The position numbers and the translations under genes were made by a program. From positions 1-64,000 of the forward strand of contig NZ_SOEF01000003.1 in NCBI RefSeq assembly GCF_004366375.1: DNA of 64,000 bases, read 5' to 3'. The notes under the pieces were generated by a model, which was not told where the DNA came from, searched no databases, and saw only the letters and a list, made by a program, of their open reading frames with translations. Of the stretch, positions 1 through 64,000 are shown one piece after another (position 1 is the first letter of the stretch; each line of letters starts with the position of its first letter). Source of the stretch: Halanaerobium congolense (GTDB lineage: Bacteria; Bacillota; Halanaerobiia; Halanaerobiales; Halanaerobiaceae).

Positions 1-99
1 TTCGAAAATACCAAAATTTATGGGAATTTAAAGGATTGTTTGCACAGCTTTATTTCATTCAGGGATGCTGCATGATAAAAAGTTGTAAAGTGGTGTATA

Positions 100-438
100 A
101 TGCCTAAATTACGAATTAATCCCTTAGCAACAGAAGACTTGATAGAGATTAGAGATTATATTACAAAAGAGTTAGAAAGCCCTGCAGCAGCAATAAAAGT
201 GGTAAGTAAAATAATAGAGAGTTATGAGAAATTAAAAGAATTTCCTATGATGGGAGCAGATTTGTCAGTTAAAGTAAATATAAAAACTGACTTTAGATAC
301 TTGGTGTCAGGCAATTATATTATCTTTTACCGAACTGATGATGAATATGTATCTATATATTGTATTCTATATGCTGGAAGAGACTATCTTAGAATTTTGT
401 TTCCGAATGAAATTAACTTGAGTTATGAAGATGAATAG
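100..438 (+). CDS. ParE/RelE-family toxin
   Basis: A 112-residue protein of the ParE/RelE plasmid-stabilisation fold. It has an N-terminal helical hairpin (about residues 8-52), then a strand with RYLVSGNYIIFYR near residues 66-78, and a C-terminal strand ending YAGRDYLRIL. Family members are either ribosome-dependent mRNA interferases or gyrase poisons, and the sequence does not say which. The normal partner antitoxin should lie directly upstream. The 99 bases available there contain only short open fragments, so the antitoxin is off the window, degenerate or absent. The gene lies in the first of a run of toxin genes separated by palindromic repeats. Confidence 0.8.
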   Translation: MPKLRINPLATEDLIEIRDYITKELESPAAAIKVVSKIIESYEKLKEFPMMGADLSVKVNIKTDFRYLVSGNYIIFYRTDDEYVSIYCILYAGRDYLRILFPNEINLSYEDE

Positions 439-632
439 ACTGTGAACTTCCTATTATTTCGCTAGAGTTCTGTAATGCCTGATGCTTTAAAAAATAGACT
501 ATAACTTATTATAAAATTGAGTTGCAATCTTGAAAAAATATAAAAAAAATAAAGAAATAATTATGTGGAAAAGCGCAGAACAGATCGGGTCCCTACTCGG
601 ACCTCCCAATCTCTTCTACTTGGCAGCATACA
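439..632. other. AT-rich intergenic segment ending in a GC-richer hairpin
   Basis: No gene is visible. Bases 439-560 are AT-rich. An imperfect stem lies at 577-617: AGAA/TTCT, AGAT/ATCT, GGG/CCC and TCC/GGA pair in order around a short loop, with single unpaired bases between them. A degenerate TTATGTG lies just upstream at about 561-567. It may be a decayed copy of the repeats that follow. Confidence 0.45.
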
Positions 633-744
633 TCACATAACAACAAGGTTTACGGTTCCGCTACGCTGCACCCAAATCCATCAACCCAAGATAGGAGCTA
701 TCTAAGGGTTGATGGACTTTGTAAACCTGCGGGACGTTATGTGA
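633..744 (+). repeat. attC-like palindrome A
   Basis: Outer arms TCACATAAC (633-641) and GTTATGTGA (736-744) are perfect reverse complements. Inside them, GGTTTAC (647-653) pairs with GTAAACC (721-727) across unequal unpaired spacers of 5 and 8 bases. Further in, CCATCAACCC (678-687) pairs with GGGTTGATGG (706-715), and AGATAG pairs with CTATCT at the tip. Only the left arm carries an extra TTCCGCTACGCTGC stretch. The AAC...GTT polarity, two short outer stems split by an unpaired spacer, and a variable terminal structure are the known design of integron attC sites. The attC assignment is inference. Confidence 0.7.
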
Positions 745-802
745 CATATCATAAATCAAATAAACTCTTTTTTATTTTCATAAAATAATAATTTGAAGAT
801 AA

Positions 803-831
803 TTGCAATATAAAGCGAATTATATTATAAT
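803..831 (+). promoter_or_regulatory. Predicted promoter of the Fic gene
   Basis: TTGCAA (803-808), a 17-base spacer, then TATAAT (826-831), followed by GAGAGGATG ahead of the ATG at 871. The gene has its own promoter inside the inter-repeat unit, as is common for toxin cassettes. Confidence 0.6.
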
Positions 832-870
832 AAAATGTATAAAATGAAAATAAAAGAGAGGATGATCTAA

Positions 871-1959
871 ATGAAACCTTTTAAACCATTTGAATTACCA
901 ATAGAAGAACAAATAAATCCTATGGAATTTTATAATGAACTAATTAATGCAAGTACAAATGTAGGTAAATATCAGGTTATGTTAAAAAAATCTAAAGTTA
1001 ATGAGTATTTTCTTATTACTCCCTTTAGTTTACAGGAAGCTGTACAGTCCAGCAAAATCGAAGGTACACAAGTAACTTTTGATGAAGTTTTAGAATTTGA
1101 TATTGATAAAAATGAAAAAAACAATGATGCTCAGGAAGTTTTGAATTATTATGATGCATTAAACTATGGTGAGAATGCTTTAGAAAAATATCCTATATCA
1201 ACACGTCTATTCAAAAAATTACATGAAATTTTAATGAGTAATGGTGTTATAGGTCAAAATAGAGCTCCTGGAGAATATCGTTCTATTCAAAATTTCATAG
1301 GCCCAGAAGGATGTACTTTAAAAACAGCTACTTTTGTGCCACCTCAGCCACAATTAGTCGATTCCTATATGTCTAACCTAGAAAATTATATTAATAATCC
1401 CAATGATAATTTACAATCTTTAGTCAGGATAGCAATAATACATGCTCAATTTGAAACCATTCATCCATTTTTAGATGGTAATGGTAGAATTGGTCGTATA
1501 TTAATCCCGCTGTATTTATATGATGTAAATCTCATAAATTCTCCCAATTTATTTATCAGTAAAGTATTAGAAAAAGATAAACATAAATACTATAGATTGC
1601 TGAATGGAACAAGAAAAGAGGGGAATGGTTGGGATGAATGGATTAAATTCTTCTTGCAAAGCGTAAATAAACAAGTACTCAAAAATATTGATCTAATTGA
1701 AGAAATTGATAATCTGTATGAACTAGATTTAGAAAATGCAATGAATTTAATAAATAGTACTAATCTAGTAGATCTAATTAAAGCAATGTTTCAAAAGCCG
1801 ATATTCAATGTGAAAACAATTAGTTCTTTAACAGGGATACCTGATACAACTTGTAGAAGATATCTTAATACTCTTGAGGAAGAGAAGGTAATATTTTCAG
1901 ATAATAAAAAGAGAAATAGAAAATATTATTATTATAATTTACTCGATTTATTAAGATAA
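871..1959 (+). CDS. Fic-domain protein (predicted AMP transferase, self-inhibited type)
   Basis: A 362-residue Fic protein. The catalytic motif HPFLDGNGR is at residues 198-206, preceded by the usual helix. An N-terminal inhibitory motif of the [S/T]xxxE[G/N] type, SSKIEG, is at residues 60-65. Fic enzymes with this layout transfer AMP to protein targets and are held off by the N-terminal glutamate. Residues 310-345 look like a winged-helix segment (ISSLTGIPDTTCRRYL), a common C-terminal partner of chromosomal Fic proteins. The gene lies between palindromes A and B and reads towards B, the normal orientation for a cassette. No separate antitoxin is needed because the inhibitor is fused. The target is unknown. 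Confidence 0.88.
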   Translation: MKPFKPFELPIEEQINPMEFYNELINASTNVGKYQVMLKKSKVNEYFLITPFSLQEAVQSSKIEGTQVTFDEVLEFDIDKNEKNNDAQEVLNYYDALNYGENALEKYPISTRLFKKLHEILMSNGVIGQNRAPGEYRSIQNFIGPEGCTLKTATFVPPQPQLVDSYMSNLENYINNPNDNLQSLVRIAIIHAQFETIHPFLDGNGRIGRILIPLYLYDVNLINSPNLFISKVLEKDKHKYYRLLNGTRKEGNGWDEWIKFFLQSVNKQVLKNIDLIEEIDNLYELDLENAMNLINSTNLVDLIKAMFQKPIFNVKTISSLTGIPDTTCRRYLNTLEEEKVIFSDNKKRNRKYYYYNLLDLLR

Positions 1960-1972
1960 AAACCATGATACG

Positions 1973-2109
1973 TCACATAACATGGGATTGGCGTCATGAC
2001 TTCTGTCATAAAGCTTGCAGGTTAACTGATTACTGATACGAAAAAGCAAGCTTTACGCCAGTTCCTGCGGAATCAGGCACGAGCGCAAAATCCAAGGGAC
2101 TTTATCTGA
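1973..2109 (+). repeat. attC-like palindrome B (right end degenerate)
   Basis: Left arm TCACATAAC (1973-1981). The right end reads GGGAC then TTTATCTGA (2101-2109), where sister copies have GTTATGTGA, so two positions have changed, including the first G of GTT. Inner pairs are GGATT/AATCC, TGGCGT (1989-1994)/ACGCCA (2055-2060), and AAAGCTTGC (2010-2018)/GCAAGCTTT (2046-2054). A side hairpin ATGAC-ttct-GTCAT sits at 1996-2009. The sequence is closely related to copy C over its whole length. Confidence 0.7.
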
Positions 2110-2171
2110 CATTTGCCGATTAGTAGATTGAGAAACAAAAAACCTCCTGATTAATGAACTCAGAAGGTTTA

Positions 2172-2567
2172 TCATTCTATTGAATTTGTATTATTTTCAA
2201 GCAATAACGTTAGTTCTTTTTTCGATAACTGGCCAGAAGCTACCTGAATCATCATTTTATAGGCATCTTTCTCGGAAGCTGTAATTTCTAGATTATTTTT
2301 TTGTAAAAAAGTATCCATAGCTACAAAAGCAATTCGTTTATTTCCATCAATAAATGGATGGTTATTACAGAGATGATAGCAATAAGCTGCTGCCATTTTT
2401 AGCAGTGAATCGTGTAAATATTCACCCTGGTAAGTTGCTTTAGGCTGTTCAAGAGCTGAATCTAATAAATTTTCATCTCTAATACCAAAACTACCACCAT
2501 AAATTTTAACAAGTTGTTCATGGAAAAAAAGAATTATGTCTTTAGGTATAAATTTAATATCATTCAT
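2172..2567 (-). CDS. Doc-family Fic toxin
   Basis: A 131-residue Doc (death on curing) protein with the short Fic motif HPFIDGNKR at residues 70-78. Doc toxins phosphorylate elongation factor Tu in the characterised phage P1 system. That reaction is family knowledge, not shown here. The start overlaps the end of the upstream AbrB-type gene by four bases, which indicates a translationally coupled antitoxin-toxin pair. The pair lies on the minus strand between palindromes B and C. Pairing of Doc with an AbrB-fold antitoxin rather than Phd is seen in other bacteria. Confidence 0.87.
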   Translation of the reverse strand: MNDIKFIPKDIILFFHEQLVKIYGGSFGIRDENLLDSALEQPKATYQGEYLHDSLLKMAAAYCYHLCNNHPFIDGNKRIAFVAMDTFLQKNNLEITASEKDAYKMMIQVASGQLSKKELTLLLENNTNSIE

Positions 2568-2788
2568 TTAGCTAATTCCTTAAGAGTATTTTTATATTTT
2601 TGGTTAGTCTTATCAAAAGCTTTAGCCCATTCTTCAAATTCTGGATTAAAAGGGGTTACTGTAAAACCATCTTCATTTTCAATGATATGAAGTTCTTCCC
2701 CTTCTTTAAGATTATATTTTTCTTTAAGCTCTTTAGGAATAGTAAAGCCGTAGCTGTTACCAACTTTTCTTAATTTTATAGTTTTCAT
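2564..2788 (-). CDS. AbrB/SpoVT-family antitoxin
   Basis: A 74-residue protein with the swapped-hairpin AbrB fold: KLRKVGNSYGFTIPKEL at residues 5-21, then KYNLKEGEELHIIENEDGF. The N-terminal half would bind operator DNA and the charged C-terminal tail (EFEEWAKAFDKTNQKY) would cap the Doc toxin encoded immediately downstream. A TATAAT -10 element lies on the minus strand at 2808-2813 with GAGGTGATAA as ribosome binding site. Autoregulation by the pair is expected from the family. Confidence 0.85.
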   Translation of the reverse strand: MKTIKLRKVGNSYGFTIPKELKEKYNLKEGEELHIIENEDGFTVTPFNPEFEEWAKAFDKTNQKYKNTLKELAK

Positions 2789-2895
2789 GGTTTATCACCT
2801 CAACTATATTATAACATTTGTATTACTAAAAAGAAAGCAGGTAAAAGAAAAAGAATAAATAATTATATAAAGAGAAGGTCAAAAGAAGCAAACGA

Positions 2896-3033
2896 TCATA
2901 TAACATGTGATTGGCGTCATGCTTTCTGTCATAAAGCTTGCAGGCTAACCAATCACGAATATGAAAAAGCAAGCTTTACGCCAGTTCCTGACGGAATCAG
3001 GCACGAGCTCAAAACCCCAGGGACGTTATGTGA
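2896..3033 (+). repeat. attC-like palindrome C
   Basis: Left arm TCATATAAC (2896-2904) and right arm GTTATGTGA (3025-3033) pair with one mismatch. The interior repeats the layout of copy B: TGGCGT/ACGCCA, AAAGCTTGC/GCAAGCTTT, a side hairpin near GTCATGCTTTCTGTCAT, and a CCTG/CAGG hairpin before the conserved GGGACGTTATGTGAC right end. This is the least degraded right end together with copy A. Confidence 0.7.
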
Positions 3034-3058
3034 CATTGAGCTCACTGAAAATATTATT

Positions 3059-3254
3059 TTATAATAAAAAATTATATTTTCGCTTGCCATGTAAAATTCT
3101 TCTGATTTCTACTATTTTTTTATTTTCAAATACTACATAAAACACAAGATAGTTTCCTATAACAAGCATCTGTTTGTATATATGAAATAATTTCATTAAG
3201 ATCCTTTTTGGCAGCTGGAAGATAGATAACTTCATATTTTTGATTACTATTCAT
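3059..3254 (-). pseudogene. ParE-family toxin pseudogene with internal deletion
   Basis: The ATG at 3252-3254 overlaps the end of the upstream Phd gene by eight bases, as expected for a toxin partner. It begins MNSNQKYEVIYLPAAKKDL, a ParE N-terminus. After about residue 27 the frame changes. The remaining sequence, read in the next frame from MLVIGNYLVFYVVF to HGKRKYNFLL and a stop at 3059-3061, is a ParE C-terminus. Roughly the middle half of the gene is missing, so the toxin is inactive while its antitoxin remains intact. Confidence 0.75.
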
Positions 3255-3513
3255 TTAATTTCTTCCTCATTTGGTGCATTAAATCATCATGAGGAGTAGT
3301 AGGAGCATTATTTTCACTTTCTTTTTCTGCTTCTCCTAATTTTTTATAGAGTTCTAAAAGAGCTTGCTGCTTTTCAAATTGAGCAATACTCATAACAACC
3401 ATATCTCCACGACCATTTTTAGTTAAAAAGACAGGTTCTCCATTTTCATGACAAACATCAGATATTTCTTTAAAATTATTTCGCAAATCAGAAACGGGTC
3501 TAATAATTGGCAT
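3247..3513 (-). CDS. Phd/YefM-family antitoxin
   Basis: An 88-residue antitoxin beginning MPIIRPVSDLRNNFKEISD, the standard Phd/YefM N-terminal DNA-binding fold. It is followed by GEPVFLTKNGRGDMVVMSI (about residues 25-43) and a long charged C-terminal helix that would wrap the toxin. The partner gene directly downstream is a deleted ParE remnant, so this antitoxin is now an orphan. Such orphans can still repress their own promoter or neutralise related toxins, which is inference. The promoter and a palindromic operator lie just upstream. Confidence 0.88.
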   Translation of the reverse strand: MPIIRPVSDLRNNFKEISDVCHENGEPVFLTKNGRGDMVVMSIAQFEKQQALLELYKKLGEAEKESENNAPTTPHDDLMHQMRKKLNE

Positions 3514-3544
3514 AAGATCATCACCTTTCTTATTTTATATCAAT

Positions 3545-3564
3545 ATTATATCATAATTATGATA
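3545..3564 (-). promoter_or_regulatory. Operator palindrome overlapping the phd promoter
   Basis: TATCATAATTATGATA (3549-3564) is a perfect 16-base palindrome overlapping a minus-strand TATAAT (complement of 3545-3550) upstream of the Phd gene. Its position fits the autoregulatory operator expected for a Phd-type antitoxin. Confidence 0.55.
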
Positions 3565-3682
3565 ATAAATACATAATATAATGATAAATAGATAAAAAAT
3601 TAATAATTTGCAGGAATTATTTTCTTTAGCTTTAAATTTATTATAATGACTTTTTTAAAATAAAAAGACAATCGCTCAATGA

Positions 3683-3791
3683 TCACATAACATGGGATTG
3701 AAGATTCCGCTGCGCTCTATTGCGAATTCGTTCGGTAAGGGCAGTCGCCCTAAACCTCACGAACTTCTTAAATCCCAGTAACGTTATATGA
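3683..3791 (+). repeat. attC-like palindrome D
   Basis: Outer arms TCACATAAC (3683-3691) and GTTATATGA (3783-3791). Next comes TGGGATT (3693-3699) pairing with AATCCCA (3771-3777). Then GAATTCGT pairs with ACGAACTTC with one extra unpaired base, and GGT-AGGGC pairs with GCCCT-ACC around an AGTC tip. A left-arm-only ATTCCGCTGCGCT stretch matches the same position in copy A. Extrahelical bases and an asymmetric insert are features used by integron integrases to choose the strand of attC. That link is inferred. Confidence 0.7.
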
Positions 3792-3796
3792 AATCC

Positions 3797-4219
3797 CTAG
3801 TTGTCTTTTGAAAAAATAGCTAAAAATTCCGTTGGACTTAAAGATTTTACATTACCTTTTTTAAAATCATCAAGATTTCTGGTTATTATATAGTCAATTT
3901 CATTCTCATAAGAACTAACATCTATAACAGCATCTTCAAAATCATTTATTTCTGAATTTAAAGATCTTCTTAATATAGTTTCAGTTATAGGAATTAATTT
4001 AAACATGTCTAAGAACTCATTTAATACAAATTTTACTTTTTGTGAATCATTATAGTTTTTCATTAAAAAATAAGCCAAGGTTGTAATCTCATGAGCACAT
4101 AAATATCCCTGAATTTTATTTACATTACACAATTCAATTATTTGAGCAGCTTGTTTATGCTTATTACGTTTGTTTAAAAAATCAAGGAGAATATTTATAT
4201 CAATTGTAATTTTTTTCAT
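3797..4219 (-). CDS. PIN-domain toxin (VapC-like)
   Basis: A 140-residue PIN nuclease. The acidic residues expected for metal binding are present: Asp7 in ITIDINILLDF, Glu44 in HEITTLAYF, Asp93/Asp96 in NDFEDAVI, and Asp117 in TRNLDDF. VapC-type PIN toxins cleave tRNA, rRNA or mRNA, and the substrate cannot be told from sequence. The gene overlaps the upstream ribbon-helix-helix gene by 20 bases, indicating a coupled pair. Its stop codon lies only six bases beyond the end of palindrome D. Confidence 0.85.
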   Translation of the reverse strand: MKKITIDINILLDFLNKRNKHKQAAQIIELCNVNKIQGYLCAHEITTLAYFLMKNYNDSQKVKFVLNEFLDMFKLIPITETILRRSLNSEINDFEDAVIDVSSYENEIDYIITRNLDDFKKGNVKSLSPTEFLAIFSKDN

Positions 4220-4454
4220 GAAAAGCTCTCCTTAAATCTTTTTTATCAGGAATAGGTTTACTTTCAAAAGCACCATAAAGTTTTTCTATTCTTTTTTGCA
4301 ATTTTTGTTCTTCAAAATTTTGTTCCTTGTTCTTTTTTAGTTCAATAAGATATTCTTCAACAATATGTGAAATAGATTGATGAGTTTCTTTTGAAAAATT
4401 ATGGGCAAATTCAATAAGATCATCATTAATACTTAAAGTCAGTTTCTTTTTCAT
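4200..4454 (-). CDS. Ribbon-helix-helix-type antitoxin (DUF6364-like)
   Basis: A protein of about 84 residues starting MKKKLTLSINDDLIEFAHNF, which fits a ribbon-helix-helix strand plus first helix (compare DUF6364 antitoxins). A charged C-terminal tail follows. I chose the ATG at 4452-4454 because GAGGTGATACTA precedes it at proper spacing; an upstream GTG is less likely. It is the probable antitoxin of the downstream PIN toxin and would repress its own promoter. Confidence 0.78.
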   Translation of the reverse strand: MKKKLTLSINDDLIEFAHNFSKETHQSISHIVEEYLIELKKNKEQNFEEQKLQKRIEKLYGAFESKPIPDKKDLRRAFHEKNYN

Positions 4455-4469
4455 TAGTATCACCTCTTT

Positions 4470-4507
4470 ACGTAATCAATTATACCATAACACGTAATAG
4501 AGATCAA
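4470..4507 (-). promoter_or_regulatory. Predicted promoter of the RHH/PIN pair with paired ACGTAAT sites
   Basis: Minus-strand TTGATC (complement of 4502-4507), 17-base spacer, TATAAT (complement of 4479-4484). The direct repeat ACGTAAT occurs at 4470-4476 and 4492-4498, flanking the -10. It is a plausible ribbon-helix-helix operator. Confidence 0.55.
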
Positions 4508-4523
4508 TTTGATAACCAAGACT

Positions 4524-4619
4524 TCATATAACATGGGATTTAACATGGGATTAAAGATTCCGCTGCTCTCCATTGCAAATTTGTTCGGTAATGGCGGTCG
4601 CCCTAAACTTCATAAACTT
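4524..4619 (+). repeat. attC-like palindrome E, right arm lost
   Basis: It starts TCATATAAC (4524-4532) and follows copy D closely, through ATTCCGCTGC, TTGTTCGGTAA and CGGTCGCCCTAAAC, up to about 4619. The expected AATCCCA...GTTATATGA right arm is absent and the sequence runs straight into an antitoxin gene. A 12-base tandem duplication of TAACATGGGATT is at 4529-4540 and 4541-4552. This is a truncated copy. Confidence 0.65.
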
Positions 4620-4653
4620 GATAGTGGTTACTTTAAGAATTGATAGAGAGCAC

Positions 4654-4890
4654 ATGGTTTCATCTTCTGAAATTGTTTGTAATTTTAGTAAAATGTTAGA
4701 TAAAACAAAAGAGTCCCCGCTTTTTATTACCAGGAATAATGATATTGAAGATATTATGATGGATATTGAGGAATATGAAATGTTACTAGAAAAAATAGAA
4801 TTTCTGGAAGACCAATTAGAAGATGCCCATATGGAAGAGGTTATAGCAAAAAGAAAAGAAAACTTTGATCTTAAAGATGCAGTAAAGTAA
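4654..4890 (+). CDS. Phd-like antitoxin
   Basis: A protein of about 78 residues from the ATG at 4654. It has a Phd/YefM-type N-terminus (MVSSSEIVCNFSKMLDKTK), the loop SPLFITRNNDIEDIMMDIEEYE and a charged C-terminal helix. An in-frame GTG at 4624 would add the segment TLRIDREH, which resembles the usual strand before this fold, so the true start is uncertain. No good ribosome binding site is seen for either. The upstream end of the gene abuts the truncated palindrome E, so its original promoter region has probably been lost. A truncated toxin gene follows 54 bases downstream. Confidence 0.7.
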   Translation: MVSSSEIVCNFSKMLDKTKESPLFITRNNDIEDIMMDIEEYEMLLEKIEFLEDQLEDAHMEEVIAKRKENFDLKDAVK

Positions 4891-4944
4891 AAAAGAAATA
4901 ATGGAGTTATTAGATAAAGAATAGATTTTAGGAGGCTTAAATTG

Positions 4945-5103
4945 ATGAAGCTTAAATTTTATTCTGAAGTTAAAAATCATATTGATAATTTAGATGGAAG
5001 TGTTAAACCAAGACTTAAAAGTACGCTTAATAAAATTAAAAAATCTCCTGAATTGGGAAAACCACGTATGATTCTTTTAATTTCAACAATTTTTTCTCTT
5101 TGA
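4945..5103 (+). pseudogene. Truncated RelE/ParE-type toxin, N-terminal fragment
   Basis: The ATG at 4945 is preceded by a good ribosome binding site (TTTAGGAGG). The fragment reads MKLKFYSEVKNHIDNLDGSV and on to KKSPELGKP (about 41 residues), matching the start of a RelE/ParE-like toxin. It then runs into unrelated reversed sequence and stops at 5101-5103. About half the toxin is missing. It would be the partner of the Phd-like gene upstream. Confidence 0.65.
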
Positions 5104-5270
5104 AATATTACATAAAACACAAGATAACTTCCTATAACAAGTATCTGGTATCCTTTAGAATTTAAATTTTCATCGTCTGGCTTTTTCCCTTTGTAAGGAA
5201 AATCTTTTAACTGTGATATATTTTCATCAATCTTGTCCAAAAAATTTAATACTACCTCAGGAGCTTCTAT
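5066..5270 (-). pseudogene. ParE-family toxin remnant lacking both ends
   Basis: Read on the minus strand from about 5270, the frame gives EAPEVVLNFLDKIDENIS and then a ParE core, KGYQILVIGSYLVFYVIF, ending KIVEIKRIIRG near 5066. An in-frame stop sits directly upstream at 5271-5273, so the N-terminus is gone. The C-terminus is cut where it meets the fragment on the plus strand. The two toxin remnants therefore face each other across a recombination junction near 5066. Confidence 0.65.
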
Positions 5271-5767
5271 TTATATAATATCACTTAACACTAATGCATG
5301 TATAATGTTTTTAATTTTTATGCAGGTATTTTTTTCTATTAAAATAATTATATTATTAATGTTCCTCCACAAGAACTAAAACAACAGATATATTATTGTG
5401 GTTACCACTCAGGGTATTAAGTAGATAAATTTATTGATTTAAGTCACTATTTTGAAAATTATATGCTAGGGTTTAAAATGAAAAATGAGAAGGACATTTA
5501 TACTAAATATAGAGCTGGTACTTATCTTGTGATAGAGTGAAAGTCTGCTTGCAAACCTTGAGGGCTTGCCCCGAGGAGGGTCAATCACCCTGCCATAGGC
5601 ATCCAGAAGGTAGAAATATTAGTGAAATTAAAAGCTGAATATCTCAATCATATTTTTGCTCAATTTTCTAAATATTATCCCAGGTCATAATCTTTACAAT
5701 TAATTTTTCAATATGGTATAATGTATCAACTTTAGATAACTAAAGCATTAAAAAAGGGGGTGTTTTT
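5271..5767. other. Gene-poor stretch with a degraded reading frame and a GC-richer block
   Basis: No intact gene. A plus-strand frame from about 5355 (NVPPQELKQQIYYCGYHSGY, a TAA, then about 39 more residues ending RAGTYLVIE with TGA at 5538-5540) looks like a decayed protein C-terminus of unknown family. Bases 5541-5612 are GC-richer and structured (GAGGGCTTGCCCC, AGGGTCAATCACCCT). They end with CATCCAGAAGGTAG, which may be a fragment of a group II intron domain I. The rest is AT-rich leader of the next gene. Confidence 0.4.
5693..5722 (+). promoter_or_regulatory. Predicted promoter of the formamidase/ABC operon
   Basis: TTTACA (5693-5698), 18-base spacer, TATAAT (5717-5722), 45 bases ahead of the ATG at 5768, which has an AAAAAGGGGGTG ribosome binding site. 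No terminator separates the formamidase gene from the binding-protein gene. Confidence 0.6.
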
Positions 5768-6667
5768 ATGCGAATAGGTTCCAAAAATGTGGTTTACAGC
5801 ATGTCAGCAGAGAATAAACCTGCAGCTTCCTGCAAACCTGGTGAAACCGTTGTCTTTGAAACTCAAGACTGCTTCAGTAATCAAATCCAAACAGAGGATG
5901 TATTATTTGAGACAACAGACTGGGATACAGTTAATCCTGCTACTGGACCTCTAGAAATTGAAGGGGCAGAACCCGGTGATACACTTAAGGTTGAAATAAA
6001 AAAGATGGATTTAAATGATCACGGTGTCATGGTAGCAGTACCAGAAATGGGATTTTTAAATAATTTTATTGAAGAATCAGAAACAAAAATAATTCCAATT
6101 GAACAAAATAAGGCTGTATTCAGTGATAAAATAAAAATTGATTTAAATCCTATGATTGGAGTAATTGGTTGTTCACCGGGCAAAGATGAAGAAGCTGTGC
6201 CTTGTGGAACCCCCGCCTCTCATGGCGGTAATATGGACACAAAAGTTATCACAGAAGGTTCTACATTATATTTCCCGGTTAAAGTTTCTGGTGCAATGCT
6301 GGCAATGGGAGATCTACATGCAGCAATGGGGGATGGAGAAGTAGTTATTAGTGGAGTAGAAATTGCAGGTGAAGTAACTGTTAAAGTTGATGTTATCAAA
6401 GGAAAAGAAATTACCGATCCGATGGTAGAAAGAAATGATGCTTTTTATACAATTGCGTCTGGGCCAACACTTGATGCAGCAGCCAAAAAAGCAGCTGACA
6501 ATATGTTCACATTTCTAAAACAGAGATTAGACTTAGAAAATAACGAATTGGCGATGCTGATGAGTGTTATTTGTGATCTTCAGGTATCTCAGGTAGTAGA
6601 TCCAGAAAAAACTGCAAGAATGCGTGTTGATAAAAAAGCTTTAGCTGAATATAATATCCAATTTTAA
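5768..6667 (+). CDS. Acetamidase/formamidase family protein
   Basis: A 299-residue cytoplasmic protein of the FmdA/AmdA family, which hydrolyses formamide, acetamide or similar short amides to ammonia and the acid. Family landmarks are the N-terminal beta domain with DWDTVNPATGPLEIEGAEPGD (around residues 57-77), and the glycine-rich GVIGCSPGKDEEAVPCGTP near residues 130-150. The sequence VSGAMLAMGDLHAAMGDGE follows near residues 178-196. It is the first gene of an operon with a complete LivKGFHM-type importer only 28 bases downstream. That resembles the formamidase-plus-amide-transporter arrangement described in Methylophilus. A related member could act on other amides. Confidence 0.88.
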   Translation: MRIGSKNVVYSMSAENKPAASCKPGETVVFETQDCFSNQIQTEDVLFETTDWDTVNPATGPLEIEGAEPGDTLKVEIKKMDLNDHGVMVAVPEMGFLNNFIEESETKIIPIEQNKAVFSDKIKIDLNPMIGVIGCSPGKDEEAVPCGTPASHGGNMDTKVITEGSTLYFPVKVSGAMLAMGDLHAAMGDGEVVISGVEIAGEVTVKVDVIKGKEITDPMVERNDAFYTIASGPTLDAAAKKAADNMFTFLKQRLDLENNELAMLMSVICDLQVSQVVDPEKTARMRVDKKALAEYNIQF

Positions 6668-6695
6668 GTAAGATAAAATATTAGGAGGAAAGCAT

Positions 6696-7886
6696 ATGAA
6701 GAAGCGAGCATTTAGTATTTTATTTATAACCTTTTTGTTAGTGGCACAGTTTTCCATATTTACTCTGGCAGCTGATCCAATAACAATAGGTGGTACTTCG
6801 AGTATGGTTGGTATTTTAGGGTCAATTGGAGAAATGGTATTGAGAGGTGCCCAGCTGGCTGTTGATATGGCAAATGAAAAAGGTGGAATTCACGGACAGG
6901 AAATCGATTACACTAATATTGATGGTCAAAGTAATCAAACAGTTATTTCTAATGCTGCAATTCGATTAATTGAAGAAGAAAATGTAATTGCTGGTATTGG
7001 TCCGGTAGATATTAATTATTTATCAGCTGCAGCACCAATATTTGAAAATAATAAAACCGTTTTGATGGACCCTACCGCTACAACTCCAAGCATAGCTGAA
7101 ATGGGAGATTATATTTTTATGACTCCTTTTGGGGATGATGCTCAGGCAAGAGCACTGGCAAAATATGTTGCTGAAGATTTAGGTTTCGATAATATTGCCA
7201 TTATTAAAGATGTAAATGCTGATTACAGTATTACTCTGGCAGAACATTTTATTGAAGCTTTTAAAGAATTCACAGGCAAAGAAAATCCAATCGCTGTGGA
7301 AGAAAATTACCAAACTGGTGACCAGGATTATACAGCTCAAATGACAAGAATTAGACAATTTAAAGATATCGACGCTTTATTTATTATTCCGCCATTACCT
7401 CAAGATGCTCCCGTTATTGCAAACCAGGCAAGACGCTTTGGTATAAATGTACCAATAATTTATCCGGATGCTGGAGATTTCGATGAAGTAATAGACATTG
7501 GTGGAGATTCTGTAGAAGGAGCTTATATTTCTTCACACTTTGCTGTCGAAGAAGCAATGACAGATATAGCAAATGAATTTGTTGAAAAATTTGAAGCAGA
7601 ACACGGATATACACCGGGTGGCTTTGAAGGCCTTGGTTTTGATTCAGCCCAGATCATTTTAGAAGCAATTAGAAAAATTGATGCTGAAGAATGGAAGTCA
7701 ATGAATTTAGCAGAACAAAGAGTAGCTGTTCAACAATCACTAATTAATAATGAATTTAATAACTTAATCGTTCCTATCAAATATGAGCCCAATCTTCCTC
7801 CTACTAAACCAGTTGTAATCAAGCAAATTAAAAATGGAGAAAGAGTATTTATTAAAACAATGTGGCCAGAAGACTTTGAAAAGTAA
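6696..7886 (+). CDS. Periplasmic substrate-binding protein of a LivK-type ABC importer
   Basis: A 396-residue protein with a classical signal peptide (KKR start, hydrophobic residues 6-22, cleavage after FTLA). It has no lipobox cysteine, so it is predicted to be a free periplasmic protein. That suits a cell with an outer membrane and is unusual for a monoderm Firmicute. The mature part is a type I periplasmic-binding (Leu/Ile/Val or amide/urea) fold, beginning ITIGGTSSMVGILGSIGE and including YTAQMTRIRQFKDIDALF. Ligand preference cannot be read directly; the upstream formamidase gene suggests amides or urea. A ribosome binding site AGGAGGAAAG precedes the ATG. Confidence 0.87.
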   Translation: MKKRAFSILFITFLLVAQFSIFTLAADPITIGGTSSMVGILGSIGEMVLRGAQLAVDMANEKGGIHGQEIDYTNIDGQSNQTVISNAAIRLIEEENVIAGIGPVDINYLSAAAPIFENNKTVLMDPTATTPSIAEMGDYIFMTPFGDDAQARALAKYVAEDLGFDNIAIIKDVNADYSITLAEHFIEAFKEFTGKENPIAVEENYQTGDQDYTAQMTRIRQFKDIDALFIIPPLPQDAPVIANQARRFGINVPIIYPDAGDFDEVIDIGGDSVEGAYISSHFAVEEAMTDIANEFVEKFEAEHGYTPGGFEGLGFDSAQIILEAIRKIDAEEWKSMNLAEQRVAVQQSLINNEFNNLIVPIKYEPNLPPTKPVVIKQIKNGERVFIKTMWPEDFEK

Positions 7887-7897
7887 AAGACTATTAT

Positions 7898-7924
7898 TGA
7901 GGTGAACAATTTTTGTTCACCTCA
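7898..7924 (+). terminator. Intercistronic hairpin after the binding-protein gene
   Basis: TGAGGTGAAC (7898-7907) and GTTCACCTCA (7915-7924) form a perfect 10-base-pair stem followed by TCTTTT. It may attenuate transcription or protect the 3-prime end, so that the binding protein is made in excess over the membrane parts. Confidence 0.6.
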
Positions 7925-7952
7925 TCTTTTAACTTATCAGAAAGGAGTTATA

Positions 7953-8729
7953 ATGAGTGAAGAAATATTAAAATTAGTTAAACTAACCAAAAAATTCGGT
8001 GGTTTAACAGCTGTCAAGGATTTTTCAATGACACTAAATAAAGGAGAACTCTTAGGCTTAATTGGTCCTAATGGGGCTGGCAAAACTACTACATTCAATC
8101 TGATAAGTGGAAATTTAGCTGTAAGCTCAGGTAATATCATTTACCAGAACAACGATATTACAGATTTAAGACCAGATCAGGTTGCAGATATAGGCATTGC
8201 TAGAACTTTCCAAAATATTAGGCTTATGTCAGGGATGACTGTCTTAGAAAATATGCAGTTAGCATTTCATATTTGGAATGATTATAATATTTTAGACACA
8301 ATTTTTAGAACAAAAAAATTTAAGATTAAAGAAAAAAAATATTTAGAAGAAATAAATGAAACTTTAAAACATTTTAATATACTTGATTATAAAAATGATA
8401 AAGTCGATGATCTTCCACCTGGAATCCAACGCAAAGCTGATATTACTAGAGCAATTTTACTTAAACCAGATTTAATACTGCTGGATGAACCAACTGCGGG
8501 TATGAATCCTTCAGAAACTGATGAGCTTGTTGAGATAATAAAGTGGATAAATAAAGATTTAAAGATATCAACAATTCTTGTAGAACATGATATGAGGGTA
8601 ATTATGAATATCTGTTCTAGAATTATAGTAATGGAAAATGGAGATATTATTGCAGAAGGAAGTCCAGAAAATGTTCAAGCTGATAAAAAAGTTATTGAAG
8701 CTTATTTAGGTAAAAGCTATCAGGTATAA
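7953..8729 (+). CDS. ABC transporter ATPase, LivG type
   Basis: A 258-residue ATPase from the ATG at 7953, chosen because AAAGGAG lies just upstream; an in-frame upstream ATG at 7902 lies inside the intercistronic hairpin and has no ribosome binding site. Walker A is GPNGAGKTTTF. Walker B plus D-loop is LILLDEPTAGMNPSE, and the H-loop is LVEHDMRVIM. The signature reads LPPGIQRK rather than the usual LSGGQ/LPYGQQR, a slight deviation. It is one of two ATPases energising the LivHM permease. It lies 67 bases after the binding-protein gene, with livF-like following. Confidence 0.9.
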   Translation: MSEEILKLVKLTKKFGGLTAVKDFSMTLNKGELLGLIGPNGAGKTTTFNLISGNLAVSSGNIIYQNNDITDLRPDQVADIGIARTFQNIRLMSGMTVLENMQLAFHIWNDYNILDTIFRTKKFKIKEKKYLEEINETLKHFNILDYKNDKVDDLPPGIQRKADITRAILLKPDLILLDEPTAGMNPSETDELVEIIKWINKDLKISTILVEHDMRVIMNICSRIIVMENGDIIAEGSPENVQADKKVIEAYLGKSYQV

Positions 8730-8769
8730 AAGCAGAGATTTAAGAAAGTTTTGAGAAGGGAGTAGACTA

Positions 8770-9501
8770 ATGGCTAAAGATTCAAATAACAAAAATTTAT
8801 TAACTTTAGAGAATATAGAATCAGGCTATGGTAAAGTTAAGGTTTTGCACAATGTCTCACTTAAAATCAAAGAAGGACAGATTGTAACTATAGTCGGAGC
8901 AAATGGAGTTGGAAAATCAACAACTATCAAAACCATTCTAGGTTTAATTAAACCCAGTAGTGGTCAAATAAAATTTAAAAATGAACTCATAAACAGCTTA
9001 GAAACTTATAAAATTATTGCAAAAGGAATTGGCTATTCACCAGAAGGAAGAGAAGTTTTTGGAAATTTAAATGTATATGAGAACCTTAGAATTGGAGCCT
9101 ATACTGTCAGCAAAGATGATTTTACAAAAAGATTAGAAGAGGTTTATCAGCTTTTTCCAAGACTTAAAGAAAGAAAAAATCAGGAAGCAAGTTCTCTATC
9201 TGGAGGAGAACAGCAGATGCTCGCAATTGCCCGTGCTTTAATGCAGGATCCTGATTTGCTGATACTGGATGAACCATCATTAGGATTAGCTCCTATAATA
9301 GCCGAAGAAATTTTTAATAGATTAGCAGAAATTAATCAGATGGGCACAACTATTTTACTAATTGAGCAAAATGTGAATCTTGCTTTACATCTTTCAGATC
9401 ACGCCTATGTTATGGAAAAAGGAAAATTTGTATTAGACGAAAAAGCTTCAATATTAGCACAAAATGACTATGTTAAAAAAACATATATGGGTATTGCTTA
9501 A
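8770..9501 (+). CDS. ABC transporter ATPase, LivF type
   Basis: A 243-residue ATPase with Walker A GANGVGKSTTIKT (about residues 38-50). The canonical signature LSGGEQQMLAIARAL and Walker B ILDEPSLGLAPI also match the LivF/UrtE family. It pairs with the LivG-type subunit on the cytoplasmic face of the importer. An AGAAGGGAG ribosome binding site precedes the ATG. It is part of the operon running from 5768 to about 11464. Confidence 0.92.
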   Translation: MAKDSNNKNLLTLENIESGYGKVKVLHNVSLKIKEGQIVTIVGANGVGKSTTIKTILGLIKPSSGQIKFKNELINSLETYKIIAKGIGYSPEGREVFGNLNVYENLRIGAYTVSKDDFTKRLEEVYQLFPRLKERKNQEASSLSGGEQQMLAIARALMQDPDLLILDEPSLGLAPIIAEEIFNRLAEINQMGTTILLIEQNVNLALHLSDHAYVMEKGKFVLDEKASILAQNDYVKKTYMGIA

Positions 9502-9532
9502 TGTATATTGATTAGCGAGAAGGGAGTATTTT

Positions 9533-10426
9533 ATGGATTTAACATATATTTTTCAACAGGTTTTAAATGCTTTAAGTTTAGGCAGCATGCTGGCACTTTT
9601 GGCTGTTGGCTATACTATGATATACGGGGTTCTAGGATTAATAAATTTTGCCCATGGTGAAGTTTTTATGATTGGAGCCTTTACAGCTATGTATGCGATT
9701 ACAGGCTTAGGCTTTCCACTTCCAATAGCACTTATCTTAGCTATTATTGCTTCAGTTTTAGCTGGAGTTTTACTGGAAAGATTCTGCTATCGGCCGGTTC
9801 AGGGTTCTGGAGATATAACATTATTTATTACTTCGCTTGCCGCCTCAATCGGCATCAGAAGTTTATTTGTTATGTTATTTGGAAGCCGTTCAATGCAGTT
9901 TCCAATGCCTAAATATTTACAGGGTATTCGTTTTTGGGGAGATATTTTAATCACAGATTTGAATTTAATTATTTTTGTTTTTACAGTAATAATAACTTTA
10001 ATTTTAAGCTTTTTTATTAAAAATACTAAATTGGGGATTGCAATGCGAGGTGTTTCATATAATAAACAAACAGCTGAAGCAATGGGGATTAACAGCACCT
10101 CAATTATAGTAGCTACTTTTGTTATTGGTTCTGCACTGGCTGCAGTAGCTGGTGTTGCCTGGGGACTTCAATATGGAAATGTAAGACCGGCAATGGGTTA
10201 TCACCCCGGCATCAGTGGATTTATCGCTGCAGTACTTGGAGGGATTGGTAATATTTCAGGAGCCGCAATAAGTGGATTCTTATTAGGAGTCGGACAGGTA
10301 TTATTTGTAGCATTTTTACCATCTGTCTACTCAGGCTTTCGTCCGCTTTTTGTCTGGATAGTTCTATTTATTATTCTGTTCTATAAGCCAACCGGACTTT
10401 TCAGATCTAATATTAAATGGGAGTAG
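9533..10426 (+). CDS. ABC transporter permease, LivH type
   Basis: A 297-residue integral membrane protein with about eight hydrophobic segments. It matches the LivH/UrtB permease family: an N-terminal SLGSMLALLAVGYTMIYG and the conserved GLINFAHGEVFMIGAF at about residues 34-49. A late GLQYGNVRPAMGYHPGISG loop precedes AAVLGGIGNISGAAISG. One half of the heterodimeric channel. The next gene begins seven bases downstream. Confidence 0.92.
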   Translation: MDLTYIFQQVLNALSLGSMLALLAVGYTMIYGVLGLINFAHGEVFMIGAFTAMYAITGLGFPLPIALILAIIASVLAGVLLERFCYRPVQGSGDITLFITSLAASIGIRSLFVMLFGSRSMQFPMPKYLQGIRFWGDILITDLNLIIFVFTVIITLILSFFIKNTKLGIAMRGVSYNKQTAEAMGINSTSIIVATFVIGSALAAVAGVAWGLQYGNVRPAMGYHPGISGFIAAVLGGIGNISGAAISGFLLGVGQVLFVAFLPSVYSGFRPLFVWIVLFIILFYKPTGLFRSNIKWE

Positions 10427-10432
10427 ATAATT

Positions 10433-11464
10433 ATGAAATTAACCGAAAATCACAGTGATAATTTTTTTAAAAATAGAAAAAAATATACATTAGTCATTCT
10501 TTTTATTTTTTTTATACTGCTTTTCATCTTATCAAATTCGTTGAGCGGATATTATTATAGAATTTTGCTTTTATTCGGGATTAATGTTATTTTAACTCTT
10601 AGTTTAAATATAACAAATGGTTATGCAAATATATTTTCATTAGGACATGGAGGTTTAATGCTTGCTGGTGGATACACCACTGCTTTATTAACTCTACCAG
10701 TAGAATTTAAAGCTAATACTCTAAGTCTCCCGCTCTGGTTAGAACAGGCACAGGTTCCTTTTATATTTTCAATTATTTTAGCAGGAATTGTTGCAATGAT
10801 TGTTGGTTTAACTATACTTTTACCTGCTTTTAGATTAAAAGGTCATTACTTTATTCTTGCCTCACTCGGAATAAATATAATTATGATTAATATTGCCGAA
10901 AATGTTAGACCAATAACTAATGGTGCAACCGGCCTTAGAGGAGCACCTCCTTATACAAATATTTGGTGGATTTTTGGGATAGCTATTTTCTTGATTTATC
11001 TAATTTGGACCCTGCTTACTGCTAGATTTGGTAGAGCAATTAAAGCTATTGGTAAAGATCAGGGATTGGCAGAGGCTATGGGAGTCAACAGTGCTAAATA
11101 CAAGGCTTATGCCTTTATGATAAGCAGTTTTTTCACCGGGGTTGGTGGAGCACTCTGGACCCACCTGATTCTTACAATAAGTCCTTCTTCTTTTGATCTG
11201 CTTGTTGTTTTCCAAATTATTATGATGCTTGTTATTGGTGGAGTCTCAAGTATAAGTGGCTCCATACTTGGAGCAGCTATCATAACTGCAATCCTAGAAA
11301 TTCTTCAGCCTCTGTAGGAGGGAATAAACCTTTTTGGATTTGAAATACCAAGAATGTTTGGTTTAACTCAGGTACTGCTGGCAGTATTTTTAATAATAGT
11401 TATGATCTATAAACCCGATGGTATTATGGGAGAAAAAGAAATCAAGCTTTTATCAACTGATTGA
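10433..11464 (+). pseudogene. ABC transporter permease, LivM type, interrupted by in-frame TAG
   Basis: The LivM-type permease begins at 10433 with conserved features, including NGYANIFSLGHGGLMLAGGY, the GHYFILASLGINIIMIN segment and GVSSISGSILGAAIITAI. At 11315-11317 a TAG interrupts the frame after EILQPL (residue 294). The same frame then continues without another stop for 48 codons, giving EGINLFGFEIPRMFGLTQV and a final transmembrane helix, then IYKPDGIMGEKE and TGA at 11462-11464. Family members normally contain this tail. So either the 294-residue product lacks the last helix, or the TAG is read through, or there is a base error or mutation (CAG/GAG to TAG). Confidence 0.8.
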
Positions 11465-11483
11465 TATTTAAGATTAAAAAATG

Positions 11484-11515
11484 CAGTGCTGAAAATTTAG
11501 CACTGTTTATTTTTT
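11484..11515 (+). terminator. Terminator of the formamidase/ABC operon
   Basis: CAGTGCT (11484-11490) and AGCACTG (11499-11505) form a stem around an eight-base loop, followed by TTTATTTTTT. The group II intron starts directly at the end of the T tract. Confidence 0.8.
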
Positions 11516-12156
11516 GTGTGCTCCGTAAATTATTCTGATAGTAGGTGAAAGTCCTATCTATGTTGTGGCATGTATCATGTAAAAGTCAACAATGACAGGG
11601 TGTTCACCGTGAGGTGAAATCTGAAGAGTCTGAGACGTGCTGTTAGTCCAAAACATTATGTGAACCAGAGGTGGCATCTGTAAATGGCGATTCGCCAAAA
11701 AATCGAAAAAGCTCAATGCCGGCATAACAACCATGTTCAGATGGCGTCAATAGTAGCTATGATGACTGGTCCTTAGATAACAGGGTGACCTGCAGGAGGA
11801 TAAAGCCAGTTTAGCAAAGGACAGCCAGCGCAGTCGAAGTTGAAGATAATACAGGATGTGAAAATTCTTTTCCGGAGTTTGGATGAATGGATACGAATGT
11901 GGTTAAGGTCATATATAGAGAAAAAGAAAGCAGTTATGAATCAAAACAAAAGAATCCCCAATTCCTTTTTCAGGAAGAAGGGACTCGTTTCACTACTTAC
12001 TAGATTGTCCTAGAGGACTAAAATATACAGCTGTGGTAACACAGTGACGAAGACTTATTCCTTGAGACGGGCAACGACTGACGGAAAGCTGTATACGGGA
12101 GAACCGTACGTGCAGTTTGACGAGGGGTCCCAGCTGAAAGGCTGGTCCTACTCTAT
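11516..12156 (+). ncRNA. Group II intron with deleted maturase gene
   Basis: It starts GTGTGCTCCG at the end of the preceding terminator. It has domain I features such as GGTGAAAGTCCTATC (about 11546-11560). Domain V is at about 12086-12118, with the AGC triad, a GAGA tetraloop and paired TACGG/CCGTA arms. Domain VI lies at 12121-12156 (GGGGTCCCAGCTGAAAGGCTGG), ending CCTACTCTAT. Total length is about 640 bases, far shorter than an intron carrying a full reverse transcriptase. Insertion right after a terminator hairpin is typical of bacterial class C introns, but I cannot assign the class by eye. It could splice only if a maturase is supplied in trans. Confidence 0.8.
11858..12013 (+). pseudogene. 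C-terminal remnant of intron-encoded maturase
   Basis: A 51-codon frame inside intron domain IV reads VKILFRSLDEWIRMWLRSYI and continues with a basic stretch to TRLS and TAG at 12011-12013. DEWIRxxLRxxI is a recognisable stretch of the maturase (domain X) C-terminus of group II intron proteins. The reverse transcriptase domains that should precede it are absent. There is no ribosome binding site or start of its own. Confidence 0.65.
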
Positions 12157-12189
12157 TATCAATATAATTTATATTTAAGTCAGTTTCAT

Positions 12190-12212
12190 GTATAATTTAG
12201 TTAAGTTAACTA
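12190..12212 (+). promoter_or_regulatory. Putative trpS promoter -10 and adjacent operator-like palindrome
   Basis: TATAAT at 12191-12196 is followed at once by TAGTTAAGTTAACTA (12198-12212), two seven-base inverted arms around one base. A repressor bound there would block initiation. No T-box leader is present; the leader between the intron and trpS is only about 120 bases. Confidence 0.45.
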
Positions 12213-12275
12213 TACTAAACTAGAATTAAAGAAATTTTGATAAATTCTATCATAATATTTTGGAGGTTTAATTAA

Positions 12276-13274
12276 ATGAATAATAAGAAGCGAGTTTTCT
12301 CTGGTGTTCAGCCAACAGGTCAACTGCATATTGGAAATTATATTGGAGCCTTAAGTTTATGGGTAGAAAACCAGAGTAAATATGATAACATTTTTTGTAT
12401 TGTCGATCTGCATGCACTTACAATTCCGGAAAGTATTGAACCACAGTATCTGAGAAAAAAAGTTAGAGAAGTTGCCGCCTTATACCTTGCCTGTGGAATT
12501 GATCCAGATAAGTCTACAATATTTATTCAATCTGATATCCCACAGCACAGCGAATTAACCTGGCTTTTAAATTGTGTAACTCCTATTGGCTGGTTAGAAA
12601 GAATGACTCAGTTTAAATCCAAATCTAAAAAACTTAATTCAGTTGGAACCGGCTTATTTGATTATCCAGTATTGATGGCCTCAGATATTTTGCTTTATAA
12701 AACAGATTTAGTCCCTGTAGGTGAAGATCAAAAACAGCATATAGAAATTACAAGGGATATTGCCCAACGATTTAATAATTTATACGGTAATGTTCTTAAA
12801 ATACCAGAAGAATTAATTCGAAAAAGCGGAGCCAGAATAATGGGCTTTGATGATCCAGAAGCTAAAATGAGTAAGAGTGCTGATGAAATGAAAAATAAAC
12901 ATGCTGTTGGTCTACTTGATTCACCTGATGAGATCAGAGATACTATAATGAGTGCAACTACTGACTCCAACCGTGAAACTAGATTTGAACATGCATCTCC
13001 CGGTATTAAAAATATGTTAACTCTTTATCAAGCATTAACCAAACAAAGCCGTAAAGAAATTGAAGAACATTTTTCTGATGGTAAATATGGAAAATTAAAA
13101 AAAGAACTAGCAGAAGTTGTTATTGAAACTTTAAAACCTATTCAGCAAAAATATAATAGAATAATCAATGATAATTCTTATTTAGATCAGATATTAAATG
13201 ATGGAAAAGAAAGGGCAGCCGAAACTGCAGAAAATACAATGAATGAAGTCAAAAAGAGCATGGGTTTAAAGTAA
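12276..13274 (+). CDS. trpS: Tryptophan-tRNA ligase
   Basis: A 332-residue class I aminoacyl-tRNA synthetase that charges tRNA-Trp in the cytoplasm. It carries the HIGH-equivalent PTGQLHIGN (about residues 14-22). The DxxxxK-type DILLYKTDLVPVGEDQKQH pocket and the KMSKS loop (KMSKSADE, about residues 198-205) are also present. Length is normal for the bacterial enzyme. GGAGG precedes the ATG. A tRNA-Trp gene is also in this window at 57335-57410. The gene lies upstream of aroC and not far from a trpB, a loose aromatic grouping. Confidence 0.97.
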   Translation: MNNKKRVFSGVQPTGQLHIGNYIGALSLWVENQSKYDNIFCIVDLHALTIPESIEPQYLRKKVREVAALYLACGIDPDKSTIFIQSDIPQHSELTWLLNCVTPIGWLERMTQFKSKSKKLNSVGTGLFDYPVLMASDILLYKTDLVPVGEDQKQHIEITRDIAQRFNNLYGNVLKIPEELIRKSGARIMGFDDPEAKMSKSADEMKNKHAVGLLDSPDEIRDTIMSATTDSNRETRFEHASPGIKNMLTLYQALTKQSRKEIEEHFSDGKYGKLKKELAEVVIETLKPIQQKYNRIINDNSYLDQILNDGKERAAETAENTMNEVKKSMGLK

Positions 13275-13336
13275 CTTAATGCAACTATTTTATTTAGAAT
13301 ATATTCCAGAAAAGAGGAAAAATGAGGTGGTTAAAA

Positions 13337-14431
13337 ATGTCTGGTTCAATATTAGGAGATATGTTTAAAATTTCAACCTGGGGTGAGTCACATGGTAAAG
13401 CTCTGGGAGTTGTAATAGATGGTTGTCCAGCCGGACTTGAAATTTCTGCAGCGGATATTCAAAGAGATTTAGATAGAAGGAAACCGGGCCAGTCTCCCTT
13501 TGCAACTCCCAGAAAAGAGGGAGATAAAGTTGAAATTTTATCAGGAATATTTGAAGGAAAAACAACAGGAACACCTATTTCTTTAATTATTTTTAATAAA
13601 AATCAAAAATCTAAGGATTACTCAGCCCTTAAAGATATTTATCGCCCTGCCCAATCTGATTTGAGTTACGACTTAAAATACGGCTTTAGAGATCACAGAG
13701 GTAGTGGACGTGCTTCCGGCAGAGAAACTGCTGCTAGAGCAGCTGCCGGTGCTGTTGCAAAGAAAGTATTAGCAGCTTTAGATGTTAAAATATTAGCTTA
13801 TACTGCTTCAATCGGCCCGGTTAAAGCTGATCCTAAAAATTTTAATGAAGATTATATTATGGATAACTTTCTATATATGCCTGATTCTGATGCAGTTAAG
13901 AAAGCTGAAGACTATTTAAATGAGCTGATTGAAAAAAATAATTCCTCAGGTGGAACAATTGAGTGTATTGTTAAAAACATACCCAGCGGCTTGGGTGATC
14001 CGGTATTTGATAAATGTGATGCCCTATTAGCAAGAGCGGTTATGTCTATCGGAGCGGTTAAGGGAGTAGAAATAGGCAGCGGCTTTGATGCTGCTGAAAT
14101 GACAGGTTATGAGCATAATGATTTTTATAGGTATCAAGCAGGGGGAATTAATAAACTAACAAATAATGCTGGTGGAACTTTAGGTGGGATTACCGAAGGC
14201 AGTGATATTTTATTAAAAGCTGCAGTTAAGCCAACTCCCTCTATAGAAAAGACACAGCAGGCAGTTAACAAATCAGGAGAAAATATTGAACTTAGTATTA
14301 AGGGGAGGCATGATCCAGTCATTGTACCCAGAGCTGTTGTTGTGGTAGAAGCCATGGCTGCCTTAACATTAGTCGATCTGCTGCTTAAAAATATGAGTTC
14401 CAGAATGGAATATCTTAAAAGGGTATATTAA
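13337..14431 (+). CDS. aroC: Chorismate synthase
   Basis: A 364-residue enzyme converting 5-enolpyruvylshikimate 3-phosphate to chorismate with reduced FMN, the last step of the shikimate pathway. Signature stretches are the N-terminal TWGESHGKALGVVIDGCPAG, the central RASGRETAARAAAGA (about residues 128-142), and GGTLGGITEGSDILLKAA near the C-terminus. I chose the ATG at 13337 because GAGGTGG lies seven bases upstream; an ATG at 13322 overlaps that site. No other shikimate genes are adjacent in the window. Confidence 0.96.
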   Translation: MSGSILGDMFKISTWGESHGKALGVVIDGCPAGLEISAADIQRDLDRRKPGQSPFATPRKEGDKVEILSGIFEGKTTGTPISLIIFNKNQKSKDYSALKDIYRPAQSDLSYDLKYGFRDHRGSGRASGRETAARAAAGAVAKKVLAALDVKILAYTASIGPVKADPKNFNEDYIMDNFLYMPDSDAVKKAEDYLNELIEKNNSSGGTIECIVKNIPSGLGDPVFDKCDALLARAVMSIGAVKGVEIGSGFDAAEMTGYEHNDFYRYQAGGINKLTNNAGGTLGGITEGSDILLKAAVKPTPSIEKTQQAVNKSGENIELSIKGRHDPVIVPRAVVVVEAMAALTLVDLLLKNMSSRMEYLKRVY

Positions 14432-14539
14432 TTAAAAGATAATTAAATACTGTGATATTTATAATAAAGAAGCATGCAGGATATTTTCATTATTCATCTA
14501 ATATATATACTAAGACAATTAAATGAAAGGAGTGTTTTT

Positions 14540-15067
14540 ATGAATATTATTAGTTTCTTTGAGTTGGATAACAATTGTCAGGTATTAAACAAAAAAGATC
14601 TAGAAGAAAATTCTCAAAAGAAAATTGAAGTACCTTCCGATAATTATTTTAAAAAAACTGAAAGAGATTTTGATGCTGCTGGAGAATGGTTGGTCATAGA
14701 TGAACTAATAGAGATAAAAAACCAGTATCTAAATTATATTAAAAATGAGAAAAAACAAATCACCTGGATTCAATTACCAGAAAAATATGTAGAAGAAGAG
14801 TATATGGTTGATTATGATACTGATCAAGAATGTCCATTAGGAATTGACGCTTTAATTGAAGAAGACGGTTATCCGATCGGTGTTGTAACTGGTTGTGATT
14901 CTATAAAACAAGCTAAAGTAGATAACAACCTTGACGGCCATCGGTACAAAGGCTTATTAGGAATTAAATTAAATAATGATTATTTTTTAAGCTACAATAA
15001 AGATAATCGAGAATTTAGATTAATTAAGACACATATGGATTGGGATAGAGGCAAACACACAATCTAA
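14540..15067 (+). CDS. Hypothetical protein
   Basis: A 175-residue soluble protein that I do not recognise. The start is set at the ATG at 14540, preceded by AAAGGAGTG. There is no signal peptide or membrane segment. It is acidic and lysine-rich, with FKKTERDFDAAGEWLVIDEL near the middle. Conserved-looking stretches in the second half are DQECPLGIDALIEEDGYPIG and GVVTGCDSIKQAK, ending KTHMDWDRGKHTI. A strong palindromic terminator follows. It is flanked by aroC and csaA but separated from both, so context gives no function. Confidence 0.6.
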   Translation: MNIISFFELDNNCQVLNKKDLEENSQKKIEVPSDNYFKKTERDFDAAGEWLVIDELIEIKNQYLNYIKNEKKQITWIQLPEKYVEEEYMVDYDTDQECPLGIDALIEEDGYPIGVVTGCDSIKQAKVDNNLDGHRYKGLLGIKLNNDYFLSYNKDNREFRLIKTHMDWDRGKHTI

Positions 15068-15097
15068 ATTAATAAAATTCAATAATATTATCTACTT

Positions 15098-15121
15098 AAG
15101 GGCTGTATATATACAGCCCTT
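15098..15121. terminator. Palindromic terminator
   Basis: AAGGGCTGTATA directly abuts its reverse complement TATACAGCCCTT (15098-15121), a perfect 24-base palindrome just after the hypothetical gene. It has few T residues after it on the plus strand, so termination may be weak. Confidence 0.5.
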
Positions 15122-15168
15122 AAATGACTTCTAACTATTCTATTAAGATTAAGGGAGGGTTTATTTTA

Positions 15169-15498
15169 ATGGCAGAATTTAAAGATTTTATGAAATTAGA
15201 TATTAGAGTGGGAAAAATTATTGAAGCAGAAAACTTTGAAAAAGCTAATGACTCCGCTTACAAACTTAGGCTTGATTTCGGTGAGGATATTGGCCAAAAA
15301 AAATCAAGTGCTCAAATTACTGATTTATATAGAACAAAAGATTTAATTGGAAAACAGGTTCTTGCAGTTATTAACTTTCCACCTAAACAAATTGCTGATT
15401 TTATGTCAGAGGTATTGGTTTTAGGTATTTACAGTGAAAAAGGAGTAGTTTTAATTGAGCCTGAACAGGAAGTTAAACTTGGTTCAAGACTGGGCTGA
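15169..15498 (+). CDS. csaA: CsaA-type tRNA-binding/chaperone-like protein
   Basis: A 109-residue protein consisting only of the OB-fold tRNA-binding domain (EMAP-II type). It begins MAEFKDFMKLDIRVGKIIEA, with YKLRLDFGEDIGQKKSSAQI and IGKQVLAVINFPPKQIA in the middle and VVLIEPEQEVKLGSRL at the end. This is the layout of CsaA, described in Bacillus as an export-related chaperone and also able to bind tRNA. The ATG at 15169 follows GGGAGGG; upstream starts overlap the terminator. It is monocistronic by appearance. Confidence 0.88.
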   Translation: MAEFKDFMKLDIRVGKIIEAENFEKANDSAYKLRLDFGEDIGQKKSSAQITDLYRTKDLIGKQVLAVINFPPKQIADFMSEVLVLGIYSEKGVVLIEPEQEVKLGSRLG

Positions 15499-15602
15499 TT
15501 AAATGAATATCACTCTAAATTAGGTTTAATATTTTAAAATGAGAAAACTTATGATAAAGTATAAATAGAGTTATTTTTAATTAAGCTAAATGAGGTGTAG
15601 GA

Positions 15603-16133
15603 ATGAGTTTATCAATTATCGCAGCAATGGATGAAAATCAATTAATTGGTAATCAGGGAGATATGCCCTGGAGGTTACCGTCAGATTTACAGCATTTTAA
15701 ACAGATTACTATGGGATCACCAATAATAATGGGCAGAAAAACGTTCGAGTCTCTGGCCCAACCATTACCTGGTCGAACCAATATAATTATGACAAAAAAT
15801 AAAGATTATTCTGCTGAGGGATGTTTAATCGTTCATTCAGCAATAGAAATATTAAAGAAATTTTTAAACAAAAAAGAAAAAGAGGCGTTTATTATAGGCG
15901 GAGAAGAAATTTACAAACTCTTTTTACCCTATAGTAATAAGTTATATTTAACAATGATCGAGAATGAATTTTTTGGAGACACTTATTTTCCAGATATTAA
16001 TTGGCAAAATTGGGAAAAAGTATCAGAGGAAAAAGGTAAGACAGATAAAAATAATCCATATTTATATTCATATCAGATTTATAAGCGAAAAAATAAAATT
16101 TCCAGGAGTGATTTAAATGAAACAATATCTTGA
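15603..16133 (+). CDS. folA: Dihydrofolate reductase
   Basis: A 176-residue enzyme that reduces dihydrofolate with NADPH. Visible motifs are [29 protein letters not shown] (start through about residue 29, written here with its conserved W and D), [14 protein letters not shown] (cofactor loop) and [13 protein letters not shown]. The end overlaps the downstream thymidylate synthase start by 17 bases, indicating coupled translation. The pair regenerates tetrahydrofolate consumed by ThyA. Confidence 0.96.
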
Positions 16134-16908
16134 AATGTGTCAGCATATTTTAGATAATGGAGTAGATAAACCAGATCGGACAGGTACAGGTACAAGAAGT
16201 ATTTTCGGTCATCAGTTAAGGTTTGATCTGCAGCAGGGTTTTCCTTTAATGACAACTAAAAAAATTTACTGGAAAGCTGTTGTCCACGAACTGCTTTGGT
16301 TTTTAAAGGGAGATACTAATATTCAATATTTGAATGATAATGATGTTCATATCTGGGATGAATGGGCTGATGAAAATGGTGATTTAGGTAATGTATACGG
16401 TCATCAGTGGCGCAGTTGGGAAGGCAGAGATGGCACAATAGATCAAATTTCTGAGGTAATTGAACAGATTAAAGAAAATCCTTATTCCAGAAGATTAATA
16501 GTAAATGCCTGGAATGTTGGTGATCTAGATAAGATGGCCCTCCCTCCCTGTCATCTCTTATTTCAATTTTATGTAGCAGAGGGTAAGTTATCCTGTCAAT
16601 TATATCAGAGGTCCTGTGATACCTTTTTAGGAGTTCCTTTCAATATTGCCAGCTACAGCTTATTAACTCATATGATTGCACATGTTGTCGATCTAGAACT
16701 AGGTGATTTTGTCTGGACTGGTGGTGATGTACATATTTATCAAAACCATTTTGATCAAATTAAAAAACAGCTGAGTCGGGAACCAAGACCTTTACCAAAG
16801 ATTAAAATTAATAAAGATACTGATGATATTTTTGAGATTGACTTTGAAGATATAGAACTGATTGGTTATGATCCTCATCCCACAATTAAGGGGAAAGTTT
16901 CAGTTTAA
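16117..16908 (+). CDS. thyA: Thymidylate synthase (ThyA type)
   Basis: A 263-residue enzyme that methylates dUMP to dTMP using methylene-tetrahydrofolate. The catalytic cysteine lies in [13 protein letters not shown] (about residues 142-154). The phosphate-binding [13 protein letters not shown] precedes it, and the dUMP-contact stretch [19 protein letters not shown] follows. The length matches the short bacterial form. A ribosome binding site CCAGGAGTG lies inside the folA coding region. Together with folA it forms a two-gene operon. Presence of ThyA means the FAD-dependent ThyX is probably not needed. Confidence 0.97.
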
Positions 16909-16995
16909 GAGTTATAAAATATAATAAAAATTTTAACTTCATTTCTATAAATAATTGCTTAATAAAATTATTTATACAGAAATAGGGGTGATATT

Positions 16996-17589
16996 TTGCG
17001 TTTAAAACAGGGATTTTATCAAAAAGATGCAGTACAGGCAGCAAAAGATCTGCTGGGCAAAGTAATTGTTAGAAAATATAATGATAAAACTATAAAGGTT
17101 AAAATTGTGGAAACTGAAGCCTACTGTGGAGCAGAGGACAAAGCTTCTCATGCTCACAATAATAAGAAAACCAAACGCACAGCTCCTATGTTTAAAAAAG
17201 GGGGCCATTCCTATATTTATTTGATTTACGGAATGTATTACTGTTTAAATGTGGTAACAGCAGCTGAAAATAACCCTCATGCGGTTTTAATCAGAGCAGT
17301 TGAGCCTCTAAAAGGACTAAATTATATTAAAGAAAATCGGCAGATTAAAAGCAGCAAAATTGAAAATTTAACAAATGGACCGGGAAAATTATCTCAAGCC
17401 CTCAAAATTAATAAGAATTTAAATGGCTGTAATTTAATTGAAAGTGATTTCCTATATATAATTGATACTGAAACAGAAGAATTTGAGATTGAAAACTCTC
17501 CCAGAATAAATATTGACTATGCTGAAGAATATAAAGATAAAAAATGGCGCTTTTTTATCAAAAATAATAAATATATTTCAAGATCGTGA
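16996..17589 (+). CDS. 3-methyladenine DNA glycosylase (AAG/MPG family)
   Basis: A 197-residue base-excision repair enzyme of the AAG family that removes alkylated purines. It has LLGKVIVRK, the catalytic region VKIVETEAYCGAEDKASHAH (catalytic glutamate in ETEAY), and the strand-insertion segment YIYLIYGMYYCLNVVT. RAVEPLKG and TNGPGKLSQAL follow. The likely start is TTG at 16996, preceded by AGGGGTG at good spacing; there is no closer ATG. It stands alone after thyA, with no terminator seen between. Bases 17590-17743 after it hold no clear gene. Confidence 0.92.
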   Translation: MRLKQGFYQKDAVQAAKDLLGKVIVRKYNDKTIKVKIVETEAYCGAEDKASHAHNNKKTKRTAPMFKKGGHSYIYLIYGMYYCLNVVTAAENNPHAVLIRAVEPLKGLNYIKENRQIKSSKIENLTNGPGKLSQALKINKNLNGCNLIESDFLYIIDTETEEFEIENSPRINIDYAEEYKDKKWRFFIKNNKYISRS

Positions 17590-17743
17590 ACTGAAGAAAA
17601 AAATTTATGCTTATTACCCTTTAGATGGAAATTTGATTGATCAGGGATCTCATCAGTATGGATGAACTTATGATCTGGGATCGAATGTTAACTATCAATG
17701 AGACTAGAGAGGTAGCTTTTTGAATTTAAAATCTTTTCTTAAG

Positions 17744-17772
17744 TTGACAGCCGGCAGTATTTCTGCTAAACT
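17744..17772 (+). promoter_or_regulatory. Predicted promoter of trpB
   Basis: TTGACA (17744-17749), 17-base spacer, TAAACT (17767-17772), forty bases ahead of the trpB ATG at 17812. Confidence 0.6.
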
Positions 17773-17811
17773 TTTATTAAATTCTAAAAATTTGAGATGG
17801 AGGCTGAGAGA

Positions 17812-19020
17812 ATGAATAAGAAGAGTCGAGATGAGAAGAGAGATGGGTTTTTTGGTGATTTTGGAGGTAGTATAGTTCCACCTGAGTTATCAGAGGTTTT
17901 AAAAGATTTAAAAGAAGCTTTTTTTGAAATTAAAGATGAAAAAGAATTTAGAGATGAACTAGCTTATCTATTTAAAGACTATGTTGGTAGACCCAGTCCC
18001 TTATATTTTGCTAAGAGTCTAACTGAAGAAGTTGGAGGTGCAAAAATATATTTAAAAAGAGAGGATTTAAACCACACTGGGGCTCATAAAATTAACAACT
18101 GTATTGGTCAGGCTTTACTCGCTCGTAAGATGGGTAAAAAAAGAATTATTGCCGAAACTGGTGCCGGACAGCATGGTGTAGCAACTGCAACAGCCTGTGC
18201 TTTGTTTGATATGGATTGTATTGTCTATATGGGAGAAGTTGACATTAAACGCCAGGAATTAAATGTCTTTAGAATGAAACTTTTAGGAGCTGAAGTACGT
18301 CCAGTAACAGCTGGAGATGCAACATTGAAAGATGCAGTTGATGAAGCATTAAAAGATTTTGTTGAAAACGCTGATGATACTTTCTATATGCTGGGTTCTG
18401 CAGTTGGACCAGATCCTTATCCAACTATGGTCAAAGAATTTCAGTCAATTATAGGTAAAGAAGCTAGAAAACAAATTCTTGAAAAAGAAGATAAGTTACC
18501 TGATTATATAGTTGCCTGTGTAGGTGGAGGAAGTAATGCAATTGGGCTATTTGCTCCTTTTGTTGATGATGAAGAAGTAAATATTCTAGGTATTGAGCCG
18601 GGCGGTAAAGGTGCTAAGCCTGGAGAAAATGCAGCACCATTAACCTATGGTAAACCAGGCGAACTTCACGGTTTTAAAAGTTATGTCTTATATGATGATG
18701 GTGATGTTGTTTCTCATACTCATTCTATAGCTGCCGGTCTAGATTATCCTGGAGTTGGTCCAGAACATAGTTATCTTAAAAATTCAGGTAGAGCTAATTA
18801 CACAACAGCAAATGACCAGGAAGCTCTGGATGCTTTCCATTTATTATCAGAAAAAGAAGGAATTATTCCCGCCTTAGAAAGTGCTCATGCTGTAGCAGGT
18901 GGAATGAAAGTAGCTGCCGAATTAGATAAAGATCAAATTGTAATTATTAATCTTTCTGGACGCGGAGATAAAGATGTAGTTCAAATCAAAGATTTACACG
19001 AGAATGGCAATTTAAAATAA
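17812..19020 (+). CDS. trpB: Tryptophan synthase beta chain
   Basis: A 402-residue pyridoxal-phosphate enzyme of the TrpB1 type, joining indole and serine to make tryptophan. Evidence is the cofactor lysine in [14 protein letters not shown], the catalytic glutamate region [16 protein letters not shown], the phosphate-binding [14 protein letters not shown] and the ending [11 protein letters not shown]. The ATG at 17812 follows ATGGAGGCTGAG at proper spacing. No trpA or other trp gene is adjacent, although TrpB normally works in a complex with TrpA. It may salvage indole alone, or trpA may lie elsewhere. It has its own promoter and terminator. Confidence 0.95.
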
Positions 19021-19093
19021 CTAAAATATGAATTTCATTATACTATTTATGATGAATCATTGAAACTATAAAACAATAATGAATTTTAATAAG

Positions 19094-19129
19094 GCTGAAT
19101 ATTTCTTGATAGTGATATTCAGCTTTTTT
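19094..19129 (+). terminator. Terminator after trpB
   Basis: GCTGAATAT (19094-19102) pairs with ATATTCAGC (19115-19123), followed by TTTTTTA. Confidence 0.75.
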
Positions 19130-19174
19130 ATATTAAATTTAATAAAATAAAAATTTAAATAGAGGTGTTAATAA

Positions 19175-19675
19175 ATGGAAAAAGTAGATTTTAATCAAGT
19201 TTTAAATAATTATAATGAAGTACTGCCCAAAGGAGTATTTTTAACAACTAAAAATAATGGAGAAATAAATACAATGACAATGGGCTGGGGAACTGCTGGT
19301 TTTATCTGGAACAAAAATATTTTAATGGCACCTGTTAGAAAATCACGCCATACACATAAGCTAATCGAAAACAGCAAATATTTCACAGTCAGTGTACCAC
19401 TAAATGGTCAGCTGAAAAAAGAACTTCAGTTTTGTGGAACTAAGTCCGGCAGAGACTATAATAAAATTGAAGAGTTGAATCTAGAACTAGCAGAGGTTGA
19501 AGAATCTGAAGTTCCAATCATCAAAGGAAACGATCTGCACTTTATCTGTAAAATTAAATATCAGCAGGATATGTTAAAAGAAAACTTGGATCAAGATGTT
19601 TTAGAAAAGATGTATCCTGATAAAGACATGCACACATTTTATTACGGAGAAGTCGCTGCAGTTTATAGAGAATAA
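19175..19675 (+). CDS. Flavin reductase-like domain protein
   Basis: A 166-residue FMN-binding split-barrel protein of the flavin-reductase-like/flavoredoxin family. Conserved stretches are LPKGVFLTTKNNGEINTMTM (about residues 17-36), MGWGTAGFIWNKN, MAPVRKSRHTHKLIENS and FCGTKSGRDYNKIE. Members transfer electrons between NAD(P)H or reduced partners and flavin; the physiological partner is unknown here. It stands alone with an AGAGGTG ribosome binding site. Anaerobes often have several such genes, and the substrate is not predictable. Confidence 0.85.
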   Translation: MEKVDFNQVLNNYNEVLPKGVFLTTKNNGEINTMTMGWGTAGFIWNKNILMAPVRKSRHTHKLIENSKYFTVSVPLNGQLKKELQFCGTKSGRDYNKIEELNLELAEVEESEVPIIKGNDLHFICKIKYQQDMLKENLDQDVLEKMYPDKDMHTFYYGEVAAVYRE

Positions 19676-19888
19676 TAATTTAAGTATATTTATTAGAAGA
19701 GTTAAAAGTTAGCTCAGCTGCAATTTTAAATAAAATGAAATAAAAGCAGAGGCTCTAGAAGTAAAAAGTTTTCGCTAAGATGGGGATTTGATCAGCTTTT
19801 TAATTTATGAGGCTTTATCAAAAGTGCTCCTAAAAGATAAAATTTGCTGATTTTAACTCATTTCAGTGAAAACTAACTTTTTAAGTAA

Positions 19889-19920
19889 AAACTTCGTAAA
19901 ATTATTATTTTACGAAGTTT
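19889..19920. terminator. Bidirectional terminator-like palindrome
   Basis: AAACTTCGTAAAAT (19889-19902) and ATTTTACGAAGTTT (19907-19920) form a perfect 14-base-pair stem with a four-base loop, followed by TATT. Confidence 0.65.
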
Positions 19921-19996
19921 TATTAAGTGTTATTAAGTGTCTAATTATATTTATCTTATTTACTTTAAATTAGCTATCCTAAATTTATTCTTTTTA

Positions 19997-20032
<36 letters not shown>

Positions 20033-20046
20033 TTCAAAAAATTAAA

Positions 20047-20082
20047 TACCGAGTACTTATAATTTTTAATAAGTACTCGGTA
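20047..20082 (-). terminator. Terminator of ldh
   Basis: TACCGAGTACTTAT (20047-20060) and ATAAGTACTCGGTA (20069-20082) form a 14-base-pair stem. On the minus strand it lies just past the ldh stop and is followed by TTTAATTTTTT. Confidence 0.8.
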
Positions 20083-20106
20083 CTAAAAATTTATCTGTGC
20101 TAAAAT

Positions 20107-21060
20107 TTAAATGTTGATTTCTTTAATGTTTTCTTTCAAATGCTCTGCTGATTCTTTAAAAGCTTTTTCTTCATCTTCGGACAGCGGCAGTTCTAAAACT
20201 TTTTTAATTCCATTAGAATTTATTAAAGTTGGTAAACTTAAACTCATATCTTCAACTCCATAATAACCTTCCATTAATGATGAAACTGTTAAGACTGCAT
20301 TCTCATCTCTTAAAATAGCTCTGGCTATTCTAGAAACTGCTAAAGCAACTGCATAAAATGTAGATCCCTTTTTCTCAATAATTTCATAACCAGCATTTTT
20401 TACCTGATCACTTATTTCTTTAAGATCATTATCTGCACATCCCTTTTTACAAATAGGACAATAATTATCTATTTGAGTTCCTGCAATATTGGTTAAACTC
20501 CAGACCGGAACTTCACTATCACCATGTTCACCAATAATATAACCGTGAACATTACTTGCAGCAACTCCACAGTTTTTGCTTAACAATGATCTAAAGCGAG
20601 AACTGTCTAATACTGTTCCTGATCCCAGAACTCTGTTAGCTGGAAATCTTGATATTTTATAAGTTAAATAAGTTAAAATATCAACCGGATTAGTGACAAC
20701 TAACAGTATTCCTTCCTGATTATACTTAGTAATTGAAGGTATAATATTCTTGAAAATACCAGTATTTTTCTTAATTAAGTCCAACCTAGTTTCTCCTGGT
20801 TTTTGCGCTGCACCAGCTGTAATTATTATTAACTTAGCATCTGCTAAGTCCTTATAATCACCTGCATAAATATCAACTGGATTTACAAAGGAAGCACCAT
20901 GCCTTAAATCCATTGCTTCTCCCTCAGCCTTATCCTGATCAAGATCAATTAAAACTATTTCTGAACCTACACCCTGAACCATTAAAGCATAAGCAGTTGT
21001 TGCACCAACTCCTCCAGCTCCAATGACGGCGATCTTATTAGGATTTATCTTATTATTCAT
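20107..21060 (-). CDS. ldh: L-lactate dehydrogenase
   Basis: A 317-residue NAD-dependent enzyme reducing pyruvate to L-lactate at the end of sugar fermentation. It has the dinucleotide-binding motif [12 protein letters not shown] (about residues 15-26), the catalytic histidine in [14 protein letters not shown], the pyruvate-gripping arginine in LDSSRFR and [11 protein letters not shown] cysteine-bearing insert, [14 protein letters not shown], replaces the usual loop after the active site; several clostridial LDHs carry a similar insert. Malate dehydrogenase is the main alternative, but the loop residues [12 protein letters not shown] suit lactate. Confidence 0.93.
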
Positions 21061-21234
21061 CTTATATCACCTCATTAAAGTATAGTCTAACTCATTTATA
21101 TAAAATTCTTTATTTCTCAATATTAAGTATAGCATTTTTATCAAGAATAAAAGTAAAATACTTTACATTAAAAAGGATTTATGATTAAGCCAAGAAAAAT
21201 TTATTAGTACCTTTCCTTATAGACATATCCAGAA

Positions 21235-21921
<687 letters not shown>

Positions 21922-22024
21922 TTAAATATTTTGCAGCATTATTTAATTATAACAAAAGCAAAAATGATTGCAAAACAGTAAAAAAATTTCTGTCTCACAA
22001 TCATTAATATATAAATTTTTATAT

Positions 22025-22369
22025 TTAGTAATTTAAAGGGATAATTAATTCTCGCCCTGGATTAATTACAGCTGAATCTATGTTATTAATTTTTTTGATT
22101 TTATAAATTACTTTTCTTAAATCAACATCACTTTTATTATAATATTGTGAGGCGATTGACCAGAGAGATTCTCCATTTTTTATCTCATGATTAATAAAAT
22201 TACTGCTGTTTTCACCAGAACTAATTAGTGAAAACACTGATATTAAAATAATGATTAAAACTAAAATAGCAATTAAAACTGCTAGAATTTTAAAAAAGAC
22301 CGATTTTCCAACTCTATCTTTTGTCTTAACTCCCTGATAATTTATAATATAAGAATTTAAACCATTCAT
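22025..22369 (-). CDS. yneA: LysM membrane protein, YneA-like SOS cell-division inhibitor
   Basis: A 114-residue protein with one N-terminal transmembrane helix (about residues 27-50, FFKILAVLIAILVLIIILIS) and a single C-terminal LysM domain (EIKNGESLWSIASQYYNKSD). Size, layout and divergent position from lexA match YneA of Bacillus, which delays division after DNA damage by binding peptidoglycan outside the membrane. The function is inferred from this synteny. Its promoter is near-consensus and carries a LexA-box-like site in the spacer. yneB follows 133 bases downstream. Confidence 0.8.
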   Translation of the reverse strand: MNGLNSYIINYQGVKTKDRVGKSVFFKILAVLIAILVLIIILISVFSLISSGENSSNFINHEIKNGESLWSIASQYYNKSDVDLRKVIYKIKKINNIDSAVINPGRELIIPLNY

Positions 22370-22410
22370 AAATAATCCCTCCCATTTATTTTTAATGAAA
22401 CACCTGTACT

Positions 22411-22422
22411 AAACAACTGTTT
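22411..22422. promoter_or_regulatory. LexA-box-like site 1
   Basis: AAAC-AACT-GTTT, a match to the Gram-positive LexA box (GAAC-N4-GTTC) with two outer changes. It lies in the leader of yneA, downstream of its promoter. Confidence 0.5.
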
Positions 22423-22430
22423 GTATTTAT

Positions 22431-22459
22431 ATTATAGCAGTACGTATGTTCATTGTCAA
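22431..22459 (-). promoter_or_regulatory. yneA promoter with LexA-box-like site 2 in the spacer
   Basis: On the minus strand, TTGACA (complement of 22454-22459), 17-base spacer, TATAAT (complement of 22431-22436): perfect consensus. GTAC-GTAT-GTTC (22440-22451) lies inside the spacer, so bound LexA would cover the promoter. Confidence 0.8.
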
Positions 22460-22468
22460 GGATTATTT

Positions 22469-22507
22469 GAACGATTGTTTGTCTATTATTAAAATTTATG
22501 TTATAAT
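22469..22507 (+). promoter_or_regulatory. lexA promoter overlapped by LexA box 3
   Basis: TTGTCT (22479-22484), 17-base spacer, TATAAT (22502-22507). GAAC-GATT-GTTT (22469-22480) overlaps the -35, which fits negative autoregulation. Confidence 0.8.
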
Positions 22508-22535
22508 AGAAGAAAATAAGAATGGAGGAATCATT

Positions 22536-23159
22536 ATGGAAGATCTATCTAAAAGACAACAAAGTATTTTACAATTTATTATAGATGAAATAAAATCTAA
22601 AGGATATCCACCTTCTGTGCGTGAAATTGGAAAAGCAGTTGGATTAAAGTCTCCTGCTTCTGTTCACAGTCATTTAAAAACTCTAGAAAAACTTGATTAC
22701 TTACGCAGGGATCCTTCTAAACCAAGGGCTATTGAGGTTATATATAATAATGATCAAGAAAATAAAACTGATAAAGAAATAATTAATATTCCGATAGTTG
22801 GCAAGGTAACTGCAGGAGCTCCTATTCTTGCAGAAGAAAATATTGAGGATTATTTCCCTCTTCCTTTAAGCTATTTAAAGGTAGGTAATAATGACTTATT
22901 TATGCTTAAAGTAAGTGGTGATAGCATGATTGAAGCCGGTATACACGATGGTGATTATGTAATCGCAGAAAAACAGAGTTATGCTCAAAACAATGATATT
23001 GTTATTGCTCTTCTAGATGATGAAGCAACTGTAAAGCTCTTTTTTAAAGAAGAAGATCATATTAGATTACAGCCACAAAATTCTGCCTATGAACCAATTA
23101 TTTCTAAAAATGTTATGATTCTCGGTAAAGTCATTGGTCTTTTTAGAAAATTTGATTAA
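22536..23159 (+). CDS. lexA: LexA repressor
   Basis: A 207-residue SOS repressor. The N-terminal winged helix ([20 protein letters not shown], then [20 protein letters not shown]) binds LexA boxes. The cleavage site is the Ala-Gly pair in [12 protein letters not shown]. The self-cleaving protease dyad is Ser in [15 protein letters not shown] and Lys in [10 protein letters not shown]. The ATG at 22536 follows TGGAGG; longer upstream starts would overlap the promoter. RecA filaments would trigger cleavage, releasing yneA-yneB and recA, whose promoters carry matching sites in this window. Confidence 0.96.
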
Positions 23160-23226
23160 AATAAAATAATATTTGCTTGACTACATTTATCTTGATAAAA
23201 ACCAAACTATACTAAAAACCAAAAAA

Positions 23227-23250
23227 AGCTAAGCAAATTAATGCTTAGCT
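23227..23250. terminator. Terminator between lexA and the udg gene
   Basis: AGCTAAGC (23227-23234) pairs with GCTTAGCT (23243-23250). The run of seven A before it gives a T tract on the minus strand, so it mainly serves the minus-strand operon ending at 23308; it can also stop lexA transcripts. Confidence 0.7.
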
Positions 23251-23307
23251 AAATAAAATGATATTTTATTATATTTTTATTTTCAAAAACATAATCAAAT
23301 CTTTAAA

Positions 23308-23940
23308 TTAAAATTCTCCGCTGTTGGATAATTCTTTTATTCGATCAGCGGCTTTTTTTATTAATTTAAAATCATGCCAGCTGTATTTTTTCATCTTTTC
23401 GTTTCTCAATAAATAAGCAGGATGAAAAGTTGGCAGAATGTATAAATCTCCCCTTTTAAACCATTTACCACGAACATTAGTAATTGATTCTTCAGGGTTA
23501 ATTAAATATTTAGTGGCTGTCGAACCAAGGGTAACAATTACTTTGGGCTGAATTAATTCAATTTCTGAGCTCAAAATTGATACACAGGCTTCAAACTCAT
23601 TCTGGCGCGGAGCCCGATTTCCAGACGGCCTACACTTAATAACATTTGTAATATACAGTTCTTTTCTTTTTAAATTGACAGAGGCAAGAATCTTATCCAT
23701 CAATTTACCAGCGCGTCCTACAAAAGGCCTTCCCAAACGATCTTCGTTAGCACCTGGTCCTTCACCAATTAGCATAATTTTATTTTTTAAATTTCCTTCT
23801 CCCATCACAACTCCATTAGCATTTTCACGAAGCTGACATCGCCTACATTTTAAGGCTTCTTTTTTTAATCTCTCGTAATTATCATTGGGATAAGAAAATA
23901 ACTGCTGAATTTTAAAATTACCATCCTGATCAAATAGCAT
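23308..23940 (-). CDS. Family 4 uracil-DNA glycosylase
   Basis: A 210-residue iron-sulfur uracil-DNA glycosylase (UdgA/family 4). It has cysteines in CRRCQLRENA (about residues 30-39), the catalytic motif GEGPGANEDRLGRPFVGRAG, the CRPSGNRAPRQNEFEAC segment and the C-terminal motif FHPAYLLRNE. It removes uracil from DNA as the first step of base excision repair. The start is set at the ATG at 23938-23940, because GGGAGGAA lies just upstream; a longer start lacks such a site. The gene follows a TPR gene and is last in the leftward run. Confidence 0.9.
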   Translation of the reverse strand: MLFDQDGNFKIQQLFSYPNDNYERLKKEALKCRRCQLRENANGVVMGEGNLKNKIMLIGEGPGANEDRLGRPFVGRAGKLMDKILASVNLKRKELYITNVIKCRPSGNRAPRQNEFEACVSILSSEIELIQPKVIVTLGSTATKYLINPEESITNVRGKWFKRGDLYILPTFHPAYLLRNEKMKKYSWHDFKLIKKAADRIKELSNSGEF

Positions 23941-23982
23941 TAAATTCCTCCCACTTAGAACAAAGCACAATATTCTGGATTT

Positions 23983-24624
23983 TTATTCTATAAAATCTTG
24001 ATATTCATCATCTGCCAATGCCTTGAATAAATTTCTAGCACTAGCTGCTTCTAAAACTGCTCTAACATAATTCCCATTTTCGTAAAATGCATAGCCTTTA
24101 ATTAAATGAGAATACTCATTCTCCTGCATTGACAGCGCCTGATTAGCATAATCTAGCGCCTTATCATATTCTTTTATTTCTACCAAAGCAGCAGCTGCAT
24201 GGTTTAAAGCCCAGAAATTATTACTATCTATTTCAAAAATATATTCAAATAATGAAACAGCAGATTGATAGTTTTTATTTATTACCTCTTTAAAAGCAGC
24301 ATAATTTAACAGCAACAAATTATCATGATCACTATAATTTTGCCAATCTTCTAAATACGGAGAAACAGCAGCGTTAAATTCCTTTCGACTCACACTGCTG
24401 CCGAAAACATCTATAATTTTATATGCATTCTCAATATCTCCTATATTAGCATATGCTACTGCCAGAGTATAATTTAAAATAATGTTACTTTTATCCTGTT
24501 GAAGCTGAACTCTAGTAGTTTCAATTAATTCTTCCCAATTATACTTTGATTCAGCTGCTGTATTGATGGGAAAAACTGTTATAATAATTATAATTGTAAA
24601 GAAAATCAAAAACTTATTTTTCAA
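23983..24624 (-). CDS. Exported TPR-repeat protein
   Basis: A 213-residue protein with a signal peptide or N-terminal anchor (KNKFLIFFTIIIIITVFPINTAAE, residues about 2-25) and at least four tetratricopeptide-like helical pairs. The clearest are NYTLAVAYANIGDIENAYKI and ALNHAAAALVEIKEYDKALD. TPR proteins serve as interaction scaffolds, and no partner is evident. It sits between hfq and the udg gene on the same strand. A second TPR protein lies at 51717-52922. Function unknown. Confidence 0.75.
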   Translation of the reverse strand: MKNKFLIFFTIIIIITVFPINTAAESKYNWEELIETTRVQLQQDKSNIILNYTLAVAYANIGDIENAYKIIDVFGSSVSRKEFNAAVSPYLEDWQNYSDHDNLLLLNYAAFKEVINKNYQSAVSLFEYIFEIDSNNFWALNHAAAALVEIKEYDKALDYANQALSMQENEYSHLIKGYAFYENGNYVRAVLEAASARNLFKALADDEYQDFIE

Positions 24625-24678
24625 GAATAAACCAACTTTCTTTGACTAAATTGTTATACCTTAATTAAAATAATTTTG

Positions 24679-24915
24679 TTATTCACCTAAATCAAGAAGA
24701 CCGCTAATTTTTTCAACCGGAGCAATAGTAGAAATAGCATGCTTATAAATCATCTGATCTCGCTCATCACTTCTCAAAATAACTGTGAAGTTATCATAGG
24801 CTGTAATTTTTCCCTTTAATTGATAACCATTAACAAAATAGACAATGACTTCAATATCTTTCTCATGAACATGTTTTAAAATGTGGTCCTGATAATTAAT
24901 GTTATTATTATTCAT
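24679..24915 (-). CDS. hfq: RNA chaperone Hfq
   Basis: A 78-residue Sm-fold protein that forms a hexamer binding small RNAs and poly(A) or U-rich mRNA sites. The Sm1 region is IEVIVYFVNGYQLKGKITAYDNFTVIL in outline (VNGYQLKG and the conserved D of DNF), and Sm2 is IYKHAISTIAP. The length is typical for Firmicute Hfq without the long C-tail. It is downstream of mutS-mutL-miaA-trx, the usual miaA-hfq linkage. Confidence 0.95.
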   Translation of the reverse strand: MNNNNINYQDHILKHVHEKDIEVIVYFVNGYQLKGKITAYDNFTVILRSDERDQMIYKHAISTIAPVEKISGLLDLGE

Positions 24916-25012
24916 CTCTTCTGCAGCCCCCTTTTATATTTTTAAAGCTCTCTATTTATAAATTCAATATTATTTAGAAAATTCCTGCAAAGAAGTACAA
25001 ATAATAAAATTA

Positions 25013-25393
25013 TTAATTATTTTCTTCATCTAATTCTTGAAAATATGAATTACTACTACCAAAATATGATTTAAGTTGATAATATATATCATTAGGAGAG
25101 CGGACTCCAAAACCTGTATAAACAGCTTTACCCTCTTTAAAAACTTTAGAGACTGGAACAGAATTAATATCATAGCGTTTAAATATTTCAGGAGCATCAG
25201 TTAATTTTAATTGATAGAGCTTTAATTCAGGAAAAGAATCGATAACCTGATTTATGTTTTTCTCTGCTAACTGACAGTAACCACAATCATCGTTAGAAAA
25301 AAGAACAAAAAATGCATCTTTTTCTTCTAATAACTTATCAAACTCATCTCCACTAGAAATCAATTTCTTTTCTTTTTTGGTATTCTTGTTCAT
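25013..25393 (-). CDS. Thioredoxin-like protein with CGYC motif
   Basis: A 126-residue thioredoxin-fold protein without signal peptide. The redox motif is DDCGYCQLAEKN (about residues 35-46), where thioredoxin has WCGPC. The cis-proline region is INSVPVSKVFKEGKAVYTGF. It is probably a thiol-disulfide exchange protein or bacterial-type monothiol carrier; its partner is unknown. Its start lies 41 bases inside the end of miaA, so the two are translationally linked. The gene is between miaA and hfq, an unusual insertion in that linkage. Confidence 0.78.
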   Translation of the reverse strand: MNKNTKKEKKLISSGDEFDKLLEEKDAFFVLFSNDDCGYCQLAEKNINQVIDSFPELKLYQLKLTDAPEIFKRYDINSVPVSKVFKEGKAVYTGFGVRSPNDIYYQLKSYFGSSNSYFQELDEENN

Positions 25394-26324
25394 AATTTTT
25401 TTCTCCTTTTATTAACTGAATCATTGTATTTAAAATTTCACTTTTATCTTCCTTTTCAATATTAAAAACTATTAAATCATCTTCTTTTCTTAACCAGGTA
25501 AGCTGTCTTTTGGCAAAATGTCTGCTCCGCTTTTTTATTTCATGCACTGCTTCTTCTAAACTAATCTTACCTTTTAAATGTGATATTAATTCTTTATAAC
25601 CTAATGCCTGATGAGCAGTGTCACTTAGAGATTCATATTTATCTAAAAGACTTTCAACTTCATCTAATAGTCCCTGCTCCATCATCAAATCAACCCGTTT
25701 ATTAATTCTTTGATATAAATTTTCTCTACTTCTAATTAAAGCAAATTTAAAGGCAGAATAGCGTGGAGAACGTTCTTTTTGTTTCTTTTTATAAAAACTT
25801 TTGCTTTTTCCGGTTTGCTTATAAATTTCGATTGCTCTAATTACCCGACGTAGATCATTAGGATGAAGTTTTTTAGCAGCTGCTGCATCTTTTGCGGCTA
25901 GAATCTTATGAACTGCTTCTGTTCCTTTAGACTCAGCTAATTTTTCTAATCTATGACGCAGTTCATAATCTGGTTCAATTTCAGGCAGCATAAAACCCTC
26001 TAAAACAGCTCTCAAATAAAGGTGAGTACCACCTACAAGCAAAGGCATTTTCCCCTCTGCTTTAATTTCAAAAATTAATCGATCACACTCTTCCTGAAAT
26101 TGTGATACAGAATAATCTGCTTCCGGACTTACAAAATCAATTAAATGGTGGTTTATTTTTGCTCTCTCTGATTCAGAAGCTTTGGCGGTACCAATATTCA
26201 TTTCCTGATAAATCTGCATAGAATCAACTGAAATAATCTCTGCATTAATTTGTGCAGCTAAATCAAGTGATAACTCAGTTTTCCCAACTGCTGTAGCACC
26301 TGTCAAAACAATTATATCTTTCAT
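25353..26324 (-). CDS. miaA: tRNA dimethylallyltransferase
   Basis: A 323-residue enzyme adding the isopentenyl group to A37 of tRNAs that read UNN codons. It has the P-loop LTGATAVGKTELSLDLA (residues 6-22), DSMQIYQEMNIGTAK, the ribose/phosphate-contact HHLIDFVSPEADYSVSQF and GGTHLYLRAVLEG. The late RHFAKRQLTWLR is also present. It overlaps mutL by four bases upstream and the thioredoxin-like gene downstream. Its product is the substrate for MiaB, encoded upstream in the same region. Confidence 0.96.
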   Translation of the reverse strand: MKDIIVLTGATAVGKTELSLDLAAQINAEIISVDSMQIYQEMNIGTAKASESERAKINHHLIDFVSPEADYSVSQFQEECDRLIFEIKAEGKMPLLVGGTHLYLRAVLEGFMLPEIEPDYELRHRLEKLAESKGTEAVHKILAAKDAAAAKKLHPNDLRRVIRAIEIYKQTGKSKSFYKKKQKERSPRYSAFKFALIRSRENLYQRINKRVDLMMEQGLLDEVESLLDKYESLSDTAHQALGYKELISHLKGKISLEEAVHEIKKRSRHFAKRQLTWLRKEDDLIVFNIEKEDKSEILNTMIQLIKGEKNYEQEYQKRKEIDF

Positions 26325-28201
26325 TTTCTACCAAGTCCTTTTTCTATTTCTTCACGGCTGATATTAATCATAACCGGTCTGCTGTGAGGACAGCGATAAG
26401 GGTTTTCAGTCTTATATAAATCTTTAATCAGCTGGATGCTCTCATTTTTAGTAAGAGGTTGACCAGCCTTAATGGATGAGCGACAGGCTAAATATTCCAG
26501 CATATTTGCTTGAACTTCAGCTGCAGATTTTGCTTTGCCTGCCTCAGCCAATTCTGCTATCAGCTCTTCAATAATATTTCTAGTAGACATATTTTTCAGT
26601 AAAACAGGAACTTCCTGAATTAAAATAGTATTATTACCAAAATCACTAAAATCAATTCCAATTTTTTTAATCTCAGCCTCATATTGATGCACAATTTCTC
26701 TTTCTTCAGCTGAAAGTTCTATTTTAACCGGCATCAGCAGTGATTGTGAAGCTTTGTCCTTTTTATTGTATTCAGCATAAAATCTCTCATATAAGATTCT
26801 CTCTTGAGCATTGTGCTGATCAACAATCTTTAAACCCTGATCAGTTTCAATCAGCAGATAACTATTAAAAATCTGGCCTAGAAATTTAAAATAGCTTTCT
26901 TCTGCTTCAACATTCTCCAGTGAATATTCTTGATTTTCGTTTTCTCGAATAAGCTGTCTAAAATCTTTTTTGTTTTCCGAGCTTTTGAGATCTGGATTAT
27001 AACTTTTATCGTCTTCATAATTAATATTTTTTTGATAATTATCTTTACTCTGCTTATACGAACCAGTTTTAGAATAATTGTTTTGCTTAGCTGAATTATA
27101 GCTGCTTTTTTTATTTTGATTAAACAGCTGATCTCTTTCAATATTTTCTTCAGTCTGATCTCTATCAGCCTCCAAACTGTGATCTTTTTTTATTTTTATT
27201 CTGGTTGTTGGATCATTTTCTTTGAGAGTATTTCTAACAGCTTTTTTAATAACATCAAAAATAATTTGACTGCGTGAAAATTTAACCTCTTTTTTGGCAG
27301 GATGGACATTAACATCTACCAAAATTGGATTAACTTTTATAAATAGAAATACAATTGGTTTTCTACCTGGGTTGATTAATTTGCTATAGGCAGTTTCAAC
27401 AGCCTTAGCAGTTAGATTATTATAAATAGGTCTGCCGTTAACAAAAAATAGTTCATGGCTTCTGCTGGAGCGGGTTAATTCCGGTCGGCAGAGATAACCG
27501 CTTAGTTTAATGTATCTATCTTCAATATCGATTGGAATTAGATTTTCAGCTATATCTCCACCAAAAACAGCGTATATTGTATCCTTAAGCTTACCATTGC
27601 CAGGGGTTGAAAGAATTTGCCGGCTATCATGAAAAAGTTTAAAGCTCAAATCACTATTAGCGGTTGCTTCAGCACTTACAATCTTGCTGATATGAGAAAA
27701 TTCGGTAGTTGTAGTCTTTAAATATTTATAACGGGCAGGAGTGTTGTAAAATAAATCTCTGACTGTTATTTCTGTTCCTATTGTTGAGCCAACAGGCTTT
27801 TTGTCAATAATTTCTCCACCCTTGAGTTTAATTTTAACTGCCTGATCACTATCCTGATGACGACTGATCATCTCAATTTCAGCCACAGAAACAATACTGG
27901 CTAAAGCCTCGCCTCTAAAGCCTAAACTATAGAGGGAATATAAATCATCAATATCTTCAATTTTACTTGTAGCATAACGGTTAAAAGCTGATTCGATATC
28001 ATCTGCTAAAATACCATGTCCGTCATCTTTAACTTTAATTAATTCTCTTCCACCATCTTCAATTCGTATTTCAATATTTTTGGCACCAGCATCTATAGAA
28101 TTTTCAATTAATTCCTTAACAATTGAGGCTGGTCTTTCTATAACCTCTCCTGCTGAAATCTGATTAGCAACATTTTGAGGAAGCTGTTTTATAACACCCA
28201 T
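26321..28201 (-). CDS. mutL: DNA mismatch repair protein MutL
   Basis: A 626-residue protein. The N-terminal GHKL ATPase has IAAGEVIERPASIVKELIEN-type sequence (here starting ISAGEVIERP), DDGHGI and the ATP-lid segment GFRGEALASI. A variable low-complexity linker, rich in K, N, S and D, spans about residues 335-425. The C-terminal domain keeps the nuclease motif as DQHNAQERILYE, where the usual form is DQHAxxExxxxE, so the metal-binding residues are conserved. ACRSSIKAGQP and CPHSRPVMI complete the site. This indicates the nicking MutL of bacteria lacking MutH. It lies one base from mutS. Confidence 0.96.
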   Translation of the reverse strand: MGVIKQLPQNVANQISAGEVIERPASIVKELIENSIDAGAKNIEIRIEDGGRELIKVKDDGHGILADDIESAFNRYATSKIEDIDDLYSLYSLGFRGEALASIVSVAEIEMISRHQDSDQAVKIKLKGGEIIDKKPVGSTIGTEITVRDLFYNTPARYKYLKTTTTEFSHISKIVSAEATANSDLSFKLFHDSRQILSTPGNGKLKDTIYAVFGGDIAENLIPIDIEDRYIKLSGYLCRPELTRSSRSHELFFVNGRPIYNNLTAKAVETAYSKLINPGRKPIVFLFIKVNPILVDVNVHPAKKEVKFSRSQIIFDVIKKAVRNTLKENDPTTRIKIKKDHSLEADRDQTEENIERDQLFNQNKKSSYNSAKQNNYSKTGSYKQSKDNYQKNINYEDDKSYNPDLKSSENKKDFRQLIRENENQEYSLENVEAEESYFKFLGQIFNSYLLIETDQGLKIVDQHNAQERILYERFYAEYNKKDKASQSLLMPVKIELSAEEREIVHQYEAEIKKIGIDFSDFGNNTILIQEVPVLLKNMSTRNIIEELIAELAEAGKAKSAAEVQANMLEYLACRSSIKAGQPLTKNESIQLIKDLYKTENPYRCPHSRPVMINISREEIEKGLGRK

Positions 28202-28202
28202 T

Positions 28203-30809
28203 TTAATTCTCCTTTTCTTTTAAGTCCTTTTTTAAATTGTATAAAAAGTTCATAGCATCCATTGGTGTCATCTCTAAAATATCCTGCTCATCTATTTTTT
28301 TTAAAATTGGACTTTTTTCCGTATTAAATAAGGGCAGTTGTTGATGTTTATCATCAGCAATTGTTTTTTCCAATTTTCGAACCGGCATCTTATTATTTTC
28401 TTCAAGCCGCTCTAATATTTTTTGAGCACTGATAATAATTTCCTCAGGCAGGCCTGCCAATCTAGCAACTTCAATACCATAGCTATCATTTGCTCTACCT
28501 GGAACAATACGGTGCAGAAAATGTACCCCATCACTATCTTCTTCAACCAATACATTATAATTTTTTATACCTTGATACTCATCTTCTAAGCGGGTTAATT
28601 CATGATAGTGTGTTGCAAACAATGTTCTAGCACCAATACGTTCTGGATTGTTTAAATATTCACTGACAGACCAGGCAATAGAGACACCATCATAAGTGCT
28701 GGTACCTCGGCCAACCTCATCCAATATAATTAAGCTTTTTTCAGTACTGTTATTAACTATATTAGCAACTTCATTCATTTCCACCATAAAAGTACTCTGA
28801 CCTGTTGTTAAATCATCACTTGCTCCAACTCGAGTAAAAATTCTATCTGTTAAACCAATTACCGCTTCAGCTGCAGGAACATAGGAGCCTATTTGAGCCA
28901 TTAAAACTATTAAGGCTACCTGCCTCATATAAGTCGATTTACCTGACATATTTGGTCCTGTGATAATAATAAATCTCTGGTCGCTCTGATTTAAATAACA
29001 GTCATTTGGCACAAATTGTTCTTCAAACATTTTTTCGACAACAGGATGGCGTCCATCTTTAATCTTTATTTCTGCCCCATTATTAATCTTTGGTCGATTA
29101 TAATTATTTTCTATTGCTAAGTATGAAAATGACAATAAGACATCTATTTTAGCTATAACTGCAGCAGTTTTATTAATTCTTTCTACCTCAGCTGCTATTT
29201 CATCTCTAATTTCTACAAATAATTTATATTCTAGATCATTTATTTTTTCTTCTGCTCCTAAAACTTCAGATTCCTTTTCTTTTAACTCTTGAATAATATA
29301 GCGCTCACTGTTGCTTAAGGTTTGCTTTCTCTCATAGCGCTCCGGAACTTTATCAGTATGCGAATTAGTAACTTCTAAATAATAACCAAATACTTTATTA
29401 AAACCTACTTTTAGAGTATTGATCCCTGTTTTTTCTCTTTCTTCTTTCTGCAGAGCTGAGATCCAATCTTTACCACTGCTGACTAAGCTTCTTAATTCAT
29501 CTAACTTAGAATCATAACCATCTTTAATAATACCACCTTCAGTTATTGTTGTAGGTGGTTCATTTTTTATTGAATTATCTATTAAATTATAAATATCCTC
29601 TAAAAGATCGAAATCTGCCTGCATTTCGGATAATAAATCACTTTGAAGTTCCACCATTAGTTTCTTAACAGCCGGCAGTTTAGCCAGTGAATTTCTTAAA
29701 GCAACCAAATCCCTGGCATTAGCTGATTGGTAGGTGATTTTACTCATTATTCTTTCTAAATCATAAATTTCTGATAGTTCAGCTCTTAATTTTTCTAGAA
29801 TCATATAATTATCTATTATTTCTGCAAGAGCATCATGTCTTTTTGTAATCTCATTTTTTTGAACTAAAGGCTGATTAATCCATTTTTTAATTTCTCTAGC
29901 TCCCATAGAAGTAACGGTCTGATCTAAAATCGAAAGTAAAGAGCCAGATCGCTGATTATCTCTAATAGTAGAAGAAAGTTCTAAATTTCTTCTGCTGGCT
30001 GAGTCTAAGACCATGTAATCTTCTAAATGATATGCTTTTAAGTTTGTTATTTGATTTATAGTCCTTTTTTGAGTTTCAGACAAATAGCTTAAAACCTGTC
30101 CGGCTGCATAGACTGCAGCTTTCATTTCTTCACAGCCAAAACCTTCAAGAGATTTTAGCTTAAAATGGTCTAACAAGCCCTGATATAGACGCTCAAATTT
30201 TTTCTGGCCTAAAATATTTAAAGTGAAATTATATTGATTGTGCAGTTCATTTATTAATTTTGAAGAAGCTGTCTGTTCATCTAAAAGCAGCTCGCGAGGT
30301 GAAATTCTATTGATCTCATCTTTTAATTTATTTGTCTTTTCAGCCGAAAATTCTGTTAAATAAAATTCTCCGGTTGAAATATCTGTATAAGAGAAACCAT
30401 AATAATCACCGTATTTAAAAACTGCTGCTAAATAATTGTTTTCATTTTCTGATAAAATTTCATTTTCAATGACAGTTCCGGGAGTTACAACACGAATAAC
30501 ATCCCTTTCTACAATTCCACTGCTTTCTGATGGATCTTCTAGTTGTTCACAAATTGCAACTTTGATTCCCTTTTTAATTAATTTTTCTATATATGAAGCG
30601 GCAGAATGATAGGGAACTCCTGCCATTGGAATCTTTTCTCCTCCACCTTTATTCCGAGAAGTTAATGCAATATCCAGTATTTTAGCAGCTCTTTTTGCAT
30701 CTTCACCAAACATTTCATAAAAATCTCCAAGCCTAAAAAATAGCACTGCATCCTGATATTTGTTTTTTAAATCATGATACTGCCTCATCATTGGTGTCAA
30801 CTCTGCCAA
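28203..30809 (-). CDS. mutS: DNA mismatch repair protein MutS
   Basis: An 868-residue protein of normal MutS length. The mismatch-binding N-terminus has the Phe-x-Glu motif in FFRLGDFYEMFGEDA (residues about 24-38). The C-terminal ATPase has Walker A TGPNMSGKSTYMRQVALI, the Walker B/D-loop LIILDEVGRGTSTYDG, and the ATHYHELTRL switch. A C-terminal tail, DILEMTPMDAMNFLYNLKK, matches the beta-clamp/tetramer region of Firmicute MutS. It detects mismatches and recruits MutL, encoded directly downstream. Confidence 0.97.
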   Translation of the reverse strand: MAELTPMMRQYHDLKNKYQDAVLFFRLGDFYEMFGEDAKRAAKILDIALTSRNKGGGEKIPMAGVPYHSAASYIEKLIKKGIKVAICEQLEDPSESSGIVERDVIRVVTPGTVIENEILSENENNYLAAVFKYGDYYGFSYTDISTGEFYLTEFSAEKTNKLKDEINRISPRELLLDEQTASSKLINELHNQYNFTLNILGQKKFERLYQGLLDHFKLKSLEGFGCEEMKAAVYAAGQVLSYLSETQKRTINQITNLKAYHLEDYMVLDSASRRNLELSSTIRDNQRSGSLLSILDQTVTSMGAREIKKWINQPLVQKNEITKRHDALAEIIDNYMILEKLRAELSEIYDLERIMSKITYQSANARDLVALRNSLAKLPAVKKLMVELQSDLLSEMQADFDLLEDIYNLIDNSIKNEPPTTITEGGIIKDGYDSKLDELRSLVSSGKDWISALQKEEREKTGINTLKVGFNKVFGYYLEVTNSHTDKVPERYERKQTLSNSERYIIQELKEKESEVLGAEEKINDLEYKLFVEIRDEIAAEVERINKTAAVIAKIDVLLSFSYLAIENNYNRPKINNGAEIKIKDGRHPVVEKMFEEQFVPNDCYLNQSDQRFIIITGPNMSGKSTYMRQVALIVLMAQIGSYVPAAEAVIGLTDRIFTRVGASDDLTTGQSTFMVEMNEVANIVNNSTEKSLIILDEVGRGTSTYDGVSIAWSVSEYLNNPERIGARTLFATHYHELTRLEDEYQGIKNYNVLVEEDSDGVHFLHRIVPGRANDSYGIEVARLAGLPEEIIISAQKILERLEENNKMPVRKLEKTIADDKHQQLPLFNTEKSPILKKIDEQDILEMTPMDAMNFLYNLKKDLKEKEN

Positions 30810-30879
30810 ATTTATCCCTCCAAATCTAATGATTTTTAAGTATTAATTTTCATCTATTTAAACTGAAATAAATAAGATA

Positions 30880-30915
30880 AAACCTGAAAGATCTATTTAA
30901 TTATCCTCCAGGTTT
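30880..30915 (-). terminator. Weak terminator between miaB and mutS
   Basis: AAACCTG (30880-30886) pairs with CAGGTTT (30909-30915) around a long loop. On the minus strand the sequence after it reads TATCTTATTT. It lies downstream of the miaB stop and upstream of the mutS start. It may be only partial. Confidence 0.4.
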
Positions 30916-30977
30916 CTATCAAAATTATTTCTTCTACAGCTGTTAAGAATAAATTTTATCTCAACTGTCAATAAATT

Positions 30978-32306
30978 TTATTCAATTAAACTACCTTCTA
31001 AAGTCCAACTTTTAGCAGATTTCACTTTAACTTCTACTAATTTTCCCACCAAATCCTCACGCTTATCGATAAAACAAATTTTATTTGTTGAGGTTCTACC
31101 TTCATAAACTTCAGGGTCATTATTGCTGGGGCCGATGACTAATATTTCTTGAGTAGTTCCGATTAGTTTTTGATTTTTTTCATAACTAATTCTGTTCTGT
31201 AATTCCATTAATCGATTTAAACGCTCTTTTTTAACTTTATCCTCTATCTTATCATCTCTGCGGGCAGCCGGTGTACCACTGCGGGGAGAATAAATAAATG
31301 TATAAGCCATATCGAATTTAAGTTCTTTAACCAGCTCAATGGTTTTTTTAAAATCTTCTTCGCTTTCACCGGGAAAACCCACTATAAAATCTGTTGAAAC
31401 TGAAGCTCCAGGGATTTCTGCCTGTATATTTTTAACTCGATCAATATAATATTCACGGGTATAACCACGGTTCATTTCTTTTAATACTTTGTTGCTCCCT
31501 GATTGTACAGGTAAGTGAATATGGTTTGCTACTTTATCTAGATTTTTAATTTTTTCTAATAGCTCATCAGAAAAATCTCTTGGATGTGAGGTCATAAATC
31601 GAATTCTTTTAAGATTATCAACTTCGTTTAATTCTTCCAACAGTCTTGAAAAGGTACTCTTTTTTTCCAAATCATTACCGTATGAATTAACATTCTGTCC
31701 TAAAAGTGTTATTTCTTTAACCCCATCTGCTGCCAGTCTTGCGGCTTCTTCTACAATAGAAGTGACAGGTCGACTGCGCTCTCTACCTCTTACATAGGGA
31801 ACTATACAATAAGTACAGAAATTATCACAACCCTGAATAATTGAAATCCAGGCTGAATGTTCTGATTCACGCTGTGATGGGAGATCAGGAATTAAGCCTT
31901 CCTCTTCATCCCAAACTTCAACAACTCTATCTTTGGTCTCTTCAATTTTTTCTATCAAATTAGGTAAATGATGAATATTATGGGTACCAAAAATTAAATC
32001 AACATGTCTGTACTTTTTATAAACTTCATCAACTGGTTCATCCTGCTGCATCATACAGCCGCCAATACCGATTATTAGATCAGGATTTTCTCTTTTATAT
32101 CTTTTTAATTCACCTAATTTCCCAAATACTTTAAGCTCTGCATTCTCTCTTATAATACAGGTGTTTAACAAAATTATATCTGCCTTTTCTAGTTCATCTG
32201 TATGCTGATATCCCATTTCCTCCAGCATACCGGCCAGCCTTTCTGAATCATGTTCGTTCATTTGGCAGCCGTAAGTTATTATATTATAATACTTATTTTC
32301 ACTCAT
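30978..32306 (-). CDS. miaB: tRNA-2-methylthio-N6-dimethylallyladenosine synthase
   Basis: A 442-residue radical-SAM methylthiotransferase that adds the methylthio group to i6A37 in tRNA. The N-terminal UPF0004 domain has cysteines in YGCQMNEHDSER, LLNTCIIRENAE and GIGGCMMQQ, ligating the auxiliary cluster. The radical-SAM motif CDNFCTYCIVPYVRGRERSR follows (about residues 157-176). A C-terminal TRAM domain begins near residue 375. Its substrate is made by MiaA, whose gene follows mutS-mutL on the same strand. Confidence 0.96.
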   Translation of the reverse strand: MSENKYYNIITYGCQMNEHDSERLAGMLEEMGYQHTDELEKADIILLNTCIIRENAELKVFGKLGELKRYKRENPDLIIGIGGCMMQQDEPVDEVYKKYRHVDLIFGTHNIHHLPNLIEKIEETKDRVVEVWDEEEGLIPDLPSQRESEHSAWISIIQGCDNFCTYCIVPYVRGRERSRPVTSIVEEAARLAADGVKEITLLGQNVNSYGNDLEKKSTFSRLLEELNEVDNLKRIRFMTSHPRDFSDELLEKIKNLDKVANHIHLPVQSGSNKVLKEMNRGYTREYYIDRVKNIQAEIPGASVSTDFIVGFPGESEEDFKKTIELVKELKFDMAYTFIYSPRSGTPAARRDDKIEDKVKKERLNRLMELQNRISYEKNQKLIGTTQEILVIGPSNNDPEVYEGRTSTNKICFIDKREDLVGKLVEVKVKSAKSWTLEGSLIE

Positions 32307-32342
32307 TATTTCACTCCTAAATATACTTAAAAATAATTAGCT

Positions 32343-32752
32343 TTATTGTTTTTTATCATCATAATCTTTTAAAGACTCTAAACTCTCGTTTTTACCTATT
32401 ACTACTAATCTATCTCCTTCAAGAACTTTGTCACCAGCTCCAGGAGAAACATTTAAATTTTCTCCCCTTTTTATAGCCATCACATCGACATAATCCCGAG
32501 TCCACCAATCTGGATTAAAAGCATAATTACAGTTGAGCCGAAAATAGTAAAGGCTTCCTTTGTATTTACTACAATTAGACCGGTTACACAGGTAGCTGAA
32601 GTAGCAGTAAAAACCGCATCTATAGCCCCTAAACCCTGACCGTCATTTGTTGCAGCTGGCAGCATTAAAAGCAGCGATCCTAGCATAATAATTACAAAAT
32701 AGCCGCTCACTAAATATTGAGCTGGTGTTAAATTCTTTTTCTTTAAATTCAT
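32343..32752 (-). pseudogene. Deletion scar joining TrkH/KtrB N-terminus to KtrA/TrkA C-terminus
   Basis: From the ATG at 32752 the frame encodes the first about 87 residues of a TrkH/KtrB potassium channel subunit: LTPAQYLVSGYFVIIMLGSL, then FTATSATCVTGLIVV and IQIGGLGIM, with the P-loop TATCVTGL. It stops at 32480 shortly after. In another frame the downstream minus-strand sequence reads VDVMAIKRGENLNVSPGAGD and VLEGDRLVVIGKNESLESL, ending at a stop at 32343-32345. That is the C-terminal TrkA_C domain of a KtrA-type regulator. The simplest reading is one deletion that removed most of a ktrB-ktrA operon and fused the ends out of frame near 32490-32505. Confidence 0.8.
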
Positions 32753-32818
32753 AATTAACCGTCCTTATTTCTATTCGAAGTAATTATACTATAATTAAAA
32801 TTGATTGTAAAATAAAAA

Positions 32819-32836
32819 CTGGGGATAAGCCCCCAG
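32819..32836 (-). terminator. Terminator after rubredoxin gene
   Basis: CTGGGG (32819-32824) pairs with CCCCAG (32831-32836). On the minus strand it lies past the rubredoxin stop and is followed by TTTTTATTTT. Confidence 0.7.
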
Positions 32837-32866
32837 CTTTTGAAAAATATTTAAATATAAGTAATA

Positions 32867-33031
32867 TTAGCCATCATATGGTTCGAACATATCTTTACCC
32901 ACACCACATTCTGGACAGGTCCAGTCATCTGGAAGATCTTCAAAAGATGTTCCTGGCTCAATTCCACCTACAGGATCTCCTTCTTCTGGATCATAAATGT
33001 ACATACAAACTGTGCACTGATACTTCTGCAT
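32867..33031 (-). CDS. Rubredoxin
   Basis: A 54-residue electron carrier with one Fe(Cys)4 site. The two ligand knuckles are [12 protein letters not shown] and [11 protein letters not shown], with the usual [15 protein letters not shown] in between. I chose the ATG at 33029-33031 because AAGGAGAG sits just upstream; an earlier in-frame start adds seven poorly supported residues. In anaerobes rubredoxin often feeds oxygen- and peroxide-reducing enzymes; no such partner is adjacent. Confidence 0.95.
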
Positions 33032-33128
33032 ATTAAGTCTCTCCTTTCTCATTTAAATATTAATAAAATAATAAATTTATCTACTTAATTATAAAACATA
33101 TATAGCTGAAATGTCAAGTTTTTACTAT

Positions 33129-34397
33129 TTACAGCCGCTCGAAATAATCAGGTGAATAAGCAGACTTCAAACCGCTTTTGCTGGCTGCTCTCTCGGCAAT
33201 TAAAGAAGATATTAGCAGTGGAACAGTCAGGCTGTAATTATGGGTAAATTCTAAAATTATAAAGGTTGCCGTTAAAGGTGCACGAATAACAGCACTGATT
33301 ACCGCAGCCATCCCAATTAAAGCATATAAAGAAGAAGAACCAGTTAAAAAAGGTAAAATTTGATGTGATAATCCCCCTATAATAATCCCGGTTAAACTGC
33401 CAATTAAAAGTGAAGGTGAAAAAATACCTCCTGAGCCACCAGAACCTAAGGTTAAAGCTGTTGCTATAATTTTTAAAACTAAAAGTATAAATAAAAATTT
33501 GAGATCATACTCACTTTGATTAAATAGCTCAACAATTATTCGATTACCTGAACCCATAATTTCAGGTAGTTTAAATGCTATCATTCCTAATAACAGTCCA
33601 CCTAGAGCAGGTTTTAAAACAATATTCAGCTTTAAATTATCAAATATATCTGATAATTTACGCAGTGTATAAACAAAAGCCACTGCAAAAACGGCTGCAA
33701 AAATTCCAATCAAAGCTGCAGTAATGAAATTATAGACATTTTCCACCTGACCTAAATTAAGATGGGCTAAAAATAATTCTTGCCCACTCCAGCGGATAAC
33801 CATATCAGCTGAAATCGCACTAACTGCTACCATTATTAAACGGTTTTTGTCGACTTTATTAAATAAAATTTCAGTGACAAACATTATCCCACCCAAAGGT
33901 GCATGAAATAAACCGGCAATACCAGCTGCAGCACCACAACCTAAAAAAGTTTGGTAGTCAAAAAGGTCTAAATCTAACTTATAAGCAATTAAATCTCCTA
34001 TTCCAGCTCCAATTTCAACAATTGGACCAATACGCCCTCCAGAACCACCGGAAGAGATAGTAATTGCAGAAGCAAAACCCTCTGTTAGCAGATCTCGGTA
34101 AGTAAGATGCCGTTCTTTAGTTTCAATTGAACTTAAAATAGCTGGAATTCCATGCCCCTTTGCTGACATACTCCCATATTTAATGATAAAGCCTACAATT
34201 AGACCTCCCAGGGCTGGCACGAAGACAAGACTTAAACGGTGAAAAATTGTCAGCTCCATTCCAATGTCAATCAAAGAAAAAGTAAAATAGTCTAAAATAT
34301 TATTATACAATAATGCTATTAAACCGACAATAATACCAATTAAAAAAGCTAAAAATAACTTTATGTATCGGTTATTAAAAATTCTCTTAACTGACAA
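33129..34397 (-). CDS. ClC-family chloride channel/transporter with altered gate residues
   Basis: A 422-residue polytopic membrane protein of the ClC family without C-terminal CBS domains. The family's ion-binding loops are recognisable but altered. The first is KGHGIPAIL where ClC-ec1 has GSGIP. The second is SGGRIGPIVEIGAGIG where the family has GREGP, so isoleucine replaces the external gating glutamate. The third, SGGIFSPSLLIGSL, is normal. Loss of the gating glutamate in other ClC proteins abolishes proton coupling and favours passive channel behaviour, so a chloride (or other anion) channel is inferred. It lies just downstream of parE. Confidence 0.88.
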   Translation of the reverse strand: MSVKRIFNNRYIKLFLAFLIGIIVGLIALLYNNILDYFTFSLIDIGMELTIFHRLSLVFVPALGGLIVGFIIKYGSMSAKGHGIPAILSSIETKERHLTYRDLLTEGFASAITISSGGSGGRIGPIVEIGAGIGDLIAYKLDLDLFDYQTFLGCGAAAGIAGLFHAPLGGIMFVTEILFNKVDKNRLIMVAVSAISADMVIRWSGQELFLAHLNLGQVENVYNFITAALIGIFAAVFAVAFVYTLRKLSDIFDNLKLNIVLKPALGGLLLGMIAFKLPEIMGSGNRIIVELFNQSEYDLKFLFILLVLKIIATALTLGSGGSGGIFSPSLLIGSLTGIIIGGLSHQILPFLTGSSSLYALIGMAAVISAVIRAPLTATFIILEFTHNYSLTVPLLISSLIAERAASKSGLKSAYSPDYFERL

Positions 34398-34428
34398 TTT
34401 ACCACCACCTTATTCAACCGGTTGATTC

Positions 34429-36345
34429 TTAAACATCGATAGTTTGAGCAAGTTCTGCATTATTAAAGATAAATTCTTTTCTGAGAGAAGCATTGGAACC
34501 CATTAAGCGGGTAAAAATATCGTCTGCCTCAATATCGTCATCAATTTCTACTTTCTGCAGGACTCTATTTTCAGGGTCCATGGTTGTTTTCCAGAGCTGA
34601 TCTGGATTCATCTCCCCAAGTCCCTTATATCTCTGCAGTGAAAAACTGCTGCCCTTATTTTCTGCTCTAAAATTTTCTAATTCCTGATCACTGTATAAAT
34701 AATGACTTTTACCTCTTTTAGTCACCTTATATAAAGGCGGTTTAGCCAGATAGATATGACCATTTTCAATTAATTTCGGCATGTAGCGATAAAACAAGGT
34801 TAAGATTAAGGTTGCAATATGAGCACCATCAACATCGGCATCAGTCATAATAATTATTTTATGATAACGCAACCTTTTTAAATCAAAATCTTCTCCAATT
34901 CCAGCTCCTAAAGCTGTTATAATTGAAGCGACCTCATTATTATTTAAAATTTTATCAAGTCTGGCCCGTTCTACATTTAAAATCTTACCCTTTAGGGGTA
35001 AAATAGCTTGAAATTTTCTTTCTCTTCCCTGTTTAGCTGAACCACCAGCAGAATCCCCTTCAACTATGAACAATTCACTTTTTTCAGCCTCTTTACTGCT
35101 GCAGTCAGCTAGTTTACCAGGCAGTGAATTAGAAGAAAGAGCAGTTTTTCTTTTAGTAAGTTCTCTCGCTTTTTTGGAAGCTTTACGTGCCCTCACAGCC
35201 TGGACTGCTTTATCGATGATTTTCTTAGCAAGTTCAGGATTTGTATCAAAATACAAACTTAAATATTCATAGACTTCGCTTTCTACTATACTGCGTATCT
35301 CACTATTACCCAGTTTAGTTTTAGTCTGGCCTTCAAACTGAGGCTCAGGTAGTTTTACATTAATGATTGCGGTAATTCCTTCGCGAACATCTTTGCCATT
35401 TAAAGAAGAAATTTTAGCAGGAAGCTGGTTATTATTTTTAGCAAAAGTATTTATTGCTCTGGTCAAAGCAGTTTTAAAACCTGTTAGGTGATAACCACCA
35501 TCAATAGTATTAATATTATTGGCATAAGAGAAAATACGTTCATTATACCCATCATTATATTGAACTGCAATTTCCACTTCATAATCATCATGTTTTGAGT
35601 CAAAATAAATAATATCATCGTTGAGTACATTTCGATCTTTATTTAAAAATTCAACAAAAGCTTTAATTCCACCATCATATTGAAATTCTTCTTCTACAAC
35701 CTCTTTTCCCCGCTCATCTCTTAAAATAAGAGTTAGCTCTTTATTTAAATAAGCAGATTCCTGCAGCCGGTGAGCTAGATTTTCATATTTAAACTCCTCA
35801 GCTGTAAAAATCTCGGGATCTGGTTTAAAACGAATTATCGTACCAGTACGGTCACTACTTCCAATTTTCTTTAATTTATCAACAGGTTTTCCTTTTTGAT
35901 AATGCTGCTGATATTTATTTCCCTTCCAGTGGGTGGTGATAGTTAATTTTGAAGAAAGTGCATTTACTACTGAGACACCAACACCATGAAGTCCTCCAGA
36001 AACTTTATAACTATTATTATTAAACTTACCACCAGCATGAAGAGTAGTTAAAACAACTTCTACTGCAGGTAAACCAGTATCTTTGTGAATATCAGCTGGA
36101 ATACCCCGGCCAAAGTCCTCAACACTAATTTCTTCACCTTCATGAATAGTAACCTTGATTTGGTCACCATTTCCAGCCAAAAATTCATCTATACTGTTAT
36201 CTACTACTTCCCAGACAAGATGATGTAAACCTCTAATTCCTGTACTACCAATATACATCCCCGGTCTTTTACGAACTGCTTCAAGACCTTTTAATACCTG
36301 TATCTGATCAGCGTTATAATCTACATTATTAAAAAGTGTATCCAT
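34429..36345 (-). CDS. parE: DNA topoisomerase IV subunit B (ParE/GyrB family)
   Basis: A 638-residue type IIA topoisomerase ATPase subunit. GHKL features are RKRPGMYIGSTGIRGLHHLV, DFGRGIPADIHK and GGLHGVGVSVVNAL. The TOPRIM domain has FIVEGDSAGGSAKQGR and the metal site DADVDGAHI. Near the end comes QRYKGLGEMNPDQLW. It is divergent from a GyrA/ParC-family gene, 143 bases apart. I call topoisomerase IV because the standard gyrase pair usually sits with dnaA/recF, which are absent here. ParE and GyrB cannot be separated firmly by eye. Confidence 0.82.
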   Translation of the reverse strand: MDTLFNNVDYNADQIQVLKGLEAVRKRPGMYIGSTGIRGLHHLVWEVVDNSIDEFLAGNGDQIKVTIHEGEEISVEDFGRGIPADIHKDTGLPAVEVVLTTLHAGGKFNNNSYKVSGGLHGVGVSVVNALSSKLTITTHWKGNKYQQHYQKGKPVDKLKKIGSSDRTGTIIRFKPDPEIFTAEEFKYENLAHRLQESAYLNKELTLILRDERGKEVVEEEFQYDGGIKAFVEFLNKDRNVLNDDIIYFDSKHDDYEVEIAVQYNDGYNERIFSYANNINTIDGGYHLTGFKTALTRAINTFAKNNNQLPAKISSLNGKDVREGITAIINVKLPEPQFEGQTKTKLGNSEIRSIVESEVYEYLSLYFDTNPELAKKIIDKAVQAVRARKASKKARELTKRKTALSSNSLPGKLADCSSKEAEKSELFIVEGDSAGGSAKQGRERKFQAILPLKGKILNVERARLDKILNNNEVASIITALGAGIGEDFDLKRLRYHKIIIMTDADVDGAHIATLILTLFYRYMPKLIENGHIYLAKPPLYKVTKRGKSHYLYSDQELENFRAENKGSSFSLQRYKGLGEMNPDQLWKTTMDPENRVLQKVEIDDDIEADDIFTRLMGSNASLRKEFIFNNAELAQTIDV

Positions 36346-36418
36346 GATTCTTCACCATCCTCCATTTCCTTATTATAACAAAGAGATCTTGAGAATGCCA
36401 GTCTTTAGGCTTTTAAAT

Positions 36419-36448
36419 TTGCAAATTCTATGATAAGAATGATATTAT
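36419..36448 (+). promoter_or_regulatory. Predicted parC promoter
   Basis: TTGCAA (36419-36424), 18-base spacer, TATTAT (36443-36448) in the divergent parE-parC gap. GAGAGGAG precedes the ATG at 36489. Confidence 0.45.
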
Positions 36449-36488
36449 AAATTAGCAGAATAAGATTAAATTTGAGAGGAGATAGATA

Positions 36489-38873
36489 ATGAAAGAAGAA
36501 ATTTATCCAATCGCAATAGAAGATAAAATGAAAGATGCATATTTGAATTATTCACTAAGTGTAATCATTGGTAGAGCTTTACCAGATGTTAGGGATGGTT
36601 TAAAACCTGTCCATAGACGTATACTTTTTGCAGCCAGAGAATTAGGTTTGCTTCACAATAGACCCCATAAAAAATCAGCTCGTTTGGTTGGTGAGGTTTT
36701 AGGTAAATTTCACCCCCATGGAGATAGTGCTGTTTATGAGGCAATGGTGAGGATGGCTCAGGATTTCAATCAGCGTTATCAGCTAATTGATGGCCAGGGT
36801 AACTATGGCTCAATTGATGGTGATAGTGCTGCTGCAATGCGTTATACAGAAACTAAACTGACAGAAATTGCAGAAGCTCTCTTAGATAATATAGACGAAA
36901 AAACCGTTAATTTTATTGATAATTTTGACGGGAGTCTGCAGGAGCCTGAGGTTTTACCTTCGAAAATACCTAATCTCTTAGTAAATGGCTCCAGTGGGAT
37001 TGCAGTTGGGATGAGCACATCTATTCCTCCCCACAATTTAAATGAAGTTATAGATGCTTTAATCCACCTTCTGGACTATCCTAATGCCAAACTGGATACA
37101 ATAATAAAAAATCATCTCCCAGGTCCTGATTTTCCAACCGGAGCAATGATTGTCGGTGATGATGGAATCAAATCAGCTTATGAAACTGGTAAAGGGAAAA
37201 TAACTTTAAGAGCTAAAAGTAAAATTGAAAAAGAAAGTCGATATAAAAAATTAATTATCACTGAAATTCCTTATCAGGTCAATAAAGCTAAACTTATTGA
37301 AGAAATAGCAGAACTGGTTAATAAGGGTAAAATAAGTGAAGTCTCTGATTTAAGAGATGAATCTGATAAAGAAGGAATTAGAATAGTAATTGAATTGAAA
37401 AGTAATGCTGATACCGAATTAATTTTAAATAGGTTATATAAATATACTTCACTACAGAATAATTTTAGAATTAATTTGCTGGCTTTAAATAACAAAAAAC
37501 CAGTAGTTATGGGTCTTTTAGAAATTTTAGATCACTTTTTAAACTTCCGAAAAGAGGTAATTAGAAAACATACTAAATATAATTTAGATAAATCAGAAAA
37601 TCGTTACCATATTTTAGAAGGCCTTAAAAGAGCAATTGATGAACTTGATGTAGTAATTCAGGTTATTCGAAATTCTGAATCCAAACAAGAAGCAAAAGAA
37701 AAATTGATGCAGGAGCTTGATATCTCTGAAAAGCAGGCACAATCTATTTTAGAAATGCAGCTGCAGCGTTTGGTAGGAATGGAATTTGAAAAATTAGAGG
37801 CTGAGCGTAAAGACTTAGCTGAAAAAATTAAGTATTATAAAAATATCTTAAATAATCAAGATGTTTTAAATACTGTTCTCAGAGATGAATTAAAAGATAT
37901 CAAAAAGCGTTTTGGTGATGCAAGAAGAACAGAAATTATAAGTGATGACAGTAAAGCAGAAATTACCAAAGATGATTTGATAAAAGAAAAAAATGCTGTT
38001 CTATCTCTTTCCTATCGAGGTATTATTAAAAGAAATGAAGAATATAAGAACCTGCGGGCAGCTAAAAATGACTATTTGATTTCAACTATTGAAGGATCTT
38101 CACTTGATCAGCTCCTCTTTTTCAGTGATCATGGAGAAGTCTACAATTTACAGGTCCATGACATTGAGGAACATCACGGCCTGGCTACCGGAGATAATCT
38201 AAGTAAATATGTTCAAATACCGATTAAAGAAAATATAATTTCATTCAGTATTTTGGCTAAAGAGGAGCTAGAAAGCAGCGATGAGTTTTACACTTTTGTT
38301 ACCGAAAAAGGTTTGATTAAAAGGAGTATTGTAGATGAATATAGAACTAATTATAGTCATATAAGAGCGATTAAATTGGATGATGATCAGGTTTTAAATG
38401 TTGAAAAAACAGATGAGCAGCAGGACCTATTTGTGGTTAGTAAAAATGGATATATTATTCGCTTTAGTGGTGACAGTTTCTCAACTACTGGACGTAATAC
38501 TCTTGGAAGCAGGGCAATTAATTTAGCTAAGAATGATAAAGTTATCTACTTTAATACCTTTGCTGCCGATCATTATTTGGTATCTATTTCTGAAGATGGT
38601 CGAGCTAATAAAATTAAATTAAGTAATTTTAGAGCCCAGAAAAGGAACGGTAAGGGAATCAGAATTTTTTCCAATACAAAATATAAGTTAGCAGGTGCTG
38701 TAAAAGCAGCTCAAACTGATAAAATATTAATAGCTGCCAAAAACGGAGAAATCAATGAAATAAATGTTAAGGATATACCAGAAACTTCTCCAGGTGGAAA
38801 TATGTATCAAGTAACTCAAAATTTAGAGTTTGAAAAAATTATGGCTGTTGAAAAAATCATTGAAATAAAATAA
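36489..38873 (+). CDS. parC: DNA topoisomerase IV subunit A (ParC/GyrA family)
   Basis: A 794-residue breakage-reunion subunit. The N-terminal winged-helix and quinolone region reads [19 protein letters not shown], then [18 protein letters not shown]. The catalytic tyrosine is in [16 protein letters not shown] (about Tyr119). A full C-terminal beta-pinwheel follows (about residues 485-790). In it, [13 protein letters not shown] sits where gyrase has the GyrA box QRRGGKG, so a degenerate box is present and gyrase-like wrapping cannot be excluded. Divergent from parE. The strand and pairing favour topoisomerase IV. Confidence 0.82.
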
Positions 38874-38879
38874 ATAAAA

Positions 38880-38927
38880 AAAGAAACCTTCAGCTTAGTT
38901 TAATATTACCAGGCTGAAGGTTTCTTT
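38880..38927. terminator. Bidirectional terminator between parC and the hydrolase gene
   Basis: AAAGAAACCTTCAGC (38880-38894) and GCTGAAGGTTTCTTT (38913-38927) form a perfect 15-base-pair stem. Followed by TTTA on the plus strand and by TTTTATTT on the minus strand. Confidence 0.85.
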
Positions 38928-38945
38928 TTATGAAAAAAATCTCTT

Positions 38946-39542
38946 TTATTTTAAAAAGACATGATTATCAATTGTAACCATCTTTGTTCTGCCGGCAAAA
39001 AAATCGGGATTTCTGGATTTTTTAGGATTATAGAAATATAAACTTCCCTGACTTGGATCCATACCACCAGCTGCATCATAAGCAGCTTTAAAAGCATCAC
39101 TGCTTGGAGATAGATTGATCATCCCATTTTCTACAGGAGTAAATTGTCCTGACTGATAAACAACCCCCTCAATTGAATTTGGAAATGAAGGATGGTAGAC
39201 TCTATTGATTATTACAGCTCCTACTGCAACCTTCCCCTCATAGCTTTCTCCTCTTGCCTCTGCATTAATTATACTAGCCAGTATCTCCATTTCATCAGCA
39301 CTGAAGCTCTTATAACCATAAAAGTTATCCTGAGCAGCTGCCTGCTTGTTATCATTACCACTTCCCAAAACAACCATTAAAAACATAATACCTAGACCGG
39401 TATAGATATCTTCTTTCTCAATTGAAGAAGCTTTAACTTCAGCAGCAGAAGGCATTATAAATGGTATAAATATTGTATTCAATATTATAATTAAAGTTAA
39501 CAAAACTATAACCTTTTTTAAATGACGCTTCTCCATATACAT
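38946..39542 (-). CDS. SleB-type cell wall hydrolase
   Basis: A 198-residue exported protein. An N-terminal hydrophobic segment (VIVLLTLIIILNTIFIPFIM, residues about 11-30) serves as signal or anchor. The C-terminal Hydrolase_2/SleB catalytic domain reads ILASIINAEARGESYEGKVA, then GAVIINRVYHPSFPNSI and SGQFTPV; the glutamate in NAEARGE is the expected catalytic acid. SleB-family enzymes are lytic transglycosylases acting on spore cortex or vegetative peptidoglycan. It lacks the N-terminal peptidoglycan-binding domain of true SleB, so a general wall hydrolase is more likely. It ends beside the shared terminator with parC. Confidence 0.85.
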   Translation of the reverse strand: MYMEKRHLKKVIVLLTLIIILNTIFIPFIMPSAAEVKASSIEKEDIYTGLGIMFLMVVLGSGNDNKQAAAQDNFYGYKSFSADEMEILASIINAEARGESYEGKVAVGAVIINRVYHPSFPNSIEGVVYQSGQFTPVENGMINLSPSSDAFKAAYDAAGGMDPSQGSLYFYNPKKSRNPDFFAGRTKMVTIDNHVFLK

Positions 39543-39608
39543 TCTCCTTTATCTAATTTAACTTGTATATTTAAGAATTGATTTTAACTAATTATATTTT
39601 TTATGTCT

Positions 39609-40337
39609 TTACAGCAGCAGTGCTAATAATGCTAAACCACCAATAATATAACCAGTATTAAGAGAACCACCATCAGCTTCTGCTTTAGCTGCTTTTTCTC
39701 CTTCTAAAACTGCTATTCTATTTTCAAGCTCTTCAATTCTAGTCATATTTACACTCTGATTGTCTTCAAGCTCCTGCAGTTTTTGACCAGAAAGGCCTTC
39801 GGCTTTTAAAGCGGCTAATTCTTTTTCTAAAGCTGCAATTTGACCGTCTATTTTTTTAACACTTGCTTCTAAATTAGGTACTTTTTGCACATCTTCGTTC
39901 ATTTCTGCTATTTCTACATTTAAATTAGCAATATCCTCATTCTGAATCTGATTTGTATCTTCTAAATTATTTAATCTTTCTTCAAAGTTTTTCTGTCTTT
40001 CAGCAACAGTAACCAGCTCATCTCTAAACTCTAGAGATAACTCTCTAATAACATCAACATCTTCTTCGCTTAAGTCTTGAGAGCCTGCTGCTCCTCCAAC
40101 TGTGTTTTCTAAAATATTTGCTATTATCTCTGCCATTTCATATCTGGTTAGTGGTTTCTCACCATTAAAATCTTCGCCAGAGTAAAGGCTTAAATATCCC
40201 CGTTCGGCTAAAGTCTGAACACTATCATAAGCCCAGTGATCACGAGGAACATCATCAAATTGCTGTGCATAAACACCAATACTAAAAATTAAAACAAACA
40301 ACACTGTTAAAGAAATTACTTTTTTGTAGTTAAACAT
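39609..40337 (-). CDS. SLH-domain/coiled-coil/C-terminal anchor envelope protein
   Basis: A 242-residue exported protein. A signal peptide (about residues 1-24, ending VYAQ) is followed by one SLH domain: FDDVPRDHWAYDSVQTLAER and LTRYEMAEIIANIL. A coiled coil then spans about residues 95-215 (heptads in FEERLNNLEDTNQ, LEASVKKIDGQIAALEKELA and RIEELENRIAVLEGEKAA). It ends with a short hydrophobic segment, TGYIIGGLALLALLL. This order matches Omp-alpha of Thermotoga, which ties peptidoglycan (SLH side) to the outer membrane (C-terminal anchor) across the periplasm. A tether role here is inferred. The gene starts one base after the cohesin-like gene ends. Confidence 0.82.
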   Translation of the reverse strand: MFNYKKVISLTVLFVLIFSIGVYAQQFDDVPRDHWAYDSVQTLAERGYLSLYSGEDFNGEKPLTRYEMAEIIANILENTVGGAAGSQDLSEEDVDVIRELSLEFRDELVTVAERQKNFEERLNNLEDTNQIQNEDIANLNVEIAEMNEDVQKVPNLEASVKKIDGQIAALEKELAALKAEGLSGQKLQELEDNQSVNMTRIEELENRIAVLEGEKAAKAEADGGSLNTGYIIGGLALLALLL

Positions 40338-42338
40338 TTAATTTTCCTCCTCAATAATATTTCGCTGTTCAATTTGAAATTGTTCTCCAGTTCCAGTTAC
40401 TGCTTCTAAATTATTAATACTAATACTGCCAGGATTCTCATTTTTCAATTTAAAGTGAAGAGTCGCAATTACCCCATTAGCTTTGTTAAAAGGAAATTCT
40501 TGGTCAAAGATAACCTTACCAGGCTCTGATTTATCAGGTCTGTTAAATGGTAATAAGTTATTGTCTCTAACAAAGAAATCACCTCTAGAAATATGAGTTA
40601 GCAGCAGATTGTTGCTGTTATAATTAAGCTCAAATGACAAATTTTCTACTTCTGAAATATTTGCAGCCAAAATATCAACAGCATAATAATCTTTATCCTG
40701 CTGGCCCATAGTTTCTTTAAGTAAAATCAAGGGTTTTAATTCTGGTAAACTAATTTCTTCAACTATTGTTTTTTGATAGTTATTGATACCAGTCACTTTT
40801 AAAGCAAATGGTAAGGTACCATCTACTCTTAAAGCCTCAATAGCCCAATTAATATTAATATTTTCTCCATCTCTTAACATGCCTAGATGTTTTTTGCTTT
40901 TTTCCTGACTGGCTGTCACTAAGCCAGGAGGTAAGATCAGTTCTGCTTCAACACCATACAGAGATGTTTCTCCAGAATTATTAATTTCAGCCTGAATTCT
41001 AAATGGATTAGGCTCCAGTCTACCGTCAACAGATTGAACATCTTCCATTAAAGTAATACTTGCATTCAACTCAGGTGGTCCTAAAAATCTTACTCTTCTT
41101 TCAACTTCATTTGAATCAGTATTATCTGCACCAACTATTACTCTATAAGTCATATTTTCAGGTAAATTATTTATATTATCTACACTAATATTCCAAGTTG
41201 TTTGTGAGATATCACCTGGTTCCATATCGCCAAGGTTTCTGCTTACCTCATCAGCCTTAAAATTATTAGGTAATTCAATTTTCAAAGAAACATTGCGGGC
41301 ATTAATTTCAGATGTATTTTCCAAATAAGCTACTACCGGGAAGCTCTGATTATTGTTGTCTAAAGTGACTTCAGCCGGTGAGGTTACACCTAAAGATAAA
41401 ATACCAGGCACTATAGTAATTCCACCAAGTCCATATTTAGTAATATATGTTTTACTGTCTCCTGGCTCGATTATTTCTGGGACCCAATACATAGCAATTG
41501 CACTATCAATCTCATACTCACCTTTACGTATAAATTCCTGACCGGGATTAAAATCAAAATCCCAGACACCATCTGCTAAACTTCCCCAATCTGAAAAATA
41601 AACTCGATCAGGTGTACTGACATCAGCGCCAATAAATGATCCCTGAGAAGTTACCTGTGGATTTGATACACTATCAAATGCCTGCCAAAAATCATCCAGC
41701 TGTTTATCATAATATAATTTATCTTGTGAAATTGTGGCTTCACCCAATCTAAATGGAGCACCATCATTTTCACCTAACATTGTATCGAGCATTATTCTTA
41801 AACCAACTTTTTCAGATTCTTCCCCCTCATTAATAACCCTATATTGTATTTGAGCACTATCGGCAAGGCCGGTTGTTGAACTTTTGACTATAGTTAAAAT
41901 TTGTTCAACAACAATGTTATTAAATCTGGTCTTAGTAACTATTCGATTACCCTCAACTGTTGGCTCCTGAATGACTTCACCGTATCTAGCATTTTTACCG
42001 GCCCTTCTTTCAGTTGAGCCGCCAAATACATATTTTTGATCATTAATCCAGAGAGATGTATAGGAAGTCCAGGGATTAGGACGACCATAAATTAAGGGTT
42101 TATTATCATCATTTTCTCTAGCAGGAGCACCGCCAGTAGTTTCAACGGCAAATCTCCCCTGAGAATTTTTGTTTTGATTAACAACAATTACTATATATTC
42201 ATTACCAAAACGAAGATTATTATGCTCATCTTCATTTTTAAAAAAATTATTCTGTGCTGCTGCATTAAAGCTTAGAGTTAAAATTAACAGCAGTGAAATA
42301 AAAGCTATATTTATATATCTATATTTTTTCATTAACAA
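40338..42338 (-). CDS. Large exported protein with cohesin-like C-terminal domain
   Basis: A 666-residue protein with a signal peptide (KKYRYINIAFISLLLILTLSFNAAA). Residues 35-300 are of no family I recognise (it contains NEYIVIVVNQNKNSQGRFAV and GRPNPWTSYTSLWIND). Two repeated beta-sandwich segments of CARDB/NEW3 type follow at about 305-530 (LGVTSPAEVTLDNNNQSFPV; NPFRIQAEINNSGETSLYGV). A cohesin-like domain lies at about 545-650 (VENLSFELNYNSNNLLLTHI, GVIATLHFKLKNENPGSISI). It lies between the TonB gene and the SLH-anchor gene, each within a base, so it is co-expressed with the TonB system. It may be a periplasmic or surface scaffold. Confidence 0.7.
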   Translation of the reverse strand: MLMKKYRYINIAFISLLLILTLSFNAAAQNNFFKNEDEHNNLRFGNEYIVIVVNQNKNSQGRFAVETTGGAPARENDDNKPLIYGRPNPWTSYTSLWINDQKYVFGGSTERRAGKNARYGEVIQEPTVEGNRIVTKTRFNNIVVEQILTIVKSSTTGLADSAQIQYRVINEGEESEKVGLRIMLDTMLGENDGAPFRLGEATISQDKLYYDKQLDDFWQAFDSVSNPQVTSQGSFIGADVSTPDRVYFSDWGSLADGVWDFDFNPGQEFIRKGEYEIDSAIAMYWVPEIIEPGDSKTYITKYGLGGITIVPGILSLGVTSPAEVTLDNNNQSFPVVAYLENTSEINARNVSLKIELPNNFKADEVSRNLGDMEPGDISQTTWNISVDNINNLPENMTYRVIVGADNTDSNEVERRVRFLGPPELNASITLMEDVQSVDGRLEPNPFRIQAEINNSGETSLYGVEAELILPPGLVTASQEKSKKHLGMLRDGENININWAIEALRVDGTLPFALKVTGINNYQKTIVEEISLPELKPLILLKETMGQQDKDYYAVDILAANISEVENLSFELNYNSNNLLLTHISRGDFFVRDNNLLPFNRPDKSEPGKVIFDQEFPFNKANGVIATLHFKLKNENPGSISINNLEAVTGTGEQFQIEQRNIIEEEN

Positions 42339-43271
42339 TTACTCACCTCCGGCAATAAAATCAACCTGACCAATATCTACTTCTACCTGACTGTTATCAG
42401 ATTGGTCAATATAATATCTTACTGAAACAGGAATCTTATAAGCTTGTTGGTATTCCTTGAACTTCCAGCCGTGTTCTAAGGTCAGCTGGGCTACTCTATC
42501 CATAGAATCATAACCTGAAGATTCTACAATTTCAATATCTTCCACATTACCTCCTGGTGAGATTCTAACCATTAAACTAACAGTACCTTCAGAACGACTA
42601 CCAACTAAATCCTTAGGAAATGTTGGAGGTTCTATCAGTCCAATTAAGTCACCTGAGGTTGGTGGGGGTGGTGGTGGAGGTGCAGATTCTTCCTCTTGTA
42701 CTGCAGCAGAATCAATATTTTCTTCTACAGCTTCATTTTCTGATTCTGATTCTGATTCTGAAATTTCTTGCTGAACTACCTCAACTTCACTTTCGCTTTC
42801 CTCACTGGCTATAACTTCTTCCTCAGGTTTTTTTACTTCAGGTTCTGGCTCAGAAGCTGGCTCAGGTTCTTCGATAACTTCTGGTTTTGGCTCAGATTCT
42901 TCAGCTGCTTCAATTTCTTCTATTTTCTCTTCAACAATTTCTGGCTCAGGTTCTGGTTCTGGTTCAGTAATTTCTTCTACTGGTTCTTCTGGAATTGGCT
43001 CTTTTTCTGGTTCTTCAACTTCTTCAATCTCTTCCAACTCTTCTTCATCTGGATCTTCAGTTAATTCTGCCTCTTCCACTGCATTTTCTGTTTCAATAGG
43101 AGAGGGTTGATAATCAACCATCTGAACATAACCGTAATCATTTAATTCGCTCTCACTTTGAGCACTACCGTGCAGAAAACCAATAGGGAGAAAATAGATA
43201 ACTAAAAGATGTAAAACAATTGAAATACTTATATAAAGCAGTAATTTTCTGTCGTCATTATTATTAGGCAT
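42339..43271 (-). CDS. tonB: TonB energy-transducer protein
   Basis: A 310-residue protein with the TonB layout. There is a cytoplasmic start, one transmembrane helix (LLYISISIVLHLLVIYFLPIG, residues about 10-30), then a long Pro/Glu-rich periplasm-spanning stretch (about 55-200, EPEPEPE-type repeats and PPPPPPP near 200). A C-terminal TonB domain follows (about 215-300, EGTVSLMVRISPGGNVEDIE, then HGWKFKEYQQAY). The histidine in the membrane helix (VLHLLV) is at the position needed for ExbB/ExbD coupling. ExbD and ExbB genes lie directly upstream. It passes proton-motive energy to an outer-membrane receptor not found in this window. Confidence 0.92.
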   Translation of the reverse strand: MPNNNDDRKLLLYISISIVLHLLVIYFLPIGFLHGSAQSESELNDYGYVQMVDYQPSPIETENAVEEAELTEDPDEEELEEIEEVEEPEKEPIPEEPVEEITEPEPEPEPEIVEEKIEEIEAAEESEPKPEVIEEPEPASEPEPEVKKPEEEVIASEESESEVEVVQQEISESESESENEAVEENIDSAAVQEEESAPPPPPPPTSGDLIGLIEPPTFPKDLVGSRSEGTVSLMVRISPGGNVEDIEIVESSGYDSMDRVAQLTLEHGWKFKEYQQAYKIPVSVRYYIDQSDNSQVEVDIGQVDFIAGGE

Positions 43272-43286
43272 AAATTCACCATCCCA

Positions 43287-43700
43287 TTAACTACCTTCTT
43301 TTTCTGCTGCTAATGCCAATCTTGTTATGCCAACATTCCGCATACCATCCATCAGCGAAACTACATTTTCATAACGAGTATTTTTATCAGCACTAATTAC
43401 AATAGTTAAGTTATTGTTTTCATTATTTGCAACTTCTGCTTCCGAAATAATTTGATTTAAGGCTAAAGATTGATCTTCATAATAATAATTACCTTCTTCA
43501 TCAATTTGAACTATAAAGTTTTGACTGCTTTGTTCAGTAGCAGTCACAGCTTTTGGCAGCTGCATTTCAATACCTTCAGGAGTAGTTCTAAAAGTAGTGA
43601 AAAGCATAAAAAATACTAAAAGAAAAAATATAACATCAATCATTGGAATTATATTAATTGAACTTTTTTTCTTAAGAGTAGTTTTGAACATCACTTTCAC
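43287..43700 (-). CDS. exbD: Biopolymer transport protein ExbD/TolR family
   Basis: A 137-residue protein with one transmembrane helix, preceded by INIIPMIDVIFFLLVFFMLF. The Asp in PMIDVIF is the proton-path residue of ExbD/TolR/MotB. A periplasmic domain follows (SQNFIVQIDEEGNYYYEDQS and VVSLMDGMRNVGITRLALAA). Its start overlaps the upstream ExbB gene by 29 bases. Together with ExbB and TonB it forms the inner-membrane motor for outer-membrane import. Confidence 0.93.
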   Translation of the reverse strand: MKVMFKTTLKKKSSINIIPMIDVIFFLLVFFMLFTTFRTTPEGIEMQLPKAVTATEQSSQNFIVQIDEEGNYYYEDQSLALNQIISEAEVANNENNNLTIVISADKNTRYENVVSLMDGMRNVGITRLALAAEKEGS

Positions 43701-44331
43701 CTCTATTACTGCCTACCACATCAACAATTTCTACCATGTTTAAGTTCATTTGATGGGCTCTTCTTTCTACCTTATGGGCAAAATAAGAGTAGAATATAGC
43801 AGTCGGAATGGCAATAATTAATCCAAGAGCAGTACTTATTAAAGCTGCAGCAATACCAGAACTAATCTGAGCTGGATTTGCTGCTCCTGCTGCTGTACCA
43901 AGAATATTGAAACTGCTTATTATTCCTATAACTGTACCTAACAGACCAAGCAGTGGTGAAATCATTGCAATAACATCTAAAATAGGTAGATGTCTTTCCA
44001 TTTTTTTGATTTCATCTTCTCCAACAGCTTGTAAAACTTCTCTTAAACGAGAGGGGTTTTCACTGTTATGAGCCAAAGCAGCTGACAACAATTTAGCGTT
44101 TGTTCCTTTTTTACCTTTTAATTCATTTAAAGCACTTAAAATATCCCCTTCTTCAACTAAAATCTCTATTCTTTTAATTAACCTCACATTATTATCATTG
44201 TTTCTATAAAAGAAAATTGCTTTTTCAATTATTACAGCTAGACTGAATACCGATGCAATCAAAAGCGGTATAGTCATTGGTCCACCAAGTGTTAATAAAT
44301 TCCAAATACGGTTAAAATCCAATCCTATCAC
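43672..44331 (-). CDS. exbB: MotA/TolQ/ExbB proton channel protein
   Basis: A 219-residue membrane protein with three hydrophobic segments. One is near residues 17-37 (GPMTIPLLIASVFSLAVIIE); the other two are in LPILDVIAMISPLLGLLGTV and SSGIAAALISTALGLIIAIP. The GLLGTVIGI and ALxSTALGL motifs are diagnostic of ExbB/TolQ. First gene of a leftward run exbB-exbD-tonB-cohesin-like-SLH anchor. TolQ is the alternative name, but the companion TonB favours ExbB. Confidence 0.93.
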   Translation of the reverse strand: MIGLDFNRIWNLLTLGGPMTIPLLIASVFSLAVIIEKAIFFYRNNDNNVRLIKRIEILVEEGDILSALNELKGKKGTNAKLLSAALAHNSENPSRLREVLQAVGEDEIKKMERHLPILDVIAMISPLLGLLGTVIGIISSFNILGTAAGAANPAQISSGIAAALISTALGLIIAIPTAIFYSYFAHKVERRAHQMNLNMVEIVDVVGSNRGESDVQNYS

Positions 44332-44425
44332 TCCTCTTAAATCAATAATATAATAATTAATCTTATGATTAATTCTCTGCTAATTTTTTTATTCAATATA
44401 AATAATATTTTTCCTTTAATTTAAT

Positions 44426-45826
44426 CTAGGCAGCTGGAAAAATGAGTTTAAAGACTGTTCCGCCAGCTTCATTTTCAACTACAATTTTTCCTTGATGAGC
44501 ATCCATTAACTCTTTGACTACTGCGAGTCCAATACCGGTACCCTGATTACTCGAATTTCTTGATTTATCTGCCCTGTAAAATCTTTCGAAAATATAAGGT
44601 AGATCCTTGTCGCTAATTCCAACTCCACTGTCTCTAATAGCTATAGTTAATTTCTCTTGATCAGCTGAACTTTCAACTTCAATTTTTCCGTTAACAACAT
44701 TATATTTAATTGCATTTTCTATAATATTATTAAAAATTTGAAATAAACTATCTTTATCACCTTTAATATACAAGTTTGCATCCAATTTCAATTTCAGTTT
44801 AATATTTTTTTTATTTAAAAAATTATGGTGCTGTTTAATTACCTTTTTGATAATTGTATTTAAATTTACTTTTTCCTCAGTCAAATTAAATATTTTATTC
44901 TGAGCATTAGCAAATTCATTTAATTTTTCAATTAAAATAGTCATTCGCTGACTTTCTTCCTGCATTTCTTTGATGGTTTCCTGATCAGCTTCCATTTTTC
45001 CATCTTCTATTGCTTCAAGATAACCCTTAATCGTTGTTAAAGGAGTTCTTAATTCGTGAGCTAAATCAGAAGTAGATTCTTTTCTTATTTTTTCTAATTT
45101 ATGCAGTTTTCTGCTCATTAAATTAAAAGCATCTATTAGTTCTGCTAATTCGTCATCTCCTTTGCCTTCAATATTCTGCTGATAATTCCCTTGCGCAACT
45201 GCCAGAGCTGCATTTTTAACTTTGATTAAGGGACTTGTAATCTTTTTTGATAAAATAAAAGAAAGACCTATTATTAAAATAGTAACAAAAAACGCACTAA
45301 AAATTATTGCTCGATAAATATTGTTTTTAAAATAACTGTATAACTCTGAATCAAGCTGATTTTCTCCACTGACTTCTTTCCAGTGTAGGGTTAATACTTT
45401 TTCTCCATCTACAATAATATCCTTTTCTTTGTTTTGGCCGGGAAAATCATCCGGAAGCTGCCGCATCATATTCATATGATGCATTCGGCTTTCATTGTTC
45501 ATGCCCATTCTTCTCATCATATTAAACATCTGATTATTCTGAGCTGGAAAATATATAAATTCTCCCTTACTATCCTCAACCCAAATTGGAATTCTATTTG
45601 TACGGCTGAAATTTTCAACTAAAGATCTAATACTGCTGAAATTATTGTTATTAAAATTTTCCCCAATCATTTCTGCAAGTTCACTGATGTTTTCTTCCCG
45701 CTGCAGATTAATAAAATTATCAAATCTTTCTCCGATAGAAAAATTTATAAAAATACCAACTAATAAAAGAGAAAAAATTACCAGAATCAAAAATATTATA
45801 AATAACTTTTTCCCAAGCTTTGACAT
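44426..45826 (-). CDS. Sensor histidine kinase with Met/His-rich sensor loop
   Basis: A 466-residue kinase. It has two membrane helices (about residues 9-31 and 170-195) enclosing an external sensor of about 135 residues, then HAMP (SPLIKVKNAALAVAQGNYQQ) and the phospho-acceptor motif DLAHELRTPLTTIKGYLEAI. The ATPase motifs are IFNNIIENAIKYN, DSGVGISDKDLPYIFERFYR and GTGIGLAVVKELM. The sensor holds a methionine/histidine-rich stretch, NQMFNMMRRMGMNN then RMHHMNMMRQL (about residues 97-122), suggesting metal ion binding. It is translated from a start overlapping the stop of the response regulator gene. Confidence 0.9.
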   Translation of the reverse strand: MSKLGKKLFIIFLILVIFSLLLVGIFINFSIGERFDNFINLQREENISELAEMIGENFNNNNFSSIRSLVENFSRTNRIPIWVEDSKGEFIYFPAQNNQMFNMMRRMGMNNESRMHHMNMMRQLPDDFPGQNKEKDIIVDGEKVLTLHWKEVSGENQLDSELYSYFKNNIYRAIIFSAFFVTILIIGLSFILSKKITSPLIKVKNAALAVAQGNYQQNIEGKGDDELAELIDAFNLMSRKLHKLEKIRKESTSDLAHELRTPLTTIKGYLEAIEDGKMEADQETIKEMQEESQRMTILIEKLNEFANAQNKIFNLTEEKVNLNTIIKKVIKQHHNFLNKKNIKLKLKLDANLYIKGDKDSLFQIFNNIIENAIKYNVVNGKIEVESSADQEKLTIAIRDSGVGISDKDLPYIFERFYRADKSRNSSNQGTGIGLAVVKELMDAHQGKIVVENEAGGTVFKLIFPAA

Positions 45827-46503
45827 TAAATATCACCTATAAATTTATATCCGGCTCCATAAACAGTGACAATATATTGATCTTTTTCAAGATCTAATTT
45901 TTTTCTAATATTTTTAATGTGAACATCAATGGTTCTATCAAAACCACTGAATTCTAGCCCCATAACTTTATCTGCCAGCTGTTCTCTGCTTAAAACCTGC
46001 TCGGAATTGTTAATCAAAGTCATTAATATTTTAAACTCTGTATTTGTTAACTCGCAATCATTATTATTTTTTCTGACTATCATTTCTTCTGGATAAATTT
46101 TATATTCCCCATTATTTAAGCTGATTATATCTGCCCTCTCTTTATTCTGGCTGCGCCTTAAAATGGCTTTAACTCTCATTAATAGTTCGCGGGGGCTAAA
46201 TGGTTTACTTAAATAATCGTCTGCTCCATAATTGAATCCATCAATTTTATCTTCTTCACTGCTTTTAGCTGTCAGCATAATTATTGCAACATCAGAAATT
46301 TGTCTAATTTTCTGACAGACTTCCTCCCCACTGACTTTAGGCAGCATTAGATCTAAAATAATTAAATCAATTTCATTATTTTTAAAAATATTCAGGGCTT
46401 TTTCGCCATCTTCTGCTTCTAAAATAGAATAATCATCTTTAAGATAGCTTTTTATAATTTTTCTGATTTTAGCTTCATCTTCTACAACTAATATTTTTTC
46501 CAT
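45826..46503 (-). CDS. OmpR-family response regulator
   Basis: A 225-residue regulator. The receiver domain has acidic residues in ILVVEDEAKIRK, phospho-acceptor Asp in DLIILDLMLPKVSGEEV (about residue 51), the switch Thr in IIMLTAKSSEED and Lys in DYLSKPFSPREL. The C-terminal OmpR/PhoB winged helix ends with DRTIDVHIKNIRKKL and VTVYGAGYKF. Its stop overlaps the kinase start by one base in a TAATG-type junction, so the two form one operon. The target genes are unknown; the adjacent TonB cluster on the same strand is one candidate. Confidence 0.93.
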   Translation of the reverse strand: MEKILVVEDEAKIRKIIKSYLKDDYSILEAEDGEKALNIFKNNEIDLIILDLMLPKVSGEEVCQKIRQISDVAIIMLTAKSSEEDKIDGFNYGADDYLSKPFSPRELLMRVKAILRRSQNKERADIISLNNGEYKIYPEEMIVRKNNNDCELTNTEFKILMTLINNSEQVLSREQLADKVMGLEFSGFDRTIDVHIKNIRKKLDLEKDQYIVTVYGAGYKFIGDI

Positions 46504-46618
46504 TTTGACACCCCAAAAGATTCTTGATATTTAAAACAAATGAAAATCCCTAGCTATTATCTATTATATAACTTAAACCCCATAGAATACAAGTTAAAAT
46601 AAGATTAAAAAAGAAAAA

Positions 46619-46639
46619 TCTGCCCACCAAAATGGCAGA
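46619..46639 (-). terminator. Terminator after spoVS
   Basis: TCTGCC (46619-46624) pairs with GGCAGA (46634-46639). On the minus strand it is followed by TTTTTCTTTTTT. Confidence 0.75.
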
Positions 46640-46651
46640 CAGATAATTGAT

Positions 46652-46912
46652 TTATCTTGGTTCTACAATTAATTTTATCGCTGTTCTTTCTTCTCCGTCA
46701 ATTTCTATATCTGTGAAAGCAGGAATACAGATCAAATCAATACCACTTGGAGCTACAAAGCCTCTTGCAATTGCTACTGCCTTTACACCTTGATTAAGAG
46801 CTCCCGCACCAATAGCCTGTAGTTCGGCATTCCCTTGTTCTCTTAAAACACCGGCTAGAGCTCCAGCAACTTTGTTAGGACTAGAATTAGATGATACTTT
46901 TAATATTTCCAT
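46652..46912 (-). CDS. spoVS: Stage V sporulation protein S
   Basis: An 86-residue protein matching SpoVS almost throughout: MEILKVSSNSSPNKVAGALA, LQAIGAGALNQGVKAVAIAR and GIDLICIPAFTDIEIDGEER. It has an Alba-like fold and affects septation and spore coat/cortex steps in Bacillus, but is also kept in many bacteria that do not sporulate. It lies beside ymdB and rny, the usual Firmicute neighbourhood, and has its own terminator. Confidence 0.95.
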   Translation of the reverse strand: MEILKVSSNSSPNKVAGALAGVLREQGNAELQAIGAGALNQGVKAVAIARGFVAPSGIDLICIPAFTDIEIDGEERTAIKLIVEPR

Positions 46913-47008
46913 CTTCGTCTATTACCTCCTTGATTTGCTAATATATTATCTCCTTCTATATAATATATTATCCATAAATTAAATAAATTCCTGCTTTTTT
47001 ATAAAAAA

Positions 47009-47785
47009 TTATAAATTATTTTTCTTTATTTCCATGATTTGCTTCATCTGATTATTTTGATCATCTATTTTTAATAAAACTGCTTCTATTTTCACCTTGC
47101 CTTTGCCTACCTCATAGCTAACCGGCAGCGATGTCTTCATTTTCTCAACCATTTTGTCCGGCTTCATACCTAAGATTGAATCTACAGCTCCAGTTAAACC
47201 TGCATCAGTGATATAAGCAGTCCCTTCAGGAAAAATTTGAGCATCATTTGTCTGAACATGGGTATGAGTTCCAATTACAGCCGAAGCCATTCCATCTACA
47301 GCCCGGGCAAATGCCATTTTTTCTCCCGTGGCTTCTGCATGAAAATCAACTAAAATGATATCAGAATCTTTGATTTTGGGATACAGCTCAATAAATTTAT
47401 GATAGGGAGAATCATTGTTACCCATATATACCTGTCCGATTAAATTTACAACAGTAATTTTTTTATTATTAATTTCTACTGTCTGCCAACCTCTGCCAGG
47501 ATTATTATCAGGAAAATTTAAAGGTCTAATTAAATTAGGATCCTGATCAATAAATTTAAAGATATCTCTATTATCCCAGGTATGATTTCCCATAGTAAAA
47601 AAATCTATCCCATAGCCATACAGTTCTTCAGCTACCTTTTTAGTCATTCCAAAACCACCGGCTGAATTTTCACCATTTGCAATTATAAAGTCTAGTTTAT
47701 GTTCTTTTTTTAATTTTTCTAAAAAAAATCTAACAGCACGTCTTCCAGCTCTTCCAACTATATCTCCAACAAATAAAATATTCAT
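47009..47785 (-). CDS. ymdB: YmdB-family metallophosphodiesterase
   Basis: A 258-residue protein of the YmdB family (TIGR00282). Metal-binding motifs are FVGDIVGRAGRRA (residues about 5-17), ANGENSAGGFGMT, GNHTWDNRD, DFHAEATGEK and GTHTHVQTND. In Bacillus YmdB hydrolyses cyclic nucleotides and influences biofilm and motility. The gene follows rny, as in many Firmicutes, with a terminator-like hairpin between them. Confidence 0.93.
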   Translation of the reverse strand: MNILFVGDIVGRAGRRAVRFFLEKLKKEHKLDFIIANGENSAGGFGMTKKVAEELYGYGIDFFTMGNHTWDNRDIFKFIDQDPNLIRPLNFPDNNPGRGWQTVEINNKKITVVNLIGQVYMGNNDSPYHKFIELYPKIKDSDIILVDFHAEATGEKMAFARAVDGMASAVIGTHTHVQTNDAQIFPEGTAYITDAGLTGAVDSILGMKPDKMVEKMKTSLPVSYEVGKGKVKIEAVLLKIDDQNNQMKQIMEIKKNNL

Positions 47786-47824
47786 TTTAACTCTCCCACT
47801 TAAATTTATTGTAAAATTTATAAA

Positions 47825-47845
47825 AGGCTCCTCAAAGAGGAGCCT
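47825..47845 (-). terminator. Terminator after rny
   Basis: AGGCTCCTC (47825-47833) and GAGGAGCCT (47837-47845) form a 9-base-pair stem with a three-base loop, followed on the minus strand by TTTATAAATTTT. Confidence 0.75.
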
Positions 47846-47868
47846 ATTAATTTCAGAATTAGTTATTT

Positions 47869-49413
47869 TTATTTAGCATAATCTACCACTCTGGTTTCAC
47901 GAATTATAACAACTTTGATCTGTCCAGGGTAGTCGAGATTTTTTTCAATCTTTTTAGTAATATCTCTAACCATTTTTGTGCTTGCAATATCATTGATCTT
48001 ATCAGGCTCAACAATTACTCTAATTTCACGTCCTGCCTGTATTGCATATGCTTTTTCTACACCTTCAAAGGACTCACCAATTTCTTCTAACTCTTCAAGT
48101 CTCTTAATATAAGACTCTAATGTTTCTTTTCTAGCTCCAGGTCTTGCAGCTGAAATCGCGTCAGCAGCAGCTACTAAAACAGCTTCTACTGATTTGAACT
48201 CAACATCATTATGATGAGCTTCAATTGTATGAATTACCTTTTCACTTTCACCATGTTTCCTTGCAGTTTCTACACCAAGTTCAACATGAGTACCTTCCAT
48301 ATCATGATCTATTGCTTTACCGATGTCATGGAGTAAACCTCCACGTCTTGCAAGTGCAACATCAGCTCCTAACTCAGCAGCCATAATGCTTGCCAAATAG
48401 GACACTTCAATTGCGTGTTGTAATACATTTTGTCCATAACTTGTTCTAAACTTCAATCTTCCTAATAACTTAACTAATTCAGGATTTAAACCATGAACTC
48501 CTGTATCGAAGGTTGCCTGTTCACCAATTTCTTTAATATGCTGATCTAATTCTTTCTCAGCTTTTTCAACCATTTCCTCTATACGAGCTGGATGAATTCG
48601 ACCATCAACAATTAGCTTTTCTAAAGCAATTCTTGCAATTTCGCGTCTGATAGGATCAAAACCAGAAATAACAACTGCTTCAGGGGTATCATCGATAATT
48701 AAATCAATCCCTGTTAAGCTTTCTAAAGTCCTGATGTTTCTTCCTTCACGACCTATGATTCTACCTTTCATATCATCATTTGGAAGATTAACAACAGACA
48801 CAGTTGATTCTGTTACATGATCAGCCGCAGATCTCTGTATTGCAAGAGATATTATCTCTCTAGCTTTTTTCTCAGATTCTTCTTTAGCCTGAGCTTCTTT
48901 TTCTTTAATCAGCTTAGCATATTCATGATCAAGTTCAGATTCTACTTTATTTAAAAGATATTCTCTGGCCTCATTTTCTGAGAAGCTAGATATTCTTTCT
49001 AATTTCTCTTTCTGTTCCTTCTTTATTTCTTCAATTTCCCCTTCAGCCTTAGTCAAATTCTTATCTCGATCTTTAATACTCTGTTCTTTTCGTTCTAAAT
49101 TTTCAGATTTGCGATCAAGATTTTCTTCTTTGTGCATCAGTCTATTTTCTAACTTCTGCAGTTCATCTCTTCTTTTTTGACTTTCTTTATTTGCTTCTTC
49201 TCGAATTTGATGAGCTTCTTCTTTAGCTTCAAGAGTAATTTCCTTCTTTTTCGCCTTTGCATCTCTTTCTGCATCTTGGATAATCTTCTCTGCTTCTTGT
49301 TCTGCAGACTGCATACGTGCTTTCGCAATATATTTTCGAATTAAATACCCAATTACAATCCCGAGAGGTAGGGCAATTATAAAATAAAACACACCTCCAT
49401 TAATAATATTCAC
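47869..49413 (-). CDS. rny: Ribonuclease Y
   Basis: A 514-residue membrane-anchored endoribonuclease that starts decay of many mRNAs in Firmicutes. It has an N-terminal transmembrane helix ([20 protein letters not shown], residues 8-27). A long coiled coil spans about 30-190, then a KH domain ([20 protein letters not shown]) and an HD domain ([20 protein letters not shown]). The gene order recA-recX-rny-ymdB-spoVS is conserved in the phylum. Confidence 0.97.
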
Positions 49414-49524
49414 CCCCTGTCTATATTCAGTTTTTTTAATTTTTTATTTACATTTTCTAATAATATTTTAACTTTTTTATTGGCTTATGTCAAGAAAATA
49501 GTGCATTCTGGAATAAAAAGGAAA

Positions 49525-49544
49525 AAGCCTGCAGATACAGGCTT
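49525..49544 (-). terminator. Terminator after recX
   Basis: AAGCCTG (49525-49531) pairs with CAGGCTT (49538-49544). On the minus strand it lies past the recX stop and is followed by TTTTCCTTTTT. Confidence 0.75.
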
Positions 49545-49555
49545 CTGTTAAAAAT

Positions 49556-50017
49556 TTATTTATCTGTTACTTGGTAAATTAAATCATAGCTAAATCCTTT
49601 ATTTGCCAAATAATTTTTTAATTTATAGCTGGAGCTATCTTCTTCAGTTCTCCGCCGCAGCCATTTATCTTTAAGATATTCAGCCATCTCTAATTCTTCC
49701 TGATTGCTGAGATATTGATTCAGTGCATTATTTATAATTCTCTGGTTTAAACCTTTATTTTTTAATTCTTTATAGATCAACTTGCGGCCGCGTGGATGAT
49801 GTTTTTTGCGGGATCGAATCCACATTTCAGCAAAGCGTTCTTCATTTAGATAGTCTTTTTCTAAAAGAAAATCAACTACTGCTTTTATAATTTCTTCTTC
49901 AAAATCTTTTTTCCTTAATCGATCTTCAATTTCTTTGATTGTTCTTTCACGATAGCTCAGCAGTTTGAATGCTTTATTTCGGGCCTGAGAAAATTTTTCT
50001 TTGTCTATTTGATCCAT
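49556..50017 (-). CDS. recX: RecX regulatory protein
   Basis: A 153-residue protein built of three-helix RecX repeats. Landmarks are KLLSYRERTIKEIEDRLRKK, VVDFLLEKDYLNEERFAEMW and SRKKHHPRGRKLIYKELKNK. RecX binds the RecA filament and limits its activity. It lies six bases downstream of recA in the same transcription unit, the usual arrangement. Confidence 0.92.
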   Translation of the reverse strand: MDQIDKEKFSQARNKAFKLLSYRERTIKEIEDRLRKKDFEEEIIKAVVDFLLEKDYLNEERFAEMWIRSRKKHHPRGRKLIYKELKNKGLNQRIINNALNQYLSNQEELEMAEYLKDKWLRRRTEEDSSSYKLKNYLANKGFSYDLIYQVTDK

Positions 50018-50023
50018 TTAAAA

Positions 50024-51067
50024 TTATTCCTCTTCCTTTTCTTTCTTATCTTCACTTTCTTCTACATCTTCGCCTTCAACCAGGCCAACTTTAACCCTGA
50101 TCTTATTATCTATTTCTTCCATGACTTCGGGATTATCACGCAGAAACTCTTTTGAATTTTCTCTACCCTGACCAAGTCGGACATCTCCATATGAATACCA
50201 GGAGCCCGCTCTATCTACAATACCTGTCTCTTCAGCCATATCAAGAATACATCCCGATTGAGAAATACCTGTACCATACATAATATCAAACTGACAATTT
50301 CTGAAAGGAGCAGCAACCTTATTTTTTACAACCTTAACCTTAGCTGTACTACCAATCAATTTATCTCCATCTTTAATAGTCTGTGACCTTCTCATTTCTA
50401 TTCTAACAGAAGAATAAAATTTAAGTGCACGACCACCTGGAGTTGTTTCTGGATTACCAAACATTACTCCAATTTTTTCTCGAATCTGATTAATAAAAAC
50501 TACAGCTGCTTTTGACTTACTGATAGCCCCTGATAATTTACGCATAGCCTGTGACATTAATCTTGCCTGTAGACCCATATGAGAATCTCCCATATCACCT
50601 TCTAATTCTGCTTTTGGCACTAGAGCAGCAACTGAGTCAATAACAACCAAATCAACTGCATTACTGCGGACAAGGGCTTCTCCAATTTCTAAAGCTTCTT
50701 CCCCACTATCGGGCTGTGAAATTAAAAGATTATCAATATTAACTCCCAAATTTTTTGCATATTTTGGATCAAGGGCATGTTCGGCATCAATAAAAGCAGC
50801 TATCCCATCCAGTTTCTGAGCTTCGGCTATAATATGCAAAGCTAAAGTTGTTTTACCTGATGATTCGTTACCATATAATTCAATTATTCTTCCTTTTGGA
50901 ATACCACCTATGCCTAGCGCTAAGTCTAGCGGTAAAGCTCCTGTAGGAATCGCTTCTACATTTAATTTCTGTGAATCTCCCAATCTCATAATTGAGCCTT
51001 TACCAAATTGTTTTTCTATTCGATTAATCGCCTTATCAAGCGCTTTTTCTTTATCACTAGTTGCCAA
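50024..51067 (-). CDS. recA: Recombinase RecA
   Basis: A 347-residue recombinase and SOS co-protease. The P-loop is [18 protein letters not shown]. Other family stretches are [54 protein letters not shown] and [22 protein letters not shown]-terminal acidic tail, [12 protein letters not shown], ends the protein. The start is taken as TTG at 51065-51067 (encoding [10 protein letters not shown]...), preceded by GGGGAGGA; an upstream in-frame ATG would overlap the promoter. A LexA-box-like site lies in the promoter. recX follows. Confidence 0.96.
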
Positions 51068-51119
51068 GTTTATCTTCCTCCCCAAATTTATTTTAACTGC
51101 AATTTTTGTCTTTAAATAT

Positions 51120-51148
51120 ATTATAGAACAAATGTTTAATGAATGCAA
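51120..51148 (-). promoter_or_regulatory. recA promoter with LexA-box-like site in the spacer
   Basis: Minus-strand TTGCAT (complement of 51143-51148), 17-base spacer, TATAAT (complement of 51120-51125). GAAC-AAAT-GTTT (51126-51137) occupies the spacer, the same geometry as in the yneA promoter. Confidence 0.75.
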
Positions 51149-51161
51149 GCTTTAATTTCTA

Positions 51162-51704
51162 TTAAATGGAAATTAATTTAATATATTCCGAACCCTCTGG
51201 CTTCAAGTTGCTCTGGTAAAGGGTAACAGCCTTAATTTCTGCAAAAATATTAATAAAATTAGGGTCTCTAAATTTATCATTGATTTTTAAAGGTCCATTT
51301 TTTGATCTACCCAAAGTTAAATGGGGAATGAAATTTCTATCACTTTTAGCAAAACCATACTTTTTTAATTCAGCTTCTAAATTTTGATGAAGATTTTTTA
51401 AAAAATCTTCACCTTCATCAACAGCTAAATATAGAACCTTTGCTCTTTCCAAATCTGGAAAAGCATCAATTTTATTAAAATTAATATATCTATTTTTGCT
51501 TATAAATTCAATGTTTTTTAAGGCTTCAATTAGCTTATTTTTTTCAGCTTCTGAGCTCTCACCAATAAATTTCAGAGTTAAATGCCATTGATCTTTATTA
51601 ACCCATTTAAAATGAGATTTTAAGTCAGTTTTTATTAAATCAAGTTTTTTATCAATTAAATTTTTACTTCTACTGTTGATATCAACCGCTATAAAAAGTC
51701 GCAT
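51162..51704 (-). CDS. thpR: RNA 2',3'-cyclic phosphodiesterase (2H family)
   Basis: A protein of about 180 residues of the 2'-5' RNA ligase-like 2H phosphoesterase family. Both HxTx motifs are present: WHLTLKFIGE (about residues 41-50) and IPHLTLGRSKNG (about 123-134). It opens cyclic phosphate ends of RNA in vitro; the cellular role is unsettled. The start is taken as the ATG at 51702-51704 because AAAGGGTG is then properly spaced; a GTG nine bases upstream is too close. It lies between a TPR gene and recA. Confidence 0.87.
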   Translation of the reverse strand: MRLFIAVDINSRSKNLIDKKLDLIKTDLKSHFKWVNKDQWHLTLKFIGESSEAEKNKLIEALKNIEFISKNRYINFNKIDAFPDLERAKVLYLAVDEGEDFLKNLHQNLEAELKKYGFAKSDRNFIPHLTLGRSKNGPLKINDKFRDPNFINIFAEIKAVTLYQSNLKPEGSEYIKLISI

Positions 51705-51716
51705 ATCTGACACCCT

Positions 51717-52922
51717 TTAATTATTAATACCCAATTCAGTTTCAACCTCATCTAATAATTTCCTTGCATCCTGATAATTATCATTAATATGCAGAGCTTT
51801 TCTTAACTCAGCCCTGGCAGCTTCTAACATATCTGCTCGATAATAAGCTAAGCCTAAATAATAACGACTTTCTGTATACTCAAGATTTTTTTCAACTGCA
51901 AGTGAAAATCGAGAAATGGCTCTATAATTTTCTTCTCTTTCAAGATGAATTCTACCTTCTGCTAAATAGGCCTGAACATAATTATTATTATATTTAAGTG
52001 ATTGACTGTAATAATTTAGAGCCTGATCAAAATTGCCTCGTTTTTTTTCAATCTGTCCTAACAAATAATAACCATAATAAGAATTAGAATTAATTTTAAC
52101 AGCCTTTTTTAAAGCAGATTCTGCCTCATCATAGTTTCCTAATTTTAGATAACTCTCACCTAAACCAATATAATATGGTGCAAAATCATCTCTCATTTTA
52201 ATTCCCTGTTTAAAAATAGATACTGCTGAATTATAATTCTCAATTTTTTGATATAAATTACCCAGATTCAAATATAATGAAGATTGAGATCCGTTTAATT
52301 CTAAGGCAGATTCATAATATTTTACAGCTTGATTTAAGTTCTCATTTTCTTCTTCAATTCTAGCAAGATTTAAATAATCAACTGCAGTTGGTTTATTATT
52401 AATTATTTTCTGGTATAATTCTTTGGCTTTATTCAAATCATTATTTTCCAGATAAACATAAGCTAAATCACGTTTAAACTGAATATCTTGAACTCCAAGT
52501 TCTTCTGCAGTTTTTAAATACTTTAAAGCTTCCTCAAAATCTGCACTATCAAATTGATTGTTCTTATTTAAATAAAGTTCTCCAACCCGCCAATTTAATT
52601 TTCCACTTTGATAACCCAGCTCATTCATTCTTTTTAAATAGTTAACAGCTTTAACAGACTGATTCCTATTAACAGCTGTCATCGTTGAATAATATAAGAC
52701 ACTAAATTTTAAACCTTCATCCAGCTTTTTGTTCTCAATTAAATTATTAAATTTTTCTTCTGCCAGAGCATAATTACCCTGATTGTAATCATTTAAAGCT
52801 TCTGTAAAAATTTCTGAAGCTGTCGGCTCTGCTTCTACTGCTTCCTCCTGAGCTAAAATAGGACCTGCAAATGAAATTAGCAGTACTAGAATTAATGTTA
52901 TATTAATAAGTTTTTTAAACAT
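51717..52922 (-). CDS. Exported TPR-repeat protein
   Basis: A protein of about 401 residues with a signal peptide (KKLINITLILVLLISFAGPILA) followed by about nine to ten tetratricopeptide repeats from residue 35 to the end. Clear repeats are AYVYLENNDLNKAKELYQKI, LYLNLGNLYQKIENYNSAVS and YYGYYLLGQIEKKRGNFDQA. The start is the ATG at 52920-52922, which overlaps the end of cinA by eight bases; a longer start lacks a ribosome binding site. It is probably a periplasmic scaffold; partner unknown. Confidence 0.85.
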   Translation of the reverse strand: MFKKLINITLILVLLISFAGPILAQEEAVEAEPTASEIFTEALNDYNQGNYALAEEKFNNLIENKKLDEGLKFSVLYYSTMTAVNRNQSVKAVNYLKRMNELGYQSGKLNWRVGELYLNKNNQFDSADFEEALKYLKTAEELGVQDIQFKRDLAYVYLENNDLNKAKELYQKIINNKPTAVDYLNLARIEEENENLNQAVKYYESALELNGSQSSLYLNLGNLYQKIENYNSAVSIFKQGIKMRDDFAPYYIGLGESYLKLGNYDEAESALKKAVKINSNSYYGYYLLGQIEKKRGNFDQALNYYSQSLKYNNNYVQAYLAEGRIHLEREENYRAISRFSLAVEKNLEYTESRYYLGLAYYRADMLEAARAELRKALHINDNYQDARKLLDEVETELGINN

Positions 52923-54177
52923 TATTTTCCTCTCTTTCTCTAATGAGTTTATAAATTTCCAAAAGGGCAATTTGAGATGTATAAAAACGATTCATTTTTC
53001 TACCATAATTCTTTAAAATTTTAAAAGTTTTTATTTCACCTTGATAATAAAGAGCTAAATACATTGTTCCGGCATTTTTGCCATTATGATCTGAGGGACC
53101 AGCTGCTCCTGTTGAGGCAAGAACAAAATCAGTTTTAAAGATTTCTGCTGCATTTTCTGCCATTTTGATTGCACATTCTTCACTAACAACACCATATTTC
53201 TTTAAAAATTCGGAATCAATATTTAATAAGTTCTCTTTTATTTTTTTATTATAGGCAACTATAGAGCCCCAAAAATATTGGGAACTGCCTCCTTTTTCTG
53301 TTAACCGCTCAGCAATCAAACCTCCAGTAAAAGATTCAGCAGTAGCAATACTTAAATTTTTAGAAATTAATATTTTATGAACTTTAGATAAAATATCTTC
53401 TCCATCTTCTCCATAAATATGATTTTCAAAATTACTTTTGATTTTTTTGGAAGCTTCGTTGATGATTTCTCTTTTTAAGTTTTGATCATTTATTTTGCTG
53501 CTGTCAATTTTAAGTCTCAGCTTAACCTCTGCTCTGCCGGCCTGATAACTAATTTCTAAAGCTGAATTAAGTTCTAATTTTTCTATTTCTGCTGCAAGTG
53601 TTGATTCTCCAATGCCAATAAAATTGAATTCTTTAATTAATAAACTGTTTTTGGTCAGATTTACCAGCTGAGATTTAATTTTATTTTTAAATAAATACTT
53701 TAGTTCAGATGGAACTCCTGGTAATAAATAAAATCTTTTATTATCAATTTCTATTTTTAAGGCAGGAGCTGTACCCCTGTTATTTTCAATAATCTCCGCC
53801 CCGGTTGGAAAATATGCCTGAGATAGATTATTTGAAGTCATATCAGATTGATAATTACAAAAAATATCTTTCAACCGGTTTTCAATTTCTTCAGAATAAT
53901 GAAGTTCTAAATTCATTGCTTCTGCAAAAGCTTCTTTAGTTTGATCATCTTTAGTAGGTCCCAGCCCACCTGTAATAAAAATCAAATCTGCATTTTTTGC
54001 AGCCTTTTCAATAGTCTGCTTAATTTTTTCTTTTTCATCACCACAAACACAAATATTTTCTATTTTAAAACCTAAATCATTTAAATTTTTAGCTAAGAAT
54101 TTTGAGTTGCTGTCTTGTACAAGTCCACTAATCAATTCTGATCCAGTTGCTACTATTGCTGTTCTCAATATTTCCAC
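52915..54177 (-). CDS. cinA: CinA-like protein (damage-inducible/nicotinamide mononucleotide deamidase)
   Basis: A 420-residue protein with both CinA domains. The N-terminal MoCF/COG1058 domain has ATGSELISGLVQDSNSKFLA (residues about 10-29) and FITGGLGPTKDDQTKEAFAE. The C-terminal PncC-type amidohydrolase domain has TAESFTGGLIAERLTEKGGS and STGAAGPSDHNGKNAGTMYL. It clears oxidised or deamidated pyridine nucleotides and lies upstream of recA in many Firmicutes, as here. Confidence 0.94.
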   Translation of the reverse strand: MEILRTAIVATGSELISGLVQDSNSKFLAKNLNDLGFKIENICVCGDEKEKIKQTIEKAAKNADLIFITGGLGPTKDDQTKEAFAEAMNLELHYSEEIENRLKDIFCNYQSDMTSNNLSQAYFPTGAEIIENNRGTAPALKIEIDNKRFYLLPGVPSELKYLFKNKIKSQLVNLTKNSLLIKEFNFIGIGESTLAAEIEKLELNSALEISYQAGRAEVKLRLKIDSSKINDQNLKREIINEASKKIKSNFENHIYGEDGEDILSKVHKILISKNLSIATAESFTGGLIAERLTEKGGSSQYFWGSIVAYNKKIKENLLNIDSEFLKKYGVVSEECAIKMAENAAEIFKTDFVLASTGAAGPSDHNGKNAGTMYLALYYQGEIKTFKILKNYGRKMNRFYTSQIALLEIYKLIREREENNV

Positions 54178-54209
54178 CTCTTATTAATTATACCATTTTA
54201 GACAAAAAA

Positions 54210-54232
54210 AATCGACCCTCTAAAGATCGATT
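54210..54232 (-). terminator. Short terminator between pgpA and cinA
   Basis: AATCGA (54210-54215) pairs with TCGATT (54227-54232). The minus-strand sequence after it reads TTTTTTTG. The stem is only six base pairs. Confidence 0.5.
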
Positions 54233-54255
54233 GAATTAGAATCAGATTAAAATAA

Positions 54256-54696
54256 TTAAATTAAAAACAAAATTATTTTCAAAATGATTAATGTAGTTAA
54301 ACCGGCTAATATATCATCCAACATGACACCCCAACCTGACGGCAGAGTCTGGACTTTATCTATTAACCAGGGTTTAGTTATATCGAAAATTCTAAATAAA
54401 ACAAAAGCTCCAATTAAAACTGGTGTGGTTAAGGGCAAAGTGTAATAAGCTAATAATTGTCCGGCCATTTCATCAATTACAATTTTACTGTCATCTTTGA
54501 TTCCTGTCTGTCTTTCTTCAAAATTAGCAACTGCAACTCCCCCGAGTGAAAGAGCAGATATTAAATAGATGTTATTCAAAATTGGAAAAGCAAAAACAAG
54601 CACAACCATTAAAAGTGAACCCCAGGTCCCAGGTGCATAAGGAAGATGACCGCTATAAAAACCGGTTGCTAGAAAATGATTTATTTTTTTTAGCAT
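54256..54696 (-). CDS. pgpA: Phosphatidylglycerophosphatase A
   Basis: A 146-residue inner-membrane protein of the PgpA family. Conserved residues are in FYSGHLPYAPGTWGSLLMVV (about residues 14-33), DDSKIVIDEMAGQLLAYYTL and PSGWGVMLDDILAG. It removes the phosphate from phosphatidylglycerophosphate to give phosphatidylglycerol. The gene follows pgsA, which makes its substrate, by 11 bases. Length is slightly shorter than the enterobacterial enzyme. Confidence 0.9.
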   Translation of the reverse strand: MLKKINHFLATGFYSGHLPYAPGTWGSLLMVVLVFAFPILNNIYLISALSLGGVAVANFEERQTGIKDDSKIVIDEMAGQLLAYYTLPLTTPVLIGAFVLFRIFDITKPWLIDKVQTLPSGWGVMLDDILAGLTTLIILKIILFLI

Positions 54697-54707
54697 AAAT
54701 TCCTCCC

Positions 54708-55238
54708 TTAAGAATAATCAACCTTGGCTCCGGCAAAATAAGTGTAACCAGAATAGATTGTAATTAATACTGTTAACCAAACTAATCCTTCAGTTAAAAT
54801 AAAGGGTAAATTAAATATTTTAGGATTAATAATTAAAGCAATAGCTGTTATCATCTGAATAGTGGTTTTAGTTTTACCCCAGATATTTGCTGGAATAACT
54901 GAACCCTGATCAGCCGCAACTACTCTTAAACCTGTAACTGCTAGTTCTCTTGCCACGATAATCAATAAAGGCCAGGTTGAAAGAACTCCAATTTCAACAA
55001 AAGCAGTAAAAACACCGATAATTAACATTTTGTCTGCCAGGGGGTCAAGAATTTTTCCTAAAGTAGTTATTAAGTCATATTTTCTAGCATAATAGCCGTC
55101 ATATTTATCGGTCAAAGCTGCTAGAACAAATACAACCAGAGCTGCAATGCTTGATGTCAAATTATTAAGCAGCAGCAGATAAATGATTATTGGAACCAGT
55201 AAAATTCTTAAAGTCGATAATTTATTAGGCATGTTCAT
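54708..55238 (-). CDS. pgsA: CDP-diacylglycerol-glycerol-3-phosphate 3-phosphatidyltransferase
   Basis: A 176-residue membrane enzyme making phosphatidylglycerophosphate. The CDP-alcohol phosphotransferase motif is TDKYDGYYARKYD...LGKILDPLADKML (about residues 42-71), with all the conserved Asp residues. It begins MPNKLSTLRILLVPIIIYL after two extra residues. It overlaps the end of rimO by 14 bases and is followed by pgpA, so two consecutive steps of phosphatidylglycerol synthesis are co-transcribed. Confidence 0.94.
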   Translation of the reverse strand: MNMPNKLSTLRILLVPIIIYLLLLNNLTSSIAALVVFVLAALTDKYDGYYARKYDLITTLGKILDPLADKMLIIGVFTAFVEIGVLSTWPLLIIVARELAVTGLRVVAADQGSVIPANIWGKTKTTIQMITAIALIINPKIFNLPFILTEGLVWLTVLITIYSGYTYFAGAKVDYS

Positions 55239-56559
55239 CTTTAATCTCTCCTATTAAATCATAATGGAAGGCCTCTTTTATTACAGCCTGATAAATCTCT
55301 CCAATCTGAAGTTCCTTACCTTCAATTGGAATATAAATTTGATTATCTATCTCTGGTGAATCATAACGAGACCGAGCTAAATAATTATCCTGATCCTGAT
55401 CTTCTATGATCACTTCAATTGTTTTACCAACCAGCTCTTTGTTTTTAGCTAAGGAAATTTCTTGCTGCAGCTGCATAATCTCTTCTTTTCTTTCGGATTT
55501 AATATTTTCCAGTACCCTCGGCTCAAAATTGTAGGCTGCTGTTCCTTCTTCTCTAGAAAATTCGAATACACCGAGTCTGTCAAATTTATGTTTTTTTACA
55601 AATGATTTGAGCTGTTCAAAATCCTCTTCACTCTCTCCAGGAAAACCTGTGATTAAAGAAGTTCTAAGTTTAGCATCAGGAATTTTATTTCTAATCTTAT
55701 TTATAATATTAGCGATATCTTTTTCATTTCCTTTACGATTCATTAATTTTCTTATTTTTTCTGAAGAATGCTGGATCGGTAAATCAAAATAATTACATAT
55801 TTTATCTTTTTTAGCAAAAACTTCAATTAATTCTTCTGTGATAAATTCAGGATAACTATATAAAACCCTTATCCATTTAATATCTTCAATCTCTGCCAGC
55901 TGTTTTAAAAGTGGTGCCAGAGCAGAACGACCATAAATATCAACTCCATATTGAGTTGTGTCCTGAGCAATAATAATTAGCTCCTTAATCCCCGATTCAG
56001 CAATTTTTTCTGCTTCAGCTTTAACATCTGCGATTGACCTACTTTTAACTCTACCCCTGATTTGAGGGATACTGCAGTAAGTGCAGTTATTATTACAGCC
56101 TTCAGCAATTTTTAGATAAGCATAAACCTCATTATCAAGTTCTCTGGGTAGGGTTGAACTATAATTAAATCCAGCTTCTTCTATCCCACCAGTTTCTTTT
56201 CCCTCTAGACTTTCTTTGATAACAGATGCTATCTCATCAAAGTTTGAAATTCCTAATATTGCATCAATTTCTGGAATATCTTTTTTTAATTCTTCGCTAT
56301 AGCGTTGGGTTAAACAACCAGTAACAATTACTGATTTGCAGTTATACCTTTCCTTATATGAAAGTGCTGTTAAAATTGTTTCAATTGATTCCTCTTTAGC
56401 GTCCTGAATAAAACCACAGGTGTTAATTATAATAACTTCTGCTTCTTTGAAATCATCAATATATTTAAAATCTTTTTCTCCTCTTAAAAAACCGTTCATA
56501 TGCTGACTGTCTACTTCGTTTTTAGGACAGCCTAAGGTCATTAAAGAATATTTTATCAT
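55225..56559 (-). CDS. rimO: Ribosomal protein S12 methylthiotransferase
   Basis: A 444-residue radical-SAM methylthiotransferase modifying an aspartate of ribosomal protein S12. The N-terminal UPF0004 cysteines are in LGCPKNEVDSQHM (residues about 8-20), INTCGFIQDAKEE and VTGCLTQRY. The radical-SAM motif is AEGCNNNCTYCSIPQIRGRV. A TRAM domain lies at the C-terminus. RimO rather than MiaB is indicated by the LGCPKNxVDS start and IPQIRG motif. It is first in the leftward run rimO-pgsA-pgpA-cinA. Confidence 0.95.
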   Translation of the reverse strand: MIKYSLMTLGCPKNEVDSQHMNGFLRGEKDFKYIDDFKEAEVIIINTCGFIQDAKEESIETILTALSYKERYNCKSVIVTGCLTQRYSEELKKDIPEIDAILGISNFDEIASVIKESLEGKETGGIEEAGFNYSSTLPRELDNEVYAYLKIAEGCNNNCTYCSIPQIRGRVKSRSIADVKAEAEKIAESGIKELIIIAQDTTQYGVDIYGRSALAPLLKQLAEIEDIKWIRVLYSYPEFITEELIEVFAKKDKICNYFDLPIQHSSEKIRKLMNRKGNEKDIANIINKIRNKIPDAKLRTSLITGFPGESEEDFEQLKSFVKKHKFDRLGVFEFSREEGTAAYNFEPRVLENIKSERKEEIMQLQQEISLAKNKELVGKTIEVIIEDQDQDNYLARSRYDSPEIDNQIYIPIEGKELQIGEIYQAVIKEAFHYDLIGEIKDEHA

Positions 56560-56628
56560 TTTTACTCCTTTATATTGTCATAATTTAAAAACAAAATCAT
56601 TAAATTCCAATTTTTTTCTCTATAACTA

Positions 56629-56653
56629 CAAAAAAGCCCTTTCAGGGCTTTAT
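56629..56653 (-). terminator. Terminator after tRNA-Pro
   Basis: Minus-strand AAGCCCT-gaa-AGGGCTT followed by TTTTTG, just downstream of the tRNA-Pro 3' end. Confidence 0.75.
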
Positions 56654-56660
56654 TACAAAA

Positions 56661-56737
56661 TGGTCGGGCTATCCGGATTTGAACCGGAGACCTCTACACC
56701 CCCAGTGTAGCGCGCTACCAAGCTGCGCCATAGCCCG
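56661..56737 (-). tRNA. tRNA-Pro(GGG)
   Basis: A 77-base cloverleaf on the minus strand. Acceptor CGGGCTA pairs with TAGCCCG, the anticodon stem-loop is CTACA-CTGGGGG-TGTAG (anticodon GGG), the T arm has GGTTCAAATCC, and a CCA end is encoded. Confidence 0.96.
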
Positions 56738-56797
56738 TTATCAACAAGAAATATTATATATAAATTAAGTCTTTTTGTCAAATAACTTTAAACTTCT

Positions 56798-57091
56798 TTA
56801 TTTAATATAATCCAGCTTTTTTAAATATTCCATTGTTTTATCAGGATAATCAGTTACCACAAAGATCTCCTGCAGGGAGGAACTGTTTTTAGCAATTAAT
56901 TTAATCCCACTCTGAGTATTATACTTTAATCTAATATAAGCGGGTGTTCCACTACCCTTTCTTCTACTAATTCGACCAGGTATTATACTTTTAATCAATT
57001 TAGAAAGTGCAATATCCTCTAATAAAGGTAATATATCTTCAATAATTGTATGTTCCTGTTTGATCTTATTATGCCTGTACTTATTAGCCAT
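56798..57091 (-). CDS. DUF2103 family predicted metal-binding protein
   Basis: A 97-residue basic protein matching DUF2103: KYRHNKIKQEHTIIEDILPL (about residues 4-23), IIPGRISRRKGSGTPAYIRL and SGIKLIAKNSSSLQEIFVVT. The family has no established function; metal binding has been proposed from conserved His and Cys, few of which are present here. It is embedded between tRNA-Pro and tRNA-Thr/tRNA-Trp, all on the minus strand and probably sharing one promoter, so a link to tRNA or translation is possible but unproven. Confidence 0.75.
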   Translation of the reverse strand: MANKYRHNKIKQEHTIIEDILPLLEDIALSKLIKSIIPGRISRRKGSGTPAYIRLKYNTQSGIKLIAKNSSSLQEIFVVTDYPDKTMEYLKKLDYIK

Positions 57092-57241
57092 TTGATCACA
57101 TCCTCAGTTAATTATAACATTGATAGATTAATGCTGCAAATACAGGCGATAACTTCTCTTAATTTAGCCTATCACCTTTATTTGAGTTTAAATTTATTTG
57201 GCAAAAAAAAAGAAAGCCAAAAGTGACTTTCTTAAATTCAA

Positions 57242-57317
57242 TGGAGCTGATGACCAGACTTGAACTGGTAACCTGCTCATTACAAGTGAGCTGCTCTACC
57301 AATTGAGCTACATCAGC
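57242..57317 (-). tRNA. tRNA-Thr(TGT)
   Basis: A 76-base cloverleaf. Acceptor GCTGATG pairs with CATCAGC, the anticodon stem-loop is GCTCA-CTTGTAA-TGAGC (anticodon TGT), the T loop is GTTCAAGTC, and CCA is encoded. Confidence 0.95.
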
Positions 57318-57334
57318 ATATTATAAATTTAAAA

Positions 57335-57410
57335 TGGCAGGGGAGACAGGAATTGAACCTGCAACCAATGGATTTGGAGTCCACTACTCTGCCAGTTGAG
57401 CTACTCCCCT
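57335..57410 (-). tRNA. tRNA-Trp(CCA)
   Basis: A 76-base cloverleaf. Acceptor AGGGGAG pairs with CTCCCCT, the anticodon stem-loop is GTGGA-CTCCAAA-TCCAT (anticodon CCA), the T loop is GGTTCAATTCC, and the CCA end is encoded. Confidence 0.96.
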
Positions 57411-57748
57411 AAGAAGAGGCGTTTTTCAATCAAGCAATAATTATTATAATAAAGTTCTAAGGATAGGTCAAGTCTTATTTTCGGTATTATTTGATATTAG
57501 CTTAGTTTAATCTTATTTTACTTTAAAATACTTTATTTTATACATAATCTCATTATATTTTATTTGATTTATTATTAAAAAATTCTAATAATAGAATTTT
57601 TCTCCTTTATTTTCCTTTTCTATGTAAACTCTGATACATTTCGTGTTTTTTACACTAAATGTTCTAAATTAACTTGATATTTTATTAATTATGTATTATC
57701 ATTTATATCGTAAAAGCTAAATATATTGTTATAAGAGGTGGTTTAATA
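57411..57748. other. AT-rich divergent intergenic region
   Basis: No gene. It holds the tRNA promoter at 57443-57471 and a promoter for the lpd-like gene: TTGATA (57674-57679), 17-base spacer, TATCAT (57697-57702), then AAGAGGTGG before the ATG at 57749. The central part (57480-57650) is very AT-rich and without other signals that I can see. Confidence 0.55.
57443..57471 (-). promoter_or_regulatory. Promoter of the tRNA-Trp/Thr/DUF2103/Pro unit
   Basis: Minus-strand TTGACC (complement of 57466-57471), 17-base spacer, TATAAT (complement of 57443-57448), 33 bases upstream of tRNA-Trp. Confidence 0.75.
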
Positions 57749-59152
57749 ATGGAAAAATATGATTTGATTGTTATTGGAATGGGTCCTGCAGGAATGGCAG
57801 TAACTGCTATGGCAGCAAATATGGGTTTAGATATTCTCGCAATTGAAAAACATAAAGTTGGGGGAGAATGTTTGAATTACGGCTGTGTTCCAAGTAAGGC
57901 TTTATTAAAAGCGGGAGAAGTTAATGAAGTAACTGAGAATTTTAAAGAGTTTGGAATTAAATTCTCAGGTAAAACAGAAATTGATAATCCTTTAGAAATT
58001 GTAAGAGAAAAAGTAAATGAAATTAGTGGTAATAAAACAATGAAGGCTTTTGAAAGAGCAAAACTCATTGTTGATCAAGGGGAAGCAAAGTTTGTTGATA
58101 AAAAGGTTGTTGAAGTTGATGGTAAGCAGTATACAGCTGATAAGATATTTATCGCTACTGGTACTGAACCTTTAATTCCACCAATTCCTGGCTTAAAAGA
58201 TGTTCCCCGTCTAACAAATTTAAATATTTTTGCTCAGACTAATATACCGGAAAAACTAACTATTATTGGTGGTGGAGCAATTGGATCTGAGATGGCCCAG
58301 GCTTTTTCCAGATTAGGTTCAGAAGTTAATATGTTCCAAATTGACGATCATTTAGTACCTATCGGTGATGAAGAAGCAGGTCGAGTTCTGGAAGATAAAT
58401 TCAAAAAAGAAGGTATTGGTGTATATAACAGCACAGCAATCAATAAAGTTGAAGAAAAAGATGGAAAAATTATTATTCATACTGATGCTGGTGTTTTTGA
58501 ATCAGATAAAATATTAGTAGCTACCGGAAGAAAAGCTGTTTTAGAACCATTAAACCTCGATCAGGCTGGTATTAAATACGATAAGACCGGAATTAAAATC
58601 AATAAGAAATTAGAAACAAATATAAAGGGAGTTTATGCTGTAGGAGATTGTAATGGTAAGGCTCTTCTCTCTCATGCTGCAATGCATCAGGGAATGTTAG
58701 CTTTAATGAATGCTATCAATCCAACTCCTATCAAGCAGTTTAAATATGATGACTTCCTTGTTCCCTGGTCTGTATTTACCAAACCAGAAATTGCTCAGGC
58801 AGGTATTACTGAAAAAGAAGCTAAAGAAAAAGGAATAGACTATCAGATAGTTAAAGAAAAATATGAGGATTATGGAAGAACCATTGCTGATGGTAAGCCT
58901 GAAGGTTTTGTTAAGGTAATAACCAACAGCAAAGGTAAAATCTATGGTGCTACAATTGTTGGTGAGCAGGCAAGTGAGTTAATTCATGAATGGGTTCTAG
59001 CAATCCAGCATAATATTTCAATGTTTGATATTATGGTGACACAGCACTCTTTCCCAACAATTTCACTGATGAATAAACGAGTTGCTGAAAAGTGGATGAT
59101 GAATAAAACTAATTCAGGTATGGTTCCTAAATTAGCTAAGAAGTTTATTTAA
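57749..59152 (+). CDS. Dihydrolipoamide dehydrogenase-like flavoprotein with altered C-terminal active site
   Basis: A 467-residue FAD/NAD(P) disulfide oxidoreductase. FAD motif GMGPAGMAVTAMAANMG (residues about 10-26), redox-active pair GGECLNYGCVPSK (about 38-50), NAD motif IIGGGAIGSEMAQAF and the second FAD motif GVYAVGDCNGKALL are all present. At the C-terminus the conserved HxHPTxxE reads HSFPTISL, so the catalytic base histidine and its glutamate partner are replaced by Phe and Leu. No pyruvate or 2-oxo acid dehydrogenase genes are adjacent. It may use a different electron acceptor from lipoamide. Confidence 0.87.
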   Translation: MEKYDLIVIGMGPAGMAVTAMAANMGLDILAIEKHKVGGECLNYGCVPSKALLKAGEVNEVTENFKEFGIKFSGKTEIDNPLEIVREKVNEISGNKTMKAFERAKLIVDQGEAKFVDKKVVEVDGKQYTADKIFIATGTEPLIPPIPGLKDVPRLTNLNIFAQTNIPEKLTIIGGGAIGSEMAQAFSRLGSEVNMFQIDDHLVPIGDEEAGRVLEDKFKKEGIGVYNSTAINKVEEKDGKIIIHTDAGVFESDKILVATGRKAVLEPLNLDQAGIKYDKTGIKINKKLETNIKGVYAVGDCNGKALLSHAAMHQGMLALMNAINPTPIKQFKYDDFLVPWSVFTKPEIAQAGITEKEAKEKGIDYQIVKEKYEDYGRTIADGKPEGFVKVITNSKGKIYGATIVGEQASELIHEWVLAIQHNISMFDIMVTQHSFPTISLMNKRVAEKWMMNKTNSGMVPKLAKKFI

Positions 59153-59187
59153 GAATCATCTAAAAAAATATATTAATAAATTTAAAG

Positions 59188-59238
59188 AAAGCAGGCTAAT
59201 TGAACTGATCTTAATGATCTTTGTCAATTACCTGCTTT
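59188..59238. terminator. Terminator after the lpd-like gene
   Basis: AAAGCAGG...TAATTGA (59188-59203) pairs with TCAATTA-CCTGCTTT (59224-59238), followed by TTGCTTTT. It lies between convergent genes and could serve both. Confidence 0.75.
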
Positions 59239-59261
59239 TTGCTTTTATACATTTATTAATT

Positions 59262-59831
59262 TTATTTTCGTTTTTTGATGGCGATGATTTCCGGTGGTGG
59301 TCCTGGTTGATTTAAAAACTTGTAATTTAAAACATTATATTTTTTATAATCAAGATCAGTGCTGTACTTCAGTAAGACATCTCTTTCTTCTTTTCCACCC
59401 TCATGACCTGTATATACAACAAGTATAATTATTCCCTTAACTTCTAAAATTTTTAAAGCTTTATTTAAAGCTTTAATTGTACTCTCACTTTTAGTTATTA
59501 TCTCCTTATCTCCACCCGGCAGATAACCAAGATTAAAAATAACAGCTTTCAAACTTTCTTCTATATATTTATCTAATTCTGCATGATCAGAATTAATTAA
59601 TTCAGCCTGTTTAAATAATGAATCTTTTTTTAATAACTTTATTGTATTATTTACAGCCTGATGTTGAATATCAATGGCATAGAGTTTACCCTTTGTTCCA
59701 ACTAATTCTGCCAAAAATTTGCTGTCATGCCCATTTCCTGCAGTTGCATCAAGAACAACATCTCCTTTTTTAACTGTTTTTGCTAATAAATAATGGGAAA
59801 AGTCAACAGCATTTAAAAAATCATTTTGCAT
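59262..59831 (-). CDS. SAM-dependent methyltransferase of the YtqB/MnmM family
   Basis: A 189-residue Rossmann methyltransferase of the rRNA_methylase (YtqB) family. Motif I is LDATAGNGHDSKFLAEL (about residues 22-38) and the next acidic site is LYAIDIQHQAV. The conserved catalytic-region stretch is IFNLGYLPGGDKEI. A late VYTGHEGGKEERD is diagnostic of YtqB. Bacillus YtqB (MnmM) methylates the wobble uridine nm5s2U in tRNA; assigning that reaction here rests on family similarity. tRNA-Glu, a typical substrate class, lies just downstream on the other strand. Confidence 0.85.
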   Translation of the reverse strand: MQNDFLNAVDFSHYLLAKTVKKGDVVLDATAGNGHDSKFLAELVGTKGKLYAIDIQHQAVNNTIKLLKKDSLFKQAELINSDHAELDKYIEESLKAVIFNLGYLPGGDKEIITKSESTIKALNKALKILEVKGIIILVVYTGHEGGKEERDVLLKYSTDLDYKKYNVLNYKFLNQPGPPPEIIAIKKRK

Positions 59832-59946
59832 TTATCTCACCCTTTTTAAATTAATTTATAAATGAATAAAATTAAGATACAGCCTAAAATCCAAAGCATT
59901 ATTAACTTAATCTGCTCAAATAATCTATAACTAGAAATATATTTAA

Positions 59947-59975
59947 TTGACGATAAACTAAAGTTACTATATACT
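59947..59975 (+). promoter_or_regulatory. Promoter of the tRNA-Glu/tRNA-Tyr unit
   Basis: TTGACG (59947-59952), 17-base spacer, TATACT (59970-59975), 28 bases ahead of tRNA-Glu. Confidence 0.75.
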
Positions 59976-60003
59976 ATTAATTGTGCTTATAAAAAAGCAA
60001 TTT

Positions 60004-60079
60004 GCCCTCATCGTCTAGGGGTCTAGGACACCAGGTTTTCATCCTGGCGGCAGGGGTTCGAATCCCCTTGAGGGTACCA
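60004..60079 (+). tRNA. tRNA-Glu(TTC)
   Basis: A 76-base cloverleaf. Acceptor GCCCTCA pairs with TGAGGGT, the anticodon stem-loop is CCAGG-TTTTCAT-CCTGG (anticodon TTC), the T arm is GGGGTTCGAATCCCC, and CCA is encoded. Confidence 0.96.
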
Positions 60080-60088
60080 ATTTCATCA

Positions 60089-60173
60089 GGAGGGATGCCC
60101 GAGTGGTTAAAGGGAGCAGACTGTAAATCTGCCGGCGATGCCTACAAAGGTTCAAATCCTTTTCCCTCCACCA
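60089..60173 (+). tRNA. tRNA-Tyr(GTA)
   Basis: An 85-base class II tRNA with long variable arm. Acceptor GGAGGGA pairs with TCCCTCC, the anticodon stem-loop is GCAGA-CTGTAAA-TCTGC (anticodon GTA), the T loop is GGTTCAAATCC, and CCA is encoded. It is nine bases after tRNA-Glu. Confidence 0.96.
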
Positions 60174-60190
60174 TTTTTTTATGATACTAA

Positions 60191-60220
60191 AACACCCGTT
60201 TTTAACGGGTGTTTTTTTGC
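60191..60220 (+). terminator. Terminator of the tRNA-Glu/Tyr unit
   Basis: AACACCCGTT (60191-60200) and AACGGGTGTT (60204-60213) with a three-base loop, followed by TTTTTGC. Confidence 0.85.
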
Positions 60221-60271
60221 TTTAATATAGAATTTTTAATAAAAAATTATTCAAACTACAATTTAATTTAA

Positions 60272-61375
60272 CTATTCCCTTAGATTATTTATTTGAATTC
60301 CTTCATCTACAGCTGTAAATTCCAGTTCGACAATACCACCAGTTCCACCCCAGGGACCTCTTTCTTCCCCATTAACTAAGGCTGTAATAGCGCTAGCATT
60401 ACCAATTTTTATATAAAGTTGATTATCAAGCTCAAATTCTCTGCTGTCTCCAGCTTCTAAAATACCGCTAAAAGCAGATTCACCATCAAGTCTAACATTA
60501 ACCCAAACAGTATTGTTAGCTTTAAAAACAATGTTTCTATCTGCCTCTGTAAGCTGTTGGCTTTCTTCAGTATCTGGAATATTCTCAGCAGTGTTTTGAG
60601 CCTCATTATTGGCTTCAGCATCTGAATCATTATTGACTGCTTCCTGGTTAATTTCATCAGTTTCTAGATCATCGATTTCCGCTGTATTATTAAAATTATT
60701 CTGGTTTATAATTTCTGGATTTTGATTTGATAAAATATCAGCATTAATAGAATTTAAAATGTCATTTTGATTATCAGACTGCTCATTGGATGCTGTTGAT
60801 TCATCTAATATTGTCTGATCTACTTCCATCTCAGCTTGATTATCAGCTGCACTTTGTTTGTTGTTAGCTTCCATATTACTCTCTTTATTTTCTACAATTT
60901 CTGCACCCTGATTAACAATTTGCTGTTCTTCACTGTTATTTTGATTCAATAATCTTATTCCTGAGTCGCTAAAATATTGAAAGGTATAAACAGCAGCTGC
61001 GATTAAAAAGAGGGCAGCAATTGCTATAAAAATAATCTTGAAAATGCTTTTTTTGCGGCTGTTATTTCTTTTTATTTTATGAGAAACTTTATTTCCATCC
61101 AGATAATCTTTATGTAAATTATTTGTCTTTTCTTCTTTAATATTTAAAACAGGATAATAATTCAACAGTTCCTTATAATTTATATCAACCTCTCTAGCAT
61201 ACCCTTTGACAAAAACTTTTAGGTAAACTTTACCCGGTAAAATATCAAAATTATTTGCTTCAATAGCCTCTAAATATTTTTTCCTTATTTTTGTTCTTTC
61301 TTGAATATCATCAAGGGTCAATCCCTTTTCCTGTCTCGCTTTTTTCAGTAATGTTCCCAATTCTATATCTTCCAA
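60272..61375 (-). CDS. RodZ-like cytoskeletal/cell-shape protein
   Basis: A 367-residue protein. Residues 1-70 form an HTH_25 helix-turn-helix (LGTLLKKARQEKGLTLDDIQ, FDILPGKVYLKVFVKGYARE). A basic stretch leads to a single membrane helix (IIFIAIAALFLIAAAVYTFQ, about 113-132). A low-complexity Asn/Glu/Asp-rich external linker spans about 135-275. The C-terminus is a DUF4115 domain (NNTVWVNVRLDGESAFSGIL, EFELDNQLYIKIGNASAITA). This is the RodZ layout; in other bacteria RodZ links MreB to the membrane. No mre genes are adjacent. A close relative, a transcription-associated HTH protein, is less likely. Confidence 0.83.
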   Translation of the reverse strand: MEDIELGTLLKKARQEKGLTLDDIQERTKIRKKYLEAIEANNFDILPGKVYLKVFVKGYAREVDINYKELLNYYPVLNIKEEKTNNLHKDYLDGNKVSHKIKRNNSRKKSIFKIIFIAIAALFLIAAAVYTFQYFSDSGIRLLNQNNSEEQQIVNQGAEIVENKESNMEANNKQSAADNQAEMEVDQTILDESTASNEQSDNQNDILNSINADILSNQNPEIINQNNFNNTAEIDDLETDEINQEAVNNDSDAEANNEAQNTAENIPDTEESQQLTEADRNIVFKANNTVWVNVRLDGESAFSGILEAGDSREFELDNQLYIKIGNASAITALVNGEERGPWGGTGGIVELEFTAVDEGIQINNLRE

Positions 61376-61673
61376 TGAAATATCCTCCTTTTACAATACA
61401 AATATAATTTATATTAGATGTCTTTTATTTATCATTAAATAAAAACTCTAGTTTATTATAACATACTTTAATCATTAATTTAATTATTTTGTCAGATTAT
61501 TTTTAATTTCTATTGAAGCAGACCCTATCTTGTTAAATATTTTGTTGAAAAATATTATTTAAATTAACTTTTATGAATAATTTTTTGAATTAAATTTCAT
61601 AAATAAAAGAGCAGCATCAGCTGCTCTTTTATTCTTTGATAAACATATTTAATTTTAATTCTCACTTTTACTA
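61376..61673. other. AT-rich intergenic region with terminator
   Basis: About 300 bases without a gene. The first part is the leader of the rodZ-like gene on the minus strand, with AAAAGGAGGAT as ribosome binding site. The only other clear element is the terminator of the ABC operon at 61605-61630. Confidence 0.5.
61605..61630 (-). terminator. Terminator of the nucleoside-type ABC operon
   Basis: AAAAGAGCAGC (61605-61615) and GCTGCTCTTTT (61620-61630) form an 11-base-pair stem with an ATCA loop. On the minus strand it lies past the last permease stop. Confidence 0.8.
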
Positions 61674-62573
61674 TTATCTATCACCTTTTACATATGCTTC
61701 ACCAGAAGCAGCTGGACCAACAGATTTACTGATAAATCCGGCCAGTACAACAATAGTTACTACATATGGTATTGCACTTATTAATTCTGAAGGAATAAAG
61801 GCAAAATCTACTCTAACCGCTACTGCTTCAGCATAACCAAAGAGCATTGCGGCCCCAAACGCCTTAACAGGGTGCCATTTACCAAAAATCATAGCTGCTA
61901 GAGCAATAAAACCACGTCCTGCAGACATTTCTCTAACAAACGCACTTCCATCACCAATTGATAGATGTGCACCAGCCAGACCGGCTAAAACACCACTCAT
62001 TAAAACACTAAGGAATCTCCAGCGATTAACGTTAATTCCAAGTGTATCAGCAGCAGCTGGATGTTCACCAATAGAACGAATTCTAAGCCCCCAATGAGTC
62101 TTATAAAAGAAATAATAAACAACTGGTACTAAAATTAATGATACATATGTTAAAACACTAAACCTTACACCAAAAATTCTCATAAAGGGTAAACGCGGAA
62201 CTAAAGGAGATGTACCTTTTACGTTAAAGAAAATTTGCAGTAAGAAAATAGTTATACCAGATGCAAAAATATTAATACCCGTACCAATTACAATCTGATC
62301 TGCTCGAAATACAATACTAACTATGGCTAAAATTGCGGCAAATAAGACTCCTCCGACCATAGCATAGAGAACTCCCATCCAAGGATTTCCTGTTTGAGCA
62401 CTTCCCAAAACAGCAGCAAAAGCACCAAATAACATAATACCTTCTAAAGCAATATTAATAACTCCAGATTTCTCAGAAAAAATTCCTCCAAGTGCAGCCA
62501 AAATTAATGGGGTTGCAAATCTAAAACTTGATAAGATTAGAGGAAGTGAGATTAATTCTAATAAAGTATCCAT
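61674..62573 (-). CDS. ABC importer permease, nucleoside/BMP type (second subunit)
   Basis: A 299-residue membrane protein of the BPD_transp_2 family, with about eight to nine helices. Typical stretches are RFATPLILAALGGIFSEKSG, VINIALEGIMLFGAFAAVLG (the conserved N-I-A-x-E-G motif) and GEHPAAADTLGINVNRWRFL, with MSAGRGFIALAAMIFGKWHP near the end. It corresponds to YufQ/NupQ-type permeases for guanosine and other purine nucleosides. The start touches the stop of the upstream permease gene. Confidence 0.9.
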   Translation of the reverse strand: MDTLLELISLPLILSSFRFATPLILAALGGIFSEKSGVINIALEGIMLFGAFAAVLGSAQTGNPWMGVLYAMVGGVLFAAILAIVSIVFRADQIVIGTGINIFASGITIFLLQIFFNVKGTSPLVPRLPFMRIFGVRFSVLTYVSLILVPVVYYFFYKTHWGLRIRSIGEHPAAADTLGINVNRWRFLSVLMSGVLAGLAGAHLSIGDGSAFVREMSAGRGFIALAAMIFGKWHPVKAFGAAMLFGYAEAVAVRVDFAFIPSELISAIPYVVTIVVLAGFISKSVGPAASGEAYVKGDR

Positions 62574-63703
62574 TATTCAACCCCCTCTTTTTCTCTTCTA
62601 TTTTTCATAAATATTTTTATAATCTGCAAACTAGCAACAAAGAAAATTACCAATGCCTGAATAATATTAACAATCTCCGATGGTACACCAGCAAACTGCA
62701 TTTCTAAACCACCCTGATTTAAAGCTCCAAATAAAAGTCCACCAAATATTGCACCAATTGGATGTGATTGTCCAATTAAACCAACGGCAATACCTGTAAA
62801 ACCAAAGCCAGCATCCATACCAGCCATAAAGCTTAAATGAGTACCTAAAGTCTCACCAGCACCACCTAATCCAGCAACAGCACCACCAATTAACATTGTC
62901 CAAATAATTGTTTTATTAGCATTAATACCACCATATTCAGCTCCATCTGGATTTAAGCCAACAGCTCTGAATTCATAGCCTAGACTGGTTTTGAAAAGTA
63001 AATACCAGAGTATAACTGCAGCTATTAATGCTAAAACAAAGTTCATATGCAGTCTGATTCCTGGGTCTGCAAATACCTCTACAAAAGGAAGTTTAGACCA
63101 GAAAGCACTATCTGCCATTTCCTTAAATCTAGTTAATTTAGCTGACTCCATAATTTGAGGTGTTGCCATTCTTGTTGAAGTTCTTAATTTATTAATACCA
63201 TAATTTATAGTTAAAGCAACAGCAATATGGTTCAACATAATTGTTGAAATAACCTCATTTACTTCCATTTTAGCCTTTAGCCAACCGGCTAAACCTGCCC
63301 ATAAAGCACCTGCAACAACACCGGCTAAAATTGCCAAAGGTAGATGAATAATAGCTGGTAAAGATGTGAAATAATATCCCGCTACACCAGCTGCAAATCC
63401 TCCCATTAAAAATTGTCCCTCTGCTCCAATGTTAATCAATCCCGCTCGATAAGGTAGGGCAAAGGCAAGTCCTGTTAAAATTAAAGGAGTTGATCTCCAG
63501 AGTGTATTTAAAATATTTCTAAAATTACCAAAAGCTCCAAAATAAAGGGCTTCATATGCAGTTGCAGGAGATTCTTCAGTCAGTAATATAAAAAACACTC
63601 CAAATAATAGTGCAACTGTAATAGATAAAACTGAAATTCCTACATCAGTTAGTAAAGATTTAAAATTTTCCATTTTGCTATTCAATGGATTCACCTCCTG
63701 CAT
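62573..63703 (-). CDS. ABC importer permease, nucleoside/BMP type (first subunit)
   Basis: A 376-residue membrane protein of the same family as the downstream permease (YufP/NupP-like). The first helix is at about residues 20-42. The conserved YRAGLINIGAEGQFLMGGFA lies near residue 85, VNEVISTIMLNHIAVALTIN near 155, and GFGFTGIAVGLIGQSHPIGA near 300. It pairs with the second permease to form the channel. It overlaps the ATPase gene by 26 bases. The operon continues beyond the right edge, where the binding protein is expected. Confidence 0.9.
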   Translation of the reverse strand: MQEVNPLNSKMENFKSLLTDVGISVLSITVALLFGVFFILLTEESPATAYEALYFGAFGNFRNILNTLWRSTPLILTGLAFALPYRAGLINIGAEGQFLMGGFAAGVAGYYFTSLPAIIHLPLAILAGVVAGALWAGLAGWLKAKMEVNEVISTIMLNHIAVALTINYGINKLRTSTRMATPQIMESAKLTRFKEMADSAFWSKLPFVEVFADPGIRLHMNFVLALIAAVILWYLLFKTSLGYEFRAVGLNPDGAEYGGINANKTIIWTMLIGGAVAGLGGAGETLGTHLSFMAGMDAGFGFTGIAVGLIGQSHPIGAIFGGLLFGALNQGGLEMQFAGVPSEIVNIIQALVIFFVASLQIIKIFMKNRREKEGVE

Positions 63704-64000
63704 CAGCTTTTGAACCGGTCATTAAATTACCAAGTTTTCTTTCATCAGCATCTTCTACATCTAAGATATCTACAATTTCACCTTCAAAAATAACTGCAAT
63801 TCTATCACTTAAAGATAAAATCTCACTTAATTCTGCTGAAACTAATAAAACAGCAGCTCCATTATCTCTGCGGTCAATTATCTGTTTATGAATAAACTCA
63901 ATAGAACCAACATCAACACCTCTAGTTGGTTGAGAAGCAATTAACAATTCGGGATCATGCGAAAATTCGCGAGCAACAATAACTTTTTGCTGGTTACCAC
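63678..64000 (-). CDS. ABC importer ATPase, nucleoside/sugar type (partial)
   Basis: Only the C-terminal about 107 residues are in the window; the gene enters from the right edge, so its true start is not visible. The visible frame opens with GNQQKVIVAREFSHDPEL, the second signature of two-domain sugar/nucleoside importers such as RbsA and YufO. It continues ASQPTRGVDVGSIEFIHKQI and LLVSAELSEILSLSDRIAVI. It energises the two permeases encoded downstream. Confidence 0.9.
   Translation of the reverse strand, partial: GNQQKVIVAREFSHDPELLIASQPTRGVDVGSIEFIHKQIIDRRDNGAAVLLVSAELSEILSLSDRIAVIFEGEIVDILDVEDADERKLGNLMTGSKADAGGESIE

Follow-up and report, generated by a model that had tools for sequence, protein, structure and literature searches.

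Tol-Pal has been reported from Gracilicutes only (PMC12204202), which raises the question of how diderm Terrabacteria energise and constrict their outer membrane. The 2009 genome paper on Halothermothrix orenii described ExbB-ExbD-TonB without receptors; its authors could not state a function and suspected one other than the usual (PMC2626281). We analyzed a window of 64,000 nucleotides from Halanaerobium congolense, whose minus strand holds genes for ExbB, ExbD, TonB, a large protein that we call Big, and an SLH protein as a tight five-gene unit (Table 1). An ORF check recovered all five reading frames and the close spacing that a sequence-only reading of this DNA had described. ExbB and ExbD overlap by 28 bases, ExbD and TonB are separated by 15 bases, and the gaps from TonB to Big and from Big to the SLH gene are 0 bases. 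Alternative starts are possible for ExbB (TTG at 44322) and ExbD (ATG at 43691). Scanning for promoters and terminators returned 22 promoter-like sites where chance alone predicts 22.6, a result that does not bear on separate control of the last two genes. The SleB-type hydrolase gene lies downstream of the operon in most loci of the order and class, but not elsewhere in the phylum.

Table 1 Features of the five-gene operon and its downstream neighbor (positions in the window).
Feature	Position	Strand	Description
ExbB/TolQ-type motor subunit	43672..44331	-	219 aa; PF01618 MotA_ExbB 113.6 bits, above cut-off
ExbD/TolR-type motor subunit	43287..43700	-	137 aa; PF02472 107.5 bits, above cut-off
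TonB-like transducer	42339..43271	-	310 aa; PF03544 TonB_C 46.2 bits, above cut-off
Big, exported soluble beta-rich protein (predicted)	40338..42338	-	666 aa from TTG; 664 aa from ATG 42332
Big residues 29-303, galactose-mutarotase-like supersandwich	41424..42248	-	no Pfam model
Big residues 312-529, two Ig-like (NEW3-type) domains	40746..41399	-	PF10633 above cut-off; DSSP on model
Big residues 530-660, cohesin-fold domain, weakly conserved	40353..40745	-	fold and profile matches
SLH-stalk-anchor protein (predicted)	39609..40337	-	242 aa; PF00395 above cut-off; Omp-alpha-like plan, no beta-barrel
SLH domain	40131..40259	-	PF00395 32.1 and 34.9 bits in two scans; wall-glycan/peptidoglycan binding predicted
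C-terminal hydrophobic segment, predicted membrane anchor	39612..39656	-	no basic tail
SleB-type cell-wall hydrolase	38946..39542	-	198 aa; PF07486 113.6 bits; accessory, not core

We compared the first three products with known energy-transducing proteins. ExbB and ExbD carry the MotA_ExbB and ExbD domains of the ExbBD/TolQR family of proton-motive-force motors, together with its channel aspartate, which is invariant in 61 of 61 ExbD orthologues; the GLLGTV and T/A core of ExbB is likewise invariant (61 orthologues). Against NCBIfam models, ExbB scored higher with tolQ than with exbB (102 vs. 77 bits, both under the equivalog cut-offs), and ExbD higher with tolR than with exbD (86 vs. 52 bits). 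On sequence grounds, the pair is a motor of the ExbBD/TolQR kind. TonB has a transmembrane helix with an S17-x3-H21 motor motif, an acidic/proline linker and a TonB C-terminal domain, and thus the two marks of a TonB/TolA transducer, a helix with a motor-binding histidine and a TonB/TolA-type C-terminal domain. The transmembrane histidine was found in all 56 orthologues with an intact 5' end, 51 of which have S-x3-H. By sequence, TonB is a transducer that carries the motor-binding histidine. Its length correlated weakly with SLH stalk length (rho 0.27, p 0.046), a correlation that we did not use.

The fourth gene had been read as encoding 666 residues. The ORF is present, but the ATG two codons downstream of the TTG is the more probable start; orthologues begin there, and GGAGGTGA precedes it. 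An apparent Big-SLH gene fusion in two loci (L028 and L030) proved to be an artefact, as a stop codon separates the two. Among Pfam models, NPCBM_assoc/NEW3 matched Big above its cut-off (26.0 bits) and Cohesin fell under its cut-off (17.8 vs. 24.1 bits); NEW3/Ig-like is a better label than CARDB, the one first given to the protein. A single-sequence search of solved structures yielded no match, nor did a plasmid search.

We utilized AlphaFold2 to predict the structure of Big. A first fold from 29 sequences (pLDDT 79) gave generic Ig matches only, and the final model was built from 84 sequences (pLDDT 92.7, pTM 0.81). Foldseek on the second model again returned mostly Ig chains; it took a second aligner to bring out the matches to mutarotase and cohesin structures. 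In this structure comparison, residues 29-303 of the model aligned with 3mwx_A (Z 16.8, rmsd 2.7, 211 residues aligned), the galactose-mutarotase-like fold. This region is the most conserved part of the protein; in an alignment of 84 sequences, 75 of its columns reach at least 90% conservation. No aldose epimerase Pfam match was found in Big. When column conservation was used to look for the catalytic histidine and glutamate of galactose mutarotase (aldose 1-epimerase), the mutarotase-like domain showed no conserved histidine (best column 56%), and Glu272 was conserved at 99%. The sequence-only reading had missed this conserved heart of Big. Its cohesin-like label for the protein is backed both by the fold (5nrk_A, Z 14.2, rmsd 2.9, 126 residues aligned) and by a match to 3l8q (E 8.7e-7) when a profile was run against solved structures. 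By sequence, Big is an exported beta-rich protein.

A cohesin fold at the C-terminus of Big would allow cellulosome-like capture, in which this domain recruits dockerin enzymes or glycan-binding proteins. However, of Big's domains the cohesin-like one shows the lowest conservation (2 columns at 90%), and Big is the same in genomes with or without dockerins. A search for dockerin-like domains, proposed at the outset, found no PF00404 in the H. congolense genome or in 33 others of the 38 genomes examined in the order. Such capture is largely refuted and extremely improbable.

The SLH-stalk-anchor plan of the fifth gene product was found downstream of Big in 64 loci, with lengths of 213 to 907 aa. 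A hydrophobic C-terminal segment is present in 63 of these 64 orthologues, and median proline in the stalk is 0%. By sequence, the protein has an SLH domain, predicted to bind the wall, then a helical stalk, and at its C-terminus a hydrophobic segment as the predicted anchor. The same plan is seen in Omp-alpha/OmpA1 proteins; the toga anchor OmpA1 of Thermotoga has SLH, a helical stalk and about 20 hydrophobic C-terminal residues (PMC3387000). This architecture agrees with the initial description of an SLH outer-membrane tether, of which insertion into the outer membrane is a prediction; the hydrophobic C-terminus could instead lie in the inner membrane. Tested as an OmpM, the protein showed no C-terminal beta-barrel, only a hydrophobic end, and the porin model NF033921 matches residues 25-128 only. 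A separate OmpM-sized SLH protein is encoded near bamA in the same genome.

We analyzed the conservation of the operon across the order and the phylum. In the order, 36 of the 38 genomes carry Big; at full length it is present in 88 of 398 genomes of the phylum. The five-gene order was retained in essentially every complete locus examined and spans 33 families, which places the arrangement far beyond chance; no conserved sixth gene was found across the phylum. The module is clearly widespread rather than unique to this strain, and the suspected conserved envelope module is borne out and apparently undescribed. Omp85/BamA is encoded in 87 of the 88 genomes with full-length Big, and Big occurs in 33 of 35 Omp85 families and in 0 Omp85-negative families. 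These results indicate that the operon is very probably a dedicated outer-membrane system. The two Omp85 families without it (f39 and f69), both receptor-rich and, by elimination, probably Negativicutes, have an outer membrane without the operon, which is therefore not needed by every diderm. An ExbB tree, built to look for a dedicated clade of module motors, had little resolution and did not separate these from receptor-linked motors; receptor-linked and f39/f69 ExbBs were nested among module ExbBs with low support.

We then asked whether the operon could be a conventional Ton system, in which ExbBD-TonB powers TonB-dependent receptors whose genes lie elsewhere, with Big and the SLH protein playing an accessory part in the envelope. 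The TonB_C domain scores above its cut-off and 27 of the 88 module genomes have receptors. Yet TonB-dependent receptors are absent from the other 61 (21 of 33 families), as confirmed with Plug in seven genomes, five of them single-contig, and the receptor-rich diderm families f39 and f69 lack the module. The single receptor of the H. congolense genome comes with its own tonB-exbB-exbD locus (TonB2-ExbB2-ExbD2), although the TonB of the window may serve it as well. A conventional Ton role is thus very unlikely. The same two findings, receptors missing in 61 of 88 genomes and a receptor with its own locus, together with the lack of dockerins in most genomes of the order and the poor conservation of the cohesin-like domain, make it unlikely that the operon energises a receptor for polysaccharide capture, as had been suggested. 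Judged by genome content, the five genes travel together and follow the outer membrane, not TonB-dependent receptors.

A bridge between the motor in the inner membrane, the wall and the outer membrane, the other early suggestion, is the best reading of the data, with gene order conserved across families. The outer-membrane-to-wall tether is likely the working part of the system. The SLH-stalk protein would be anchored in the outer membrane and grip the wall, with Big seated on it on the periplasmic side; the mutarotase-like domain of Big might hold a sugar of the wall or of lipopolysaccharide. TonB would pull Big away from the stalk, or Big together with the stalk away from the wall. In this way tethers could be loaded at sites where the outer membrane has to keep up with the wall, the most likely occasion being division. 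By analogy, there is about an even chance that the operon is a proton-driven trans-envelope tether machine with a Tol-Pal-like cycle, not Tol-Pal itself. The SleB-type wall hydrolase adjoining the operon in the class was counted in favour of such a tether.

Some genomes that lack Omp85 carry Big's conserved domain as well, in surface proteins and in a flagellin, which could instead indicate a surface-glycan role. The mutarotase-like domain might let Big bind a polysaccharide, be it wall glycan, LPS or exopolysaccharide, which TonB might then move through the periplasm or out to the cell surface. Supersandwich folds of the mutarotase type are common in proteins that handle carbohydrates, and NEW3 and cohesin domains are frequent in carbohydrate-active proteins. 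However, module presence tracks the outer membrane as such and not any polysaccharide locus, the conserved neighbors include no gene for glycosyltransferases, export or sugars, and the invariant SLH-stalk partner is less well explained; we consider energised glycan transport or assembly unlikely. The complex might also be a passive scaffold or sensor, with the SLH protein a plain tether and Big using TonB to inform the motor of tension or spacing in the envelope, or with the motor merely positioning the complex. Motor-less Omp-alpha-like tethers are known in Thermotogales (PMC3387000), and the length of the SLH protein varies like that of a spacer, but motor residues and motor genes are fully conserved with the tether, implying that energy is used, and this is quite unlikely.

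A more far-reaching reading, at a probability of roughly 0.45, is that diderm Firmicutes have a so far unrecognised machine for maintaining the outer membrane, driven by protons and encoded by this operon, that arose apart from Tol-Pal on a motor of the same kind. In it, an adaptor with a mutarotase fold and a stalk protein with SLH would load outer-membrane tethers onto the wall in growth and division, and the machine would have been lost together with the outer membrane in lineages that turned monoderm. As to how diderm Terrabacteria energise and constrict their outer membrane, the operon offers a concrete, testable answer, found in 33 of the 35 outer-membrane-bearing families sampled and in none without an outer membrane. 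If confirmed, energised tethering arose twice on one kind of motor, and the operon would be a marker for outer-membrane presence and a new part in the debate on outer-membrane loss in Firmicutes. Big's conserved region, for its part, defines a widespread, unnamed exported domain.

The operon and tolQ-tolR-tolA-tolB-pal share a gene order role by role, in which exbB, exbD, tonB, big and the SLH-stalk gene would stand for tolQ, tolR, tolA, tolB and pal. Common to both are a proton-motive-force motor pair, a transducer with a histidine motif, a soluble periplasmic beta-rich protein and a peptidoglycan-binding, membrane-anchored protein, and the operon's motor subunits score closest to TolQ/TolR. 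In contrast, its transducer end is TonB-like and its last two parts are non-homologous: Big has no TolB domain or propeller, and the anchor is an SLH-stalk-helix protein without the Pal fold, not a Pal lipoprotein. TolB_N was not found in the H. congolense genome; across the phylum it matched, marginally, in 1 of 398 genomes. No Pal, sought as an OmpA-domain lipoprotein beside motor genes, was found, the fifth gene being SLH; the OmpA-domain matches in this genome are MotB and an unrelated 343-aa protein. The absence of pal and tolB from atypical diderms has been reported (PMC8871954). The motor and transducer are homologous to those of the Ton system, but the operon is fixedly linked to two periplasmic/envelope proteins, most module genomes lack a receptor, and a conventional Ton locus sits elsewhere in the genome. 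Compared by architecture, the SLH protein resembles Thermotoga OmpA1/Omp-alpha in its SLH domain, stalk, hydrophobic end and wall-to-outer-sheath role (PMC3387000), except that here its gene invariably comes fifth in an operon with a motor. The OmpM proteins of Negativicutes and other diderm Terrabacteria likewise tether wall and outer membrane through SLH and a stalk (PMC10628300), but the protein described here ends in a hydrophobic helix, not a C-terminal beta-barrel. Finally, the vWA force-transducer operons also join a TolQR-type motor to an unconventional output that was inferred from conserved linkage (PMC12204202); there the transducer carries a new end domain, whereas here a TonB-like transducer has new partners.

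In the window, five minus-strand ORFs were found where the sequence-only reading had placed them, separated by overlaps or by gaps of at most 15 bases, and the operon's proteins matched the Pfam families MotA_ExbB, ExbD, TonB_C and SLH over cut-off. The fourth protein, the exported Big, had been read as CARDB/cohesin-like. In Pfam, NEW3/NPCBM_assoc passed the cut-off but the cohesin match fell below it; the cohesin fold was recovered in the structural model. Big probably starts at an ATG two codons downstream of the 666-aa start, giving 664 aa and matching its orthologues. ExbB and ExbD best matched the TolQ and TolR models, with scores below those models' cut-offs. The ExbD channel Asp was invariant (61/61 orthologues). 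The transmembrane histidine was present in every one of the 56 TonB orthologues with an intact 5' end, 51 of which show S-x3-H spacing (S17 and H21 in the window).

Features in the window and at other loci (L-numbers)
Location	Feature	Remark
window 39609-44331	ExbB-ExbD-TonB-Big-SLH operon	minus strand
window 38946-39542	SleB-type wall hydrolase	immediately 3' of the operon
window 44426-46503	histidine kinase and response regulator	immediately 5' of exbB
L092:4544-8544 (G000:C8)	conventional Ton locus, own genome	receptor with plain TonB box, TonB2, ExbB2, ExbD2
L090:1477-2508	343-aa OmpA-domain protein, own genome	further candidate wall binder
L188:6302-7927	Big N-terminal domain as central insert between Flagellin_N and Flagellin_C	genome without Omp85
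L176:6954-13169	giant exported protein	Big domain at start
L179:7030-11487	giant exported protein	Big domain at start
L180:6571-13305	giant exported protein	Big domain at start
L181:7111-14850	giant exported protein	Big domain at start

We analyzed the conservation of the module within Halanaerobiales and across the phylum. Big was single-copy in 36 of the 38 order genomes, including 29/29 of good quality, with identities of 44-86%, and the gene order proposed by the sequence-only reading held in every order locus long enough to show it. A separate collection added named relatives, among them Halanaerobium saccharolyticum, H. kushneri, H. salsuginis, H. polyolivorans, Fuchsiella alkaliacetigena and several Halanaerobiales MAGs. 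Using a profile built from 29 Big sequences, we searched 398 genomes covering one phylum and found full-length Big in 88, from 33 families. We retrieved 65 loci from beyond Halanaerobiales, mostly with wide flanking sequence, and 55 of them showed the five genes in the expected order. Median gaps were -20, 13, 14 and 17 bases. Of the ten others, five run off a contig. In each of L142, L146 and L159 the profile missed a transducer that occupies the TonB slot; it has the transmembrane histidine, and its linker is rich in proline or glycine. The GC-rich L096 is a case of mixed-up frames, and the tenth was L160. Neighbour clustering of the 65 loci revealed no conserved family beyond the five (the commonest other occurred in 19), and we therefore take the five genes as the functional unit. 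We found no earlier description of it in the open-access literature; one may exist elsewhere.

The flanks varied by lineage. The SleB-type hydrolase usually comes next after the operon in class loci, a placement shared by the order and much of the class but not by the remaining phylum. The kinase and regulator, which may control the operon in response to the envelope, were immediately 5' of it in the window's own family only, among loci with long flanks. L106 and about nine related loci of one lineage carry RlmN-like and PP2C-phosphatase-like genes 3.7-7.6 kb downstream of Big, a possible tie to a wall or division cluster.

The distribution of Big followed that of the outer membrane marker Omp85/BamA, present in 102 genomes of the same sample. 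Omp85 was found in 87 of the 88 Big genomes (Fisher p about 1e-70, with genomes as units and kinship not corrected), and the exception, G396, is 91% complete and belongs to a family that has Omp85. By family, Big occurred in 33 of 35 Omp85 families and in no Omp85-negative one (p about 5e-30). Big was missing from two Omp85 families, f39 and f69; both are receptor-rich and, by elimination, probably Negativicutes.

The sequence-only reading had also suggested that the motor might energise a receptor for polysaccharide capture. TonB-dependent receptors (PF00593) occur in only 27 of the 88 Big genomes, and in the remainder, including every sampled genome of 21 of the 33 Big families, this model found none. 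The Plug model, as a second test in seven receptor-less Big genomes (5/7 being single-contig genomes, 96-100% complete), again found none. The single receptor of the window's own genome lies on another contig, contiguous with its own TonB2, ExbB2 and ExbD2. These findings argue against the capture role and set the module apart from nutrient import. The TonB2 there has an N-terminal hydrophobic helix without the motor-binding histidine. For H. orenii, the genome paper recorded an ExbB-ExbD-TonB set in the absence of receptors and suggested that it does something else (PMC2626281). A 2025 survey reported Ton systems in diderm Firmicutes from Negativicutes only (PMC12204202), a picture that the H. 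congolense receptor shows to be incomplete.

Big carries a signal peptide but generally lacks a lipobox. We utilized AlphaFold2 to predict its structure (84 sequences; pLDDT 92.7, pTM 0.81). In the model, residues 29-303 adopt a predicted galactose-mutarotase supersandwich fold (Z 16.8, rmsd 2.7, 211 residues) and residues 530-660 a predicted cohesin fold (Z 14.2, rmsd 2.9, 126 residues), with two Ig-like domains between. The first domain has 75 columns conserved at ≥90%, versus 2 in the cohesin-like domain. The lack of any conserved histidine in the first domain suggests binding rather than catalysis; the ligand may be a sugar. This conserved domain also occurs outside the module in 15 genomes without Omp85, and the carriers scanned were exported but of different types. 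One is a flagellin, in which the domain forms the insert; the four giant proteins in the table have RHS repeats, a lipase together with RCC1 repeats, or SLH repeats at the C-terminus. The domain is exported and portable, and Pfam has no name for it. Dockerins were detected in four order genomes (G009, G004, G005 and G027; at least 32 domains in G009), suggesting cellulosome-like systems in some Halanaerobiales.

The fifth protein combines an SLH domain, a nearly proline-free stalk and, in 63 of 64 orthologues (213 to 907 aa), a hydrophobic C-terminal segment that would anchor it in the outer membrane. Its own genome has two SLH matches only, this protein and an OmpM-sized gene on the bamA contig. 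The same plan of SLH domain, stalk and hydrophobic C-terminus is found in Thermotoga OmpA1/Omp-alpha, described as a toga-to-wall anchor (PMC3387000).

As an energised tether, the module would work by TonB contacting and acting on Big, and Big in turn on the SLH-stalk protein, perhaps with a role in division. In Tol-Pal, TolQRA removes TolB from Pal, which can then hold on to the wall; this happens mainly at division (PMC8928145). The module genomes lack TolB, and pal and tolB have been reported missing from the group concerned (PMC8871954). The two systems are alike in their five roles and the order of these, but differ in their outer parts.
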